IMG/VR virus record: IMGVR_UViG_3300017788_000055
Location: 1 to 42,952 of that record
Strand: one strand, 5' to 3'
From: a virus
DNA length: 42,952 nucleotides
Below the pieces are notes generated by a model, which did no database searches, was not told where the DNA came from, and saw only the letters and a program-made list of their open reading frames with translations. Shown piece after piece: positions 1 through 42,952 of this stretch (position 1 is the stretch's first letter; every line of letters begins with the position of its first letter). The position numbers were made by a program, and so were the translations under genes.

Positions 1-3000
1 GATCCATCAACTAATTTTTGTTGGTCAGAGCGTAGATAATTGTACCAAATTTCCCAACCCGTCACAGTTCCACCAGTATCACGCAATGCGGACAATGTGT
101 GTTCTCTACCAGTAGATGGATCAACATACCAACCAAATAAAACACCGATTGTGTCATCATCAGCATTTGATGATTTAAGTTGAACTTTGAGAACATAATC
201 TGAATATGATTCTGGTGAAACAAATCCAATAAAGGTTCCGCTATTAGTTGTGCTAGAAATGACACCTGTATTTGCGTCAAATGACCATGCACTTAACTCG
301 CTCGCATTCGCAGGTTGATTTACTGTGCTATTATGAGAAAATCTTGTCCATGTATTGAAGATTGTTGCATAGTCAGTCAAACTATTTTGAGCAGCTGACA
401 ATTCACCAGCAGTCTCAATAAAGTATCCTTTGACAAGCGTGAATCCATTTTCTCTTTCAAATGTTGCAGTATTTGCTAAGAAAGAAACTTGTCCTTCAAG
501 ACCAACAGGAGCAATGTTTGCAAGTTGTTGACCGTCAAGTAAATCTGCATCAAGGGTTGACAATGAACCATCATTACCTGCATGCCATACAGTGTTACGA
601 TTGATCATCACACCATTGGCACTTACAACATCAAAGTTGATACGATCATCTGCATCATTCGTCATCTTGAATGTCATTTCAGTGGCTTCACCACCTAATG
701 GATTCAATAACTTGATTGTTGCAGTGTCACTACCACCACCAAATGCATCATTCGGGAATCGAATTCCACCACTTGCACCAGCAGCAACATTGAGGCTGTT
801 TACATTTGCATTATGTGTGCTGAACAATCTTGTCGTTGCATTGAACGTGAGATCAGTACAACCAGAAGCAGCACCACCACCATTGTAAATAATTTGTGTA
901 TCAGCACCAGCAAGTGGACCTGTTGGTCCTTGTGGACCCAAACTACCTGTTGATCCAATTCCACCTTGTGGACCTGTTGGTCCTTGTGGACCCAAATCAG
1001 TTATATTGATAGTTCCAGTCATTGCTGAATGATTCTGACACACATAATACAATGTGCTTGGTGCATTATATGGAACAGCAAAGGTGATGTTGCCTGAAGC
1101 TGTTCCGTTGTTTGTTACACCACTGCTATAAACATTTCCAGAACTATATGGTGCAGCGACTGTTTGAATCCAGAATGGATGACCTGTTGCACTGATACTA
1201 AACAAATAAGTAAATCCACGCAACAATGTTATTGTCGGATCATTTGCTCCATCTATAGTGTAATGACTTGCACCGCTATTTGTGACCGTAAATGTTCTTG
1301 CTCCTGTTACACCTTGTGGACCTTGTGGACCTTGAGGACCTTGTGGACCCTGTGGTCCTGTTGATCCAGCAGCACCAACTGGTCCTTGAGGTCCAGCAAC
1401 ACCAGCAACACCTTGTGAACCTTGTGGTCCTTGTGGTCCAGTATCACCAGCAACACCAGCAGCACCCTGTGGACCTTGTGGACCTGTACCGCCTGGACCT
1501 TGTGGACCTTGTGGACCTGCATCACCTGTTCTTCCAAATGACAATAGAATTGACTGGTTTGAAGTGAAATTTGCTGATGTTCCTGTTATATGAGTAACAT
1601 CTAATTCATAGTACCCAGTTCGATCAGTCAAATCATTGATTTCATACAATTCAAAAATGCCAGCATCATGATTTGCAAAAACCTTCAAATAACCTTTTAC
1701 AATACTCGTGCTATCATTAAGTGCTGTCAAGAACGTCAAAATATTTGCGCCATTATCATCAACATTATCTACAAAAACTTTTGTCACAATTGTTGGCGTG
1801 GCATTATTGAAATTGATTTTACCGACACCAGGATCAGTGTTTGTCAGTGCAGTATTGAAACGATATCCAAATGTGATGCCACCATAAGTGCCTTGTGCGC
1901 CAGATGGTCCAGATGGACCTTGTGGTCCTTCAATACCTTGTGGTCCTGTTGGTCCTTGTGGTCCTTCAACACCTTGTGGTCCTTCTAGTCCCTGAGGACC
2001 TTGCGGACCAGAAGCACCAACTGATCCAGGTGCACCTTGCAATCCTTGTGGACCTTGCGGACCCTGTGGACCTTGTGGACCCTGTGGTCCTTGTGGACCA
2101 AAATCACCCTGTGCGCCTTGTGGTCCTTGTGGACCCTGTGGACCTTGTGGTCCTTCGACGCCTTGTGGACCCTGTGGTCCTTGCGGTCCCTGTGGACCAA
2201 CAATCAATCCAGCATCAACCCATTGTACAAGATCATCATTGTAAACATACAAGTGTCCAATGCTTGTAACAACATAAGCATCAGCATCATTGGCTGATCC
2301 AGGAAGATCAACAACATTGATTACTGTTCCAAGAACATTGATACCGCCACCTGGAATACCTTGAGCACCTTGCGGTCCTTGTGGACCCTGTGGACCTTGT
2401 GGACCAACAACACCTTGTGGACCTTGTGGACCCTGTGGACCAAAGACACCCTGTGGACCCTGTGGACCAAAGACACCCTGTGGTCCCTGTGGACCCTGTG
2501 GACCAATATATGGTCCAACATCAACCCATTGCGCTGGTGTTGGGCAATCATCCCAAACAAATAAATGACCAGTGCTTGAAACAATGTAAGCATCACCAGG
2601 ATTTTGATCAGTGATTGCTGAGAGAAGTATTTCATAAGTTGGTACAGTACCAGCAAGACGAATGCCAGCACCAGTTGGACCAGCAGCACCTGATGGACCA
2701 GATGGACCTTGCGGTCCTCTTACACCTTGTGGTCCACTTGCACCTTGAGGTCCTTGTGGTCCAGAGAATCCACGATCACCTTTTGGTCCTTGTGGACCAA
2801 TTGGACCTTGTGGTCCTTTCACACCTTGTGGTCCACGACGACCAATAGTTGCTGTGACTTCCCATGTCATTCCATTGTAAATAAATTCAGTGGTGACACC
2901 ACGAATATTCATCTCAACAATTTGATTGCTACCTTCAATGGTATTGTCTAATGAGCGAACAAATAGTGGATTTGCATTCCAGTTATCACCATCAGTAATT

Positions 3001-4214
3001 TGAACGTATCCGCCAACAACTGGAGTATTTGGAAGTGTGATTGTAAATGGACCGTTGATTGTTGTATTTGCAACAATACGATCACCATCAACAGAAGTAT
3101 AATCAAGAGAATGAACTGACCAGTGTTGAAGTGCACCAGAAGCACCTTGCGGTCCTGATGGACCAGCAATACCTTGTGGACCACGCGGACCAGCAACACC
3201 TTGTAAACCTTGTGTGCCTTGAGGACCGCTTGGACCAGATGGACCAGAAGCACCCACAGGACCAGAAACGCCTTGTGGTCCTTGTGGTCCTGCAAAACCT
3301 CTTGGACCAGATGGACCTGATGGACCTTGCGGACCAATTTCACCTTGAAGACCTTGTGCGCCTGTTGGACCTTGTGAACCAGTAAATCCACGTGGACCTT
3401 GTGGACCTTGTGCACCAGCAAGACCTTGTGCGCCAGATGCGCCAGAAGGACCTGTTGGACCAGCAACACCAGACGGACCAGTTGCACCTGATGGTCCTTG
3501 TGGACCTGTAAATCCTCGAGGACCAGATGGACCTTGTGGACCCTCATCACCAACTGCACCAGATGGACCAATTGGACCTTGCGGACCAGCAGCACCAACC
3601 AAACCACGTGGACCAGATGGACCTTGTGGACCAGCAAAACCTTGTGCACCACTTGCGCCAGAAGGACCTTGTGGACCTACTACGCCAGTTGCACCAGTTG
3701 GACCAGCAACACCTTGCGGACCGCGCGAACCAGTTGCGCCGCTTGGACCAATTGGACCTGTTGGTCCTTCGTCACCTTGAATACCTTGCGCGCCAGATGG
3801 ACCAGATGGTCCTTGTGGTCCAAGCACGCCTTGTGGACCTTGCGGACCACGAACACCTTGAGGACCAGCAACACCTTGTGGACCTTGTGCACCAGCTGGA
3901 CCCGATGGACCAGCAACACCTTGTGGACCACGAACACCAGATGGACCAGATGGACCCTGTGGTCCTAAAACACCTTGAGGTCCTTGAGGACCAGCAACAC
4001 CAATCGGACCAGAAGGACCAGAAGGACCTGATGGACCTTGCGGACCACCAGAAGGACCTGTTGGACCAGCAACACCTTGTGGACCTGATGGACCTTGAGG
4101 TCCAAGTGGTCCTTGAGGACCTGCACCACCACGAGCCGTTGCAACTGTTATAACTGGCTTTTGTGTTGAAATTTTGATCGTTTGGCTTGCAGCCGTCGTA
4201 ACATTCGCTGGCAT
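1..4214 (-). CDS. Collagen-like modular tail fibre protein, partial (C-terminus beyond window)
   Basis: A single frame stays open from the ATG at 4214 to the left edge, giving about 1,404 residues with no stop. After a 28-residue N-terminus ([10 protein letters not shown]...) there are six Gly-Pro-X blocks at about residues 29-357, 456-515, 568-620, 669-776, 891-968 and 1067-1103, with mostly GPQ, GPS, GPT and GPA triplets. Between them lie globular modules: a beta module (358-455), two related short modules (516-567 and 621-668, both ending in W-V-D-[VA]-G), an approximately 110-residue module (777-890) and a cupredoxin-like module (969-1066). The C-terminal part has the tail-fibre signature WHAGNDG...LDADLLDGQ near residue 1210, then a beta-rich region resembling lectin-like receptor-binding ends. 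The start is 1 nt past the stop of the Ig-like gene, so the two are probably one late operon. Collagen-like phage fibres are usually trimeric; that and receptor binding are inferred. Confidence 0.88.
902..4131 (-). repeat. Collagen-type Gly-Pro-X coding repeats (9-bp periodicity, interrupted)
   Basis: The minus strand repeats GGTCCACAAGG-like units (Gly-Pro-Gln-Gly) with 9-bp and 18-bp periodicity in six blocks, interrupted by non-repetitive module sequence at about 2852-3143, 2512-2668, 2208-2352, 1545-1885 and 1015-1308. The repeats create many long open frames on the plus strand and in the other minus frames. These have Leu/Val/Asp- or Trp/Thr-rich low-complexity translations and are not genes. 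Confidence 0.9.
1015..1308 (-). other. Cupredoxin-like module inside the collagen-like fibre
   Basis: Residues about 969-1066 of the fibre form a compact beta domain with a conserved GHPFWI segment (His1012) and a C-terminal [10 protein letters not shown] segment giving Cys1059, His1062 and Met1065. One upstream His followed by a Cys-His-Met cluster is the ligand pattern of type-1 blue copper proteins, although the Cys-x2-His-x2-Met spacing is tighter than in many classical cupredoxins. The module is bracketed by Gly-Pro-X blocks, so it is a bead on the fibre. Copper binding is inferred. Confidence 0.6.
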
Positions 4215-4215
4215 A

Positions 4216-4551
4216 TTACTTCGTTACCTGTGGAAGAACGGTAATGATACCCTCAACAATTCTTGTTGTAAGGTTCGCAGTATCCTTTTGCTTTACGTCA
4301 AAAAGATATCGACCTGCTTTGATATTTGAGGTTGTTGCAGCATTCATCGTCAATGTGACGTTTCCGTTGGATGAATCTGTAATCGTCACAACGAGATTCG
4401 CTGTAGCGTTTGCTGAATAGTATGACTTTCGAATAGACGATGTAAAGATGTAACCTGTTACATCCAATGGGCTTCCATCGTCTTGTGTTAGGTCTAGATT
4501 ATAAGAGAGATCGGTTCCCTGATCGAGATCTAATTCTACAAATTGCGCCAT
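4216..4551 (-). CDS. Small Ig-like/BppU-like virion structural protein
   Basis: This 111-residue protein starts [20 protein letters not shown] and contains an all-beta pattern ([18 protein letters not shown]..., ending [10 protein letters not shown]...[16 protein letters not shown]). That resembles the Ig-like N-terminal domain of baseplate upper/fibre-adaptor proteins found in many tailed phages. It is the first gene after the best late promoter in the window (4576-4583), has a GGGGA ribosome-binding site, and ends 1 nt before the collagen-like fibre starts. An adaptor that anchors the fibre is a reasonable role but is inferred from position. A generic virion protein of unknown attachment is the alternative. 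Confidence 0.7.
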
Positions 4552-4575
4552 TTAGGAATCCCCATTTTATTATGT

Positions 4576-4583
4576 TATTTATA
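4576..4583 (-). promoter_or_regulatory. T4-type late promoter, exact TATAAATA
   Basis: The minus strand reads TATAAATA, the exact T4 late-promoter core, in the 58-bp gap between the genes at 4610 and 4551. It lies 24 nt upstream of the ATG at 4551, leaving room for a short leader with a GGGGA ribosome-binding site. It would drive the Ig-like gene and the collagen-like fibre. Confidence 0.75.
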
Positions 4584-4609
4584 AATCGGGGAATGCACCT
4601 CTAAAGAAT

Positions 4610-5416
4610 TCAATCTCCTGTGTTTTTCTTGAGTTTGAATTTCTTTTTGATCATGTAATACTTACGATACCAGTTACTTTCATAGAACCTTTTCGGCGAT
4701 TTATGATAATCAAGCTGTTCGTTTGTTCCTGGACCGTATGATGCACTGAAGTCATCTGTTGTTTTGAATGGAATTACATGCAACATCGGAGTTCCAGCAG
4801 GAATGGAAATTTCGATATTTCTTCGCGGTGAGAAGATAATGTTCGCAGTTGTAAAGCCTCTATAATCTACAACTCCAGGATACAGATAAATGTCTTCCAA
4901 GAATGGACAATGATAGACTGCAGGGAGCAAAAGAGCAGATACATTTTTATTTCCAAACAATTTCCAAGGTGTTGGAAGATTCCATGCAGTTGGTTTGATT
5001 CCATCTTTGAAAGTAAACAATCCATCAGTCAATGATGTTTCCATTGGAAATGGTTCTCGCAATCGACTTTCTGCTTGTGGTATTTGCATTGGTGGTGGAG
5101 TTGCCACACCTTTTTCTTTTGCGCCTTTATCGTTAGGAGAAGTTCCAAGACGAATTACAGTTCCTGCTCTGTTGGCTTTGATATGTATATCAGCCCATGC
5201 AGTAATCAGATAACCAACTCTTGAGTAGTCATGCATTCCAGGGCATCCTGGAAAGTTATAATTCCCATCATCTTTTTCTTGAAACTCTTTGAAAAACGGT
5301 TTTACATCTTTTGCTAAAAGAATTGGATAGTGAGTGTAAACTTGTCGTGTCGAGTCAACAAATTCTAAATCTGGAGAATTCTTTCGAAAAAGATTTTTTA
5401 GCCTATTCATCTTCAT
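4610..5416 (-). CDS. Conserved protein of unknown function, paralogue of the 5403-6149 product
   Basis: This 268-residue protein starts MKMNRLKNLFRKNS with a basic N-terminus and ends in a very basic tail (KKKFKLKKN). Its core shares landmarks with the preceding gene's product: a C-x-x-M-x-D segment followed by A-D-I-H, a central W/F-rich beta region with YHCPF (NHFDAPF in the paralogue), a later P-G-V-V-D-Y segment matching G-G-Y-V-D-T, and S-I-P-A-G-T-P-M-x-H-V-I-P-F-K near the C-terminus, matching S-V-P-A-G-T-P-L. The two appear to be divergent duplicates. The fold could be a double-stranded beta-helix (cupin-like), but no convincing metal triad was identified. It overlaps the upstream gene by 14 nt, so it is translated from the same message as the hydroxylase. 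No function is assigned. Confidence 0.75.
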   Translation of the reverse strand: MKMNRLKNLFRKNSPDLEFVDSTRQVYTHYPILLAKDVKPFFKEFQEKDDGNYNFPGCPGMHDYSRVGYLITAWADIHIKANRAGTVIRLGTSPNDKGAKEKGVATPPPMQIPQAESRLREPFPMETSLTDGLFTFKDGIKPTAWNLPTPWKLFGNKNVSALLLPAVYHCPFLEDIYLYPGVVDYRGFTTANIIFSPRRNIEISIPAGTPMLHVIPFKTTDDFSASYGPGTNEQLDYHKSPKRFYESNWYRKYYMIKKKFKLKKNTGD

Positions 5417-6149
5417 GTTTTCTCTTTCTCAATTCCCAAGTATAGTGATGCGTTCGACTTTCTTGAGTTTTTTGAATCTTAGAGATTTTTCTTTTCTCAG
5501 AATCCGTCATCTTTCTAACTTTTGGCTTTTTATTGTTGAAAGAATTTCTCTTGATTGGAATTGCGACAACCAACGGAGTTCCTGCAGGAACACTTCCATC
5601 AAAATCTGGAATCATCCATGCGCCAGGAAAATTCACTTCCTTTGGATATGCGTCTGTATCGACATAACCACCCAAGCAACGAAATGGTGCATCAAAGTGA
5701 TTGAGTGGAGGAATGAACAATGTTGACCAACCTGGTTTTGTTTTGATCACCCAACGATTGATGAACTTGATTGGATTGCCATGCTTGAATCCGAACGCTG
5801 ATTTGCCGCCAACTTGTCCTGCGTCATGAAACTCTGCCACAGGAAATGCTGGTGGATTTTTGAGTTCAATTTGAGTGCAGTTGTGATTTGTCGTCACATG
5901 AAGATCACCACCCAATGGCATTACAAATCCGAGTGACATTGCATCAAGCATTGGCAAACACTTCTTGGCAGTCATTGTTGGATTGCCAAAGATATCTCTT
6001 TTATCGCCGTCGAATGTTGGTGCAAGATCTTTGAACCATTTCGGTAAATGTTTTACAGCAGGGCGAGGTAGAGGAATAATTTCCTCGAAATCTGGATGGC
6101 AATAGAATTCCATGACATCATTGCCCCAGTATTTGAACCAATTTTTCAT
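5403..6149 (-). CDS. Conserved protein of unknown function, paralogue of the 4610-5416 product
   Basis: This 248-residue protein starts MKNWFKYWGNDVMEFYCHPD and has CLPMLDAMSLGF...GGDLHVTT, then KTKPGWSTLFIPPLNHFDAPF and SVPAGTPLVVAIPIKR, ending in a highly charged Lys/Arg tail (about residues 205-248). It begins 2 nt after the hydroxylase stop, so it is in one operon with the 2-oxoglutarate oxygenase (6151-6750) and overlaps the next gene by 14 nt. The repeated pairing with a hydroxylase suggests a role in the same process or on the same substrate. No catalytic motif could be named with confidence. A beta-barrel or cupin-like fold is a guess from the alternating hydrophobic strands. Confidence 0.75.
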   Translation of the reverse strand: MKNWFKYWGNDVMEFYCHPDFEEIIPLPRPAVKHLPKWFKDLAPTFDGDKRDIFGNPTMTAKKCLPMLDAMSLGFVMPLGGDLHVTTNHNCTQIELKNPPAFPVAEFHDAGQVGGKSAFGFKHGNPIKFINRWVIKTKPGWSTLFIPPLNHFDAPFRCLGGYVDTDAYPKEVNFPGAWMIPDFDGSVPAGTPLVVAIPIKRNSFNNKKPKVRKMTDSEKRKISKIQKTQESRTHHYTWELRKRKHEDE

Positions 6150-6150
6150 A

Positions 6151-6750
6151 TCAAAAAGTCCTTGGTCCCATGACCCAACAAACTAAAGATTTGCGTATAC
6201 CAGAAGTCACAGGAAGAACTCGATGTGGCATAAACGATGAGAATAGAACCACCTCACCCTTTTTAGGTTTCGTTACGAATGGCTTGTTCACTGAACCGTG
6301 CGGAACAATCTCTAATTCGCCTCCTTCATATTCATCTGGACCAGTCAAAAGAATTGATGCACTAATCTTGCGAACATAATTGGCACTCGTATTGTCTACG
6401 TCAACATGCCAATCATAGTGTTGTTTTTGTTTTGATTTATAGACAGTGTATTGAAAGTTCTCAAAGCCATCGATGTCATACATGAAGTGATCGTAATTGA
6501 CTTGAGAAATAAGTGCGCCAAATTTTTGGAAGAGCCAGTCTGAGTTTTGATCATGATTGAGCCACATGATCTCGCTGTCCCGAGCTTTTTTATCCTCAGA
6601 ACCCTGAGTCCCAGTACCAATTCGACCCTTTTGAAACTTTTGTAGATCTTCTAGATCTATGATTTTGTCAACTTCTTCTTCGGTGAAGATATTATTCGCG
6701 ACACAATATTGTTCTAATCGTCTGTTATACTTTTGCACTTTGAATGGCAT
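6151..6750 (-). CDS. Fe(II)/2-oxoglutarate-dependent hydroxylase (PKHD/prolyl-4-hydroxylase-like), complete active site
   Basis: The 199-residue product shows the full 2-oxoglutarate dioxygenase facial triad: His115-Val-Asp117 (YDWHVDVD) and distal His176 (FMPHRVLPVTSG), with Arg186 in the SG-I-R-K-S-L segment placed to bind 2-oxoglutarate. The RKISASILLTGPDEYEGGEL segment between them is typical of the PKHD/PiuC-like prolyl-hydroxylase branch. I chose the ATG at 6750 rather than an in-frame start 27 nt upstream, because a GGAG ribosome-binding site lies 5 nt before it and the paralogue at 10081-10644 starts at the same point. It heads an operon with two unknown paralogues and follows a Tyr/Asn/Pro/Gly repeat-protein gene. 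The substrate is probably peptidyl proline, but that is inferred. Confidence 0.87.
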   Translation of the reverse strand: MPFKVQKYNRRLEQYCVANNIFTEEEVDKIIDLEDLQKFQKGRIGTGTQGSEDKKARDSEIMWLNHDQNSDWLFQKFGALISQVNYDHFMYDIDGFENFQYTVYKSKQKQHYDWHVDVDNTSANYVRKISASILLTGPDEYEGGELEIVPHGSVNKPFVTKPKKGEVVLFSSFMPHRVLPVTSGIRKSLVCWVMGPRTF

Positions 6751-6786
6751 AGTCACTCCACATATTTGCAATATCAAATTATACTA

Positions 6787-6794
6787 TATTTATT
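6787..6794 (-). promoter_or_regulatory. Late-promoter-like AATAAATA followed by TATAAT
   Basis: The minus strand reads AATAAATA, one base from the T4 late core. Three bases later comes TATAAT (6778-6783). The element overlaps the TAA stop of the repeat-protein gene (6790-6792) and lies 36 nt upstream of the hydroxylase ATG at 6750. The same AATAAATA-N3-TATAAT arrangement occurs before the paralogous hydroxylase at 10682. Confidence 0.55.
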
Positions 6795-9072
6795 CAATCT
6801 TTACAACTATTTGTCCACCTGTAGGTACAACTACTGGATAGTTTGCTGAGTCTGGATAGATGTTTGTATCCACTGGAGTTTCTGGAACATATGGTGCTAA
6901 TTGACCAGCATTGTAACCTGCAATATTTCCAGGAGCATTGTAATTGGCAGTTGCTCCTACACCGCCTGGGAAAAACACACCAAGAACAGTTGTCGCAGTT
7001 CCAGGTGTTCCAAGAATTGGCGCATTGTACGTTGCAACACTTCCAGCATTGTAAGACGCAACAGTGTTACCTGTATATGTAGCAGTCACTGGAGGATTGT
7101 AACTTGCTGGATTGCCTGCGTTATAGTTTGCAAGATTATTGCCAGTATATGTTGCAGGATTTCCAGGGTTGTAAGTTGCTGGATTTCCAGCGTTATAATT
7201 TGCAAGATTATTGCCAGAGTATGATGCAATTGATCCTGGATTATACGTTGCAGCGTTACCAGCATTATAACCAGAAACATTATTTCCAGTATACGTTGCA
7301 GCACTGCCAGCATTGTAGTTTGCTGAACCTGGATTATATGTTGCTACGTTTTGCGGATTGTACGTTGCTGTTGTGCCAGAGTTATAGTTTGCATTGTTAC
7401 CAGAATATGCAGCAATGTTTGTTGGATTGTAACTTGCTGGTGAACCTGAGTTATAGTTTGCGCTGTTGCCAGAATATGCAGCAATGTTATTTCCAGTATA
7501 AGAGGCTGGTGAGCCTGCATTGTAATTTGCGCTGTTACCAGAGTATGCAGCAATATTATTTCCTGAATATGATGCAGGGCTTCCTGTGTTGTAATTGGCA
7601 GAGCCTGGATTATATGCTGCCACATTACGAGGATTGTATGATGCTGGTGTACCAGTATTATAGTTTGCGCTATTACCAGAGTAACCTGAAATATTTTGTG
7701 GATTGTATGATGCAATATTATTTCCAGAATATGATGCTGCAGTGCCAGCATTATAATTGGCAGAGCCTGGATTATAATTTGCTACTGTTGGAGAATTATA
7801 TGTTGCCGCATTACCTGCATTATAGTTAGCAGATCCAGGATTATAACCAGAAACATTTGGAGGATTGAACGTTGCTGCTGTGCAACTATATGTAATTTCT
7901 TCATAATAAGTGTAATAGTCAACGGTATTGAAGGTGCTGTAACCTTCAGGACAAAATGGATCAGGTCCTCCAGAAAATTCATTGATATAAAAATTAGTTT
8001 CTCCCTGATTCGGATCGCCAGAACCAAATGCTGAGTAAAATTCACTATAAAGAACTGCGTTCCAATAATAACTTGTCGCAGTTCCAGGAGCAAAGTTTGC
8101 ATTATTGCCAGAATACGCAGCTATGTTACGAGGATTGTATGAGGCAACACTACCTGGAGTGAAGTTTGCATTGTTTCCAGAATATCCAGCAACGTTGCGT
8201 GGATTATATGATGCTATGCTGCCTGGATTGTAACTTGCTGCAGTTCCTGTATTGTAGTTTGCAGACCCAGGATTATATGCAGCGACATTACGAGGATTAT
8301 AAGTTGCTGGATTTCCAGCATTATAGTTCGCACTATTACCAGAGTATCCAGAAACATTTGTTGGGTTATAAGATGCTGGTGATCCAGTATTGTAATTAGC
8401 AGAACCTGGATTATAGGCTGCTAGATTATTTCCAGAATAACTTGCTGGATTGCCAGTATTGTAATTAGCAGAACCTGGATTATAGGCTGCTAGATTGTTT
8501 CCTGTATACGATGCAGGATTGCCAACGTTATAATTTGCACTGCCTGGATTGTAAGCAGCAACGTTGCGAGGATTGTAAGAGGCTGGTGTACCAGCATTGT
8601 AGTTCGCATTGTTGCCAGAGTATCCCGCTACGTTTGTTGGATTGTAAGATGCAATGTTTCCAGAGTTATATCCTGCGACATTGCGAGGATTATAAGAGGC
8701 AATATTGTTTCCGCTATAAGTTGCCGCACTACCTGCATTATAGTTGGCAGAGTTTCCTGTAAAAGAGGCAGGATTATTTCCAGAATATGTTGCAGGATTG
8801 CCAGCGTTATAGTTCGCGTTGTTACCTGTGTAACTGGCTGTTACAGGGGGATTGTAACTTGCAGGATTACCTGCATTGTAGGTCGATGCACTATTTCCAG
8901 AATAGGTTGCTGCAGTTCCTGGAGTTGCGTTTGTACCTGTTCCTGCTCTACCTGAGACTAGAGCGTTGAAGCGACCATATGGAATGGTAAGACTTGACGT
9001 GTTGTTGAAAGTCGTAGTGTTTCGGAATGCCGAACCGATCCAGCTTTTCAACAAGTCTGTGTGTAGAGGCAT
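6790..9072 (-). CDS. Tyr/Asn/Gly/Pro-rich 7-8-residue repeat protein, complete family member
   Basis: This 760-residue protein has a short unique N-terminus (MPLHTDLLKSWIGSAF, then IPYGRFNALVSGRAGTG) and a C-terminal cap (GVFFPGG, then YPVVVPTGGQIVVKIE). Between them are dozens of 7-8-residue units of the form A-x-Y-[NST]-x-G-[NST]-(x), such as ASYNPRNV, AAYNPGS and ANYNAGNP. About eleven units contain Asn-Pro-Gly. Residues about 325-405 are a non-repetitive insert with a C-P-E-G and a Y-S-C motif that recurs in the 12391-14319 product. The start motif and cap are split between separate genes upstream (12391 and 10685), so this gene looks like the intact version. Tyrosine periodicity suggests a repetitive beta structure. 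It is probably a virion fibre or decoration protein and a candidate hydroxylase substrate, but I cannot name a known family. Confidence 0.8.
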   Translation of the reverse strand: MPLHTDLLKSWIGSAFRNTTTFNNTSSLTIPYGRFNALVSGRAGTGTNATPGTAATYSGNSASTYNAGNPASYNPPVTASYTGNNANYNAGNPATYSGNNPASFTGNSANYNAGSAATYSGNNIASYNPRNVAGYNSGNIASYNPTNVAGYSGNNANYNAGTPASYNPRNVAAYNPGSANYNVGNPASYTGNNLAAYNPGSANYNTGNPASYSGNNLAAYNPGSANYNTGSPASYNPTNVSGYSGNSANYNAGNPATYNPRNVAAYNPGSANYNTGTAASYNPGSIASYNPRNVAGYSGNNANFTPGSVASYNPRNIAAYSGNNANFAPGTATSYYWNAVLYSEFYSAFGSGDPNQGETNFYINEFSGGPDPFCPEGYSTFNTVDYYTYYEEITYSCTAATFNPPNVSGYNPGSANYNAGNAATYNSPTVANYNPGSANYNAGTAASYSGNNIASYNPQNISGYSGNSANYNTGTPASYNPRNVAAYNPGSANYNTGSPASYSGNNIAAYSGNSANYNAGSPASYTGNNIAAYSGNSANYNSGSPASYNPTNIAAYSGNNANYNSGTTATYNPQNVATYNPGSANYNAGSAATYTGNNVSGYNAGNAATYNPGSIASYSGNNLANYNAGNPATYNPGNPATYTGNNLANYNAGNPASYNPPVTATYTGNTVASYNAGSVATYNAPILGTPGTATTVLGVFFPGGVGATANYNAPGNIAGYNAGQLAPYVPETPVDTNIYPDSANYPVVVPTGGQIVVKIE

Positions 9073-9100
9073 TTATACTAAAATCCATGGCTAGTTTGAA

Positions 9101-9108
9101 TATTTAGT
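9101..9108 (-). promoter_or_regulatory. Weak late-promoter-like element (ACTAAATA)
   Basis: The 46-bp gap between the glycosyltransferase stop and the repeat-protein start contains ACTAAATA on the minus strand, 28 nt from the ATG. It matches the T4 late core at six of eight positions. A similar CCTAAATA lies about 65 nt upstream of the gp48-like gene. Confidence 0.3.
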
Positions 9109-9118
9109 ATTTACGGAA

Positions 9119-10081
9119 TCAATCGTAACGATCAGGTATTTCCCAGTCGTTTATCACATCTGGAGGAAGAAGAATTCCTCGAGAGATTGCGCGATTTTCA
9201 AGTTTTCGATTGATATAGTCTACACCAGAATACTTTCGATATTCTTCAAAAAAACTGTCATCAAAACTATCGAGAAACGTTCTAAACTCTCGTCTTGATT
9301 TCTCGCGATTTCTATTCAACTGCTCATGCGAAACAACCTGATTGATTTCTTGCTTCGTTACATATCGATGCGTGTCCATCAAATGATAGCAATGAATCTT
9401 TCTTGGTGCGCAGAGTTTGTATCCTGCGGCGATTGAAGCCAGTGTCATGTACTGCTCCTCGCCTTCAAAGAAGATTCGTGGATTCATTCCAACATTGCGA
9501 ATCCAATCTGTGTGCGTAAAGAAATTTCCTGCGAAAAGATGAATCGTTGGATGTAGGGAATCTTTGGTCGCTTCTCGAAACTCGCCATGAGCACCAAGAA
9601 TATAGTTATCGTGAAATGACCAATAACCAGCCTTTACAGTAATGTCACCATGACGATCAATGAATGGCTTGCCATCTTCTTGCATTCTAAACGTGCCACA
9701 GTTCGCATCGATAATGATTCGCTCAGTTTGATGCTGCTGCATACCAAGTTTGAAATCGCTAATCAAATAGCGATCCCAATTTTTATCAAAAAGCATATGT
9801 GAGTCTACTTGATAGTAAAACTCTTCATCATCGATTTGAATGCTATTGATATGTCTTGCCCAACCAACGCCATCAGAATGTTTTGCGTCGATTCTTTTGT
9901 ATCGAACATTTTTATTTTGCGCAAGGTCGGGATACTTGGCTTCAAGGCTGTCAGGAAAATCTGTTTGTTCAAAAATTCCGTAAGTTACTTTTGTCAGTTG
10001 AGATTGCATCTCCATCATATTGCGAAGAGTTTGATGAAGCAGTGGGTCTCGATAAGAGACAATACTGACAAATATTTTCAT
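9119..10081 (-). CDS. GT60-like (PF11397-type) N-acetylglucosaminyltransferase
   Basis: This 320-residue protein opens with KIFVSIVSYRDP, a classic start for this glycosyltransferase family. It then has GVGWARH (residues 71-77), the metal/sugar-nucleotide motif Q-V-D-S-H (Asp93-Ser-His95), an A-G-N-F-F segment, and the acidic F-F-E-G-E-E motif near residue 210. These match the family of Dictyostelium Gnt1, which transfers GlcNAc from UDP-GlcNAc to hydroxyproline on Skp1. I set the start at the ATG at 10081, not 84 nt upstream. The ATG shares a base with the stop of the hydroxylase gene (TAATG), and upstream residues would overlap that gene. The coupling suggests the two enzymes act in sequence on one protein. 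The sugar and acceptor are inferred; a hydroxylysine- or serine-directed enzyme is possible. Confidence 0.85.
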   Translation of the reverse strand: MKIFVSIVSYRDPLLHQTLRNMMEMQSQLTKVTYGIFEQTDFPDSLEAKYPDLAQNKNVRYKRIDAKHSDGVGWARHINSIQIDDEEFYYQVDSHMLFDKNWDRYLISDFKLGMQQHQTERIIIDANCGTFRMQEDGKPFIDRHGDITVKAGYWSFHDNYILGAHGEFREATKDSLHPTIHLFAGNFFTHTDWIRNVGMNPRIFFEGEEQYMTLASIAAGYKLCAPRKIHCYHLMDTHRYVTKQEINQVVSHEQLNRNREKSRREFRTFLDSFDDSFFEEYRKYSGVDYINRKLENRAISRGILLPPDVINDWEIPDRYD

Positions 10082-10644
10082 TAGCAACCTCGCTTGCCCA
10101 TGATCGAAACATTGAGAGTTCGGCGAGTTCCAGAAGTTACTGGAAGAATGCGTGATGGCATCCATGGCGCATGAAACACGACATGACCGAGTGGTGGTTT
10201 GATTGGAATTACTTCGGTTGGATCACCAGTGCTCAACACTTCGATCTCACCGCCCAAGTATTCTTCTGGATCTGTAAGCATAATTGATGCGCTAATCTTG
10301 CGTTCCCAATTTAGAAACACAAAGTCGACATCATAGTGCCAACCACACTCTTGACCTTTTTTATATTTGGTAAACTGAAAGAAATCGAATCCATCAACAT
10401 CATACATGAAGAAATCGATATTGATTCGACCAACCAATGCAGAAAACTTGTCAAAGATCCACTGAGTGTCTTGATTTTGTACAAGAGTTGCGATGTCGGC
10501 TTTGTTTTTACTATTTTGCTGATCACGACCGAACATCAATTTCTTCTCAAGAGAGAGAATTTGTTCTACTTCTTGTTGATCGAGAAAGTCTGAAACGACT
10601 GCAAATTTAGAGAGGACACGATTATATTTGATGACTTGAGGCAT
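10081..10644 (-). CDS. Fe(II)/2-oxoglutarate hydroxylase paralogue with distal His replaced by Ser
   Basis: The 187-residue product is a paralogue of the 6151-6750 hydroxylase (shared KYNR start, FMYD[IV]DGF, RKISASI, GGE[LI], LPVTSG). It keeps His103-Tyr-Asp105 and the 2-oxoglutarate-binding Arg174. At the distal iron-ligand position it has Ser164 (WMPSRILPVTSG) where the paralogue has His176 (FMPHRVLPVTSG). Another His (158) lies six residues earlier. The start is the ATG at 10644, 6 nt after a GGAG ribosome-binding site, rather than the GTG at 10656. The gene overlaps the glycosyltransferase by one base (TAATG). It may be inactive, a scaffold, or an unusual iron site. Two-ligand sites exist in the superfamily (halogenases lack the Asp rather than the distal His), so inactivity is not certain. 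Confidence 0.83.
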   Translation of the reverse strand: MPQVIKYNRVLSKFAVVSDFLDQQEVEQILSLEKKLMFGRDQQNSKNKADIATLVQNQDTQWIFDKFSALVGRINIDFFMYDVDGFDFFQFTKYKKGQECGWHYDVDFVFLNWERKISASIMLTDPEEYLGGEIEVLSTGDPTEVIPIKPPLGHVVFHAPWMPSRILPVTSGTRRTLNVSIMGKRGC

Positions 10645-10681
10645 AACAAACTCCACGATATGTGAATAACGAATTATAACC

Positions 10682-10689
10682 TATTTATT
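10682..10689 (-). promoter_or_regulatory. Late-promoter-like AATAAATA followed by TATAAT
   Basis: The minus strand reads AATAAATA, three bases, then TATAAT (10673-10678), overlapping the TAA stop of the repeat-protein gene (10685-10687). It lies 37 nt upstream of the hydroxylase ATG at 10644. Layout and spacing match those before the other hydroxylase. Confidence 0.55.
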
Positions 10690-11584
10690 CGATTCTTACA
10701 ACTATTTGACCACCAGCAGGAACTTCAATTGGATGATTTCGATAATCGATTTCTTGGCTCTCAAAGTAGTAACTTACTTCTTGCTCAGCAACAAACACGC
10801 CAGGAGAGCAAACATTACCACCTGGGAAATAAACACCAAACGCATATCCTTGCTCGCCTGGAGTGCCTGGGATTGGGAAGTTATAAGTGCTTGCACTTCC
10901 AGGATTGTAAGTTGCTGCGAAGTTGGCAGTAAAGTTGGCAGCAAAATTGCCAGTGTATGTCGCAGGATTTCCAGTATTGTATCCACTCACAACATTTCCA
11001 GTATAACCTGATGGATTGCCAACATTATATGTCACTGGTGCAGATGGATTAAATCCAGTTAGTGTGTTTCCTGTGTATGATGCACAAACACCCAAGTTAT
11101 ACGATGCAACATTTTGCGGATTATAAGAAGCAGCACTACCAGTGTTGTAGGTTGCTGGTGTACCACCTGGGTTATATCCAGAAATACTTGGTGAATTGAA
11201 TTGCGCAGTTCCTGTATTGTATCCTGCCTCACTCACAGGGTTATATGATCCAGGATTTCCAGTATTATATGATGCTGCTTCTCCACCTGCATTATAGCCA
11301 GCTGAGAAATTGCTACTATATCCACCAATTGATGTTGGATTATATGTTGCTATATTTCCTGGACTAAAAATTTCATTGCCTGGACTAACAATTGCATTGC
11401 CTGGACTAAAAATTTCATTGCCTGGACTAACAATTGCATTGCCTGGACTAACAATTGCATTGCCTGGACTGTAAATTGGATCGCCGCCGCCGCCATCGCC
11501 GCCGCCGATATCGATAGTTAGAGCAAGTTTATCAACAATATTGTGTGAGTGACGAAATCTCATTGAATTATTTACAATCCTCAT
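10685..11584 (-). CDS. Tyr/Asn/Gly/Pro-rich repeat protein carrying the family C-terminal cap
   Basis: This 299-residue protein starts MRIVNNSMRFRHSHNIVDKL, passes a Gly/Asp-rich stretch (about residues 27-34), then has six S-P-G-N-containing 7-residue units (about 36-76). Further A-x-Y-N-x-G units follow, and it ends with GVYFPGG and a cap reading VPAGGQIVVRIE that matches the end of the 6790-9072 product (VPTGGQIVVKIE). It lacks the family's N-terminal IPYGR/VPYGR segment, which is on the gene two places upstream. It therefore looks like the C-terminal third of a split family member. It directly precedes the hydroxylase/glycosyltransferase pair. SPG and NPG sites make it a candidate substrate. 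Start choice is uncertain: the ribosome-binding site is weak and Met8 is an alternative. Confidence 0.72.
   Translation of the reverse strand: MRIVNNSMRFRHSHNIVDKLALTIDIGGGDGGGGDPIYSPGNAIVSPGNAIVSPGNEIFSPGNAIVSPGNEIFSPGNIATYNPTSIGGYSSNFSAGYNAGGEAASYNTGNPGSYNPVSEAGYNTGTAQFNSPSISGYNPGGTPATYNTGSAASYNPQNVASYNLGVCASYTGNTLTGFNPSAPVTYNVGNPSGYTGNVVSGYNTGNPATYTGNFAANFTANFAATYNPGSASTYNFPIPGTPGEQGYAFGVYFPGGNVCSPGVFVAEQEVSYYFESQEIDYRNHPIEVPAGGQIVVRIE
11357..11474 (-). repeat. 21-bp tandem repeat encoding SPGN(A/E)I(V/F)
   Basis: Six near-identical 21-bp units, in two alternating forms on the minus strand, encode Ser-Pro-Gly-Asn-Ala-Ile-Val or Ser-Pro-Gly-Asn-Glu-Ile-Phe. Low divergence between copies suggests recent expansion by slippage or recombination. 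Confidence 0.85.
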
Positions 11585-11590
11585 TTTAGG

Positions 11591-12388
11591 TTACGTGACC
11601 TCTGACTCGAATTCGCCGCCGCCGCCGCCACCACCACCACCGCCGCCGCCTCCAGGAGGTGGTTCTGGAGGTGGAGGTGGAGGTGGTTCTGGAGGTAGAG
11701 GTGGAGGTGGTTCTGGTGGTGGAGGAGGAGGTGGAGGAGGTGGAGGTGGTGGAGTTGGAGCAGCATTATATCCAGTAATATTTGGTGGATTGTATCCAGT
11801 AATATTTGATGGATTGTATCCAGTAATATTTGGTGGATTGTATCCAGTAATATTTGATGGATTGTATCCAGTAATATTTGGTGGATTGTATCCAGTAATA
11901 TTTGGTGAGTTATAAGAAGCAGCAGATCCCTCATTGTAAAATGCAATTCCTGCATTGTAATTTTCAGTTCCTACAGGAGTATACGTTGCTACAAAATTGC
12001 CAGTATATGAAGCAGGACTACCAACATTATAACTAGAAACATTGTTTCCAGTATATGAAGCGATATTTCCTGGTGTATAGTTCTCAGTGCCTAATGCATT
12101 ATATGTTGCAACAAAATTACCACTATACGAAGATATGTTTCCTGCATTATATGTTGCAATACTATTTCCAGTGAACGTTGCGCAAACACCTGGACTGTAA
12201 ATTGGATTTGACGTTCCAGTTGGAGCATTATAACCAACAATTGATGGTGGGTTGTATGTATTTCCAGGTGATGCTGGATTATAATTTTCTGTGTTGCCAC
12301 CACCAGGAATAAGATTTCCTGGAGTGAAGAACGCACTGCCAGTATTGTAGCCAGCAAAATTCCCTGGTATGTAGAATTCAGTACTCAT
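11591..12388 (-). CDS. Tyr/Asn/Gly repeat protein with poly-proline/poly-glycine C-terminus (middle piece of split family member)
   Basis: The 265-residue product starts MSTEFYIPGNFAGYNTG at the ATG at 12388, two bases after the stop of the upstream gene. An in-frame extension to 12568 would only read the proline/glycine codons of that gene in another frame (Thr/Ser/Arg-rich) and is rejected. The body has A-x-Y-[NST]-x-G units and six tandem N-I-T-G-Y-N-P-[PS] repeats (about residues 161-208). It then has a 13-proline run, P-E-interrupted proline runs, about 13 glycines and the ending EFESEVT. The upstream gene ends in the same way (EFESEVV), and the DNA from 11598 repeats that from 12398. 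It lacks both the N-terminal motif and the C-terminal cap of the family. Confidence 0.72.
   Translation of the reverse strand: MSTEFYIPGNFAGYNTGSAFFTPGNLIPGGGNTENYNPASPGNTYNPPSIVGYNAPTGTSNPIYSPGVCATFTGNSIATYNAGNISSYSGNFVATYNALGTENYTPGNIASYTGNNVSSYNVGSPASYTGNFVATYTPVGTENYNAGIAFYNEGSAASYNSPNITGYNPPNITGYNPSNITGYNPPNITGYNPSNITGYNPPNITGYNAAPTPPPPPPPPPPPPPEPPPPLPPEPPPPPPPEPPPGGGGGGGGGGGGGEFESEVT
11615..11757 (-). repeat. Poly-proline/poly-glycine triplet repeats
   Basis: CCN codon runs (13 Pro, then P-E-interrupted runs) switch through the palindrome CCTCCAGGAGG into GGN codon runs shortly before the stop. The plus strand is G-rich in 11640-11757. The Pro-to-Gly switch can fold as a GC-rich hairpin in the mRNA. 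Confidence 0.8.
11766..11906 (-). repeat. 24-bp tandem repeat encoding NITGYNP(P/S)
   Basis: Six near-perfect 24-bp copies are present, with plus-strand units reading GGATTGTATCCAGTAATATT plus TGGT or TGAT in alternation. They encode Asn-Ile-Thr-Gly-Tyr-Asn-Pro-Pro/Ser. The regular alternation implies that a 48-bp dimer was amplified. N-x-T sites recur in every copy. Confidence 0.88.
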
Positions 12389-12390
12389 TA

Positions 12391-14319
12391 TCACACTACC
12401 TCTGACTCGAATTCGCCGCCGCCACCGCCGCCGCCGCCACCGCCGCCTCCAGGAGGTGGAGGAGGTGGTTCTGGAGGTGGAGGTGGAGGTGGTTCTGGCG
12501 GTGGAGGTGGAGGTGGTTCTGGCGGTGGAGGTGGAGGAGGCGGTGGAGGAGGTGTATGTCCATCGCAATCTGGACTATTGAATTCAATAACTTCAACATA
12601 GAAGCTGCATGATCCATCAGCATATATTCCAAGTTTATTTGCACCTGCACCACAGAGTATACTCAATAGTGTTCCAACCTCTGGACACGCTGGTGGAGGT
12701 GGCTCTGGAGGTGGAGGTGGAGGTGGCTCTGGAGGAGGTGGTGGAGGTGGCTCTGGTGGTGGAGGTGGTGGTGGTTCTGGTGGTGGAGGTGGAGGTGGAG
12801 GCGGAGGAGGAGGTGGCGTTGGTGCAGGATTGTAAGCCTGAACTGGAGCATTATATGCTTCAGTATTTCCACTGTATCCAGCGATTGAAGGAGAGTTGAA
12901 TGTTCCAGGAGCAGCTGGATTATAAAGACCAGTTGCATTACCAGGAATGGTTCCTGTCACATTTCCAGGAGCAAAAATTGGATCGCCAGAACCAAGTGGA
13001 TTATAGTTTGCAATCGTTGCACCAGAACAATCAACAAATGGATTTCCAGCATTGTAATTTGCAAAGTTTCCAGAATATCCTGGAACTCCACCGCCACCTA
13101 CGTTGTAGTTTGCGTTTACTGGATTGTAATTTGCATTATTGTCAGCATATGTGATTGCGTTTCCTGCAGTAAATCCAGATGGATTGCCTGTGTTATAATT
13201 TGCATTGTTGCCAGTATATCCACCAATAAAATTGCCATCATATGTGGCTGGTGTTCCTGTGTTATAGGCAGAAATATTATTTCCAGTATATCCAGAAATG
13301 TTTGTTGCATTATATGTTGCAGGATTTCCTGGATTGTATACAAGAGAAACAGGATTGTATGTTGCAATATTACCAGGAGATGATGGTCCGCATGAATAGA
13401 AGATGTTGTAAGAAAACTCTATCGAGCTGCCGCGAGGAGATAATGTCCCTCGGAAACCTGGAAAGTTTTCACGAAAGACTGGAGAAAAATCTCCTTCAGC
13501 TGGACAGTTAACTGAGGCTCCAGTTCCTTCAAATAGAATTTGCTGATAGTAAAAAAATTCTGCATCAAAATACGTTTCAATAATTGCGCCATACCAATTT
13601 ACGAGTGGTGGATTATATGTTGCAGCGTCACCAGCATTATAACCAGAAACATTATTTCCAGTATACGTTGCAGGATTTCCTGTATTATATGTTGCACTAC
13701 CAGTGTTATACCCAACTATGTTGTTTGTGCCACCAACATATGATGCTGGATTTCCTGTGGTGTAATTCGCAACACCAGAGTTATATCCATTGATGTTTCT
13801 TGTATTGTATCCACCAGGAGTTGCAGGATTGAATGATGTGCCGACACCAGTGTTATATCCAGCAATATTTCCAGGTGTGTATCCTGATAGAGTTCCAGGA
13901 TTGAATGATCCGCTTGGTGCAGGATTTCCTATATTGTAACCAGAAATTACTGATGGATTGAAAGAAATTGCGCAAGGATTATAATTTGCATTATTTCCTG
14001 CGCTTCCTGGAATTGCATTATTGCCAGTATATCCTGCAGGATTTCCTTCGCTGTAGTTTGCACTATTCCCAGTATAACTTGCAGTAAAGCCTTGATTGTA
14101 TGTCGCAGCAACGCCAACGTTATAAGAAGCAACGCTATTACCAGTATATGTGGCAATGTTGCCAGGAACTAGACAGTTTCCTGATCCACCGCGACCAGAA
14201 ACATAGAGTCTGTTTCTACCATACGGAACAAACATATTTCCGTATGTGTTGAAAACAGTAGTTCCACGACTAGATCCAGGAACCCATGTTTTGACTAATT
14301 CATCTATACGTTTTGGCAT
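12391..14319 (-). CDS. Tyr/Asn/Gly repeat protein with poly-proline tracts and Cys-rich module (N-terminal piece of split family member)
   Basis: The 642-residue product starts MPKRIDELVKTWVPGSSRGT and has VPYGRNRLYVSGRGGSG, matching the N-terminus of the 6790-9072 product. Many A-x-Y-[NST]-x-G units follow, with an insert at about residues 240-320 carrying CPAEG and YSC (paired with CPEG and YSC in the homologue). Residues about 500-542 are poly-proline broken by single Glu residues. A Cys-rich module at about 543-592 (ACPEVGTLLSILCG...ADGSCSF...SPDC) is followed by a second poly-proline stretch and about 12 glycines, ending EFESEVV. It lacks the GGQIVV cap found downstream. No function is known. 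A long virion fibre with proline-rod spacers is the best guess. Confidence 0.78.
   Translation of the reverse strand: MPKRIDELVKTWVPGSSRGTTVFNTYGNMFVPYGRNRLYVSGRGGSGNCLVPGNIATYTGNSVASYNVGVAATYNQGFTASYTGNSANYSEGNPAGYTGNNAIPGSAGNNANYNPCAISFNPSVISGYNIGNPAPSGSFNPGTLSGYTPGNIAGYNTGVGTSFNPATPGGYNTRNINGYNSGVANYTTGNPASYVGGTNNIVGYNTGSATYNTGNPATYTGNNVSGYNAGDAATYNPPLVNWYGAIIETYFDAEFFYYQQILFEGTGASVNCPAEGDFSPVFRENFPGFRGTLSPRGSSIEFSYNIFYSCGPSSPGNIATYNPVSLVYNPGNPATYNATNISGYTGNNISAYNTGTPATYDGNFIGGYTGNNANYNTGNPSGFTAGNAITYADNNANYNPVNANYNVGGGGVPGYSGNFANYNAGNPFVDCSGATIANYNPLGSGDPIFAPGNVTGTIPGNATGLYNPAAPGTFNSPSIAGYSGNTEAYNAPVQAYNPAPTPPPPPPPPPPPPPEPPPPPPPEPPPPPPPEPPPPPPPEPPPPACPEVGTLLSILCGAGANKLGIYADGSCSFYVEVIEFNSPDCDGHTPPPPPPPPPPPEPPPPPPPEPPPPPPPEPPPPPPGGGGGGGGGGGGEFESEVV
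12412..12553 (-). repeat. Poly-proline/poly-glycine triplet repeats
   Basis: The same Pro-to-Gly switch as at 11615-11757, through the palindrome CCTCCAGGAGG, ending in codons for EFESEV and a stop. The block 12398-12423 is a direct copy of 11598-11623, 800 bp apart. Confidence 0.8.
12690..12820 (-). repeat. Poly-proline (P7E)n triplet repeats
   Basis: Runs of CCA/CCT codons encode 13 Pro followed by repeated seven-proline blocks separated by Glu. They form a rod-like linker just before the Cys-rich module of the 12391-14319 product. The plus strand is a continuous GGTGGAGG-type purine-rich tract. Confidence 0.82.
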
Positions 14320-14328
14320 TTTGCATCA

Positions 14329-15540
14329 TTATCTAAAATCTTTTACCGCGAGTGTTCCAACATATGTTGATCCACCGTCATATGATGTAAATGTCCAAAG
14401 ATCTTTGCTACTTGATCCTGTAGTTTTTGGAGGAATCAATCCACCAGACCAATAAACCGTATTTGCAAAGGTCACTGTTCTACCTCCAGTTCCATCTTGA
14501 ATCAAGATGAGAGAGAATGTTACTGCAAGACCATTAGATGGTGCATTGATAAAGGTAAACGTTGTCGGTCCTGTGAGTGTATATCTAAACCAATTTGAAT
14601 CGTTCAAATTTACGGTGACTGCACCAGAAACTGATGATGCTGTGATAAAGTCTTTCGTTGTCTTGAAGTTTGCTGTTAGATTTCCCATGACAACGTTAGC
14701 TGGAAGGTTGTTATACTCAATCTTCCATGCACCAGCTGTCTCATCCCAGTGAAGATCTGCATTGGCTGTTCCTGCAGCCTGTCCGCGACGAACACGGAAA
14801 TAACCATCTCCACCAGCAGCAGCAGTAAATCGCAGAACGTATTTGTCGCTATCAGTTACTGCTGGAGCAAGAATTGGATCTTCTACAGTCAAAGTACGAA
14901 TATATGCATCGATGATATTTGCAGTTGCAATGTTCGCCAAATCACGAACAATTAGATTTCCTGTAGCAGTATTGCTTGCAACGTTTAGATTATATGCGAA
15001 TACATTATTCGTTACGTTCAATGTTCCAGTAACATTTACATTTGCAAAAATATTCGTATTTGGGTGGATGTTCAACTGAGCGTCTTGGTGAATATTTGCA
15101 ATATTCATAATGCCAGTATTCATCGAAATGTTCAACGTGTTTACATTGAACACGCTATTTACGTGCGTGTTTGAGAACGTAATATTTGATCCATAGAATA
15201 CTGTGTTTGTATTCACTTTGAATAGATCGGTGACACCCATTCTACGAAGATGAATATCGCCAGCGTCGACATAAACATGGTTTGTAGAATTATCAACTTC
15301 GATATTATGAACAGTCAAAGTTCCATCAATATTTGTGTCATCTTTTACGTCGAGAATTACGCCGCCACTAGAATTGGCAATTCGAACATAGCCTTCTGAG
15401 ATTACAACATTACCGAATGGCTTGACAAAATCACCACGGCAAATTTCATTTACATCGTTTGCCATGAGATTGTCAGTAATACGCCATTGATTGAACGTAT
15501 TTGACAACGTTGTTAGGGAAACATTTATTGTATTTGCCAT
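14329..15540 (-). CDS. Tail fibre/short fibre-like structural protein
   Basis: This 403-residue protein starts MANTINVSLTTLSNTFNQWR, a common opening of T4-like cyanophage fibre proteins (a T-F-x-x-W-R segment for attachment). A long Asn/Val/Thr-rich beta region (about residues 60-230) has alternating short strands typical of a trimeric beta-structured shaft. The C-terminal part (about 290-403) resembles globular fibre tips: TFTFINAPSNGLAVTF, a GTGGRTVTFANTVYWSGG segment and a final DGGSTYVGTLAVKDFR. It begins 2 nt after the stop of the small coiled-coil gene, with a GAGA-type ribosome-binding site. Trimeric assembly and receptor contact are inferred from related fibres. Confidence 0.78.
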   Translation of the reverse strand: MANTINVSLTTLSNTFNQWRITDNLMANDVNEICRGDFVKPFGNVVISEGYVRIANSSGGVILDVKDDTNIDGTLTVHNIEVDNSTNHVYVDAGDIHLRRMGVTDLFKVNTNTVFYGSNITFSNTHVNSVFNVNTLNISMNTGIMNIANIHQDAQLNIHPNTNIFANVNVTGTLNVTNNVFAYNLNVASNTATGNLIVRDLANIATANIIDAYIRTLTVEDPILAPAVTDSDKYVLRFTAAAGGDGYFRVRRGQAAGTANADLHWDETAGAWKIEYNNLPANVVMGNLTANFKTTKDFITASSVSGAVTVNLNDSNWFRYTLTGPTTFTFINAPSNGLAVTFSLILIQDGTGGRTVTFANTVYWSGGLIPPKTTGSSSKDLWTFTSYDGGSTYVGTLAVKDFR

Positions 15541-15541
15541 G

Positions 15542-15769
15542 TTATTTCTCGCCGCCGACTGCCTTTAGTATTTGATTCAGCATATTTTTCATATCAGAGA
15601 CTTCTGATTTCAGACTATTTATTTCTTCCTCGACCATCTTTGCTCTTCGCAATTCAGCCATCTTTTGTTGATGCTTTGCGACAGCAGATTTGTTTGTATT
15701 CAAGATTGCGAAGTTTTCCATATCCTTCACATAATGTAAATTGTCTTTCACTTTTGCTCGATCTCTCAT
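15542..15769 (-). CDS. Small coiled-coil protein
   Basis: The 75-residue product starts MRDRAKVKDNLHYVKDMENF at the ATG at 15769, 6 nt after an AGAGGG ribosome-binding site and 2 nt after the upstream stop. An earlier in-frame ATG at 15793 would overlap that gene and is less likely. The sequence is strongly charged and helical, with a heptad-like C-terminal half (EEEINSLKSEVSDMKNMLNQ), so it probably forms a trimeric or dimeric coiled coil. It sits between a baseplate structural gene and a fibre gene, which fits an assembly factor or small joint protein. No family was recognised. Confidence 0.65.
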   Translation of the reverse strand: MRDRAKVKDNLHYVKDMENFAILNTNKSAVAKHQQKMAELRRAKMVEEEINSLKSEVSDMKNMLNQILKAVGGEK

Positions 15770-15770
15770 A

Positions 15771-18700
15771 TCAACCCTCTGGAACTGCTGCAATTCTTAG
15801 ATTCTTTACTCGTGGGATCAATGATGAATCGCTAGTAATCATACACACCTTGACTTGGAAGTTTTTGAAACTGCCGCCGATTGGATATGAGATACCATTC
15901 TCAACATAATTGATGCGATTTTCATCTAGTGATGGACGGAATTCTAGTCCTACGAATGTATTCGGATTTCTAGAATAATTTTCTTTCACCTTGCTCATCA
16001 ACTTCCAGCTCTTGCTTGAAATTCTTTCAGGATCGTCAACTGATAGAACCTTATAGTATACAAGAATATCAGTGCCAGTTGGACGAACTGCATCCATAAA
16101 CACACGAAGATCACCTGACTCGAATCCATCCTCGAGAATAATTTCGCGAGTAATATACTTGGAAACGATATTGCCACCAGACTTACCATCTTCACCAGCA
16201 ACCAATGCATACGCTTTAGTTCCGCCAGTGGTTCCGAGGAACGTTGGATCTTGAACAGTAAGTGTTGGTGTTTGAGTATAACCACTTCCTTGATTCGTCA
16301 CTACAATCACATTTACTGTATTGCCACCATCAGTATTTGCAAGAGCAAATCCAGCAGCACCTGTTCCGTTTCCACCAGAAATTGTAATCGCATACAATCC
16401 AACATTATAAGTTGGATATGGGAAGTATGTATTTCTAAATGCGATGGCTGCAGTATTTACAGAATCGCTCGAACTTCCATGTACACTTATCGAGGTGTTT
16501 GGATTGACTGATGTCGTATTTGAGCAGATATATTTCGCGCCTGGATTTGTAAGTGCGATATTTGTATTCGCAATTCCAGCATTGTTGACCATGAACGCTG
16601 CAGCAGTAATCGACAAACGTTCAATGTTTACGATTGGAGAAATGTCAGCATCAGTGGATGACATGTCTGCAGTCAAGATAAAGCTGTTTGCGTTACCTTG
16701 AATCAAACGACGGCGATTGATAGAAGTCTTTGATGACTTATCAGAGAGTGTGCCATACTCAACAGGCTTGAATGGATCAAGATCCACACCAGTCGTTTCT
16801 TGAGCGTTGGTTGCTGTGTACACACCTTTGAGTTTGAAGTCAACAATACCAGTTGGGAAACGAAGGTCTGCTGACGTCAACATCACACGATCAATATCTA
16901 GATTTGCAAGAGGAATTGCATCTAGATTGAAGCTGACTGTTCCAGATGTATCAAATACAGCCTTGTTTAGAACAAACATCAAGTCTTGATTTTGATATGG
17001 TGTCCAGGTTGATGAGTTTTGTGAGCGGAAGAATGATCCAGCATACGGTTGCTCAGAAATTCTTACCGTTGATGTTGTTGATGAACCAAGAACATCAGTT
17101 CCAAGTTCAGCAATAAACAACTCATAGTCTGGCGAATCTGAACCAACAATAATTGCATATTCTCGGCTTGGCTCAAGGAATACTGGATCATCGAATGTAA
17201 ACTTCGTGACAGTTGTTGGATCATTTACATTCGGAATATCAGAGATGTGTACGTCTTTTGCATTTACTGTCTTTGATGCGAGATAATTCTTTGTTGGATA
17301 ACCATTCTGAACTTCTGCGATCTTGACAGTGACAGGAAGCTGCAAACTACCACGAGAAATCAACTTAGAATTCTTGAAGTATGTTGCAACAGATGGCTTG
17401 CTCTTGAAGAACAAATCAACTGATGTGCAGTAAATGCCATAGTCTTGTTTGTTCGCATTTGGTTTTGGCGTAAAGAATGTTTGCGCCATACCGTCGCCCA
17501 AAGGAATGCGAGGAATCGTAGAAGCAGTAGATCCAGTCACTGGAGGTTTTACTGCTCCACCAACTGATGGACGATCTGCTGGTGAAACAGGTGCAACAGC
17601 ATCACCGCCTGTCTCTGGGAGTGGTGACAATACTGGAGTTGTTTGTATACGCTGAGTCGTTTGCAATAGACCAGAAGCAGCGTAAGTTGCTGCAGCGCGC
17701 ATACCATAATCTGGATCATTATAACGAGCAGTGTCTGTGATTGTAAACACACGATTGCCTGTCTTGAATTTGAATCCAGGATATGATGGAATGTGGAATA
17801 GTCCAGCCAAACTTCCATATATATCAACTTCGTGATTTCCGATCGTATATCTTGTTGAGCAATCAGGTGTAAATGATAGCGCACTGTTTAGAGTCGCAAC
17901 ACCACCGCTGATATTCTCAATTTTCTTGAGTTCGCCAACACCAGTTCCAACACAAAAATAGATTAGATTACCGAGAGCTGGTGCATTACCGCTACCAGAA
18001 TTCAATAGAATTGTATTTGCTGCACCAGAGTTTACATTCGCGATTACACCAGAGCGGTGAATGAATGAACTTACATTGATATTTACTGAAGCATTTGATG
18101 TGCTTTGAATAAAACTATTTGATGAAAAGGTTGCATCATTGAAACTGAGTGAGTATAGAGCAGCAGAACTTGGCTTGCTTGCATTCCAAAGTTGTGTGAA
18201 TACATTGCTTGAAGCATTGACCTTATATGCAGATCCATCTAGCGGCTCAATTGCAATTGTTCCTTGACCAGAAGGACCAGCTGGATGAAAGTAGCGAAGA
18301 ACACCACGGAATGTTGCAGCGTCATATCTTTGTGATCCATCAGCTGTTTGGTATACAACATCTCCTGGCTTATACTGAGAAGCAGCAACGCTTACAACAA
18401 CTCCGACTGGAGCAATATTCAAATTGATATAGTTTTGCTTTAGATAAAGTACATTAGTTCCAGAAGTAGAAATAACTGTTGCAAATCCATTTCCACGAAG
18501 CGGAGCAATTACACTCTCACCTGGAAAGAAACGATCAGCAGTATCCGAGTCTACGACAGAAACAACATTACTATTTGAATACGTGATTGTCGTTCTTGAG
18601 TTTTGAAAATAGAGTTGAGCATTATCGTCAAAATCGCCTTCTAAACGACGAATTGTGACTTTTCTGTTTGTTGAATCAAATGAGTCAATAATACCATTGA

Positions 18701-18974
18701 AAGTATTTACTGTTGAGCTGGTTCCTTGATACACAATATCATTTTGGTAAACTGTAGCAGAATTATTTCGATCAACCTCAACAATCTTCTTAGAGTCAAG
18801 AAGAATTCGGCTTCCTGCTTGGCAAAAACCGTTTACAGCAATGTCATCAAAAAAGATACGCGCAAGTTTATATGGCTTCAAATTATGAGCCACAAACTCT
18901 ACTTCCTTTCCGCGGATGTACGGAACGAGGTTTGTATCTACGACAACTTTACCCGTTTGTGTTGTAATTGACAT
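15771..18974 (-). CDS. Large baseplate/tail structural protein
   Basis: The 1,067-residue product starts MSITTQTGKVVVDTNLVPYI, and the segment D-x-x-L-V-P-Y-I-R-G-K-E-V-x-F resembles an internal domain that in related marine T4-like phages follows a DUF4815 region in one very long polypeptide. It has a proline-rich linker (about residues 455-490), then a well-conserved beta domain (QTFFTPKP...SVDLFFKSKPS...EYAIIVGSD). A glycine-rich G-x-G-Y-T-x-x-P-T-L-T module follows near 890. The gene is 40 nt downstream of the DUF4815-type gene. Being separate here suggests a split of the ancestral protein or a fusion elsewhere. The role is virion structure; the exact T4 counterpart (gp10/gp12 region) is not resolved. 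Confidence 0.75.
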   Translation of the reverse strand: MSITTQTGKVVVDTNLVPYIRGKEVEFVAHNLKPYKLARIFFDDIAVNGFCQAGSRILLDSKKIVEVDRNNSATVYQNDIVYQGTSSTVNTFNGIIDSFDSTNRKVTIRRLEGDFDDNAQLYFQNSRTTITYSNSNVVSVVDSDTADRFFPGESVIAPLRGNGFATVISTSGTNVLYLKQNYINLNIAPVGVVVSVAASQYKPGDVVYQTADGSQRYDAATFRGVLRYFHPAGPSGQGTIAIEPLDGSAYKVNASSNVFTQLWNASKPSSAALYSLSFNDATFSSNSFIQSTSNASVNINVSSFIHRSGVIANVNSGAANTILLNSGSGNAPALGNLIYFCVGTGVGELKKIENISGGVATLNSALSFTPDCSTRYTIGNHEVDIYGSLAGLFHIPSYPGFKFKTGNRVFTITDTARYNDPDYGMRAAATYAASGLLQTTQRIQTTPVLSPLPETGGDAVAPVSPADRPSVGGAVKPPVTGSTASTIPRIPLGDGMAQTFFTPKPNANKQDYGIYCTSVDLFFKSKPSVATYFKNSKLISRGSLQLPVTVKIAEVQNGYPTKNYLASKTVNAKDVHISDIPNVNDPTTVTKFTFDDPVFLEPSREYAIIVGSDSPDYELFIAELGTDVLGSSTTSTVRISEQPYAGSFFRSQNSSTWTPYQNQDLMFVLNKAVFDTSGTVSFNLDAIPLANLDIDRVMLTSADLRFPTGIVDFKLKGVYTATNAQETTGVDLDPFKPVEYGTLSDKSSKTSINRRRLIQGNANSFILTADMSSTDADISPIVNIERLSITAAAFMVNNAGIANTNIALTNPGAKYICSNTTSVNPNTSISVHGSSSDSVNTAAIAFRNTYFPYPTYNVGLYAITISGGNGTGAAGFALANTDGGNTVNVIVVTNQGSGYTQTPTLTVQDPTFLGTTGGTKAYALVAGEDGKSGGNIVSKYITREIILEDGFESGDLRVFMDAVRPTGTDILVYYKVLSVDDPERISSKSWKLMSKVKENYSRNPNTFVGLEFRPSLDENRINYVENGISYPIGGSFKNFQVKVCMITSDSSLIPRVKNLRIAAVPEG

Positions 18975-19014
18975 ATTCGATGCTACCTTAAATTAATGTA
19001 CACGCAAATCGCCG

Positions 19015-22000
19015 CTAACGCAAATCGACGCTAAAATCATCAAAACTAAAATCAGCCCTTCCACCACCGCCACCGCCGCTGCCGACGCCGCCGCCAAGGT
19101 TGAGTGGTTGAGTGGTTGTTGGATTTTGCGCTTCGAAGATTGGCTCAACTTGCGTTTCAACAAATGGACTTTCAACTTTTGGTCCCCAAACTGAATCGCC
19201 ATACAATCCTCCGTTGGAGAATAGATTTCCAATACATCCATTTCCTCCAGTCCACGGAAGTGTTGTTCCAGTTGAAGCAATGCCATAATATCCACCAGTT
19301 CCTGGTAGACCAATACCAGAGAAACTTCCAAATCCAAGTTCTGAAATATTGAAATTCAAGAAACTGAAATCAAAGCATGGAGGATCAACAATCACAGGCT
19401 TGTCAGGAATGACAGCAGGTGGAGGTGGAGGTGGTGGAGGAGGAGGATCGTCTGGATCATCGATGATCACTGGATCATTTGGTGTGATGATAACTGTGTT
19501 TGCATTCGCTTTTGGTGGCGGAAGCGTTGATGGATTGGTTGGTTCAATCACCTTTTCTCGAATAATCGTATTGATTTCGATAATCTTCTCAGGAACAGAA
19601 ATGATTTCTGGCTTGAGTGTTTCAGAAACCCAAACGTCTGTTTCAGGAGTCAAACTTATTGAGCCATTGAACTGACCAAACAAGAATGGTTGAACAGAAA
19701 CTGATTTATCAGAAGCAAGACTCTGCGTGATTGCAGGAACTTCTGTATAACTCAAGCAAACTGTTTTACGATTCACTGTGGTATTGTTTGTTCCAAATGG
19801 CTTCAATCCAAGAGAATAAACTCTCATTGCAGGAATCATAAATCCATCTTCAAGAGCAACGTTGAAGTCTGGATTCTTATAGTCTACAATATTGAAATTC
19901 TTGAAGTTTTCGCCAACTAGACCATACTTCTCTTTCTCTGTTCCATCTTCGTACTGAGTTTTGTCAGCCAATGCAAGTTTTTCAACATTATTGAGTGATG
20001 TGAAATACTCAACACGATCCAAACGCTTATCAATACGAGAAATATCTTTCATTGTATAACGTTTGTTCTCGTGATATCTTGTGCGCACTTCGCGAACATC
20101 AGGAACATACGGAGGAAGATAAATCGTATACATCGTCATTGCTTCATCAGTATCTTCTGGTGGCAATGGTTGTGGTGCTGATTTACCTTTGATCACTCTG
20201 AATTCTTTATCCTTTGACAAGACAAGTTTATCAATACGAGGTAGATAATAGTCGTATGATAGTTCTGTTGTTTCGTCTGGTGATGGAATTGCAGGAACAG
20301 TATACTTCTTATCACCATCACCAAGCATCTGAGTTGGTCTAAAGTCTAGGCAATCGCGTAGATTATAAACTGTTCCTGTTGACGATGTATAGACTGGAAT
20401 TGTACCATTTTCATATTCTTCGCTGGTATATGAGTCAACAGAGAAGAACGAAACGTTTGAGCCTGTTGCATAGATATGCTGATAAAAATCAACATGAACA
20501 AGCAACTTGGCACTTGGGGAATTATAACCTTCTCTTAGAATCAACTTGGCATGATCATAACGATCATCACGTTGACCATAATCAACATAGAAGTTATCTG
20601 TGACGTCAGTAAATCCAGGAACTGTCTGAGTTGAGTCAATCACACCGTTTGGAAGTGCTGTTGATGTTCCAGCAAAAATCTTACGAATTTTTACAACGTC
20701 AGGAACATACAACGAAATTGAATCGCCTGGACGAACAGTTGTGTAGTCAACATTCGTAATAAACACCAATCCATTTGCAACGTCAACGTTACCATAAGCA
20801 ACATTTGCGCCACCAGGAACTCTCAGTTCGATATTGGTGTTTGCATTCGTTGTTGTTGTCGGATATGCGTTTGTTACAGCCTGAGTGATTGTTGTGCAAC
20901 CATCAGTTACTGTACCACGAGTAAAGTAAATTGTTGAATCAAAAGTTGTGTTGCTTCGTAAAATTTTGCGGCGAATCTTATCTTCCGCATCATTTTGTTT
21001 TACAGAAACAAGAATATCAATAGAGGAAAGTCCAGTGAGTCCAGTATTGATTTCTAGCGAATCATTAGTCTTTGAGATATCGCCAGAATCGAGTTGGAGC
21101 GTATCACCATTCAGAACACCAACCTCAGATCCTCGATCACGAACAACCACAATTAAGTTATCTTGAATTGCACTTGTTGAATCAGACCATGGAAGAGTTT
21201 CAAATCCTGTTGTCAATCCTTGACCACCAGCGATCTGGAAGATACCGCTTCCAACTGATGTTGGTGGGCGATTTGGGATAAACTTATTATGAACATAATC
21301 TGAGTTATTGATTGATCCGCGTTTTGCATATGCTCTTGGTAAACGGAAAATCAATGGAAGTTTTGTTGATTCTTCAAGAGACGCTTCACCGCTGATATAC
21401 TTGGAATACACAGAAACATTCATGGATGCATTTGCAACAGCTGCTTGGCTATTTGCAACAACAGGTCCTGCAATAAACGACTCTGCGTGATCAATATTGA
21501 AATTCAATTGAACAACCGTCGTTGCATTTGCAATACCGCCACCAACCTTGGCAACATCATCAAACTCACGATCGAGAGTTGCCTTTTTTGTTGAGCCGTT
21601 ATAGTGAACGATCGTTCGTGTTTGATTTGTTACGTTAGAAGAATATGCAGTTTGCTTGAACACTTGAAGTGGTTCAGCTGAAGAAGCAGAGATAAACGTG
21701 CTTGTAAATTCAGTATTGACCAAGAATGTATTATTGTTTGGTACTTGAACAACTTCGCGGACTTCGTTATTGATACGAACAATATCACTCACGTTTACCT
21801 TCGTGAGTCCACCACCAGCATCAAGCAAGTTACTTCCAACATGAACTTCAAACATATTCGCATTGACATTTGCTCTCGAAATTGATGAGAGTGCATCTAA
21901 CTTGATTGGAAGAATTGTCACGCTCACGTTCTGATAAGCATTTGCAATTGCAGAGAAGTTATCAGTAAATGAGAGAGATTTTGCGTTATCTGATGCAGCA

Positions 22001-23343
22001 TTTACAGTTGCAACGACTGGCGCCATCGAAATATCAGCAAGATATAACTTATAGACGCCCGAAGAATCATTGGCTGTATTGAATGGATCAGCATTATAGC
22101 GAATAAAATTCTTGACTCGTGCTGTACCGACCTTTGTATTCTGATAAAGTTTTGTATTTGCACTCGTACCCAAACCAACAGCAACGTTCGACGTGCTTAC
22201 GCAGTGAATGTCGACCTTTTCGAGAGCACCGATGTTGATAAATCCGTTTGATGATCCACGAAGTCCAGTGACGTAGATATAGTTTCCATAAGAAATGTCA
22301 ACATCTGTTTCAACAAGACGCTTCACATCGCCTTCGCCTCTTGGTTTATCGACGTTGATCTTCATCGTGCCAAGAGTTTCAAATTCAAATCCCTTGACGT
22401 ATGCCTTTCCTGGCTCAATGGCTACGGAATATTGATCAGCATCTGGACCATTGACGATAGAAGCTCGGAATGGTTTGATTGTATAATCACCAGACTCATC
22501 ATAAGTGCGGCGAGCAAGAGTTTTTTCGAGTTCAGCATAAATTGGATACTTGACTTGCTTTGTGATGATTCCGTTTTCGACGCGCATCAATTCGAAGAAC
22601 TTTGACTCATCAACCACTGTATCAAGTGGACGAGTCGTAAGAACCAGACTGAACTGAAAGCGGTCTGCACCTGGAGCCTGATAGTTGAATGATGATTGTG
22701 CTGGATCGAGAAGAGTCGTATCAATTTCGCTATCAACAATTTCTTCGTTGATCTCAAGACCAATCTTTACATTCGCAGAGGCTGAATATGCATTTACAAC
22801 TGCAGTTTGATCAAGAACTTTTACAAAGTATCCATCAGCATAGAAGATACCTTCGTTGATCGAGACCACTGTTCCGAGACCACTTGAGTTTGAGGTGTTG
22901 GCTTGACCTTCTGTGCTTTCGCCTGCAACTTTGATTACATCACCATTTGTGAATTCGTTACCTGTGACATAACGAATCATGAGAGTTGGATCACCCTCGA
23001 ACGGATAATGGGTTGCTAGAACTTTTGCTTGTACGTTTCCTGAGGTATTACGAATTACTCGATCTTCAAAATCGGCAATATCAACATCGTTGTTTTTATA
23101 TATTCTTTCGAGTTTGAGCCACTTGCATTTGTTATCCAAAGTCATGTTTCCGCCAATAACTGGGGAACCATCTTGGAAGATATGATCGCCGAATGCCTTG
23201 ATCTGATTCTGAATAATACTTTGAATTTGTGTAAGTTCACGAGCCTGAACTGCGCGACCAGGCTTGAAGAGAATCTTCATGTAGTTATTATCTAATGCGT
23301 TCTCTTTGAAATCATCGTAATACGGATCAATGTTGAATTCCAT
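19015..23343 (-). CDS. Giant DUF4815-type tail structural protein
   Basis: The 1,442-residue product starts MEFNIDPYYDDFKENALDNN and continues with GRAVQARELTQIQSIIQNQI and HIFQDGSPVIGG, the recognisable N-terminal block of DUF4815 phage proteins. The middle contains a V-N-x-x-D-I-V-R-I-N-N-E-V-R-E-V module also found in the gp7- and gp8-position proteins. At about residue 1,300 there is a ten-proline run, and the C-terminus is Gly-rich (VGSGGGGGG) and ends FDDFSVDLR. It lies where gp9/gp10 genes stand in T4 relatives and probably forms a baseplate-peripheral structure. The ribosome-binding site (AGGTAGAAG) supports the ATG at 23343. Confidence 0.8.
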   Translation of the reverse strand: MEFNIDPYYDDFKENALDNNYMKILFKPGRAVQARELTQIQSIIQNQIKAFGDHIFQDGSPVIGGNMTLDNKCKWLKLERIYKNNDVDIADFEDRVIRNTSGNVQAKVLATHYPFEGDPTLMIRYVTGNEFTNGDVIKVAGESTEGQANTSNSSGLGTVVSINEGIFYADGYFVKVLDQTAVVNAYSASANVKIGLEINEEIVDSEIDTTLLDPAQSSFNYQAPGADRFQFSLVLTTRPLDTVVDESKFFELMRVENGIITKQVKYPIYAELEKTLARRTYDESGDYTIKPFRASIVNGPDADQYSVAIEPGKAYVKGFEFETLGTMKINVDKPRGEGDVKRLVETDVDISYGNYIYVTGLRGSSNGFINIGALEKVDIHCVSTSNVAVGLGTSANTKLYQNTKVGTARVKNFIRYNADPFNTANDSSGVYKLYLADISMAPVVATVNAASDNAKSLSFTDNFSAIANAYQNVSVTILPIKLDALSSISRANVNANMFEVHVGSNLLDAGGGLTKVNVSDIVRINNEVREVVQVPNNNTFLVNTEFTSTFISASSAEPLQVFKQTAYSSNVTNQTRTIVHYNGSTKKATLDREFDDVAKVGGGIANATTVVQLNFNIDHAESFIAGPVVANSQAAVANASMNVSVYSKYISGEASLEESTKLPLIFRLPRAYAKRGSINNSDYVHNKFIPNRPPTSVGSGIFQIAGGQGLTTGFETLPWSDSTSAIQDNLIVVVRDRGSEVGVLNGDTLQLDSGDISKTNDSLEINTGLTGLSSIDILVSVKQNDAEDKIRRKILRSNTTFDSTIYFTRGTVTDGCTTITQAVTNAYPTTTTNANTNIELRVPGGANVAYGNVDVANGLVFITNVDYTTVRPGDSISLYVPDVVKIRKIFAGTSTALPNGVIDSTQTVPGFTDVTDNFYVDYGQRDDRYDHAKLILREGYNSPSAKLLVHVDFYQHIYATGSNVSFFSVDSYTSEEYENGTIPVYTSSTGTVYNLRDCLDFRPTQMLGDGDKKYTVPAIPSPDETTELSYDYYLPRIDKLVLSKDKEFRVIKGKSAPQPLPPEDTDEAMTMYTIYLPPYVPDVREVRTRYHENKRYTMKDISRIDKRLDRVEYFTSLNNVEKLALADKTQYEDGTEKEKYGLVGENFKNFNIVDYKNPDFNVALEDGFMIPAMRVYSLGLKPFGTNNTTVNRKTVCLSYTEVPAITQSLASDKSVSVQPFLFGQFNGSISLTPETDVWVSETLKPEIISVPEKIIEINTIIREKVIEPTNPSTLPPPKANANTVIITPNDPVIIDDPDDPPPPPPPPPPAVIPDKPVIVDPPCFDFSFLNFNISELGFGSFSGIGLPGTGGYYGIASTGTTLPWTGGNGCIGNLFSNGGLYGDSVWGPKVESPFVETQVEPIFEAQNPTTTQPLNLGGGVGSGGGGGGRADFSFDDFSVDLR

Positions 23344-23353
23344 GAACTTCTAC

Positions 23354-25381
23354 CTAGAATGAAAGTACAATTTTGACTTGATCGATCTGATTATCTTTTC
23401 GAACAATATTTGTTCTATTTTCCATATACATCAAATCACCACTGAAAGGCTTGATTTCTGAATTAGAAACAGCCAAAATAGGAGTTGATATGCCCGACTC
23501 AGTGCTCTTTATCGGAGCACTTACAGGGAAAGTGCCTGTGATATTATTTATGTAAAGATAATTATCCCCAGCAGACCAGTGAGCCACGTTAGCGACAGCG
23601 TTCGCAGCAGCCAGAGAACTGCCGATATAGACAGTTTCGTCGTTTATAAAGTTTGCAGTTACAGGATCGCTCACCAAAAGGCGAGTCGTCGCTCTATAAT
23701 TTGTTAGATTTGCGAACCAAGCACTATTTGCGATAAGAGGATTTACGAGCAATCCAACCTGATTGAAGTCGAATGTATTTGTGGAATCACTAATTGGAAT
23801 CTTCGTTCCATCGGTATCATCGTTGAGTTCCACGCAGATCATTAGACTGTGTGCTCGGAGTTCCTTTGTAGGATTAGAGCCATGTCCGCCAGAGGGTCCG
23901 ATCTGAATATCGAATATTGCATTCGATCTTTCGACATAAACCGTCTGACTATTTGCTGCATAGGTAAATGGAGTATTGACCTGCATCGTCGTGTTGTTTA
24001 CAATCGCGACAACGTTGCGGCTCATTCCATTCATTGTAATAATATCGTTTACATAAACATTACCGAGCAACGCTGTTGTATTCGAACTTGCGTTTGCAGT
24101 CACAATCGTAGCAGCAACATTGAACGAGCCATTGAGCGTTGCAGGATCTAGACGAGAGGCAAGAGTATTATTTGCAGTTACATCACCGCGAGTATAGTTG
24201 TTACCGCCGATCTGCACAGTTACAGAGGTTACATTTCCGTTTGAGACTTGAGCAAGAAGTTTAGATCCACTTCCATCTGTATTTGTCACAGAAAGGAAAT
24301 TGGCTGTGTTTGAATTACCACCGCCCATATAACCCGAGCCACCCCAAAGGACACGAACGATATCGATTCTACCGTCTTCAGCTGCAGCCAAAACTGCAGA
24401 GTCTGTTGTAACTGGCATCCACTGTGGGGTGAAGAACTTTTGTTTCAATCCTGGTGGGATCGTATACATGTACTTCCAGCGATATCCATCGTTCGTTACG
24501 ATAAATGGATTCTCAGGAAGTTGACCATCAATATCGATCGTAGGTTCTATCGTTGATGGGGAATTATTTCCGTTGAATAAGCACTTGAAAATTTGATCTC
24601 TCTTGTTTCGAACATAGAATGTATTCGCAACTTGAGGATAGGTGTTATCTCTGCGTTGAATTGTAACTTCAGAATTACTATAGGCAGCATTCGCATTCAG
24701 GGAAATGACTTTATTACTACGAACAGAAACAACTTCTCTCGCGTCTTCACCAACGATTACGACGTTTCCTGTGCCAACATTTCCCACAAAGTTTGCAGTG
24801 TTAGCGATTATCGTTTGACTATTTGCAAGAAGTGTGAGAGATTGTGATGTATTTGTATTCGTAAAGACGCTATTGACTACGAGTGCTGTGCTATTGATTA
24901 CAGCAGCAATCGTTTTGATCGTATTGTTGACCCTAATTGTATCACCAGGAAACAGATACGTTGTAAAGGAAGTTCCTGTTCCGACAATTCCGTTCGCATT
25001 TGCACTGATTGCAACTGTTCCACTCAAATCGGTATTTGCATTTGAGTTTACAGTTCCCAAATTATGATAGTCAACATATGAGAAAATCTCAATATGATCT
25101 TCGTATGTGTCGTAGGTTCTTCCATCCTCCCAATCAACGCGAGAAATGACTGGTTGCATATCAGATTCAAAAATCTTTTTCAACCCAACCATATTATAGT
25201 AGAACTCATTCTTGCTATTTGTCGTATAGACGATATTGTCCACATTGGATGGATTTGCGCCAGTAAATGCGGTTGAACGACCGATCGTAACAAAGGTGTT
25301 ACAGATTTGAGTGTTTGCCAACATCTTGCGGAAGTTGTCAATTATAAAATTGCTAAAAAGAGGTGTGATAAGAGATTTCAT
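23354..25381 (-). CDS. gp8: Baseplate wedge protein gp8
   Basis: The 675-residue product has the gp8 signatures: an N-terminal FVTIGRSTAF, then W-E-D-G near residue 95, and a middle block with QIFKCLFNGNNSPSTIEP, DGYRWKYMYTIPPGL and PQWMPV. T4 gp8 is about 334 residues, so this one is about twice as long. The extra length comes from inserted beta modules (GTVAISANANGIVGTGTSF and related) before and after the core block. It follows the gp7-position gene by 7 nt with a GAGG ribosome-binding site. It is a wedge component linking gp6/gp7 to peripheral proteins in T4. Confidence 0.82.
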   Translation of the reverse strand: MKSLITPLFSNFIIDNFRKMLANTQICNTFVTIGRSTAFTGANPSNVDNIVYTTNSKNEFYYNMVGLKKIFESDMQPVISRVDWEDGRTYDTYEDHIEIFSYVDYHNLGTVNSNANTDLSGTVAISANANGIVGTGTSFTTYLFPGDTIRVNNTIKTIAAVINSTALVVNSVFTNTNTSQSLTLLANSQTIIANTANFVGNVGTGNVVIVGEDAREVVSVRSNKVISLNANAAYSNSEVTIQRRDNTYPQVANTFYVRNKRDQIFKCLFNGNNSPSTIEPTIDIDGQLPENPFIVTNDGYRWKYMYTIPPGLKQKFFTPQWMPVTTDSAVLAAAEDGRIDIVRVLWGGSGYMGGGNSNTANFLSVTNTDGSGSKLLAQVSNGNVTSVTVQIGGNNYTRGDVTANNTLASRLDPATLNGSFNVAATIVTANASSNTTALLGNVYVNDIITMNGMSRNVVAIVNNTTMQVNTPFTYAANSQTVYVERSNAIFDIQIGPSGGHGSNPTKELRAHSLMICVELNDDTDGTKIPISDSTNTFDFNQVGLLVNPLIANSAWFANLTNYRATTRLLVSDPVTANFINDETVYIGSSLAAANAVANVAHWSAGDNYLYINNITGTFPVSAPIKSTESGISTPILAVSNSEIKPFSGDLMYMENRTNIVRKDNQIDQVKIVLSF

Positions 25382-25388
25382 TTATTCC

Positions 25389-28300
25389 TCAATTTCCTGT
25401 AAGAGTCACGATCTTGAATCTATATCCACCACCTATGAGGTTTGGGATAACGTGATAGACAGCATTTGTTGTATTACCATAGTATGCTAGATTGATGTCG
25501 ATATAGTTTGTAATCACAGCATTTACTCTGGCGTTTTGTGATGTTGCTCGCTTCATATAAACAACACTATTTGCATTTGATGTATATGGAGTGTCAACAG
25601 TCAATACAGTTGCGTTCGAGATATTTATTACCTGTCGAGGCTGGTTCGCAACCATGATATAATCATTTACTGACAGGTTCGTATTAAACGTTGTTCCGAT
25701 GCCCAAAACAACTACGTTACCTGTTGAAACATTCACAGTTCCAGTTTGAGCGGTGTATACATTTGCAGTAAAGATGTTGAAGGAAACATTGTCTCCAGCC
25801 TTTACAATCTCAGATAGAACGTTCGAGTTACTTTTAACAACCAAACGAGTATTTGATAGAACTTCTAGAGCCTTATCTGTTGAAACTGTATTGAATGGAG
25901 TATTCACAATAAAATGCGTTCCATTAGTTACAGAGATTACCTCTCGAACTTCATTATTGATTCTTACAATATTATTTGTAGAGATCACAACTTGATCTGG
26001 ATTTAAAACAAGGTTTCCTGCATAAAGCCCATCATATCGAGAGTCTGAGTTAGCAGAAATCGCATTTCCATTCACATTTGATGTTCCAGGAATGCTAATA
26101 AAAATCGTATTGCTTGTTATTCTTCCCTGACCTCTGTAAACAAAGTCTCCATAAATCTCGAGTTGAGTGTTACTATTGATCTTTGAAATCAAGCCAGTAA
26201 TCGGCAAACGTCCGACTTCTGGTGAAACAATATCATCTGGATCGTCGTCGATAATCAATAGATCGCCGACATTGACACGAGTGTTTGCATAGAGTGCAAC
26301 ATTGTTTGGATCAGAGACCCATGTTGTTTGTGTTCCAGTCACGACATTTGAACGAGAGTTTGCAACAGCAACTGTCGCTGCAGCTGCACCTTCTGTTCGA
26401 TTGCGCGCAAGAATTGCAGTGACGTTTGAATATTGACCAATTTTTCTTTCTATATCATTTCGAGAAATGGTCTTAGCAATCAGTGCCATACCAGCTGGAT
26501 GCGCAATGTTTTTTATTGTTGTTTCATAATCGATCAGATTCTTTTCTGATTCAATTACATATGAAAAATTATGAAAAATCTTTCCATCTCCAAGAACTTT
26601 ATCAGAACTTAGGAAGCCGTCAGAGTTGAGATAAAATCCATTGAACTCAATCAATCCATTTGCGAAGAATGCTTTTCCTTTTGCCAAACCATTACCATAC
26701 TTCATTGGATTTGGAAGACCATCAGCAATAACCTGCATTGGATACTGCGGTGGTGCAGGAACGTTCATTGATAGATTTGAGTTGCAGTAGATACCATTCG
26801 CGCTGATCAAATCAATTGTATTACTAAATGCACCTGAATAATTATACAATCTCAAAACACCAGTGCTTGGATTGTAAGATTTGACATTGGCTTTGAATGT
26901 TGAATTAAGAATACTATTCCCTTGATAAACATATTCTGTTTCTGTAAATACATTTGCTTCAGGTATTGGATTGATGACTGTGTCAAGAATCTTTAGAGAA
27001 ACATTTGGAGTTGCAACATAGTCATATCCACGATAGATCAAACGAAGATCTTTGATACGACCAATGGCTGTGGTATTTACAATATTCTCAACACCATCAC
27101 CGAAAAGATATCCGATCAGTACTGGCTCAGAACCTTTTTGTTTTGAGATTGCAGCACCTGTTGCAGTTGTTCGGAATTCTGTGTTTACATATAGATGAGT
27201 ATTATTGATTACACTCACCACTCTACGAATTTCATTATTGACACGAATCAATGTTTTATTGTTTGCGCCAGAAGAACCAGTAAACACAGTACCAGTTCCA
27301 ACAACAAGATTATTTCCGATTGCAATATTGACTGTTCCTGTCAATGTATCGTATATTGGAGAAACACGAGATACATGAACTTCTGGACGAGCGAGGTATC
27401 CTTCACCACGATCTGTCAATTGAATTGATGTAATTCTACCACCAGAACCCACTGCTTGAACAGTAGCAGCTCCGCCATAACCACGACCACTGAAGCTGAC
27501 AGTATCTCCGATAGAATATCCACGACCACCATCCATAATACGAACATGAGCGATCAATCCAAGATCTTTATATGTTTGCCATGTTGCTCTTTTGAGTTCT
27601 CTTTCATCTTCATAACTATACAAAGATGATAGTTGAGAATCGTAGTGTGATTCAATGCCAAGTCTTGGTGATTGTCTAAATCCAGCGCCACCATTTATTA
27701 CTGCGATGAGGGAAATGCCACCAGTATTTTCTGTTACGAAGTCGAAACACTGAATAAGTTGGCTGTTTGCATTTGCAGGAACTTGTGTGTTTACGATTGA
27801 ATTTACGATGAAAACTTTATCCGTATTTTTAGTTTGTAGACTTGATCCACTCAGAGCAGTTGCAATACTATCTACACCTTGAAGTCTTACATCATAGATG
27901 AGAATTTGTCCAGTGTTATTTGTAGGTCCACCAACTCCGAAGATTATATTATTCGGCGTTGCCACTTTACCAGAGAAGCGAGCGTCAAAGAAGTTTGTTC
28001 CGTTTGCCCAAATTTGTTCGCCTTGAATATAAAAATCGTCTTTATCAGTCTCACTCACATTGAGAATTACGTTGCGATTATTCGCTGTAAATGGATCGTA
28101 ATCTGTATCGCTGATCAATGAGTCTGAGAGATAGTCAATGACTGATCTATCGTAAGTAATTGGAATTAGAAAATTCTTTTGACTGTTTGATGTACAGGCT
28201 GTTTGATTGAGCACAGAAACCTGCAGATCAGTGAACATATTTGCACGAGGATCGTCACCAATTCCTCGATAAACAATCACCTCTGTATTTGAGTAGAGGC

Positions 28301-29207
28301 GATATCCATAACCAGGAAACTTTGTTGTAACGGATTCGATAGAACCAAGAGTTACGTTACCTACGATTGCAACAGCATCGTTTGCATCACCAGTGATTCC
28401 AAGACCACCTGTAACCACAACAGGATCACCGATGTTATAAAACAAACCACGACGACGTTGTTGTGGGTCTGTTTTGATATTCGAATCAATCTTGATATTC
28501 GAAATTGTTCCGATGATTCTCTCGAGGAAAATTTTCGCGGTTCCGTTTTCATCGGTATAGTCAATGCGAATCTTTTCACCGTTATTGAAATACTGTTTCA
28601 CATTGGAGACATAAATCTCAATGATCTCTTTGCCGTTTGTTTTATCAATCGTACGATTTGCAGATTCTACAACGCAGCTCGCGCCTGAATCAACGCCGAC
28701 AATTCTACGCTTTTCAAGTAGATTTACATCCACATCTTTATTCGAATCACCCAGAGTAATCTGAAATGCTTTTGGTTTTGTCCATTTTCCATCAGAAGCA
28801 ATTAGAATTTCTTCTTTTGGATAAAGAATCTCGATGTCTTCGTTGAATAGAGCTCTGAACAACCACTTTACTGATTCTTCGCTGCCCTTCTTGCTGTAAA
28901 ATTCTCTTGCGCTCTTGAGAATTTTCTCAGTGCTCAGAGCAGTGCTTTCTGGAAAGTAGGGAAGAATTTCTTGTTTGAAATATCGAATAAACTCTTCTGG
29001 CGTCTCATCAATATTGCGATATTGATCAATATTCATCGCATGGTAAACTGTATTACCTGCAGTGTTTGACACACCTTCTGGATTATTCGTTTCTAGCCAC
29101 TGATAGTATAACTCAAGAAATCTTTGAAATTTTGGATGATCAGCTCGAATAAAATCGGGGAGTTGACCCTCAATAAGTGCTGAAACTGTTTTTTCTGAAA
29201 CAGCCAT
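25389..29207 (-). CDS. Large baseplate wedge protein in the gp7 position
   Basis: The 1,272-residue product starts MAVSEKTVSALIEGQLPDFI and has a conserved N-terminal region (RFLELYYQWLE, KQEILPYFP, YSKKGSEESVKWLFRALFNE) typical of cyanophage-type wedge proteins encoded between gp6 and gp8. The rest is a chain of beta modules: several G-x-G-Y-type glycine-rich units (near IMDGGRGYSIGDTVSFSGRG) and at least three copies of a V-N-N-E-[VI]-R-x-V module. T4 gp7 is 1,032 residues. Direct similarity to T4 gp7 is not visible, so the call rests on gene order. Confidence 0.72.
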   Translation of the reverse strand: MAVSEKTVSALIEGQLPDFIRADHPKFQRFLELYYQWLETNNPEGVSNTAGNTVYHAMNIDQYRNIDETPEEFIRYFKQEILPYFPESTALSTEKILKSAREFYSKKGSEESVKWLFRALFNEDIEILYPKEEILIASDGKWTKPKAFQITLGDSNKDVDVNLLEKRRIVGVDSGASCVVESANRTIDKTNGKEIIEIYVSNVKQYFNNGEKIRIDYTDENGTAKIFLERIIGTISNIKIDSNIKTDPQQRRRGLFYNIGDPVVVTGGLGITGDANDAVAIVGNVTLGSIESVTTKFPGYGYRLYSNTEVIVYRGIGDDPRANMFTDLQVSVLNQTACTSNSQKNFLIPITYDRSVIDYLSDSLISDTDYDPFTANNRNVILNVSETDKDDFYIQGEQIWANGTNFFDARFSGKVATPNNIIFGVGGPTNNTGQILIYDVRLQGVDSIATALSGSSLQTKNTDKVFIVNSIVNTQVPANANSQLIQCFDFVTENTGGISLIAVINGGAGFRQSPRLGIESHYDSQLSSLYSYEDERELKRATWQTYKDLGLIAHVRIMDGGRGYSIGDTVSFSGRGYGGAATVQAVGSGGRITSIQLTDRGEGYLARPEVHVSRVSPIYDTLTGTVNIAIGNNLVVGTGTVFTGSSGANNKTLIRVNNEIRRVVSVINNTHLYVNTEFRTTATGAAISKQKGSEPVLIGYLFGDGVENIVNTTAIGRIKDLRLIYRGYDYVATPNVSLKILDTVINPIPEANVFTETEYVYQGNSILNSTFKANVKSYNPSTGVLRLYNYSGAFSNTIDLISANGIYCNSNLSMNVPAPPQYPMQVIADGLPNPMKYGNGLAKGKAFFANGLIEFNGFYLNSDGFLSSDKVLGDGKIFHNFSYVIESEKNLIDYETTIKNIAHPAGMALIAKTISRNDIERKIGQYSNVTAILARNRTEGAAAATVAVANSRSNVVTGTQTTWVSDPNNVALYANTRVNVGDLLIIDDDPDDIVSPEVGRLPITGLISKINSNTQLEIYGDFVYRGQGRITSNTIFISIPGTSNVNGNAISANSDSRYDGLYAGNLVLNPDQVVISTNNIVRINNEVREVISVTNGTHFIVNTPFNTVSTDKALEVLSNTRLVVKSNSNVLSEIVKAGDNVSFNIFTANVYTAQTGTVNVSTGNVVVLGIGTTFNTNLSVNDYIMVANQPRQVINISNATVLTVDTPYTSNANSVVYMKRATSQNARVNAVITNYIDINLAYYGNTTNAVYHVIPNLIGGGYRFKIVTLTGN

Positions 29208-29210
29208 AGA

Positions 29211-31280
29211 TTATACCACTGGATTGATAATTGTTGCAACGCTTCCAGGATCCGTTAGATCCATGGTAATAATTCTATTCTGTGAAGAAGAGAATACCTT
29301 CTTTGATGGCACAGCATATACAACAAGAGTTCCAAATGGATCAGCAATTGACACTGGCTGGAAGTTATTGATCGTGACAAGTCCAGTCTTATAGTCAATC
29401 ACTCCGATTTTATCATCGATTATTTTCTTTACTGGAGAAGTTTCATCATAATAGTAAATCTTCAATCGACCAGTTCTACCTTCGAGGCTTACGTTGAGAA
29501 GTGCACCAACTCCACCGCCACCAACAATTCTTGCGCTGACAGAAGTATAGTTTGCGCCTGGATTAGTCATAATAATTTTCTTTATTTGACCATTTACAAT
29601 TACAGCTTCTGCTGTTGCACCATTACCATCGCCTTCGATGACTACCTCTGGTTTTGATACATAACCACTTCCAGGAGAGAGAATTTCAATACTCTCAACA
29701 CCTGTATATGATTGAATCACTTCTTCAATATAGCAATCGCGCAAAATTCCTACTGAGTCATAGTATTTGAACGAAGGTGTAACTTTGATGTGATCGGCAT
29801 TTGTGCCTTGCAGCAACTCAGTATTGAAATTGAGAGCATAAGAAAGTTGTCGTGTTGTGTCAGCAAAGAAACGTTTTTCTAGTGTCACAAATACGTCATT
29901 ACTTACAATTGAATTGTCGGAATCATCGATCTCACGAGTCACCTGAGAAACTCTGAATACAGAATTGAAACTGTTTAGATTTGTTACAGCAAATCCACGA
30001 ATTGCAGAAACAACAGAAGCATTGACTTCCTCAAGACTCTTGTTTGTCTTAGATGGATCAAACCAAACTTCTGCTTTTACATTTACATAGTTGTAGTCAG
30101 CTGGAACATATTCTGGTGTAACTGTCATGACGCTAAATGGCTTCATGATATTTTTCTTTACACTTTCAATTTCTGCAGCAGTAATTTCATATCCACCAAG
30201 TGGCTTGGCTGAGAAAAAGACTTTTCCATAAACTGGTGGATTGTTATCTTCACCACCCCAAACGCTAACGGCTTCAAAGTATGGATAATCGCGATTGATA
30301 ATCGCAATGTAATCATTCTTGGTAACTGCACGATTCTGCGAGATATATGCTTTTGGTGCAGTGAATCGAATTCGTTCGATGTCTTCAGCTGCAGCACCAG
30401 AAGAAGATTCATTCACAAGAGAGACATTTACTGTGACTGCACCAGAAAGAATTACGTCGAGTGGCTTGAAGACGCGGAGACCATTTGCTGCATCGCCGCT
30501 TGTGGCAATGTATGAGACCACAACGATGTTTCCGTTTGTGAGTTTCTTGCCAACAATTCCGTCGCCAAAGTAGATCTGATATCTACCATTCTTATTTTCT
30601 TCAAGATAGAATACACGAGCCTCTGCATCAACATCAGTCGCATCTTCTGAAAGAATATAAGACTCTTGATTCGCATTCTCAGCTGAGACTTGAACACTTA
30701 CTTTGAGAGTTGATGTGTCGATATTCGAATCTGGGATTTCGAAGTATTGCTTTGGATTTGTTTGCGCATCGTAGGTGAATGTAAATCCAGTTGGTAGACC
30801 TTCTTTGATTTCGAGATTCTCAACAACAAACAATCCTGTTTCTGCATTCTTGGTTGCAACGCGACTTGATGGACTCACGAAAATATAGTTTGCGCCGTCT
30901 TTTGTTTCGGAAACAAATCGAGTAAAACGAGGAATCAACACTCGGCTATTTGCATCGTTTGGAACTGGAGTGATCGTAAGATCGACTGCAGCTCGAGCAG
31001 CCACACGAGAACGTGGAGTATATCCGAGAAGTTTAGCATGAGAAACAACAGACTGACGAGTAAGTGCGGTATCGATAAACATCTCATTAGCGACCATATT
31101 CAAATAGTAGCCCATGTAATGTGTATTATATGAAAGAAGATCAAGAAGGACAGACATACCTGATCCTTCAAAATTGTAGTCACTAAACTCTGATTGCGAC
31201 TTGAGGTATGCTTTTAGATTATCGCGAATTGTGTCAAAGTCTAATTCTGCGACTTTGAGTTTTGCATCTGAATTGGCCAT
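29211..31280 (-). CDS. gp6: Baseplate wedge protein gp6
   Basis: The 689-residue product matches gp6 in length (T4: 660) and layout (FDTIRDNLKAYLKSQSEFSDYNFEGSG at the N-terminus, LLSYNTHYMGYYLNMVANEM, then a J-like core with NRAVTKNDYIAI and D-Y-P-Y-F-E-A). It forms the inter-wedge ring of the baseplate in T4. A G-S-G-Y-V-S-K-P-E-V module near residue 560 is an addition shared with neighbouring wedge genes. It abuts the gp25 gene: its ATG ends one base before the gp25 stop, which supports co-translation. Confidence 0.88.
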   Translation of the reverse strand: MANSDAKLKVAELDFDTIRDNLKAYLKSQSEFSDYNFEGSGMSVLLDLLSYNTHYMGYYLNMVANEMFIDTALTRQSVVSHAKLLGYTPRSRVAARAAVDLTITPVPNDANSRVLIPRFTRFVSETKDGANYIFVSPSSRVATKNAETGLFVVENLEIKEGLPTGFTFTYDAQTNPKQYFEIPDSNIDTSTLKVSVQVSAENANQESYILSEDATDVDAEARVFYLEENKNGRYQIYFGDGIVGKKLTNGNIVVVSYIATSGDAANGLRVFKPLDVILSGAVTVNVSLVNESSSGAAAEDIERIRFTAPKAYISQNRAVTKNDYIAIINRDYPYFEAVSVWGGEDNNPPVYGKVFFSAKPLGGYEITAAEIESVKKNIMKPFSVMTVTPEYVPADYNYVNVKAEVWFDPSKTNKSLEEVNASVVSAIRGFAVTNLNSFNSVFRVSQVTREIDDSDNSIVSNDVFVTLEKRFFADTTRQLSYALNFNTELLQGTNADHIKVTPSFKYYDSVGILRDCYIEEVIQSYTGVESIEILSPGSGYVSKPEVVIEGDGNGATAEAVIVNGQIKKIIMTNPGANYTSVSARIVGGGGVGALLNVSLEGRTGRLKIYYYDETSPVKKIIDDKIGVIDYKTGLVTINNFQPVSIADPFGTLVVYAVPSKKVFSSSQNRIITMDLTDPGSVATIINPVV

Positions 31281-31673
31281 TTAGCGTACTCGTTCTAAGA
31301 AGAATGTGACGGTTAGGGGTTCGGTTGTATTTCGAACAAAGAAAGAAAGTGTGATGTCATAGCGATTATCATCAAAATTCGGTGCTGCAGTGATCTGCTG
31401 AATCTCGATTCTTGGCTCGTAGTTCTTTAGAGTTAAAAAGATCGCATCTTGAATCAAGGAAGTCGTAACATTATCAATCGGCTCAAAGAGAAACTTTCTT
31501 AGATTCGAACCAAGTTCTGGCTTGAACGGTCTTTCGTAGTGACCTGTCAAAAGAAGGTTTCGAATCGACTGAGTAATAGCATTCTCATTGAGTTTCTTCG
31601 AGATATCATTCGTCACAGGATGAGCTGTGAAATCGAGATCAAAATCGGAAAACTTTCTTGCGATTAGAGACAT
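31281..31673 (-). CDS. gp25: Baseplate wedge protein gp25
   Basis: The 130-residue product matches gp25 in length (T4: 132) and sequence pattern: FTAHPVTNDISKKLNENAIT, LLTGHYERPFKPELGSNLR, then the conserved Y-E-P-R-I core (E-P-R motif) and a DITLSFFV strand. gp25 starts the sheath-baseplate junction and shares its fold with type VI secretion TssE. A late promoter variant lies 25 nt upstream of the ATG, so this gene heads the gp25-gp6-gp7-gp8 operon. Confidence 0.94.
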   Translation of the reverse strand: MSLIARKFSDFDLDFTAHPVTNDISKKLNENAITQSIRNLLLTGHYERPFKPELGSNLRKFLFEPIDNVTTSLIQDAIFLTLKNYEPRIEIQQITAAPNFDDNRYDITLSFFVRNTTEPLTVTFFLERVR

Positions 31674-31698
31674 TCTTGCAACTCGTGGAATTATCTAT

Positions 31699-31706
31699 TA
31701 TTTATG
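31699..31706 (-). promoter_or_regulatory. T4-type late promoter variant CATAAATA
   Basis: The minus strand reads CATAAATA, one base from the T4 late core, ending 25 nt before the gp25 ATG. It overlaps the TAA stop of the upstream gene (31702-31704), the same layout as before both hydroxylases. Confidence 0.6.
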
Positions 31707-32913
31707 CTGGGTCTGGGAGTTCGCCAATTGTTCCAGGATATGGATCCGTGTAATTTGACTCTAGATTTACTGTCGATGTGATACCTGATAAACTCACAGA
31801 AACATCAAGGCTGATCGAAGTTGGTAACCCAACGATCTTCAAAAACTTACAGAAGTCGAGCGTAAACCACTGAAACAATGCACCGAGTCCGATTAGTTTG
31901 AAAAATTTATTGATCTTCGCCATAAACTTCTTTAGAAGATACATTGGCCACTGCTCGGCAAAGTTCTGTAGTGCCTCAATATAACGATGTATTTTTTCTT
32001 CGAGGCTAATCACAAAGTCTTTGATCTCTCCTCCGATGATCGAAGCCAAACTAAAACCAAAGACCGAAATACCTTCGATCGCTTTGATGATCTGTTCTCG
32101 AATCTCGTTTTTGATTTTTGCAGGAGCATTTTTGAGAGCCTCGATGAATGAATCGATCTTCGCTTGTATAATGGCTCCGATATCGAGACTCAAGAGTGCA
32201 GGAAGGCTGGGAAGCCCAAGAGTGTCCCAAATCGTTTTGAACTTGCTGATTAGACCACCGATCGCACCCCATATAAGAGAGTATGCACCATTCTGCAACT
32301 TACTCATAATATATGAGAAGATAACTTCTGCTCGAATGGCGATAGAGTTGACTCCATATCTTATGCCATCGTATAGTTTGTGAATATCGGGAAGAAGCGC
32401 AAACAAAGCATCTACCTTCTCTGCGATTTGAGCCTTGAGTTGAGCACGATATTCTGGATTCGCAAACAACTGAACGATGTCAATCGAGATTCCGAGAACA
32501 GGAATTGAAAACGAAACTGGAAGAACTGCGTTGATAATCTCTAAGAGTTTTGCCTGAACGTATAGATGAAACTCTTGACATAAGGCAGTAATTCTTCGTT
32601 CCCATTCTATGTCTGGTATACTCAAGCCTTTGAATATTGGTTTGGATAGAGAGATTGGAAAATTTCCCAAAACCTTTTCTAAAGTTTTGAGAATTGATCG
32701 TATACCTTCAATCGCACTTTCTAGAGGTGCAATTCTTTTCAAGAGCTCTTGACGTATTTCCTCTCGAATCTCTGTTGCTAACTCTCTTCGAATTCTTTCT
32801 ATCTCAACTGTAAATTGAGAAGGGAGATTTGCAAGTTGGACGAATAGATTTGTAAGAGCTGCCTTTGTTGGCAGCATTGTTCCGTCACATGGTATTGCTA
32901 ATGAAATTGCCAT
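31702..32913 (-). CDS. Helical virion-associated protein of unknown function
   Basis: The 403-residue product starts MAISLAIPCDGTMLPTKAAL. Most of it is predicted helix by eye, with amphipathic and Ala/Ile/Leu-rich segments (RRELATEIREEIRQELLKR near 45-65; AEKVDALFALLPDIHKLYDG near 165-185; IREQIIKAIEGISVFGFSLAS near 270). There are long hydrophobic stretches but no clear signal peptide. The C-terminal 50 residues turn beta-rich and proline-ended (GTIGELPDPA). It lies between the spike (gp5) and gp25, shares a TAATG overlap with gp5 and so is probably made with the hub. A hub-bound or ejected protein acting at the host membrane is possible. I do not recognise the family. Confidence 0.7.
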   Translation of the reverse strand: MAISLAIPCDGTMLPTKAALTNLFVQLANLPSQFTVEIERIRRELATEIREEIRQELLKRIAPLESAIEGIRSILKTLEKVLGNFPISLSKPIFKGLSIPDIEWERRITALCQEFHLYVQAKLLEIINAVLPVSFSIPVLGISIDIVQLFANPEYRAQLKAQIAEKVDALFALLPDIHKLYDGIRYGVNSIAIRAEVIFSYIMSKLQNGAYSLIWGAIGGLISKFKTIWDTLGLPSLPALLSLDIGAIIQAKIDSFIEALKNAPAKIKNEIREQIIKAIEGISVFGFSLASIIGGEIKDFVISLEEKIHRYIEALQNFAEQWPMYLLKKFMAKINKFFKLIGLGALFQWFTLDFCKFLKIVGLPTSISLDVSVSLSGITSTVNLESNYTDPYPGTIGELPDPA

Positions 32914-34526
32914 TATGCAGATCCACTTGACGAATTACTGGATATTTTTTTTGCTGTAATTTGAACTTCTTCCAGAGTTTCCGTTTTAGGAAATAATTGC
33001 TTTCCAACTACTGTTACAACAGCAGCTGCAGACTTCAAAGTTTTATTGATATCAGTCTGAATCTGAGAGTCGATATTGAAATCAATATTTTTTCCAGCTG
33101 CCTTTGATGCAATATCATCAATCTTTCCATATAAAGTATTTTTGAGATTATCTTTGAGACCAAGAATCTCACCCTTCTTTTCGTTCACACTTGCTTCAAA
33201 ATTCGCAACCTTTTGAGTCAATTCACCCAAAGGAGAATTTCCAAGTAAATCTTTACCTAATGCATTTGCTGCATCATTGAGTTTATTGAACACATTACTC
33301 ACAGTAGAGGTAATTCCCGCGATTGCTTTACCGAGTGACAACCCCTCAGTTGGAATTTTCTTTGCTGTAATTACCACTTCCTGAAGATCAGGAACAGAGT
33401 TTGCTAGAGCTGTTTGAGCATTTGTATTTGCAGCAACCGCAGCGTCTTCTGCTGATGCTGCAGCTCCACCGCCAGTCAATCCAGCACCAGAGGATGAAGT
33501 TGCAGATCCAGACTGCATATTGATTTGTGCAGCTGGAATATCAACACTATCACCTTGCAATGCCGTAGTCTCTCCTTTGAGGCTGAGTTTCTTATTGGCT
33601 GTGATATTTGCAACTCCAAGAGAATTTATATTCATATCAGAGGTTGACTCAGTGAAGTTTTTCTTGCTCTTCATACGAATATCACCAGTTACTGAAAGAT
33701 TATAGTTTCCAGCAACCTCGATATTCATATTGCCACCAACCTTTAGATTACAGTCACCACCGACTGTAACCGAACATTTACCGTCAATATAAACATAATC
33801 TGAACCCATCACGACAGTATAATGATCTTTTTGTACACGATCAACACGATTTCCGTTTGTGTCTACTTCAATATATGAACCATTGCGATGTGCCCAGTGT
33901 ATGCGTTCTTTTCCTGGAGTGTCATCGAATTCTAATGCATGACCTGATTCAGTTTCGATTGCATTGTTATATGGATACTTTGGTGCATATGCAGGATTTG
34001 GTTCACTCCAAGAAACACCACCAGCAGAAGTAATATTTTTCTTTTGATTCTTTTTTCTTGCTGCAATCACTGTGCCTTCAGATTTACCGCGAGCAAGGCG
34101 ATTGACAGTAGATTCTTTGAGATACTTGTTCTTTGGATATTGTTCGGCTGAATCATCTGGCTTCTTTGGACGCGAGCTGACTGTTGTTCCTGGATCACTA
34201 AAACCTTTTTGATAGTTTGGTTTCTTATCAGGCTTTCCTGGAAGAACGCCAATAATCGCAGGGTTCTGAGCATTGTCGCCATCAATGAAAAATCCAAAAA
34301 CCATATCACCTTCTTTTGGTGCATAGCCACCTGGACTATTGACTGGAATTACAGGATGCGCCCACGGCAAAGTATCTGTCGGAATCTTTACTTTATCTTC
34401 TGTGTGCCAACCAAAACAGCGAACACGAACACGACCAAGCTGTTCTGGATCATTGCGATCTTCTACGATCCCAATCCACCAAATAAAACCTTCGAGTCCG
34501 ATAAAATTTTTCTTTGCACCTGGCAT
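32913..34526 (-). CDS. gp5: Baseplate central spike gp5, lacking a lysozyme domain
   Basis: The 537-residue product has an N-terminal OB-fold (FIWWIGIVEDRNDPEQLGRVRVRCFGWHT, residues about 11-40; LPWAHPV; EGDMVFGFFIDGD). A charged linker (about 115-170) stands where T4 gp5 has its lysozyme. A VgrG-like C-terminal spike follows (ESGHALEFDDTPGKERI, then repeated short strands such as V-T-V-G-G-D and M-N-I-E-V-A-G). The last 200 residues are Ala/Ser-rich with a repeated V-x-I-T-A-K-K motif (about 390 and 525). The ATG at 34526 is preferred over a GTG one codon upstream because it overlaps the hub stop as TGATG. The linker shows no lysozyme catalytic motif. Confidence 0.88.
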   Translation of the reverse strand: MPGAKKNFIGLEGFIWWIGIVEDRNDPEQLGRVRVRCFGWHTEDKVKIPTDTLPWAHPVIPVNSPGGYAPKEGDMVFGFFIDGDNAQNPAIIGVLPGKPDKKPNYQKGFSDPGTTVSSRPKKPDDSAEQYPKNKYLKESTVNRLARGKSEGTVIAARKKNQKKNITSAGGVSWSEPNPAYAPKYPYNNAIETESGHALEFDDTPGKERIHWAHRNGSYIEVDTNGNRVDRVQKDHYTVVMGSDYVYIDGKCSVTVGGDCNLKVGGNMNIEVAGNYNLSVTGDIRMKSKKNFTESTSDMNINSLGVANITANKKLSLKGETTALQGDSVDIPAAQINMQSGSATSSSGAGLTGGGAAASAEDAAVAANTNAQTALANSVPDLQEVVITAKKIPTEGLSLGKAIAGITSTVSNVFNKLNDAANALGKDLLGNSPLGELTQKVANFEASVNEKKGEILGLKDNLKNTLYGKIDDIASKAAGKNIDFNIDSQIQTDINKTLKSAAAVVTVVGKQLFPKTETLEEVQITAKKISSNSSSGSA

Positions 34527-35836
34527 CACTTACCCTTCTTTGATAATCTATTCAATCCGTCTTTCGCGCCTGGAACTTGTTCAGCATAAGAATCTGAAAC
34601 TAATTCTGCAATTGTTTCAAACATATCTTCTGAGAATTTATGATTGACTGCAGTGACTAGATATTTACCAGTTCGTTTCTTGTCTAGTTTTTTTCCTGCT
34701 TGTCCTGCAGATTCAAACATCGGAAATTCATATTCCACGATATCTCCAGCCTTGAGTTCAATATCCCCTGGAAGTGTGACCTTGATCTTGAAGTGATTGA
34801 GCATTACCATATGCATTGCTCTTGGCAATAACCAAAACTTTACATCGTTGCTTTTTTCAGACACTGAGTCATTGATTGACAGATATGTTCTGAAGAATGA
34901 TTCTTTCGAATCAAATAAACTTTGATCTTTTGGATTCTTGAATGAATTTACAGGCTTGAACTTATTGATCAAATTTCCTTGTGCTTCTGCAATGTTTAGA
35001 TTATAATCTGCAAACTCATAACTTTGATTGAACAGATCAATGAGCATTAGACGCGAAGAGAATGCACCGTTAGTAATTGATGTGAGCATATCAAAGTCAT
35101 TTAGAATGTCTAGATTATCGATAGAGTCTTTGTTATTTGCAGGGTCTCTATCTGTATTCTTGATTTCATATTTGAGTGTCTTATATGGCTTCTGTTTGAT
35201 GAGAGTTTGCAAAGAAGTTAGATTGAATCCGTTTTTATTCTCGAAAAAGAAATAACAAAATTTCTTTTGATCATATCCTCTTGCTGTTGCCCATTGAATT
35301 GCCTCAAATGGTCGATAGTTTGGTATAATGAAATCAAAATTACCAGAAGTGTTTTCTAATGAAGCAATTCGAGCAGGATCAACTTTGAGTTCTTGCGTTA
35401 GGATGTCAGAGACAACACCTCTAATCTTCGTCGACTTATATGCTTTGCTTACAAGCAACTGTTGAGATGTAATCATCTCATCCGAACAAAAATGCAAAAT
35501 ATAAGTTTGACCTGAATCTGTGCTTGGTGATCTCTTAGAAGTCTTGAATATTCTAAACATTCTTTCAAATGGTCTTCCAAGTCCAGGCTTATCTAAACCA
35601 ACTTTTAGATACTCATTTCCAACAAGATAAAAATTACTAAAGACATCATTACCATCATTGATCAAGATCTCACCATACATAACGCTGGAATAGAGATCTT
35701 GAAAGATCTGAAGTTCAACATAGATTTTTCTTAGATCTAAACTTTGTCCACCTGAATTGATGAGTTCCAAGGAATCAAATTTGAAATCCTTAGAACCAAA
35801 CATTCCATCTTGTGAAGTGCCTAATGATTCAGCCAT
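34526..35836 (-). CDS. gp27: Baseplate hub protein (gp27-like)
   Basis: The 436-residue product starts MAESLGTSQDGMFGSKDFKF. The pattern LQIFQDLYSSVMYGEILIND, a later FDFIIPNYRPFEAIQWATARGYD and a C-terminal GDIELKAGDIVEYEFPMFES with KYLVTAVNHKF is that of gp27-type hub proteins and their VgrG/gpD relatives. T4 gp27 is 391 residues. It would form the trimeric ring that carries the gp5 spike and contacts the tube. It overlaps the gp53 gene by 8 nt and shares one base with the spike gene downstream, so hub and spike are translationally coupled. Confidence 0.83.
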   Translation of the reverse strand: MAESLGTSQDGMFGSKDFKFDSLELINSGGQSLDLRKIYVELQIFQDLYSSVMYGEILINDGNDVFSNFYLVGNEYLKVGLDKPGLGRPFERMFRIFKTSKRSPSTDSGQTYILHFCSDEMITSQQLLVSKAYKSTKIRGVVSDILTQELKVDPARIASLENTSGNFDFIIPNYRPFEAIQWATARGYDQKKFCYFFFENKNGFNLTSLQTLIKQKPYKTLKYEIKNTDRDPANNKDSIDNLDILNDFDMLTSITNGAFSSRLMLIDLFNQSYEFADYNLNIAEAQGNLINKFKPVNSFKNPKDQSLFDSKESFFRTYLSINDSVSEKSNDVKFWLLPRAMHMVMLNHFKIKVTLPGDIELKAGDIVEYEFPMFESAGQAGKKLDKKRTGKYLVTAVNHKFSEDMFETIAELVSDSYAEQVPGAKDGLNRLSKKGK

Positions 35837-36509
35837 TTGACATCAATTGTCTAAATTCACGTTCAACTCTATCAACATATCTTGGATCAAGAAGTCGAAT
35901 TTTTCTTTTCTTTTCGTTTTCTTCTTGCTCAAATGTATAGATAGAGACTGCTTTATTTTTTACTGTAATTGTCACGGTATATGTCGGGTAAGTCACAACT
36001 TGACTTGAAATGGTCAAAGAAGAATCTGCATCTGTTGGAAGAGAAACAGTTTGAGATGCGATTGAGTTTGTTGTGTAATCTACAGAATATTCGCTGATAC
36101 GAGAAGATTCTGTTGTTTCATTTAGAATTACACCCTGAAATGCAGCAACTCGTTTTGTTTCTTTTTCATAATGATGAAGTGTAGATTTTGCTTGTTGAAT
36201 TGACATAGAGTATTTATTTTCTATAAACTGATCAAGAACTGCTGTCTTTAGTGGCCAATCGTAGTTTGGATTGAAGATGTTATTGAAGAGCAAAATGATC
36301 CAACTTCTGTATGAATTTCCATAAACTTTATATGCAAGCGTATCTGGTGTGTCTTCATCAACAATCAAATATTCATATGAAAGTTCTACGTTGTTTGCCA
36401 CATCTCTCAGAAAAGTATTTCGAGCAAAGATGTTTGTCACCGCATTGACATTGATTGTATTTTTGTCAAAGGTATATAATGTTTTTGGAAATGACTCAAA
36501 GTATTTCAT
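35829..36509 (-). CDS. gp53: Baseplate wedge protein gp53
   Basis: The 226-residue product carries the gp53 pattern: an N-terminal NIFARN...FLRDVANNVELSYEYLIVDEDTPDTLAYKVYGNSYRSWIILLFNNIFNPNYDWPL. In T4 the same arrangement reads PEELANAIYGN...YWVLLMCNDNYDPYYGW. T4 gp53 is 196 residues. It is a small wedge-closing protein. It shares a base with the gp48-like stop (TAATG) and overlaps the hub gene by 8 nt. The C-terminal third is Lys/Glu-rich and not recognisable. Confidence 0.88.
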   Translation of the reverse strand: MKYFESFPKTLYTFDKNTINVNAVTNIFARNTFLRDVANNVELSYEYLIVDEDTPDTLAYKVYGNSYRSWIILLFNNIFNPNYDWPLKTAVLDQFIENKYSMSIQQAKSTLHHYEKETKRVAAFQGVILNETTESSRISEYSVDYTTNSIASQTVSLPTDADSSLTISSQVVTYPTYTVTITVKNKAVSIYTFEQEENEKKRKIRLLDPRYVDRVEREFRQLMSNG

Positions 36510-37720
36510 TAGAATCCTTCGTCGATAAGTTTCTTGTGCAAAATTTCGACTTCTTTGAATCGAAGTTGCATACTAATTTCTACTGGCATACCATCTTTGA
36601 ATGCTGTCCATTGACCTGCACTACCATAGTTTACATCGATGCCTTGTAGTACGCAAGTTGAGAGTCGTGGAATAGCAGTATTACGATATGGTCCAACCAT
36701 AAATTCAATATCAAACTCTGATGGTGGAATAAAATATCTTCCATTATTAGTTGTTGGAACTTCTGGCGCAGCAAAAAATCTAAATTTCTTGATAATCTCT
36801 CTTATTGCTTCTGCTTCTCGTTCGTTTCTTGGTGCAAATTTGAAATCAAACATGAACTCTCTGTGCTGTATATTCTTGAATAACAGCTCAACTTGAGGAT
36901 TGAGAGCTAATCCAGCAGAGAATAGTAGAACGTCTGTAATTCCAGCACCAAAATTTCCTGTTTTCTCAGCAATCAAACCACCAATTTCAGCTAATCCTCC
37001 TTTGTTCGTTGTTCCTCCAGGAGTTCCTCCGCCACCTAATCCAAATACATTACCAACATCAGCGGCGATATTCTTTACACCACCTGATAGTGAAGAACCA
37101 GCGGCTGCAGCTAATCCAGTTTTACCTAAAGCAGCTGTCAAACTAACTTGATCATAGTCATTCACTAATTGCTGAGTGACTGTGTCTGGCATATAAAGAG
37201 AAATAGTTGCAGCTGCACGACGAGTTTTTCGACTCAAATCAATTGCACTTACAATTACACCTGATGCGACAACACCAAGTGCACCAGCTGCAGCCTCACC
37301 TGCTAGTCTTACTCCTGGGGTCAAATTTCCTTTAGTTGCTTCTGACGCTGCAGCACCAATATCTCCAGCATTTTCAAACAAACCTTCGGCTGTTTTTATA
37401 ACACCAAGTGCAACTGTTGCTTGTCCAACATTCGATATTGGATTTACGGCACCCGCTCCAGTTCCACCAGCTCTGTTTGTATCTGCAAATGATAAAACGT
37501 TTTGAGTTTTGACTTGATAATCAGATTTTTGCTGAATACACGGAATAAACTTTATCCAATGGAGATGTCGATCTGTGTTTCCAACGTTTAGTGGAAATCG
37601 AAGATCATCAAACTTGAATGGATTTTTGATTAGGCTTTTTTGCACTCCTGTCGGTGCTTTGCTCACAGTCATCTGAGCATTACGTTTTGCATCTGCAGGA
37701 ACAGCTTGTTGATTTGCCAT
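36509..37720 (-). CDS. gp48: Baseplate tail-tube cap protein gp48
   Basis: The 403-residue product has a conserved N-terminal RFPLNVGNTDRHLHWIKFIP, a long Ala/Gly-rich middle (about residues 105-260) including A-T-I-S-L-Y-M-P-D-T-V, and a conserved C-terminal NPQVELLFKNIQHREFMFDF followed by KFAPRNEREAEAIREIIKKF. That C-terminal pattern marks the gp48/gp54-like tube initiation family. T4 gp48 is 364 residues. It starts the minus-strand baseplate operon and is divergent from gp4, only 22 nt away. Its promoter must lie inside gp4; CCTAAATA at 37785-37792 is a weak candidate. Confidence 0.8.
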   Translation of the reverse strand: MANQQAVPADAKRNAQMTVSKAPTGVQKSLIKNPFKFDDLRFPLNVGNTDRHLHWIKFIPCIQQKSDYQVKTQNVLSFADTNRAGGTGAGAVNPISNVGQATVALGVIKTAEGLFENAGDIGAAASEATKGNLTPGVRLAGEAAAGALGVVASGVIVSAIDLSRKTRRAAATISLYMPDTVTQQLVNDYDQVSLTAALGKTGLAAAAGSSLSGGVKNIAADVGNVFGLGGGGTPGGTTNKGGLAEIGGLIAEKTGNFGAGITDVLLFSAGLALNPQVELLFKNIQHREFMFDFKFAPRNEREAEAIREIIKKFRFFAAPEVPTTNNGRYFIPPSEFDIEFMVGPYRNTAIPRLSTCVLQGIDVNYGSAGQWTAFKDGMPVEISMQLRFKEVEILHKKLIDEGF

Positions 37721-37730
37721 TTAGAGACCC

Positions 37731-37738
37731 TATAAATA
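37731..37738 (+). promoter_or_regulatory. T4-type late promoter, exact TATAAATA (CT)
   Basis: The plus strand reads TATAAATACT, the T4 late core with its preferred flank, inside the 22-bp divergent gap. The gp4 ATG begins 5 nt after the core, where T4 late transcription would start. The gp4 message would be leaderless or nearly so. Confidence 0.65.
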
Positions 37739-37742
37739 CTTG

Positions 37743-38177
37743 ATGGCTTACAGTGGTAAATTCAGTCCGAAAAATACCAATAAATATTTAGGTGACCCCA
37801 CGAACATATGGTATCGATCGTTATGGGAACGCCGAGTAATGGTGCACCTAGACGAAAACCCAAACGTGACAGAGTGGGCGAACGAAGAAATCATTATTCC
37901 ATATTTATCGCCTGTAGACAATCATTGGCATCGGTATTTCCCAGACTTCTTCGTTCGTGTGAGAAATAAAACAGGAGTTTCGGAGGCAATGATTCTAGAA
38001 GTGAAACCTAAGAGTCAGTCGGTTCCTCCGCAAAAGAAGAGCAAGATCACTCGACGATATATCAACGAAGTGATGACTTGGGGTGTAAATGAAGCCAAGT
38101 GGAAGGCTGCGAATAGTTATTGTAATGAACGAGGCTGGAAGTTTAGAGTAATTACAGAAGACGATCTAGGAATCTAA
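37743..38177 (+). CDS. gp4: Head completion protein gp4
   Basis: The 144-residue product starts MAYSGKFSPKNTNKYLGDP and matches T4 gp4 closely in layout (MAYSGKW...KYRGDP, YRSNWE, IPYF, then a basic C-terminal half with MNEVMTWGVNEAKWKAA and FRVITEDDL). The motif R-Y-F-P-D-F-F-V and the later I-L-E-V-K-P-K fit the TnsA/nuclease-like fold proposed for gp4. The ATG at 37743 is preferred to the TTG one codon upstream because it reproduces the T4 N-terminus. It overlaps the next gene as TAATG. It finishes the packaged head before tail joining. Confidence 0.92.
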   Translation: MAYSGKFSPKNTNKYLGDPTNIWYRSLWERRVMVHLDENPNVTEWANEEIIIPYLSPVDNHWHRYFPDFFVRVRNKTGVSEAMILEVKPKSQSVPPQKKSKITRRYINEVMTWGVNEAKWKAANSYCNERGWKFRVITEDDLGI

Positions 38178-38728
38178 TGTCGCAATCGCTAATTGATAAG
38201 GTCAATGCTCAACTCGCCGCCTCTGGTATCAAGCCAAGAACAGCGGCGGCGCAAGCATGGCTACGCGATAAAGTCTCGGCTCTTCGAATGCCGACAAATC
38301 GCTCGAATCTTCTAAACGATGCAAAGCGAATCTCAGGAAAAGCATTCGTCGGAAGAATGTATTTCTATCACTACGATCCGAAACTCAAAGATGTTCTTCC
38401 TGTCTACGATAAGTTTCCGTTGGTGATTCCGATGGAAATGTATGCCGATGGCTTCCTCGGAATGAATCTGCACTATCTCGATCCAGGAAGTCGTCTGGCT
38501 CTTCTCAATCGATTGTACGATTTTGTAAACAACGATAAATATGACGATACGACTCGATTCAATCTTTCTTATGATTTATTGGCTTCTTCAAGAAGGTATA
38601 AGTTGTTCGAGCCTTGTATAAAGAGATATCTGCTGAATCACATTCGTTCCTCTCTGATCTATATTGAACCTGATAACTGGGAAACGGCGATATTCCTACC
38701 TACAGAAAAGATGGTGTATAAGAAGTAA
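38177..38728 (+). CDS. Conserved T4-like protein of unknown function
   Basis: The 183-residue product starts MSQSLIDKVNAQLAASGIKP. Its core GRMYFYHYDPKLKDVLPVYD and FPLVIPMEMYADGFLGMNLHYL, then RFNLSYDLL and a basic F-E-P-C-I-K-R-Y-L-L-N-H-I, are a pattern I associate with a conserved small protein in T4-like cyanophages. It lies between gp4 and a tube protein with one-base overlaps on both sides. T4 has gene 2 (DNA-end protector) beside gene 4, so a gp2-like role is possible, but I see no sequence proof. Basic patches (KRISGK, RRYK) would suit nucleic acid binding. Confidence 0.75.
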   Translation: MSQSLIDKVNAQLAASGIKPRTAAAQAWLRDKVSALRMPTNRSNLLNDAKRISGKAFVGRMYFYHYDPKLKDVLPVYDKFPLVIPMEMYADGFLGMNLHYLDPGSRLALLNRLYDFVNNDKYDDTTRFNLSYDLLASSRRYKLFEPCIKRYLLNHIRSSLIYIEPDNWETAIFLPTEKMVYKK

Positions 38729-39477
38729 TGTTCAAAGTTTCTGACTTTCTAAATCATTTTGAGAAACATAACGATTTTGCGAGAGCATCAAGATTTGAGG
38801 TTCGCATTGCACCACCAACAGGAATTGCCGACCTCGCTACACTTGATCTTCGCTTTCAGTGCGAAACAACTGAATTCCCTTCTTACAGTGTAAATGCAAT
38901 TGATAACAGATATTATGGAGTCCCTGAGCCGATTGCAGCCAGCCCCGTTGCCTTTGGTGATATTACGCTCAATTTTATCTGCGCTGGTGATATGTGGGAA
39001 AAGAAATTGTTCGATCGTTGGATGAATGGTATCATTCCAATCAATAATTATAATCCTCGATATAAAGACGAATATATCTCTTCTCAGATCGAGATCTGTC
39101 AGTTTGATGGTGTTGCAACAAGCGAGAGTATCGCAACTCAAACTTCGCAAAAAACATATTCGGTGATCCTATTTTCTGCATTTCCGATTTCTATCGGAAC
39201 TCTTGCACTCAATTGGGCGGGTGATGAGATTCACCGCCTTCCAGTGACTTTTAGATACGACTATTGGCTCCCTGGAAACTTCAATACAGCATTGCCTGCA
39301 TCTGAACAACCAAAACCATCTCAGAATAGACCAAATGGTTCTACACCACCAACAGGAACAGGAAGCAGAGGACAAACACCAACAACGCCTCCAGTAACAG
39401 CGCCAGTGATAAAACCAAAACCAATCAAAGGTGGTGGTGGAAAATTTGCTGGTGGTGGTGCAACTGGAAGATGGTAA
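38728..39477 (+). CDS. Tail tube-family protein (gp54/gp19-like)
   Basis: The 249-residue product starts MFKVSDFLNHFEKHNDFARA and has the tube-family pattern LRFQCETTEFPSYSVNAIDN, KLFDRWMNGI, a NPRYKDEYISSQIEICQFD region and HRLPVTFRYDYW at about residue 170. T4 gp54 (320 residues) initiates the tube and gp19 (163) polymerises it. The gene context, next to hub-assembly genes, favours an initiator. The last 60 residues are a low-complexity Pro/Thr/Gly tail (PPTGTGSRGQTPTTPPVTAP), unusual for this family and another proline-rich segment in this phage. Confidence 0.75.
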   Translation: MFKVSDFLNHFEKHNDFARASRFEVRIAPPTGIADLATLDLRFQCETTEFPSYSVNAIDNRYYGVPEPIAASPVAFGDITLNFICAGDMWEKKLFDRWMNGIIPINNYNPRYKDEYISSQIEICQFDGVATSESIATQTSQKTYSVILFSAFPISIGTLALNWAGDEIHRLPVTFRYDYWLPGNFNTALPASEQPKPSQNRPNGSTPPTGTGSRGQTPTTPPVTAPVIKPKPIKGGGGKFAGGGATGRW

Positions 39478-39497
39478 TCTAAACTATGGAGTAAATT

Positions 39498-40217
39498 ATG
39501 CCTTTACCAAAAATTGAACATCCAATTCATGAAGTGTATTTGAAGTCATTAGATAAGAAAGTTCGTTATCGACCGTTTCTAGTCAAGGAAGAAAAACTTC
39601 TTCTTATGGCAAAAGAATCAGAGGACTTGCAAGACATTCTAAAAACAATCAAACAGATCATCTCAAATTGTTGTTTAGATGATATTGATGTTGAGTCACT
39701 TCCGATCTTCGATGTCGAAATGTTTTTTATACATCTAAGAATCAACTCCGTTGGCGAAACATCAGAATTGATGTATACATGTGCTCATGTTGTAAATGAA
39801 GAACCATGCAATCATGTTGTTGAGTTCGCACTTGATTTGAAAAATATCAAATATCGATTTAGCGAAGAACACAATAAGATTGTTCCTCTCACGAAAGATA
39901 TTGGTGTATGTATGAAATATCCTTCGTTGAATTTGCCGCAATCTGCTCTTGATGAGAAGTTTCAAGATGGAGGTTACGAAATTATTTCAGAATATCTTGA
40001 TTACATTTATGATGAAAATCAAACTTATAAGACTGAGGATATTAGCAAAGAAGAATTATCAGCATTTTTTGATGATTTATCTCTTGAACAAGTGAAGGCG
40101 ATAAAACAGTTTTTTATAACAACTCCTTCAGTTGTCCTTGAACAAGACATTACATGCCCAAAGTGCAGTAATAATCATCATATGGTTTTGGAGGGCATTC
40201 TAAATTTTTTCGAATGA
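39498..40217 (+). CDS. gp26: Baseplate hub assembly protein gp26-like
   Basis: The 239-residue product starts MPLPKIEHPIHEVYLKSLDK and matches the T4 baseplate protein family (gp26, PF12322-type): VRYRPFLVKEEKLLLMAKE, a central LPIFDVEMFFIHLRINSVGE, then C-terminal D-I-T-C-P-K-C-S and NFFE. Four Cys residues (CAHVVNEEPCNH, CPKC) look like a zinc site. A GGAG ribosome-binding site lies 8 nt before the ATG. The stop overlaps the next gene as ATGA, and a -1 slippery heptamer (40205-40211) precedes the stop. The pair stands directly before a tape-measure-like gene, the classic place for tail assembly chaperones. Confidence 0.83.
   Translation: MPLPKIEHPIHEVYLKSLDKKVRYRPFLVKEEKLLLMAKESEDLQDILKTIKQIISNCCLDDIDVESLPIFDVEMFFIHLRINSVGETSELMYTCAHVVNEEPCNHVVEFALDLKNIKYRFSEEHNKIVPLTKDIGVCMKYPSLNLPQSALDEKFQDGGYEIISEYLDYIYDENQTYKTEDISKEELSAFFDDLSLEQVKAIKQFFITTPSVVLEQDITCPKCSNNHHMVLEGILNFFE
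40205..40211 (+). other. Candidate -1 ribosomal frameshift site TTTTTTC
   Basis: The sequence reads T TTT TTC in the frame of the gp26-like gene, two codons before its TGA. A -1 slip here would continue as ...N-F-F-R-M-T-L-G, entering the frame of the 40214-40408 gene and making a fused protein. No stimulating structure was identified by eye. Confidence 0.5.
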
Positions 40218-40408
40218 CGCTTGGTTATGATAATCTGAAGAACTATTATTCCACGAATTTTACTTTGATGCAACACCACAAATATTCGTTGACGGAATTA
40301 GATAATCTAATTCCTTGGGAAAAACAGATTTATGTGAAATTGTTAGAACATCATATAAAAGAACAGAACGAAAGACTCAAATTAGCACAGGCTCAAAGAC
40401 GTAGATGA
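40214..40408 (+). CDS. gp51: gp51-like hub assembly protein
   Basis: The 64-residue product starts MTLGYDNLKNYYSTNFTLMQ and has the pattern F-T-L-M-Q-H-H-K-Y-S-L-T-E-L-D-N-L-I-P-W-E that I associate with gp51-like hub assembly proteins of T4 relatives. It lies in the -1 frame to the gp26-like gene with an ATGA overlap, and overlaps the next gene the same way. It can be made by reinitiation or as the tail of a frameshift fusion. T4 gp51 is about 249 residues, so this is a short form if the call is right. Confidence 0.68.
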   Translation: MTLGYDNLKNYYSTNFTLMQHHKYSLTELDNLIPWEKQIYVKLLEHHIKEQNERLKLAQAQRRR

Positions 40409-42807
40409 AAAGTAATATCTCAGATAAAGACATCAAGAAACTTCGTGAATTTTTGAAGCGAGATGAACAGGATAACAAAAGTCCCAAAGTTCTTGAGAGA
40501 GCATTACAAGATCTTGAGCCTAAGATAAAAGATTTGAGTTTGATTGAAAAAATCAAAAAGAGAAGAGAAGTCCAAGAACAGTGGCAAATCGCAACTCAAA
40601 AAACAACTGGTCTTATGTCAGGATTTCTTGAAGGATTGGTTGGTAAAGATTTAGGTAGAGTTCTTTCTAAGAAATTAGCCAAGGCAGATGACGAACAGGT
40701 AAAAAAAGCTGAAGAGTTTTTCAAGAAATTTCAAAAAAGTGAGTCAAAAAAAGATTCGGTTACTGCAAAAAAGACAGATCGTAATAAAGATTTATCATCA
40801 ATCAAGAAATCTGTTCTCAATATACAGCGTGATGTTACAATTATAAAAAAAGCAATGACAGGAAAGTCTAACCCAGAAGTCAAGTCTCAATATTACTTCG
40901 ATGAAAGAATGGCTGGTGGTGGAAGATATAAAGATAAAGAAACAAATAAAATTGTAAGTAAAGACGTAGCACTAAAGAGTAGAAGTGAGAGTCTGTCTAA
41001 AGCAATTGCTGCCACTGATGAAGATCCAATGATTCGTCTTGCAGATACAGTTGATCAAATCTGGAAAAGTCTCGGTGAATCGACAAGGGGTGAAAAGACA
41101 GTACATGAACGATTAGGTGAGATTGACACAGGTGGAGGCGGTGGATTTGGGCTTCCAAGTTTTGATATGCTCAAAAAACTTGGTGGAGGATTGCGTAGAG
41201 TTGGTCAAGGCGCAGTAAAAATCGCATCAAAAGTGGGTGGTGCACTCAAAACTGTGGGTGGGAAGATTGCAACTGCAGTTGGTGGAGTTGCTGCTGGAGC
41301 ATCAGCAGTTGGAGCAAAGGCTACTGCGAAAGCAGGAGAAGTTGCTGCGAAAGCTGCAGCGAAAGCAGTTGCATCAAAAGAAGTTATCAAGAGAATTGCA
41401 ACTAAAGTTCTTCAGAGCACAGTACTCAAAACAGCAGGTAAAAGTATTCCATTGATTGGTGCAGCTGTTGGTGGGTTTTTCGCAGTAAAGAAATTGCTAG
41501 AAGGTGATAAAGTTGGTGCAGGTCTTGAGGCTGTAAGTGGTCTTGGATCAGCAGCAACAGCAATACCTGCTGCAGTTGCCTCAGCAACAAGAGATGTATA
41601 TCAGGGTGTATATGGAAGTTTTCCTGAAGATGATCCTGAAGCAGGATCAAGAATAAAAGAACTCAAGGATGTTGTAACAGAAGTTGCAACAACTATGATT
41701 AGTGGAAAGAAACAAGATGATAAATCATCAGGTGCACCTGGAAAACCTCCAGCAGCTGGAGCTCCTGTGGATACAAAAACACCAACACCATCAACAAGTT
41801 CCACAACTCCATCTCAAATAACTCCAGCTCCAGCTCCAGCAGCAGAACCATCTTTATTTGATAAAGCATCATCTATTGTTGATCAAGCAAAAATCAATGT
41901 TGGATCTGCAGTATCAAGTGCAGTTTCTAGCGTGAAGAGCTTCTTTGGCATGGGCGCATCAGGAAATGATCTTGCCAAGTATGTTAGATTGAAAGATGGT
42001 AGTGTAAATTTGAATGGACTAAATCCTCAAATGAAAGAAAGACTCGCAGGACTTGCAAAAGAATACAACGAAAAAACTGGACAAAAAATTCAAATCAATT
42101 CTGGATATCGTAGTCCAGAAGAACAAGCGGCTCTATATGCTAAAATTGGTCCACCGAATGCCGCACCACCAGGAAGAAGTCGTCATGAAAGTGGATTAGC
42201 CATTGATATGAATTCAGCTGATGCAAATAAAGCAACTGAACTTGGATTGATGGCAAAGTATGGATTCACTCGCCCTGTGCGCGGAGAAACCTGGCATGTT
42301 GAGCCAATTGAATCTGCAAAACGTGGACCAACACCAGATAATCCATACAAACCAGGTGCTCCTGTTGCTGTAGCAAATAACGGTAAGGTTGCTTCACCAG
42401 AAACTGGATCTAAACCACCAGCGAGTGTTGCTCCACCAAGTGTTGCTGATTCAGGTGCTTCTGGTTCTGCCATGGCTTCTGCAACACCAGCACCTTCACA
42501 AACTGGTCCACTAACTGCTCAAAGTGCACCAGAAACACCAAGTCTTGATTTGAAACCAATTACAAGTGATCTTGGAGCATCTGTTCAACAACAAAGTGAT
42601 ATGTTGGCATCAAATCAAATGGCAATGCAAGCACCACAGGCTCCAGTTGTTGTGAACAATAGCGCACCATCACAACCAAATCCAGCGGCGACACCAAAAC
42701 AAACTATTCCAAGAGCAGATGCAAGACCGTCTGACAGTTCGTTCATGCGTGCACTTGCAAAAGACTTTGCACATCCAACTGCGTTTACAACAGTATCAAT
42801 GACGTGA
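40405..42807 (+). CDS. Tape-measure-like tail protein with M15 (VanY-type) peptidase domain
   Basis: The 800-residue product starts MKSNISDKDIKKLREFLKRD. It has charged helical regions to about residue 250, a Gly/Ala-rich hydrophobic stretch (about 275-395) able to span or insert into a membrane, a Pro/Thr/Ser linker (about 445-485), and a D-alanyl-D-alanine carboxypeptidase-type domain at about 525-635. The latter has S-x-H-x-x-G-x-A-x-D (His594, Asp601) and W-H-V-E (His631, Glu633), the M15 zinc triad and catalytic Glu. A Pro/Ser/Ala-rich tail follows. Position just after the gp26/gp51-like chaperone pair supports a tape-measure or hub role (T4 gp29 place). The enzyme may help tail penetration by cutting cell-wall peptides. 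Confidence 0.8.
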   Translation: MKSNISDKDIKKLREFLKRDEQDNKSPKVLERALQDLEPKIKDLSLIEKIKKRREVQEQWQIATQKTTGLMSGFLEGLVGKDLGRVLSKKLAKADDEQVKKAEEFFKKFQKSESKKDSVTAKKTDRNKDLSSIKKSVLNIQRDVTIIKKAMTGKSNPEVKSQYYFDERMAGGGRYKDKETNKIVSKDVALKSRSESLSKAIAATDEDPMIRLADTVDQIWKSLGESTRGEKTVHERLGEIDTGGGGGFGLPSFDMLKKLGGGLRRVGQGAVKIASKVGGALKTVGGKIATAVGGVAAGASAVGAKATAKAGEVAAKAAAKAVASKEVIKRIATKVLQSTVLKTAGKSIPLIGAAVGGFFAVKKLLEGDKVGAGLEAVSGLGSAATAIPAAVASATRDVYQGVYGSFPEDDPEAGSRIKELKDVVTEVATTMISGKKQDDKSSGAPGKPPAAGAPVDTKTPTPSTSSTTPSQITPAPAPAAEPSLFDKASSIVDQAKINVGSAVSSAVSSVKSFFGMGASGNDLAKYVRLKDGSVNLNGLNPQMKERLAGLAKEYNEKTGQKIQINSGYRSPEEQAALYAKIGPPNAAPPGRSRHESGLAIDMNSADANKATELGLMAKYGFTRPVRGETWHVEPIESAKRGPTPDNPYKPGAPVAVANNGKVASPETGSKPPASVAPPSVADSGASGSAMASATPAPSQTGPLTAQSAPETPSLDLKPITSDLGASVQQQSDMLASNQMAMQAPQAPVVVNNSAPSQPNPAATPKQTIPRADARPSDSSFMRALAKDFAHPTAFTTVSMT

Positions 42808-42831
42808 AAAAAAGGCGCACCGAAGTGCGCC
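42807..42831 (-). terminator. Rho-independent terminator for the minus-strand gene from the right
   Basis: On the minus strand, GGCGCAC-TTCG-GTGCGCC forms a perfect 7-bp stem with a TTCG tetraloop, followed by seven T. The T-run is the complement of the A-run that starts at the last base of the stop codon of the plus-strand gene (42805-42807). Its U-tract faces left, so it stops transcription of the gene at 42861 onward. Confidence 0.9.
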
Positions 42832-42860
42832 TGAAAACATCTACGGTTTTCTAAAAGAAA

Positions 42861-42952
42861 TTACTCAGCAGCAAGTTTCTCGAAGAATGCCATGTCATCA
42901 TCTTCGACAGTGACATCTTCAGCAGTGACTTTCTTGGCTGGAGCAGAACGAA
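42861..42952 (-). CDS. C-terminal end of a minus-strand gene with acidic tail (possible gp32-like ssDNA-binding protein), partial
   Basis: The minus strand encodes ...RSAPAKKVTAEDVTVEDDDM...FFEKLAAE and a TAA stop (42861-42863); the start is beyond the right edge. A short basic linker, then an acidic stretch (E-D-V-T-V-E-D-D-D) and a hydrophobic end is the pattern of ssDNA-binding protein tails, and T4-like phages carry gp32. With only 29 residues visible the identity is uncertain. It ends just before the strong terminator. Confidence 0.5.
   Translation of the reverse strand, partial: RSAPAKKVTAEDVTVEDDDMAFFEKLAAE

What the first reader, a model, noticed from the sequence alone, without database searches (positions are those of the whole stretch)
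9119..10644. Coupled prolyl-hydroxylase-like and GT60-like GlcNAc transferase genes in a phage
The hydroxylase stop and glycosyltransferase start share a base (TAATG), so the pair is likely translated together. The same two activities act in series on one protein in Dictyostelium (PhyA hydroxylates Skp1 proline, Gnt1 adds GlcNAc to the hydroxyproline). In this window they sit among proline-rich virion proteins. A phage that builds O-glycosylated hydroxyproline on its own tail fibres would be a new kind of virion modification. Seen: genes, motifs, coupling. Known: the PhyA/Gnt1 pathway. Inferred: substrate and order.
Basis: partly seen in the sequence, partly recalled or inferred. Interest (0 to 1): 0.9.

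Follow-up and report, generated by a model that had tools for sequence, protein, structure and literature searches.

The report
Phage tail-fibre hydroxylation and glycosylation cassette

Summary
The genes, the families and the TAATG overlap are real. The glycosyltransferase (GT) is PF11397 (E 1.7e-28); its upstream partner "ox1" is PF13640 (3e-8). The interpretation needs correcting. (1) ox1 and all five relatives lack the distal iron-binding His (Ser/Ala). It is kept in all but one (a likely misaligned end) of the other 136 related oxygenases, including ox2 in this window (6154-6750). ox1 is under purifying selection, so it is a conserved, probably non-catalytic homologue. (2) The conserved unit is larger: repeat fibre - intact oxygenase - two DUF6065-type proteins - GT. 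Among related viral GTs, 18 of 19 clusters have a same-strand oxygenase within 3 kb, against 2 of 21 in a distant GT clade. (3) Proline is not the obvious target. The fibre repeats share Tyr/Phe-Asn, some run long without Pro, and the collagen-like fibre has Pro almost only at X positions. (4) Independent support for coupling: 14 bacterial loci, mostly SAR86, carry the GT head-to-head with an oxygenase; the one tested is a true prolyl-4-hydroxylase homologue. Best reading: a cassette that hydroxylates and glycosylates the phage's own fibre. Residue, sugar and order are unproven.

The parts
9119..10081 (-). GT: PF11397 (GT60-type, GT-A fold) glycosyltransferase, 320 aa, with an invariant D93-S94-H95 motif
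   Evidence: TAATG coupling
10081..10644 (-). ox1: 2OG-Fe(II) oxygenase homologue with HxD and Arg but Ser164 instead of the distal iron His; conserved, probably non-catalytic
6151..6750 (-). ox2: intact 2OG-Fe(II) oxygenase (H115, D117, H176, R186), the oxygenase of the conserved cassette
5403..6149 (-). DUF6065 protein (first of the pair), PHROG_7084, function unknown
4610..5416 (-). Second DUF6065-type protein, PHROG_7084, overlapping the first
6790..9072 (-). Repeat fibre protein: 50 Tyr-Asn repeats of about 8 residues, with N-terminal 'KSW..TTTFN..PYGR..VSGRAG' and C-terminal 'YPD.A.YPV.VP.GGQI' domains shared by the cassettes; best substrate candidate
10685..11584 (-). Shorter Tyr-Asn repeat fibre protein
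11591..12388 (-). Tyr-Asn repeat fibre protein ending in poly-Pro and poly-Gly
12391..14319 (-). Tyr-Asn repeat fibre protein with poly-Pro/Glu segments and poly-Gly end
3..4214 (-). Collagen-like fibre (PF01391, E 2.7e-84), open at the contig end; Pro at X in 130 of 220 triplets, at Y in 3
4216..4551 (-). Small protein matching PHROG 'L-shaped tail fiber protein assembly' (E 2.5e-15)

Best explanation
The window carries a tail-fibre modification cassette of T4-like phages. The canonical form is repeat fibre - 2OG oxygenase - two DUF6065-type proteins - GT60-type GT, translationally coupled. The oxygenase most likely hydroxylates residues in the repeat fibre (inferred), and the GT then attaches a sugar, probably a HexNAc, at or next to those sites (inferred). 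In this phage clade the set is split over two clusters: fibre - ox1 - GT, where ox1 has lost an iron ligand and probably serves as a non-catalytic partner for the GT (inferred), and fibre - ox2 - DUF6065 pair, where ox2 is the active oxygenase (its residues are shown, its activity inferred). The target need not be proline: the residues shared by the fibre repeats are Tyr/Phe-Asn. Estimates: the cassette modifies the phage's own fibre, 0.6; hydroxylation precedes glycosylation at the same residue, 0.4; that residue is hydroxyproline, 0.2.
For: Loci collected by GT sequence alone: same-strand oxygenase within 3 kb in 18 of 19 clusters of the related GT clade, against 2 of 21 in the distant clade; none at 3-8 kb in the related clade. 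Order fibre-oxygenase-DUF6065-DUF6065-GT repeated and recovered from the oxygenase side. The upstream fibre keeps the same end domains while its repeats diverge. The full HxD...H...R set is kept in the cassette oxygenases but lost only in the ox1 clade, which is still under purifying selection (dN/dS 0.07-0.13). GT fold is closest to polypeptide GalNAc-transferases. GT-oxygenase adjacency recurs in 15 of 25 bacterial loci; the one SAR86 oxygenase tested is P4H-like (E 2.4e-33). Neighbouring genes are baseplate and tail genes.
Against: No activity, substrate or sugar is shown. The GT model is only moderate (pLDDT 61) and the ox1 model unusable (pLDDT 37). Two loci of one GT cluster (L052, L053) have no oxygenase, and some oxygenase-DUF6065 cassettes have no GT (L125, L126). 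Pairing could reflect selection for neighbouring but separate reactions. DUF6065 function is unknown.
Confidence: 0.6

Rival explanations
1. One reading: ox1 is an active prolyl hydroxylase and the GT adds GlcNAc to hydroxyproline on Pro-rich fibres, as PhyA and Gnt1 do on Skp1.
For: TAATG coupling conserved in the clade; families PF13640 and PF11397; GT60-P4H neighbours in SAR86; poly-Pro segments in two fibres of this window; a YPD Pro near the fibre C terminus is kept in most cassettes listed.
Against: ox1 lacks the distal iron His in all six members; its solved relatives are PKHD-type; repeats in other cassettes run long without Pro (L044); poly-Pro fibres with Tyr-Asn repeats found only in this window among the loci held; collagen Pro not at the Y position.
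Confidence: 0.1
2. Two separate modifications: the GT glycosylates Thr, Ser, Asn or Tyr directly, and the oxygenase hydroxylates other residues of the same fibre.
For: GT60 includes a T. cruzi polypeptide alpha-GlcNAc transferase not tied to hydroxyproline (PMC6939170); fibres are rich in Thr, Ser, Asn and Tyr; a distant viral clade of the same GT family mostly lacks an oxygenase.
Against: Near-constant GT-oxygenase co-location in the related clade and recurrence in bacteria suggest dependence.
Confidence: 0.2
3. The enzymes act on a host protein or host surface glycan rather than the virion.
For: 2OG oxygenases of cyanophages have been proposed to affect host metabolism (PMC3037559).
Against: The genes lie inside the tail-fibre operon and are linked to the fibre gene itself across distant cassettes.
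Confidence: 0.1

Closest known systems
PhyA/Gnt1 Skp1 pathway (Dictyostelium, Toxoplasma)
   Same: 2OG oxygenase plus GT60-family GT, working in series on one protein there (PMC6939170, PMC3515798)
   Different: Here the enzymes are phage-encoded in a tail-fibre operon with two DUF6065 proteins; the oxygenase is PKHD-like rather than PhyA-like by sequence; the target is unknown and probably repetitive; the GT-coupled oxygenase of this window lacks an iron ligand
Mimivirus L230 (lysyl hydroxylase + glucosyltransferase)
   Same: A virus that modifies its own collagen-like structural protein by hydroxylation and glycosylation (PMC9614988)
   Different: One bifunctional protein of other families, acting on Lys; here separate genes in a bacteriophage
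Cyanophage 2OG-Fe(II) oxygenases (PHROG_61)
   Same: Same protein family, often several per T4-like genome (PMC3037559); beside tail genes in S-SCSM1 and ACG-2014a
   Different: No related GT was found in the named phage records at E 1e-5; distant matches only
PKHD-type hydroxylases (PiuC, YbiX, Sbal_3634)
   Same: Best solved and NCBIfam sequence relatives of ox2 and ox1
   Different: Scores far below the equivalog cut-offs

Membership tests
PF11397 / GT60 glycosyltransferases | Match to the Pfam model above its cut-off | tested here: met
   100.5 bits against 21; all 7 members of A1 match
PF11397 / GT60 glycosyltransferases | UDP-GlcNAc donor, alpha linkage to polypeptide | not testable with these tools
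   Needs biochemistry; the fold match to pp-GalNAc-transferases is only suggestive
Active 2OG-Fe(II) oxygenase (PF13640): ox1 | HxD...H iron triad | tested here: not met
   His103 and Asp105 kept, distal His replaced by Ser or Ala in all six members
Active 2OG-Fe(II) oxygenase (PF13640): ox2 | HxD...H iron triad and 2OG-binding Arg | tested here: met
   H115, D117, H176, R186 invariant in 8 members
Prolyl 4-hydroxylase of PhyA or collagen type | Closer by sequence to P4H than to other 2OG oxygenases | tested here: not met
   Best solved relatives of ox2 are PiuC/PKHD (1e-9), P4Hs at 4e-6 or weaker, no PhyA chain within E 0.1; contrast the SAR86 oxygenase at 2e-33 to P4H
PhyA/Gnt1-type pathway | Hydroxyproline is the glycan acceptor | not testable with these tools
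   Needs mass spectrometry; repeat sequences argue against Pro as the shared target
Collagen prolyl-4-hydroxylation system | Substrate Pro at the Y position of Gly-X-Y | tested here: not met
   Pro at Y in 3 of 220 triplets, at X in 130

The most novel reading that the evidence does not exclude
A general prokaryotic and phage hydroxylation-dependent protein glycosylation system, GT60-type GT plus 2OG oxygenase, exists in several gene layouts. Tailed phages use it, with a DUF6065 pair, to decorate repetitive tail fibres on a residue such as Asn or Tyr, and a pseudo-oxygenase has evolved into a partner subunit of the GT.
Probability: 0.3. Interest if true: 0.85.

Novelty: new variant of a known kind. 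Interest (0 to 1): 0.66.

Why it matters
Hydroxylation-dependent glycosylation is known from eukaryotic Skp1 and from a giant virus collagen. A conserved phage cassette, and matching gene pairs in marine bacteria, would move this chemistry into prokaryotes, give a defined substrate candidate, and make a new kind of virion decoration testable by mass spectrometry. The loss of an iron ligand in the GT-coupled oxygenase offers a natural case of an enzyme turned partner protein.

Tried and rejected
Collagen-like fibre as a classical P4H substrate: rejected, Pro is at X not Y, and several cassettes have collagen-like fibres almost without Pro. ox1 as a recent copy of ox2: not supported; it groups with oxygenases of the L025/L031 cassettes with support 0.87. 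Complementary loss of two ancestral cassettes: possible, but the GT tree does not resolve it. AlphaFold of ox1: unusable with a shallow alignment. Named phages with this GT: none close. Solved relatives of the GT or of DUF6065 by sequence: none meaningful. My impression of a dUTPase-like motif in DUF6065 was not tested.

Full report
What is there. The window is a whole IMG/VR contig of 42,952 bases. On the minus strand an oxygenase homologue (ox1, 10081-10644) is followed by a glycosyltransferase (GT, 9119-10081), stop and start sharing one base. Pfam assigns the GT to PF11397 (E 1.7e-28) and ox1 to PF13640 (3e-8). A second oxygenase, ox2 (6154-6750), also PF13640 (5.7e-17), is followed by two DUF6065-type proteins (PHROG_7084). 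These are homologous to each other by profile comparison (E 1.7e-14). Four Tyr/Asn-rich repeat proteins and a collagen-like protein surround them, beside baseplate and tail genes.

The coupled oxygenase lacks an iron ligand. In ox1 the HxD motif and the 2OG-binding Arg are present, but the distal His is Ser or Ala in all six members. Among 142 distinct related oxygenases from the fetched loci, only these six lack it, apart from one sequence whose end appears misaligned. ox2 and its seven relatives keep H115, D117, H176 and R186. Despite saturated silent sites, ox1 has dN/dS of about 0.07-0.13, so it is a maintained protein. I infer a non-catalytic role; human P3H4 is a remembered analogue of a pseudo-hydroxylase partner, not tested here. 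In a tree ox1 groups with oxygenases of other GT cassettes (0.87), so it is an old lineage.

The conserved unit. A viral scan with the GT alignment gave 75 loci. After clustering at 90% identity, 18 of 19 usable clusters of the related clade have a same-strand oxygenase within 3 kb, and 15 also have at least two DUF6065 genes there. The distant clade has 2 of 21 and none. Oxygenases at 3-8 kb: none in the related clade. The order is fibre - oxygenase - DUF6065 - DUF6065 - GT, with the GT start usually overlapping or abutting the upstream gene. Searching from the oxygenase instead gives the same cassette. The window's clade is a rearranged form: the GT sits after ox1, and the intact oxygenase with the DUF6065 pair sits in the next cluster.

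Substrate. The protein upstream of the cassette oxygenase has common end domains in distant phages, with repeats that change fast. Tyr-Asn (or Phe-Asn) is the recurrent motif; Pro after it is frequent here but absent in L025, L028, L029, L031, L033 and L037. L044 has long runs such as ASYNAQNVASYNAQN without Pro. A YPD motif near the C terminus is kept in most, so a single Pro site is not excluded. The collagen-like fibre has Pro at Y in only 3 of 220 triplets. Tyr-Asn conservation may be structural, so it does not by itself prove the target.

Coupling beyond phages. A scan of bacterial genomes found 25 GT loci, mostly SAR86. In 15 an oxygenase gene is adjacent: 14 head-to-head and one tail-to-tail (example layouts). 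The one SAR86 oxygenase tested matches Bacillus and Chlamydomonas prolyl 4-hydroxylases (E 2.4e-33 and 1.5e-31), and its GT is PF11397 (2.6e-41). The related SAR86 loci count as few independent events, but the layout differs from the phage one.

Fold. The GT model (pLDDT 61) matches GT-A enzymes, first pp-GalNAc-T10 (Foldseek E 1.1e-8). The ox1 model is unusable. By sequence ox2 is nearest to PKHD-type hydroxylases, then viral and algal P4Hs.

Comparison with the known. GT60 includes Gnt1 and also a T. cruzi polypeptide alpha-GlcNAc transferase (PMC6939170), so the family does not fix the acceptor. The nearest viral precedent is mimivirus L230, which hydroxylates and glucosylates Lys of viral collagen-like proteins (PMC9614988). 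I found no paper on the phage cassette or on DUF6065 in the open-access library. That library omits many journals.

Verdict. Real and conserved; partly as read. The pair is part of a fibre-modification cassette; the active oxygenase is most likely ox2, ox1 is probably a partner, and proline is only one of several possible targets.

Noticed in passing
L183, L180, L196 and 11 other bacterial loci: GT60-type GT head-to-head with an oxygenase gene, mostly in SAR86; the L183 oxygenase is a true prolyl-4-hydroxylase homologue. A possible bacterial Hyp-glycosylation pathway.
   Followed up: partly
L142 1482-6411 and L145 837-6462 onward: Up to seven related 2OG oxygenase ORFs clustered in a single viral locus.
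   Followed up: no
L033 5273-5923 and L041 1860-2552: A gene resembling a sulfotransferase by its start (FNPKTG) lies between fibre and oxygenase genes in these cassettes; not checked against a family library.
   Followed up: no
window 11591-12388 and 12391-14319: Fibre proteins with long poly-Pro runs broken by Glu and ending in poly-Gly; not seen in the complete Tyr-Asn fibres of the relatives held.
   Followed up: partly
L175 (Halophage HF1) and other haloarchaeal viruses: The DUF6065 protein of the cassette has relatives (about 32% identity) in haloarchaeal tailed viruses; none of the genes annotated around it in HF1 is an oxygenase or GT.
   Followed up: partly
L158, L170, L141, L137: Oxygenase-DUF6065 cassettes with no GT in the fetched stretch have fibre repeats poor in Tyr-Asn (such as QPAYSVTTNYPSR), a weak hint that Tyr-Asn goes with the GT.
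   Followed up: partly
L012 1248-3475 and L032 218-4449: GT flanked by oxygenases on both sides, independent layouts of the same pairing.
   Followed up: partly
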